Part shown: positions 1-6,201 of the stretch, piece by piece | How the letters are laid out: each line of letters starts with the position of its first letter | Numbering within the stretch: the stretch's first letter is position 1 | Assembly (NCBI GenBank): GCA_027004335.1 | Contig: JALTID010000239.1 | Location: 1-6,201, forward strand | Reading direction: 5' to 3' | DNA from: JALTID01 sp027004335 [NCBI: bacterium] | Lineage (GTDB): Bacteria > JALSQH01 | DNA length: 6,201 nucleotides | The notes under the pieces: generated by a model | Told to the model about the DNA's origin: nothing | The model's input: only the letters and a program-made list of their open reading frames with translations | Database searches by the model: none | Program-made: the position numbers and the translations under genes

Positions 1-1
1 A

Positions 2-358
2 ACAAGAATGACCCGGACCTCTTTAATTTCTACTCTTGATCAGCAGTATGTAACTACCGCAAAAGCTAAGGGATTGCCATTCTGGCAAATAGTTGTAGAG
101 CATGCTCTTAGAAATGCCCTGATCCCGGTGGTAACCATAATGGGTTTGCAATTTGGTGCACTGCTTTCAGGAGCTGTAATAACCGAGACCATATTCAGCT
201 GGCCCGGGATAGGAAGACTCCTGATTGAAGCTATTCAGACAAGAGATTATCCACTGGTTCAGGGGGTAGTACTTGTGATTGCACTTACCTATGTTATTGT
301 TAACACCCTTGTTGACTTTACCTACTCCTTGATTGACCCAAGAGTGAGGCTTGGCTGA
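2..358 (+). CDS. ABC transporter permease, DppB/OppB family (5' end outside window)
   Basis: This is the C-terminal part of an inner-membrane permease subunit of a peptide/nickel/oligosaccharide-type ABC importer. The frame is open from base 2, so the ATG at 8 is internal. About 118 codons are present, against roughly 300-340 residues for the family, so the first two thirds lie upstream. What is seen: a TR-(M)-TR-S-L stretch and '[20 protein letters not shown]', the EAA-type cytoplasmic loop that contacts the ATPase. Next comes a hydrophobic span ([20 protein letters not shown]), the family signature [13 protein letters not shown], and a last membrane segment ending in DPRVRLG, a typical DppB terminus. 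The TGA stop overlaps the ATG of the following DppC-type gene by one base (TGATG). The family assignment is secure. The cargo is not readable from this subunit; the downstream glycosidase favours a sugar-containing substrate. Confidence 0.95.
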
Positions 359-1164
359 TGAAAAAGCTTTTCTGGTCTGGAATTTTTTTCATTTTCATTG
401 TTCTTATTTTTGCTACTTTAGGTCCTCTTTTTTCTCCATATTCTCCTTCACACATTGATCTTTCAGCGGGTCTAAAAGGACCATCTTTCTCCCATCCGTT
501 TGGTGTTGATAAGTTAGGAAGGGATATTTTCACCCTTGTTGCTTATGGGGCAAGGGTTTCTCTTCTTGTATCAACCATTGCAGTGGGAATATCTGTTGTT
601 GTTGGCGTAGCTGCTGGAGGAATTTCAGGTTATTTTGGTGGGATAATAGATGAATTGTTTATGAGGCTGGTGGATATTCTCCTTGCCTTTCCCGGCATTC
701 TTCTGGCAATTGCCCTTGCAGCGGCCCTTGGTCCAAGTTTGGAAAATATAATAATTGCGCTATCAGCCATGGGATGGGTTGGATATGCAAGACTTGTGAG
801 AGGACAGGTCCTATCTATTAGAGAGGAGGAATATGTACTTTCAGCCAGAGCCATTGGAATGCCATGGTGGAGAATAATCCTGTTCTACATAATTCCCCAG
901 GCTCTTCCACCAGTGCTTGTGCAGATGACCTTTGGCATGGCGGGCACCATTCTCACTGAAGCGTCGCTTTCGTTTTTGGGGCTCGGCCCTCAGGATATCC
1001 CCAGCTGGGGAAGGATAATAAGCGATGGAATTGAATACCTTCAGCAGGCTCCCCACATTGCTCTTTTTCCCGGGTTTATGATAATGCTTACTGTTATGTC
1101 TTTCAATTTTATCGGGGATTGGCTGAGAGAAAAATTATCCGTTACAGGGGGTGAAGAAATATGA
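358..1164 (+). CDS. ABC transporter permease, DppC/OppC family
   Basis: This is the second membrane subunit (268 aa), pairing with the upstream DppB-type permease to form the translocation pore. An N-terminal membrane anchor covers about residues 5-25. It is followed by the periplasmic-side motif HPFGVDKLGRDIF (46-58), which is diagnostic of the DppC branch, and then a run of membrane segments from about 65 to 255. The EAA loop is at about 163-184 (ARAIGMPWWRIILFYIIPQA), and EASLSFLGLG (201-210) with PSWGRII (215-221) are further family signatures. The protein is slightly shorter than many DppC proteins (about 280-300 aa), mainly at the N-terminus. The start is supported by GTGAGG at 344-349, eight bases ahead of the ATG, and by the one-base overlap with the upstream stop. 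Its own stop overlaps the GH31 start by four bases (ATGA). No ATPase or substrate-binding protein gene follows; these must lie upstream or elsewhere. Confidence 0.96.
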   Translation: MKKLFWSGIFFIFIVLIFATLGPLFSPYSPSHIDLSAGLKGPSFSHPFGVDKLGRDIFTLVAYGARVSLLVSTIAVGISVVVGVAAGGISGYFGGIIDELFMRLVDILLAFPGILLAIALAAALGPSLENIIIALSAMGWVGYARLVRGQVLSIREEEYVLSARAIGMPWWRIILFYIIPQALPPVLVQMTFGMAGTILTEASLSFLGLGPQDIPSWGRIISDGIEYLQQAPHIALFPGFMIMLTVMSFNFIGDWLREKLSVTGGEEI

Positions 1165-3554
1165 AGAATTTTTTGGTCTTTCTTTTACTTTTCCTTTTAA
1201 GCTGCGCTCCGACGCAAAATGAAGAAAGTTTTAAAATCGTGGGAAATATTTCCCTTAATAGTGAAAATGGAGTTCTCAGGATTTTTGCAGGCGGTAGTGA
1301 AATTGCGGATATTACCGGAACAGTTGCAATTAATAAAAAAATTTATGCATATTTTTTTACAGGATACACAAAATTTGAGGAAGAGTATCTCTCTGAAGAT
1401 AAAGGGGGGCTTGTCTCCCTTTCACCACGAGTAGCTCTGTGGAAGAATGGGATAAAGGTAGAATTTTCACCCGCAGGGGGAAGTATATTAAAGGCAGAAG
1501 TATCTTCACCTAAGGGTAATAGTGTTAGATTAATTTTCAGGTGCAGAGATATAGATCACTTTTTAGGCTTTGGTGCCCAGACATATCTCACTGATCAAAA
1601 AGGGGAAGCTTTTAATATCTGGGTAAGTGAAGAAGGAATCAGAAAAATCATGGAGAGTGATACCAATCCCCTCTGGTTCGTTGTGGGTTCCAGACATACC
1701 TCTTACTACCCGCTGCCATATTTCTATGATCCTGCAGGGTTTGGTTTTCTTGTTGATACTTCCTACAGGAGTAAATTCAACCTCTGTAAAGGTGACGAGA
1801 ATCACTGGAGTGTTGAGGTGGATGCTACTACTTTTGACCTCTATTTCATAGTTGGGAAAACCCCAAAGGAGGTAATAGAGGAATACACCACGCTTACAGG
1901 TAAGCCCATATTACCACAGAGATGGTATTTTTCCCCGTGGAATGATGCAATTGGTGGGAAGGGTAATGTGGAGCAGGTGGCAAACATTCTGAGGTCAAAT
2001 GGAATACCCTCTACAGCTATCTGGACCGAGGACTGGGGAGGAGAGGCAACAAGAGATGGGGACCTGTATAGATTCGTTTATAACTGGGATGTGGGAAGGG
2101 ACCTCTATCCAGATTTTGAAACTATGGTTACATGGTTGCATAAAGAGGGGTTCCATTTTTTAGTTTACTTTAATTCTTTCCTGGATCCTAACTCACGCGT
2201 GTGGAATGAAGTACCGGGAAATTTTTTTGTTATGGGTAAAGAGGAAAAACCATATAATATTTTTCTTCCCTCTCTTACATGGGGTGGTCTGCTTGATCTT
2301 ACCAATCAGGATGCGTGGAACTGGGCAGAGGAAAAGATGTTAGATGCCATTAAGCTGGGTGTTAACGGCTGGATGGCGGATTATGGTGAGTGGTTACCCT
2401 ATGATAGTATGAGCTCAAAAGGCCCGGGGAGTTATTATCATAATCTTTATCCTCTGCTATGGCACAGCTTGAATAGAGACGTGATGGATAAGTATACGGA
2501 AAGAAAAAATTTTGTTTATTTTACCAGGTCAGGATATATTGGAGATCAGGCTCTCACACCTGTCTACTGGCCAGGGGATCAGAGTACGGATTTTTCCATT
2601 GATGATGGTTTTCCCACGGCAATTGCCGTTGGAATCAATGTAGGTTGGAGCGGAACAGTTATGTACGGGTCTGATATAGCTGGATATATGTCCATAGGGA
2701 ATCCACCTTCTGATAAGGAACTATTTCTAAGATGGACAGAATTTGGTGCTTTTTCCCCTGTGATGAGGACCCACCACGGATATCTTGCCTTTGCCAACTG
2801 GAATTTTCACAGGGATAATTACACTCTTCAGTGGTACAAATTTTACGCAATATGGCACCAGAGGCTTTTCCCCTATCTCTACAGTGAGGCGATCTCCGCG
2901 GGTGCTGAGGGTATTCCACTTATAAGACATATGTATATGGAATTCCCTGAGGATCAAAATACAATTTCTCTTCAGACTCAGTATATGCTTGGTCCATTTT
3001 TGCTGGTTGCTCCAGTGGAGGAGAGAGGAGCAGTACATAAAATAACTTATTTCCCCCGGGGCAGGTGGTACAATTTCTGGGATGGATCGGTAATAGAGTC
3101 AAAGGGTCAATGGCTTGAAGTAAATGCGCCTCTTGAGAGGATCCCTGTCTATGTAAGAGAGGGTGGAATAATAGAGTTGCTTCCCTCTGATATTGATACT
3201 ATTGAAGCCCCCCCGGGTGCTGATTCTTCAGTTGTTACCCTTGATATGAGAGATGACTGGAGGGAAGTTCATTTTTATAAAGGAAAGAACCTCACATGGA
3301 AGGACTACGAAGGGAATGTTTTTTATAATTACCTTACTGGTGTACTTGATACTAAAAGTTTAACTCTGAATTCTGAGACTCTTCCTTTATGTGAAAATAA
3401 TACACCTTCCTGTTATTTTGAAGAAAATGGTGAAATCACTATTCGTGTTAGAAGCAATGGAGAGGAGCCCGTTTTAATAAAAGATGATAGGGGCAACAAG
3501 CTAAAGATAGAAACTGCAAAAACAAGATGGTGGGAGATTAAGATTTATCAGTAA
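1161..3554 (+). CDS. Glycoside hydrolase family 31 lipoprotein, YihQ-like branch
   Basis: A 797-aa retaining alpha-glycosidase predicted to act outside the cytoplasmic membrane. Residues 1-15 form a lipoprotein signal (hydrophobic core then LLSC, with Cys15 lipidated). An N-terminal beta-sandwich spans about 25-240 and includes FGAQ (137-140) and NIWVSEEGI (152-160), both like the sulfoquinovosidase YihQ. The (beta/alpha)8 barrel runs from about 250 to 590. WMADYGE (404-410) gives the nucleophile Asp407, and WPGDQ (470-474) gives the acid/base Asp473. SDIAGY (504-509) and MRTHHG (535-540) also match YihQ. A proximal beta domain follows to about 680, then a C-terminal extension of about 115 residues that YihQ (678 aa) lacks; Cys744 and Cys751 could form a disulfide. 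By my alignment from memory, YihQ sulfonate-pocket residues Q262, Q288, R301, W304 and Y508 correspond to I264 (least certain), E290, R304, Y307 and Y509. A true sulfoquinovosidase is therefore doubtful, and the substrate is unknown. AGGGGGTG at 1146-1153 is the ribosome site, seven bases before the ATG. The gene overlaps the permease gene by four bases, so uptake of the product by this transporter is a reasonable inference. Confidence 0.93.
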   Translation: MKNFLVFLLLFLLSCAPTQNEESFKIVGNISLNSENGVLRIFAGGSEIADITGTVAINKKIYAYFFTGYTKFEEEYLSEDKGGLVSLSPRVALWKNGIKVEFSPAGGSILKAEVSSPKGNSVRLIFRCRDIDHFLGFGAQTYLTDQKGEAFNIWVSEEGIRKIMESDTNPLWFVVGSRHTSYYPLPYFYDPAGFGFLVDTSYRSKFNLCKGDENHWSVEVDATTFDLYFIVGKTPKEVIEEYTTLTGKPILPQRWYFSPWNDAIGGKGNVEQVANILRSNGIPSTAIWTEDWGGEATRDGDLYRFVYNWDVGRDLYPDFETMVTWLHKEGFHFLVYFNSFLDPNSRVWNEVPGNFFVMGKEEKPYNIFLPSLTWGGLLDLTNQDAWNWAEEKMLDAIKLGVNGWMADYGEWLPYDSMSSKGPGSYYHNLYPLLWHSLNRDVMDKYTERKNFVYFTRSGYIGDQALTPVYWPGDQSTDFSIDDGFPTAIAVGINVGWSGTVMYGSDIAGYMSIGNPPSDKELFLRWTEFGAFSPVMRTHHGYLAFANWNFHRDNYTLQWYKFYAIWHQRLFPYLYSEAISAGAEGIPLIRHMYMEFPEDQNTISLQTQYMLGPFLLVAPVEERGAVHKITYFPRGRWYNFWDGSVIESKGQWLEVNAPLERIPVYVREGGIIELLPSDIDTIEAPPGADSSVVTLDMRDDWREVHFYKGKNLTWKDYEGNVFYNYLTGVLDTKSLTLNSETLPLCENNTPSCYFEENGEITIRVRSNGEEPVLIKDDRGNKLKIETAKTRWWEIKIYQ

Positions 3555-3944
3555 CTAAAAGGATGGCAGGAGGTGTTTTTCGTATTTTTTTATATAAAAA
3601 ATACCTCTTGCAGCAAGCTCTTCAAATCTATAAATTTCCACTTTTACTTTATATATGTGATCTTTTTCTTCTGTGAGGCGGGCTGTAGCCCTGATTCTCT
3701 CTCCAATTCTTACAGGGAGAAGGAAATCTATTTCCATTTTTTCCACAAAGAGGAAATTCTCATTAACAGCAAGTGTTGCTGCATATTCTGCTGGGGCTAA
3801 AAGAAAATTGTTATTTACCATACCTCTTTCATCTACTGCCATTTCTGAAAAAGTGAAAAATTCAACCTCAGCATATCCTTTCTCAATTATTACTGGTTCC
3901 CCAACCCACTGTCGCGAAGAATGGAGTCTGACTTTTTGTTCCAT
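3555..3944 (-). CDS. Hotdog-fold thioesterase family protein (PaaI-like)
   Basis: A 129-aa cytoplasmic protein with the single hotdog-domain layout of acyl-CoA thioesterases. The N-terminal strand region is at about 1-35. VDERGMV (37-43) leads into the central 'sausage' helix at about 46-61 (FLLAPAEYAATLAVN), followed by the strands FVEKMEIDFLLPVRIGERI (66-84), ATARLTEE (86-93) and YKVKVEIYRF (98-107). Many relatives carry an H-G-G just after the D-x-x-G-(M/L)-(V/I) turn, and here it reads N44-N45-N46. The acidic residue in the helix (Glu53) is kept. The specific acyl substrate cannot be told. The start is supported by GAGGT on the minus strand, six bases before the ATG. A good promoter lies just upstream, so the gene is probably transcribed on its own. 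Its stop abuts the GH31 stop with no spacer. A non-thioesterase hotdog role (dehydratase or binding protein) is a less likely alternative. Confidence 0.8.
   Translation of the reverse strand: MEQKVRLHSSRQWVGEPVIIEKGYAEVEFFTFSEMAVDERGMVNNNFLLAPAEYAATLAVNENFLFVEKMEIDFLLPVRIGERIRATARLTEEKDHIYKVKVEIYRFEELAARGIFYIKKYEKHLLPSF
3582..3604. repeat. AT-rich inverted repeat near the convergent gene ends
   Basis: GTATTTTTT at 3582-3590 and AAAAAATAC at 3596-3604 are perfect 9-bp inverted arms around a 5-base loop. An alternative longer stem pairs 3570-3580 with 3597-3607 (11 bp with one G-U pair). It lies inside the 3' end of the thioesterase gene and just after the GH31 stop. It is the only candidate I see for ending GH31 transcription, but it is AT-rich and has no clean U-tract after it. 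A terminator role is weak inference. Confidence 0.3.
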
Positions 3945-3964
3945 AATTGTACCTCTTTGAAGAA

Positions 3965-3992
3965 ATTATATTTCATGTGGAGTTAACTTCAA
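3965..3992 (-). promoter_or_regulatory. Sigma-70-type promoter for the thioesterase gene
   Basis: Reading the minus strand, TTGAAG (3992-3987) and a perfect TATAAT (3970-3965) are separated by 16 bases. The expected transcription start is near 3958, giving a leader of only about 14 bases that just includes the GAGGT ribosome site. An 8-bp palindrome, AGTTAACT (3981-3988), overlaps the edge of the -35 box and could be an operator, but this is not supported by anything else here. Confidence 0.6.
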
Positions 3993-4002
3993 CCCTTCCT
4001 TT

Positions 4003-4031
4003 TTCAATTTCCCTGATTATGTTATTATATA
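4003..4031 (+). promoter_or_regulatory. Possible promoter for the release-factor-like operon
   Basis: The divergent spacer must also hold the promoter for the gene starting at 4080. The best candidate is TATATA at 4026-4031 (or the overlapping TATTAT at 4023-4028), with a poor -35, TTCAAT, at 4003-4008 and a 17-base spacer. The match is weak, so the exact site is uncertain. Confidence 0.3.
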
Positions 4032-4079
4032 AGAACAGAGATAGTGATGTAATGATAAAGGATAAGTCGGAGGTACAGT

Positions 4080-5228
4080 ATGATTGTTCTTAATGAAGAG
4101 ATTAGAAGGCTACGGCAGTTTGTTAGAAGCGAACATCCTCTAATCAATTTCTATCTTTCTATTAATCCTATCAGATTCAAGGAGAAAGAATGGAAGATAA
4201 AATTGAAGGATCTTGTTAAGGAAGCCAAAGAAAATTTGAGACTTGAGGCGAAATACCCCCGTGCAGAGATCAAGAGAATTTACAGTGACATGGATTATAT
4301 GGAAAGAGAGATAAATTCTATTGACTTTTCAGGTGCAAAGTCCATAGTGTGGTTTTACAGCAGTAGCCTGGCTCTTGATGTCCTGTTTAAAATTCCTGAA
4401 GAATTACCAAGGAATGATTTTATAACTGTTTCGGAATTACCCAACTATCTCCTCCTTGATGAGGTCATGTCCAATTTTAAGAGGTATCTCCTGATCCTTT
4501 TTGATAAAGAAAGAGTCAGGTTTCTTGAATATTTTATGAAGAAAATAAGAGAGTATATGAACATCAGAGAAAGAATTCACAGGGTCGAGGATTTTAATGA
4601 TTATGGGGCTGTTGAGAATAGGATCAAACGGCATGTGATGTACCACACATACAGGCATTTTAAAAATATAATGCTTCTTGCAAAGCAGATAATAGAGGAA
4701 GAAGAAATTGATGGTGTTATACTTGCTTCCAGTGCAAATTATCTTTCTATGTTAAACGAGAATCTTGATTATGAAATTAAAAACAGGCTCGTTAGAGAGA
4801 TAACTGGCCTTGATATAAATGCTGGGAGAGAAGAAATATTAAAGAAGATTGAGTCTATTGAAAAGGACCTGAAAAGGGAAGAGGAGGAAGAACTTTTCAG
4901 GAAATTAGAGGAGAATCTCGGTACAGATGGGAAGGCAACAGCAGGGATATCCGATTCCCTTAACGCATTGTATGAGGGTAAGGTAGAAACACTGCTTATT
5001 TCTCCATCTTTTAATGAGGAAGGATATGCATGTCCCTCATGCTATTATGTTTCTCTAAACATGGAGAAGTGTCCTTACTGCGGAAACGAAATGGAAAAGC
5101 TGAATAATGTACTAAACAAAATATATGATCTTGCCATCCTGAATAGTTCAAGGGTGAAACATATTAATTTCCTCACAGAAAAATTGGAAGAAAGGGGAGA
5201 AGTTGCTGCTTTGTTGAGATTCAGATAA
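4080..5228 (+). CDS. Bacterial archaeo-eukaryotic release factor-like protein (baeRF type)
   Basis: A 382-aa cytoplasmic protein with the three-part layout of bacterial relatives of aRF1/eRF1 and Pelota. Residues 1-130 form an alpha/beta N-domain that includes LINFYLSINP and the basic KLKDLVKEAKENL helix. Residues 134-245 form a middle domain with YLLILFDKERVRF (136-148) and HVMYHTYRHFKNI (185-197). A highly charged helix spans about 250-280. An L7Ae-like C-domain begins at SLNALYEGKVETLLIS (293-308). It carries a zinc ribbon with Cys318, Cys321, Cys331 and Cys334 (CPSC, nine residues, CPYCG) and ends in AALLRFR (376-382), all typical of this family. There is no GGQ peptide-release motif and no NIKS codon-recognition motif. 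The family is thought to act on ribosomes (rescue, hibernation or defence), but which role applies here cannot be said. GGAGGT at 4069-4074, five bases before the ATG, fixes the start. It leads a tight operon with the rhomboid gene, 16 bases downstream. Confidence 0.82.
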   Translation: MIVLNEEIRRLRQFVRSEHPLINFYLSINPIRFKEKEWKIKLKDLVKEAKENLRLEAKYPRAEIKRIYSDMDYMEREINSIDFSGAKSIVWFYSSSLALDVLFKIPEELPRNDFITVSELPNYLLLDEVMSNFKRYLLILFDKERVRFLEYFMKKIREYMNIRERIHRVEDFNDYGAVENRIKRHVMYHTYRHFKNIMLLAKQIIEEEEIDGVILASSANYLSMLNENLDYEIKNRLVREITGLDINAGREEILKKIESIEKDLKREEEEELFRKLEENLGTDGKATAGISDSLNALYEGKVETLLISPSFNEEGYACPSCYYVSLNMEKCPYCGNEMEKLNNVLNKIYDLAILNSSRVKHINFLTEKLEERGEVAALLRFR

Positions 5229-5244
5229 GGGGCTTATGGCATAG

Positions 5245-5955
5245 ATGTTTCCTTTAAAAGATGATATTCCTTCGCGAACCTTTCCCTGGGTTAATTATTC
5301 AATAATTATCTTAAATTTTATTGTGTTCTTCTATGAGATTTCGCTGGGGAGTCATTTTCAGATATTTCTTGCACAATATGGTTTCGTTCCCCTTAGATTT
5401 AGTGTGGGAATAGAACGGCATCTTCCCTTTTTCACTCTCATTCTTCCAGTTTTTTATTCTATGTTTCTTCATGGAGGCTGGTTTCATATTATAGGAAATA
5501 TGTGGTTCCTCTATATTTTTGGGGACAATGTTGAGGATCGCCTGGGCCATTTTCATTACATAATTTTTTATCTTGTATCAGGTTGTATTGCCGTGTTTAC
5601 CCAGTACATAATAAATCCTTATACCAATATCCCTCTTATTGGTGCAAGTGGAGCTATTGCAGGGGTTTTAGGTGCCTACATGGTTTTTTATCCTTACGCC
5701 CGGGTGCTGACATTGCTAATAATTTTTATTTTTATTGATATTGTATATCTCCCTGCGATCCTGTATCTTTTCCTCTGGTTTTTTATACAATTTCTGTATG
5801 GAACTTCTTCAGCTCTCTACGCCTCTGCTACTCGCGGGGGAGTTGCATGGTGGGCGCATGTTGGTGGTTTTGTATTTGGTGTTATATGGGCAATTATTAT
5901 AAGATTAAGAGGTGGAAATGAAAAAGATTATCTTCATGAAATACTGCCATGGTAG
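5245..5955 (+). CDS. Rhomboid family intramembrane serine protease
   Basis: A 236-aa polytopic membrane protease that cleaves transmembrane segments within the bilayer. The start MFPLKDDIPSRTFPWVNY is the standard N-terminus of bacterial rhomboids. The first membrane helix is at about 17-33. The H-G-G-W-F-H-x-x-x-N motif is at 76-85 (His76, His81 and oxyanion Asn85), followed by FGDNVED (92-98). The catalytic dyad is complete: Ser135 in GASG (133-136) and His205 in AHVGG (204-208). About six membrane segments fit the length, so the enzyme should be active. The nearest purine-rich site, AAGGGG (5227-5232), lies 12 bases before the ATG, which is long. Translation probably relies on coupling to the upstream gene, whose stop is 16 bases away. 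The stop codon is embedded in the ribosome site of the next gene. Substrates cannot be predicted. Confidence 0.95.
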   Translation: MFPLKDDIPSRTFPWVNYSIIILNFIVFFYEISLGSHFQIFLAQYGFVPLRFSVGIERHLPFFTLILPVFYSMFLHGGWFHIIGNMWFLYIFGDNVEDRLGHFHYIIFYLVSGCIAVFTQYIINPYTNIPLIGASGAIAGVLGAYMVFYPYARVLTLLIIFIFIDIVYLPAILYLFLWFFIQFLYGTSSALYASATRGGVAWWAHVGGFVFGVIWAIIIRLRGGNEKDYLHEILPW

Positions 5956-5960
5956 GAGGT
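5954..5960 (+). promoter_or_regulatory. Strong ribosome binding site before the SDH-type gene
   Basis: AGGAGGT overlaps the rhomboid TAG stop (5953-5955) and sits four bases before the ATG at 5965. It is the strongest such site in the window. It implies that translation really begins here, immediately before the protease nucleophile motif, and that the gene is coupled to the rhomboid gene. Confidence 0.8.
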
Positions 5961-5964
5961 CAGG

Positions 5965-6201
5965 ATGGATCATGCGATGAGCGGTGGAACTCCTATTGCT
6001 CTTGCGGCTGATGAGATATATATGGATCACAATGCAGTCATGGGGCCAGTTGATCCGCAGCTTGGTGATATGCCAGCAGCAAGCCTTATTAAAATACCTG
6101 AGATGAAGTCTTATGAAAAAATAGAGGATAGAACTCTGGTCTTGATAGATTTGTCTAAAAAAGCGATAAAGCAGATATGTGATTTTGTGAACTGGATCCT
6201 T
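5965..6201 (+). CDS. SDH-family (ClpP-fold) serine protease, N-terminally truncated, runs off window
   Basis: The 79 codons visible here match the central part of the SDH family of membrane-anchored ClpP-class serine proteases (PF01972 type). HAMSGGTPIALAADEI carries the presumed nucleophile Ser6, followed by VMGPVDPQLGDMPAASL and the helix region ending in CDFVNWIL. The 3' end lies beyond the window. Family members are about 280 residues, with roughly 100 residues before the AMSGG motif: an N-terminal membrane anchor, the first half of the fold and an H-T-P-G-G-type oxyanion loop. None of that is present. The same frame has a stop (5953-5955) nine bases upstream, and the preceding DNA codes for rhomboid. 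The gene is therefore either an internal deletion placed just after a genuine start codon, a mis-joined assembly, or an unusual short variant. As it stands, a working protease is unlikely because half of the fold is missing. The ATG at 5977 is an alternative start but lies 16 bases from the ribosome site. Confidence 0.75.
   Translation, partial: MDHAMSGGTPIALAADEIYMDHNAVMGPVDPQLGDMPAASLIKIPEMKSYEKIEDRTLVLIDLSKKAIKQICDFVNWIL

Follow-up and report, generated by a model that had tools for sequence, protein, structure and literature searches.

A shortened SDH-type protease frame beside an intact rhomboid gene is probably a damaged version of an ordinary SDH gene

At the right-hand end of the window (the whole 6201-base stretch of DNA analysed here), an intact rhomboid protease gene is followed by a frame of the SDH-type ClpP-like serine proteinase family (PF01972) that opens almost directly on its nucleophile motif. 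This raises the question of whether the frame encodes a working short protease or is what is left of an ordinary gene and, in the latter case, whether the damage lies in the assembly or in the organism. The window is the entire, complete contig C239, which ends within the SDH frame, and it comes from a fragmented MAG (G000; 262 contigs, 1.5 Mb, 80% complete). Before position 4080 it carries the end of a frame that by appearance is a permease, a transport permease, a GH31 glycosidase and a minus-strand thioesterase. The remaining features are given below, with reference to G001, a genome of a different genus and, in a search of 59 genomes that included G000, the sole other member of the G000 family.

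4080 to 5228, plus strand: baeRF family 10 protein of 382 aa (PF18854, E 1.6e-13), found at the same position in G001 and opening the conserved neighbourhood.
5245 to 5955, plus strand: intact rhomboid protease of 236 aa (PF01694, E 2.1e-33), with 73% identity to the G001 rhomboid over residues 1-236.
5954 to 5960, plus strand: Shine-Dalgarno sequence AGGAGGT, overlapping the rhomboid stop; AGGAGGT also precedes the full-length SDH gene in G001.
5965 to 5973, plus strand: ATG (5965-5967) and the codons for MDH, equal to residues 1-3 of the G001 full-length SDH (MDHTINS...).
5973 to 5974, plus strand: junction at which 120 codons are missing by comparison with G001 residues 4-123.
5974 to 6201, plus strand: SDH core kept, 76 codons to the contig end (PF01972 positions 129-202), with 79-82% identity to G001.
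5980 to 5982, plus strand: codon of the nucleophile Ser, S6, invariant in a 6-sequence alignment.
6106 to 6108, plus strand: codon of the invariant Lys, K48, invariant in the same alignment.
6075 to 6201, plus strand: 127 bases identical to the first bases of contig C235, an exact overlap of the two contig ends.

Rhomboid proteases are recognised by a GxSG motif and a catalytic His region, and the rhomboid translation, which matches the Rhomboid domain, shows GASG and WWAH. Its stop codon TAG lies nine bases upstream of the SDH ATG and in the same frame, as the first-pass annotation of this DNA had described. That annotation also placed AMSGGT four codons after a Shine-Dalgarno sequence and ATG; both signals are present, but only three codons intervene, the frame starting MDHAMSGGT with AMSGGT beginning at codon 4. 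When the frame was compared with the PF01972 profile, a check that had been proposed at the same time, only positions 129-202 of 286 aligned (E 1.3e-30, 106.9 bits, the curated cut-off being 31.3 bits). The aligned core contains AMSGGT, ADEI, GPVDPQ and the invariant Lys, and S6 and K48, 42 residues apart, are invariant among six aligned sequences. The N-terminal membrane helix and the HTPGG loop, which belong to profile positions before 129, are absent from the frame and its translation, in agreement with the earlier remark that the anchor, the first half of the fold and this loop are lacking.

The SDH gene continues on contig C235, whose first 127 bases are identical to the end of the window. 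Among the 53 unmasked G000 contigs (window included), no further exact overlap between contig ends turned up at lengths of 21 to 400 bases. An exact overlap of 127 bases is the typical leftover between neighbouring pieces of a de Bruijn graph with k=127, and C239 and C235 are therefore very probably neighbours, with the proviso that the graph may branch here and that the two contigs may stem from different strains. The joined frame encodes 102 aa and ends in TAA. Inclusion of C235 extends the PF01972 match to profile position 214 of 286; what follows from about there to the C-terminus, including the THD motif, is absent from the joined frame. A 10-N gap lies at 905-914 of C235, about 700 bases past the SDH stop. 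The straddling of a contig break with an exact overlap, and a gap nearby, argue that the gene is a damaged copy. They also fit an assembly collapse in particular, in which the organism would have a full-length SDH gene and the assembler would have joined its distant parts by way of a minor variant or a chimeric molecule, or by closing a gap across a short repeat.

The gene order in G001 (baeRF10 - rhomboid - full-length SDH - S30AE-like gene - lipoprotein-like gene) matches that in G000, and the G001 SDH protein, 276 aa from its ATG, starts MDHTINS. Relative to this protein, residue 3 is followed directly by residue 124 in the window frame, so that residues 4-123 (120 codons), which comprise the membrane helix, the first half of the fold and the HTPGG loop, are missing in frame. 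The comparison supports the in-frame loss postulated in the first-pass annotation, although its size is 120 codons against G001 and not 95-100. The N-terminal half is indeed missing, as had been stated, but the account was incomplete: a second loss, also in frame, lies beyond its view on C235, where a net 54 codons are missing after EEKA near the C-terminus. The length of 102 aa corresponds to the 208 G001 residues through EEKA minus 120, that is 88, plus a 14-residue tail; the exact position of the C-terminal junction is uncertain. We also considered a mosaic tail, in which the last 14 residues would be four collinear pieces of the full-length tail separated by several deletions. The embedding score was reached by 232 to 300 of 500 shuffles at five gap costs and was thus no better than shuffles; a single net C-terminal loss is therefore preferred.

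Just before AMSGGT, among 37 other homologs, the second-last residue is H in 36 and the last is Y in 34. Since the D and H that the window frame carries at these two places occur in none of the 37, MDH is best read, from the alignment, as the original protein start of SDH. The finding that the SDH gene in the same gene order in G001 is full-length and also starts with MDH argues for a damaged copy in the window.

The gene that follows SDH (L107:214-903 in G000, ahead of the 10-N gap; L046:6568-7554 in G001) has an S30AE ribosome-hibernation-like N-terminal part and a long C-terminal region; the S30AE match has an E value of 2e-7 in the G000 copy, and the G001 copy has no Pfam match. The lipoprotein-like gene of G001 has no Pfam match either and is named from a reading of its start. 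On the other side of the locus, an MjaI-type restriction endonuclease and an N6/N4 DNA methylase are encoded between the GH31 gene and the thioesterase-like gene on contig C37 of G001 (L046:1458-3349), the methylase having a weak SNase-like match at its C-terminal end. This restriction-modification pair is missing from the window and was gained or lost between the two genera.

To place the short frame among its homologs, 386 genomes (G000 included), picked as relatives and forming a sample and not a census, were searched with the window fragment at E 1e-12, and 56 gave matches. Apart from G000, these contain 60 SDH places in 55 genomes, 57 of which have stop-to-stop open frames of at least 273 aa, a further argument for the damaged copy. 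The comparison with relatives for which the first-pass annotation had called finds a full-length gene in G001 and long open frames almost throughout. The three remaining places (220, 194 and 241 aa in G098, G149 and G142, respectively) appear to be split by frameshifts, the rest of the gene adjoining in another frame (L259:53-870, L257:773-1920 and L258:1174-1860, respectively; sequencing error is possible). The rhomboid frame that adjoins the split gene of G149 also appears broken. No in-frame short form resembling that of the window was found in the 60 other places of the 55 genomes, which weighs against a working short SDH. The three broken genes show that SDH can be disrupted elsewhere (3/60) and lend some support to a second form of damage, recent real in-frame deletions that would have left a non-functional remnant, but they are frameshift-split and not shortened in frame. 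Within G000 itself, a search with the full-length SDH (contigs below 3 kb masked) gave, besides the window frame, two partial matches only: residues 104-159 in a frame of 305 aa (41% identity) and residues 91-152 in one of 512 aa (34% identity). As the fetched G000 contigs below 3 kb (8 of 60) were all masked, the pieces missing under a collapse could lie there.

We asked how often the two protease genes are found together. After removal of copies identical over a 50-residue stretch, 38 distinct SDH genes were counted; a rhomboid gene adjoins on the same strand directly upstream in 10 and directly downstream in 4, and none was found within 400 bases for 24. Five of the 38 come from loci that were fetched with a rhomboid; when these are excluded, the counts are 6, 3 and 24 of 33. 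On these counts the rhomboid-SDH link is recurrent, yet not general. An ancestral layout of rhomboid followed by full-length SDH, as first suggested from the window, draws support from the order in G001 and from the 10 genes with a rhomboid upstream. Same-strand neighbours in either order, 14 of the 38 in all, are found at 5245-6201 of the window and at L007, L009, L012, L048, L049, L058, L065, L230-L233, L244 and L246, and in L048 the arrangement is SDH - rhomboid - SDH.

To see what the losses would mean for the protein, the full-length G001 SDH was modelled with AlphaFold from six sequences. The model is of moderate quality (pLDDT 69, pTM 0.70; low confidence at 54-67 and 152-182) and shows a long N-terminal helix and strands at 45-50, 54-58, 61-65, 88-94, 116-120 and 137-140. 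The part retained in the window (residue 124 on) contains the nucleophile helix, strand 137-140 and later helices, whereas the lost part holds the long N-terminal helix and five of the six modelled strands. The 79-aa window fragment modelled by itself gave a pLDDT of 64 and a pTM of 0.46, with no strand. SppA and ClpP are the best-ranked solved folds for the G001 model, the top Foldseek match being SppA of Bacillus subtilis (PDB 3rst, 4kwb; E 1.9e-6, TM to query 0.46); the likeness is remote (16% identity, rmsd 8.3), and the window fragment corresponds to a small part of this fold. G001 SDH residues 88-166 also match, weakly, the sequence of PH1510-N, a membrane protease of the NfeD type (PDB 2deo, 3bpp; E 5e-4). 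PH1510-N has strands and a loop N-terminal to its nucleophile, and the window frame is without them. The published account of PH1510-N gives a Ser97-Lys138 pair with a spacing of 41 (PMC3795559), compared with 42 for S6-K48 in the window, and by this analogy K48 may be the catalytic base. Compared with the PF01972 family as a whole, the window frame shares the core and misses the N-terminal half and a C-terminal part.

The predicted product would therefore keep its presumed Ser and Lys dyad. Because the membrane helix, most of the strands and the oxyanion-loop motif are missing, a dyad without oxyanion loop and sheet should, to judge from the models, be inactive, and the fragment should neither fold nor cut; loss of function is what we infer. 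That five of six strands lie in the lost part and that the fragment models poorly argue for the damaged copy. The same observations, together with the absence of the membrane helix and HTPGG loop, count against a working mini-protein built on the Ser-Lys core, which might act beside the rhomboid, for example in a partner or regulator role. Such a protein would nevertheless explain why both losses are in frame, why the start signal and stop are kept and why the core is conserved with its invariant Ser and Lys. On balance we consider it unlikely, and we give slightly lower odds again to a genuine, expressed 102-aa SDH, reduced to the Ser-Lys core, that functions alongside the rhomboid, whether as partner, as regulator or within a multi-subunit assembly.

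The core was also examined for relaxed constraint. The SDH core compared with G001 gives pN 0.106 and pS 0.747, and the rhomboid of the same two genomes gives pN 0.170 and pS 0.849; no stop or frameshift was found in the SDH core. In the trees, the SDH core branch is 0.16 for G000 versus 0.07 for G001, and the rhomboid branch is 0.22 versus 0.29. The resulting asymmetry of 2.3 for the SDH core lies within the 1.5 to 5.5 seen for five other sister pairs of less than 90% identity (four near-identical pairs lie above that range). The G000 SDH ranks 5th of 39 for private residues. It differs at 4 of the columns with a conservation of 85% or more, the top count among the 20 of 39 rows listed and one common to two of them. 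At columns where one residue is found in at least half of the sequences, G000 departs at 7 and G001 at 1, three of the seven being the MDH columns. By eye, 9 of 13 or 10 of 14 core changes were assigned to the G000 side, with a binomial chance of 0.05 or 0.03. The branch lengths lean towards decay in G000, but asymmetry and private residues fall within the range of intact homologs, and we do not regard the core as clearly decayed; the signs of relaxation are weak and mixed. The likeness of the kept core to an intact gene, in pN/pS, private residues and branch asymmetry, supports a damaged copy and especially a collapse. It counts against real deletions, for which the slightly longer G000 core branch is a point in favour. 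It should be noted that the weakness of the relaxation signs and the lack of stops and frameshifts can also be held against damage of any kind.

Whether collapse is widespread in this assembly was examined in the 53 unmasked G000 contigs (366 kb of 1.5 Mb) and 55 G001 contigs (543 kb of about 2.4 Mb). No internal gap of at least 15 aa was found in 69 orthologs of at least 55% identity, a test that is blind to end losses such as the one here. Of the G001 queries, 60 matched the sampled G000 contigs, and apart from the SDH they gave one internal loss (28 nt, at a gap of 10 Ns) and four terminal flags. These four lie in ORFs of 102-155 aa, one of which runs antisense to the S30AE-like gene; the reverse test with 52 queries gave three terminal flags. 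Systemic collapse of the G000 assembly was rejected on these results, and because the 60 queries gave only that one loss, collapse is not common in the sampled contigs. Gaps of 10 Ns were present in 12 of the 53 unmasked G000 contigs (13 gaps; L107:905-914 and 11 other contigs) versus none of the 55 G001 contigs. By comparison with G001, about 39 bases belong in the gap of L154, and the length of 10 N is therefore not trustworthy.

The rarity of comparable internal losses speaks against damage in general, as do the absence of Ns from both junctions and the preservation of the frame by each of the two losses, an outcome with a chance of 1 in 9 that damage does not call for. The rarity also counts against collapse in particular, which would require two events in one gene, the 60 queries showing no other internal loss free of Ns. 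Gap closing by an assembler requires overlap at the junction; the conserved PHY codons before AMSGGT match GATCAT at only about two bases, unless the start side matches. Real deletions, by contrast, would account for the clean N-free junctions, the original start and stop, the occurrence of losses on two contigs, and losses that are both in frame in an assembly with no comparable internal loss in 60 queries except the one at an N gap. Once a first deletion had killed the gene, a second would be free, and the frame would have stayed open either fortuitously or because an open frame is favoured where translation runs on into the next gene. We regard collapse as possible at somewhat less than an even chance and real deletions as possible in nearly the same degree, the two being about equally likely.

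Taken together, these results indicate, with a probability of about 0.8, that the window SDH is a damaged version of the ordinary gene of a rhomboid-SDH pair and not a designed short protease. On this reading the lineage carries the order baeRF10 - rhomboid - SDH-type (SppA/ClpP-like) membrane protease - S30AE-like gene, and the SDH frame would have lost 120 codons between its MDH start and AMSGGT, plus a net 54 codons near its end, to give a 102-codon frame that retains the start signal and stop of the intact gene. A damaged gene would add one more case to the broken or collapsed copies of known protease genes and would show again that reads are needed where a gene starts oddly at the end of a contig. 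Should the short form work, half of the ClpP-type fold would be dispensable. The more lasting point is the recurrent pairing of rhomboid and SDH, two membrane proteases that may share one pathway.
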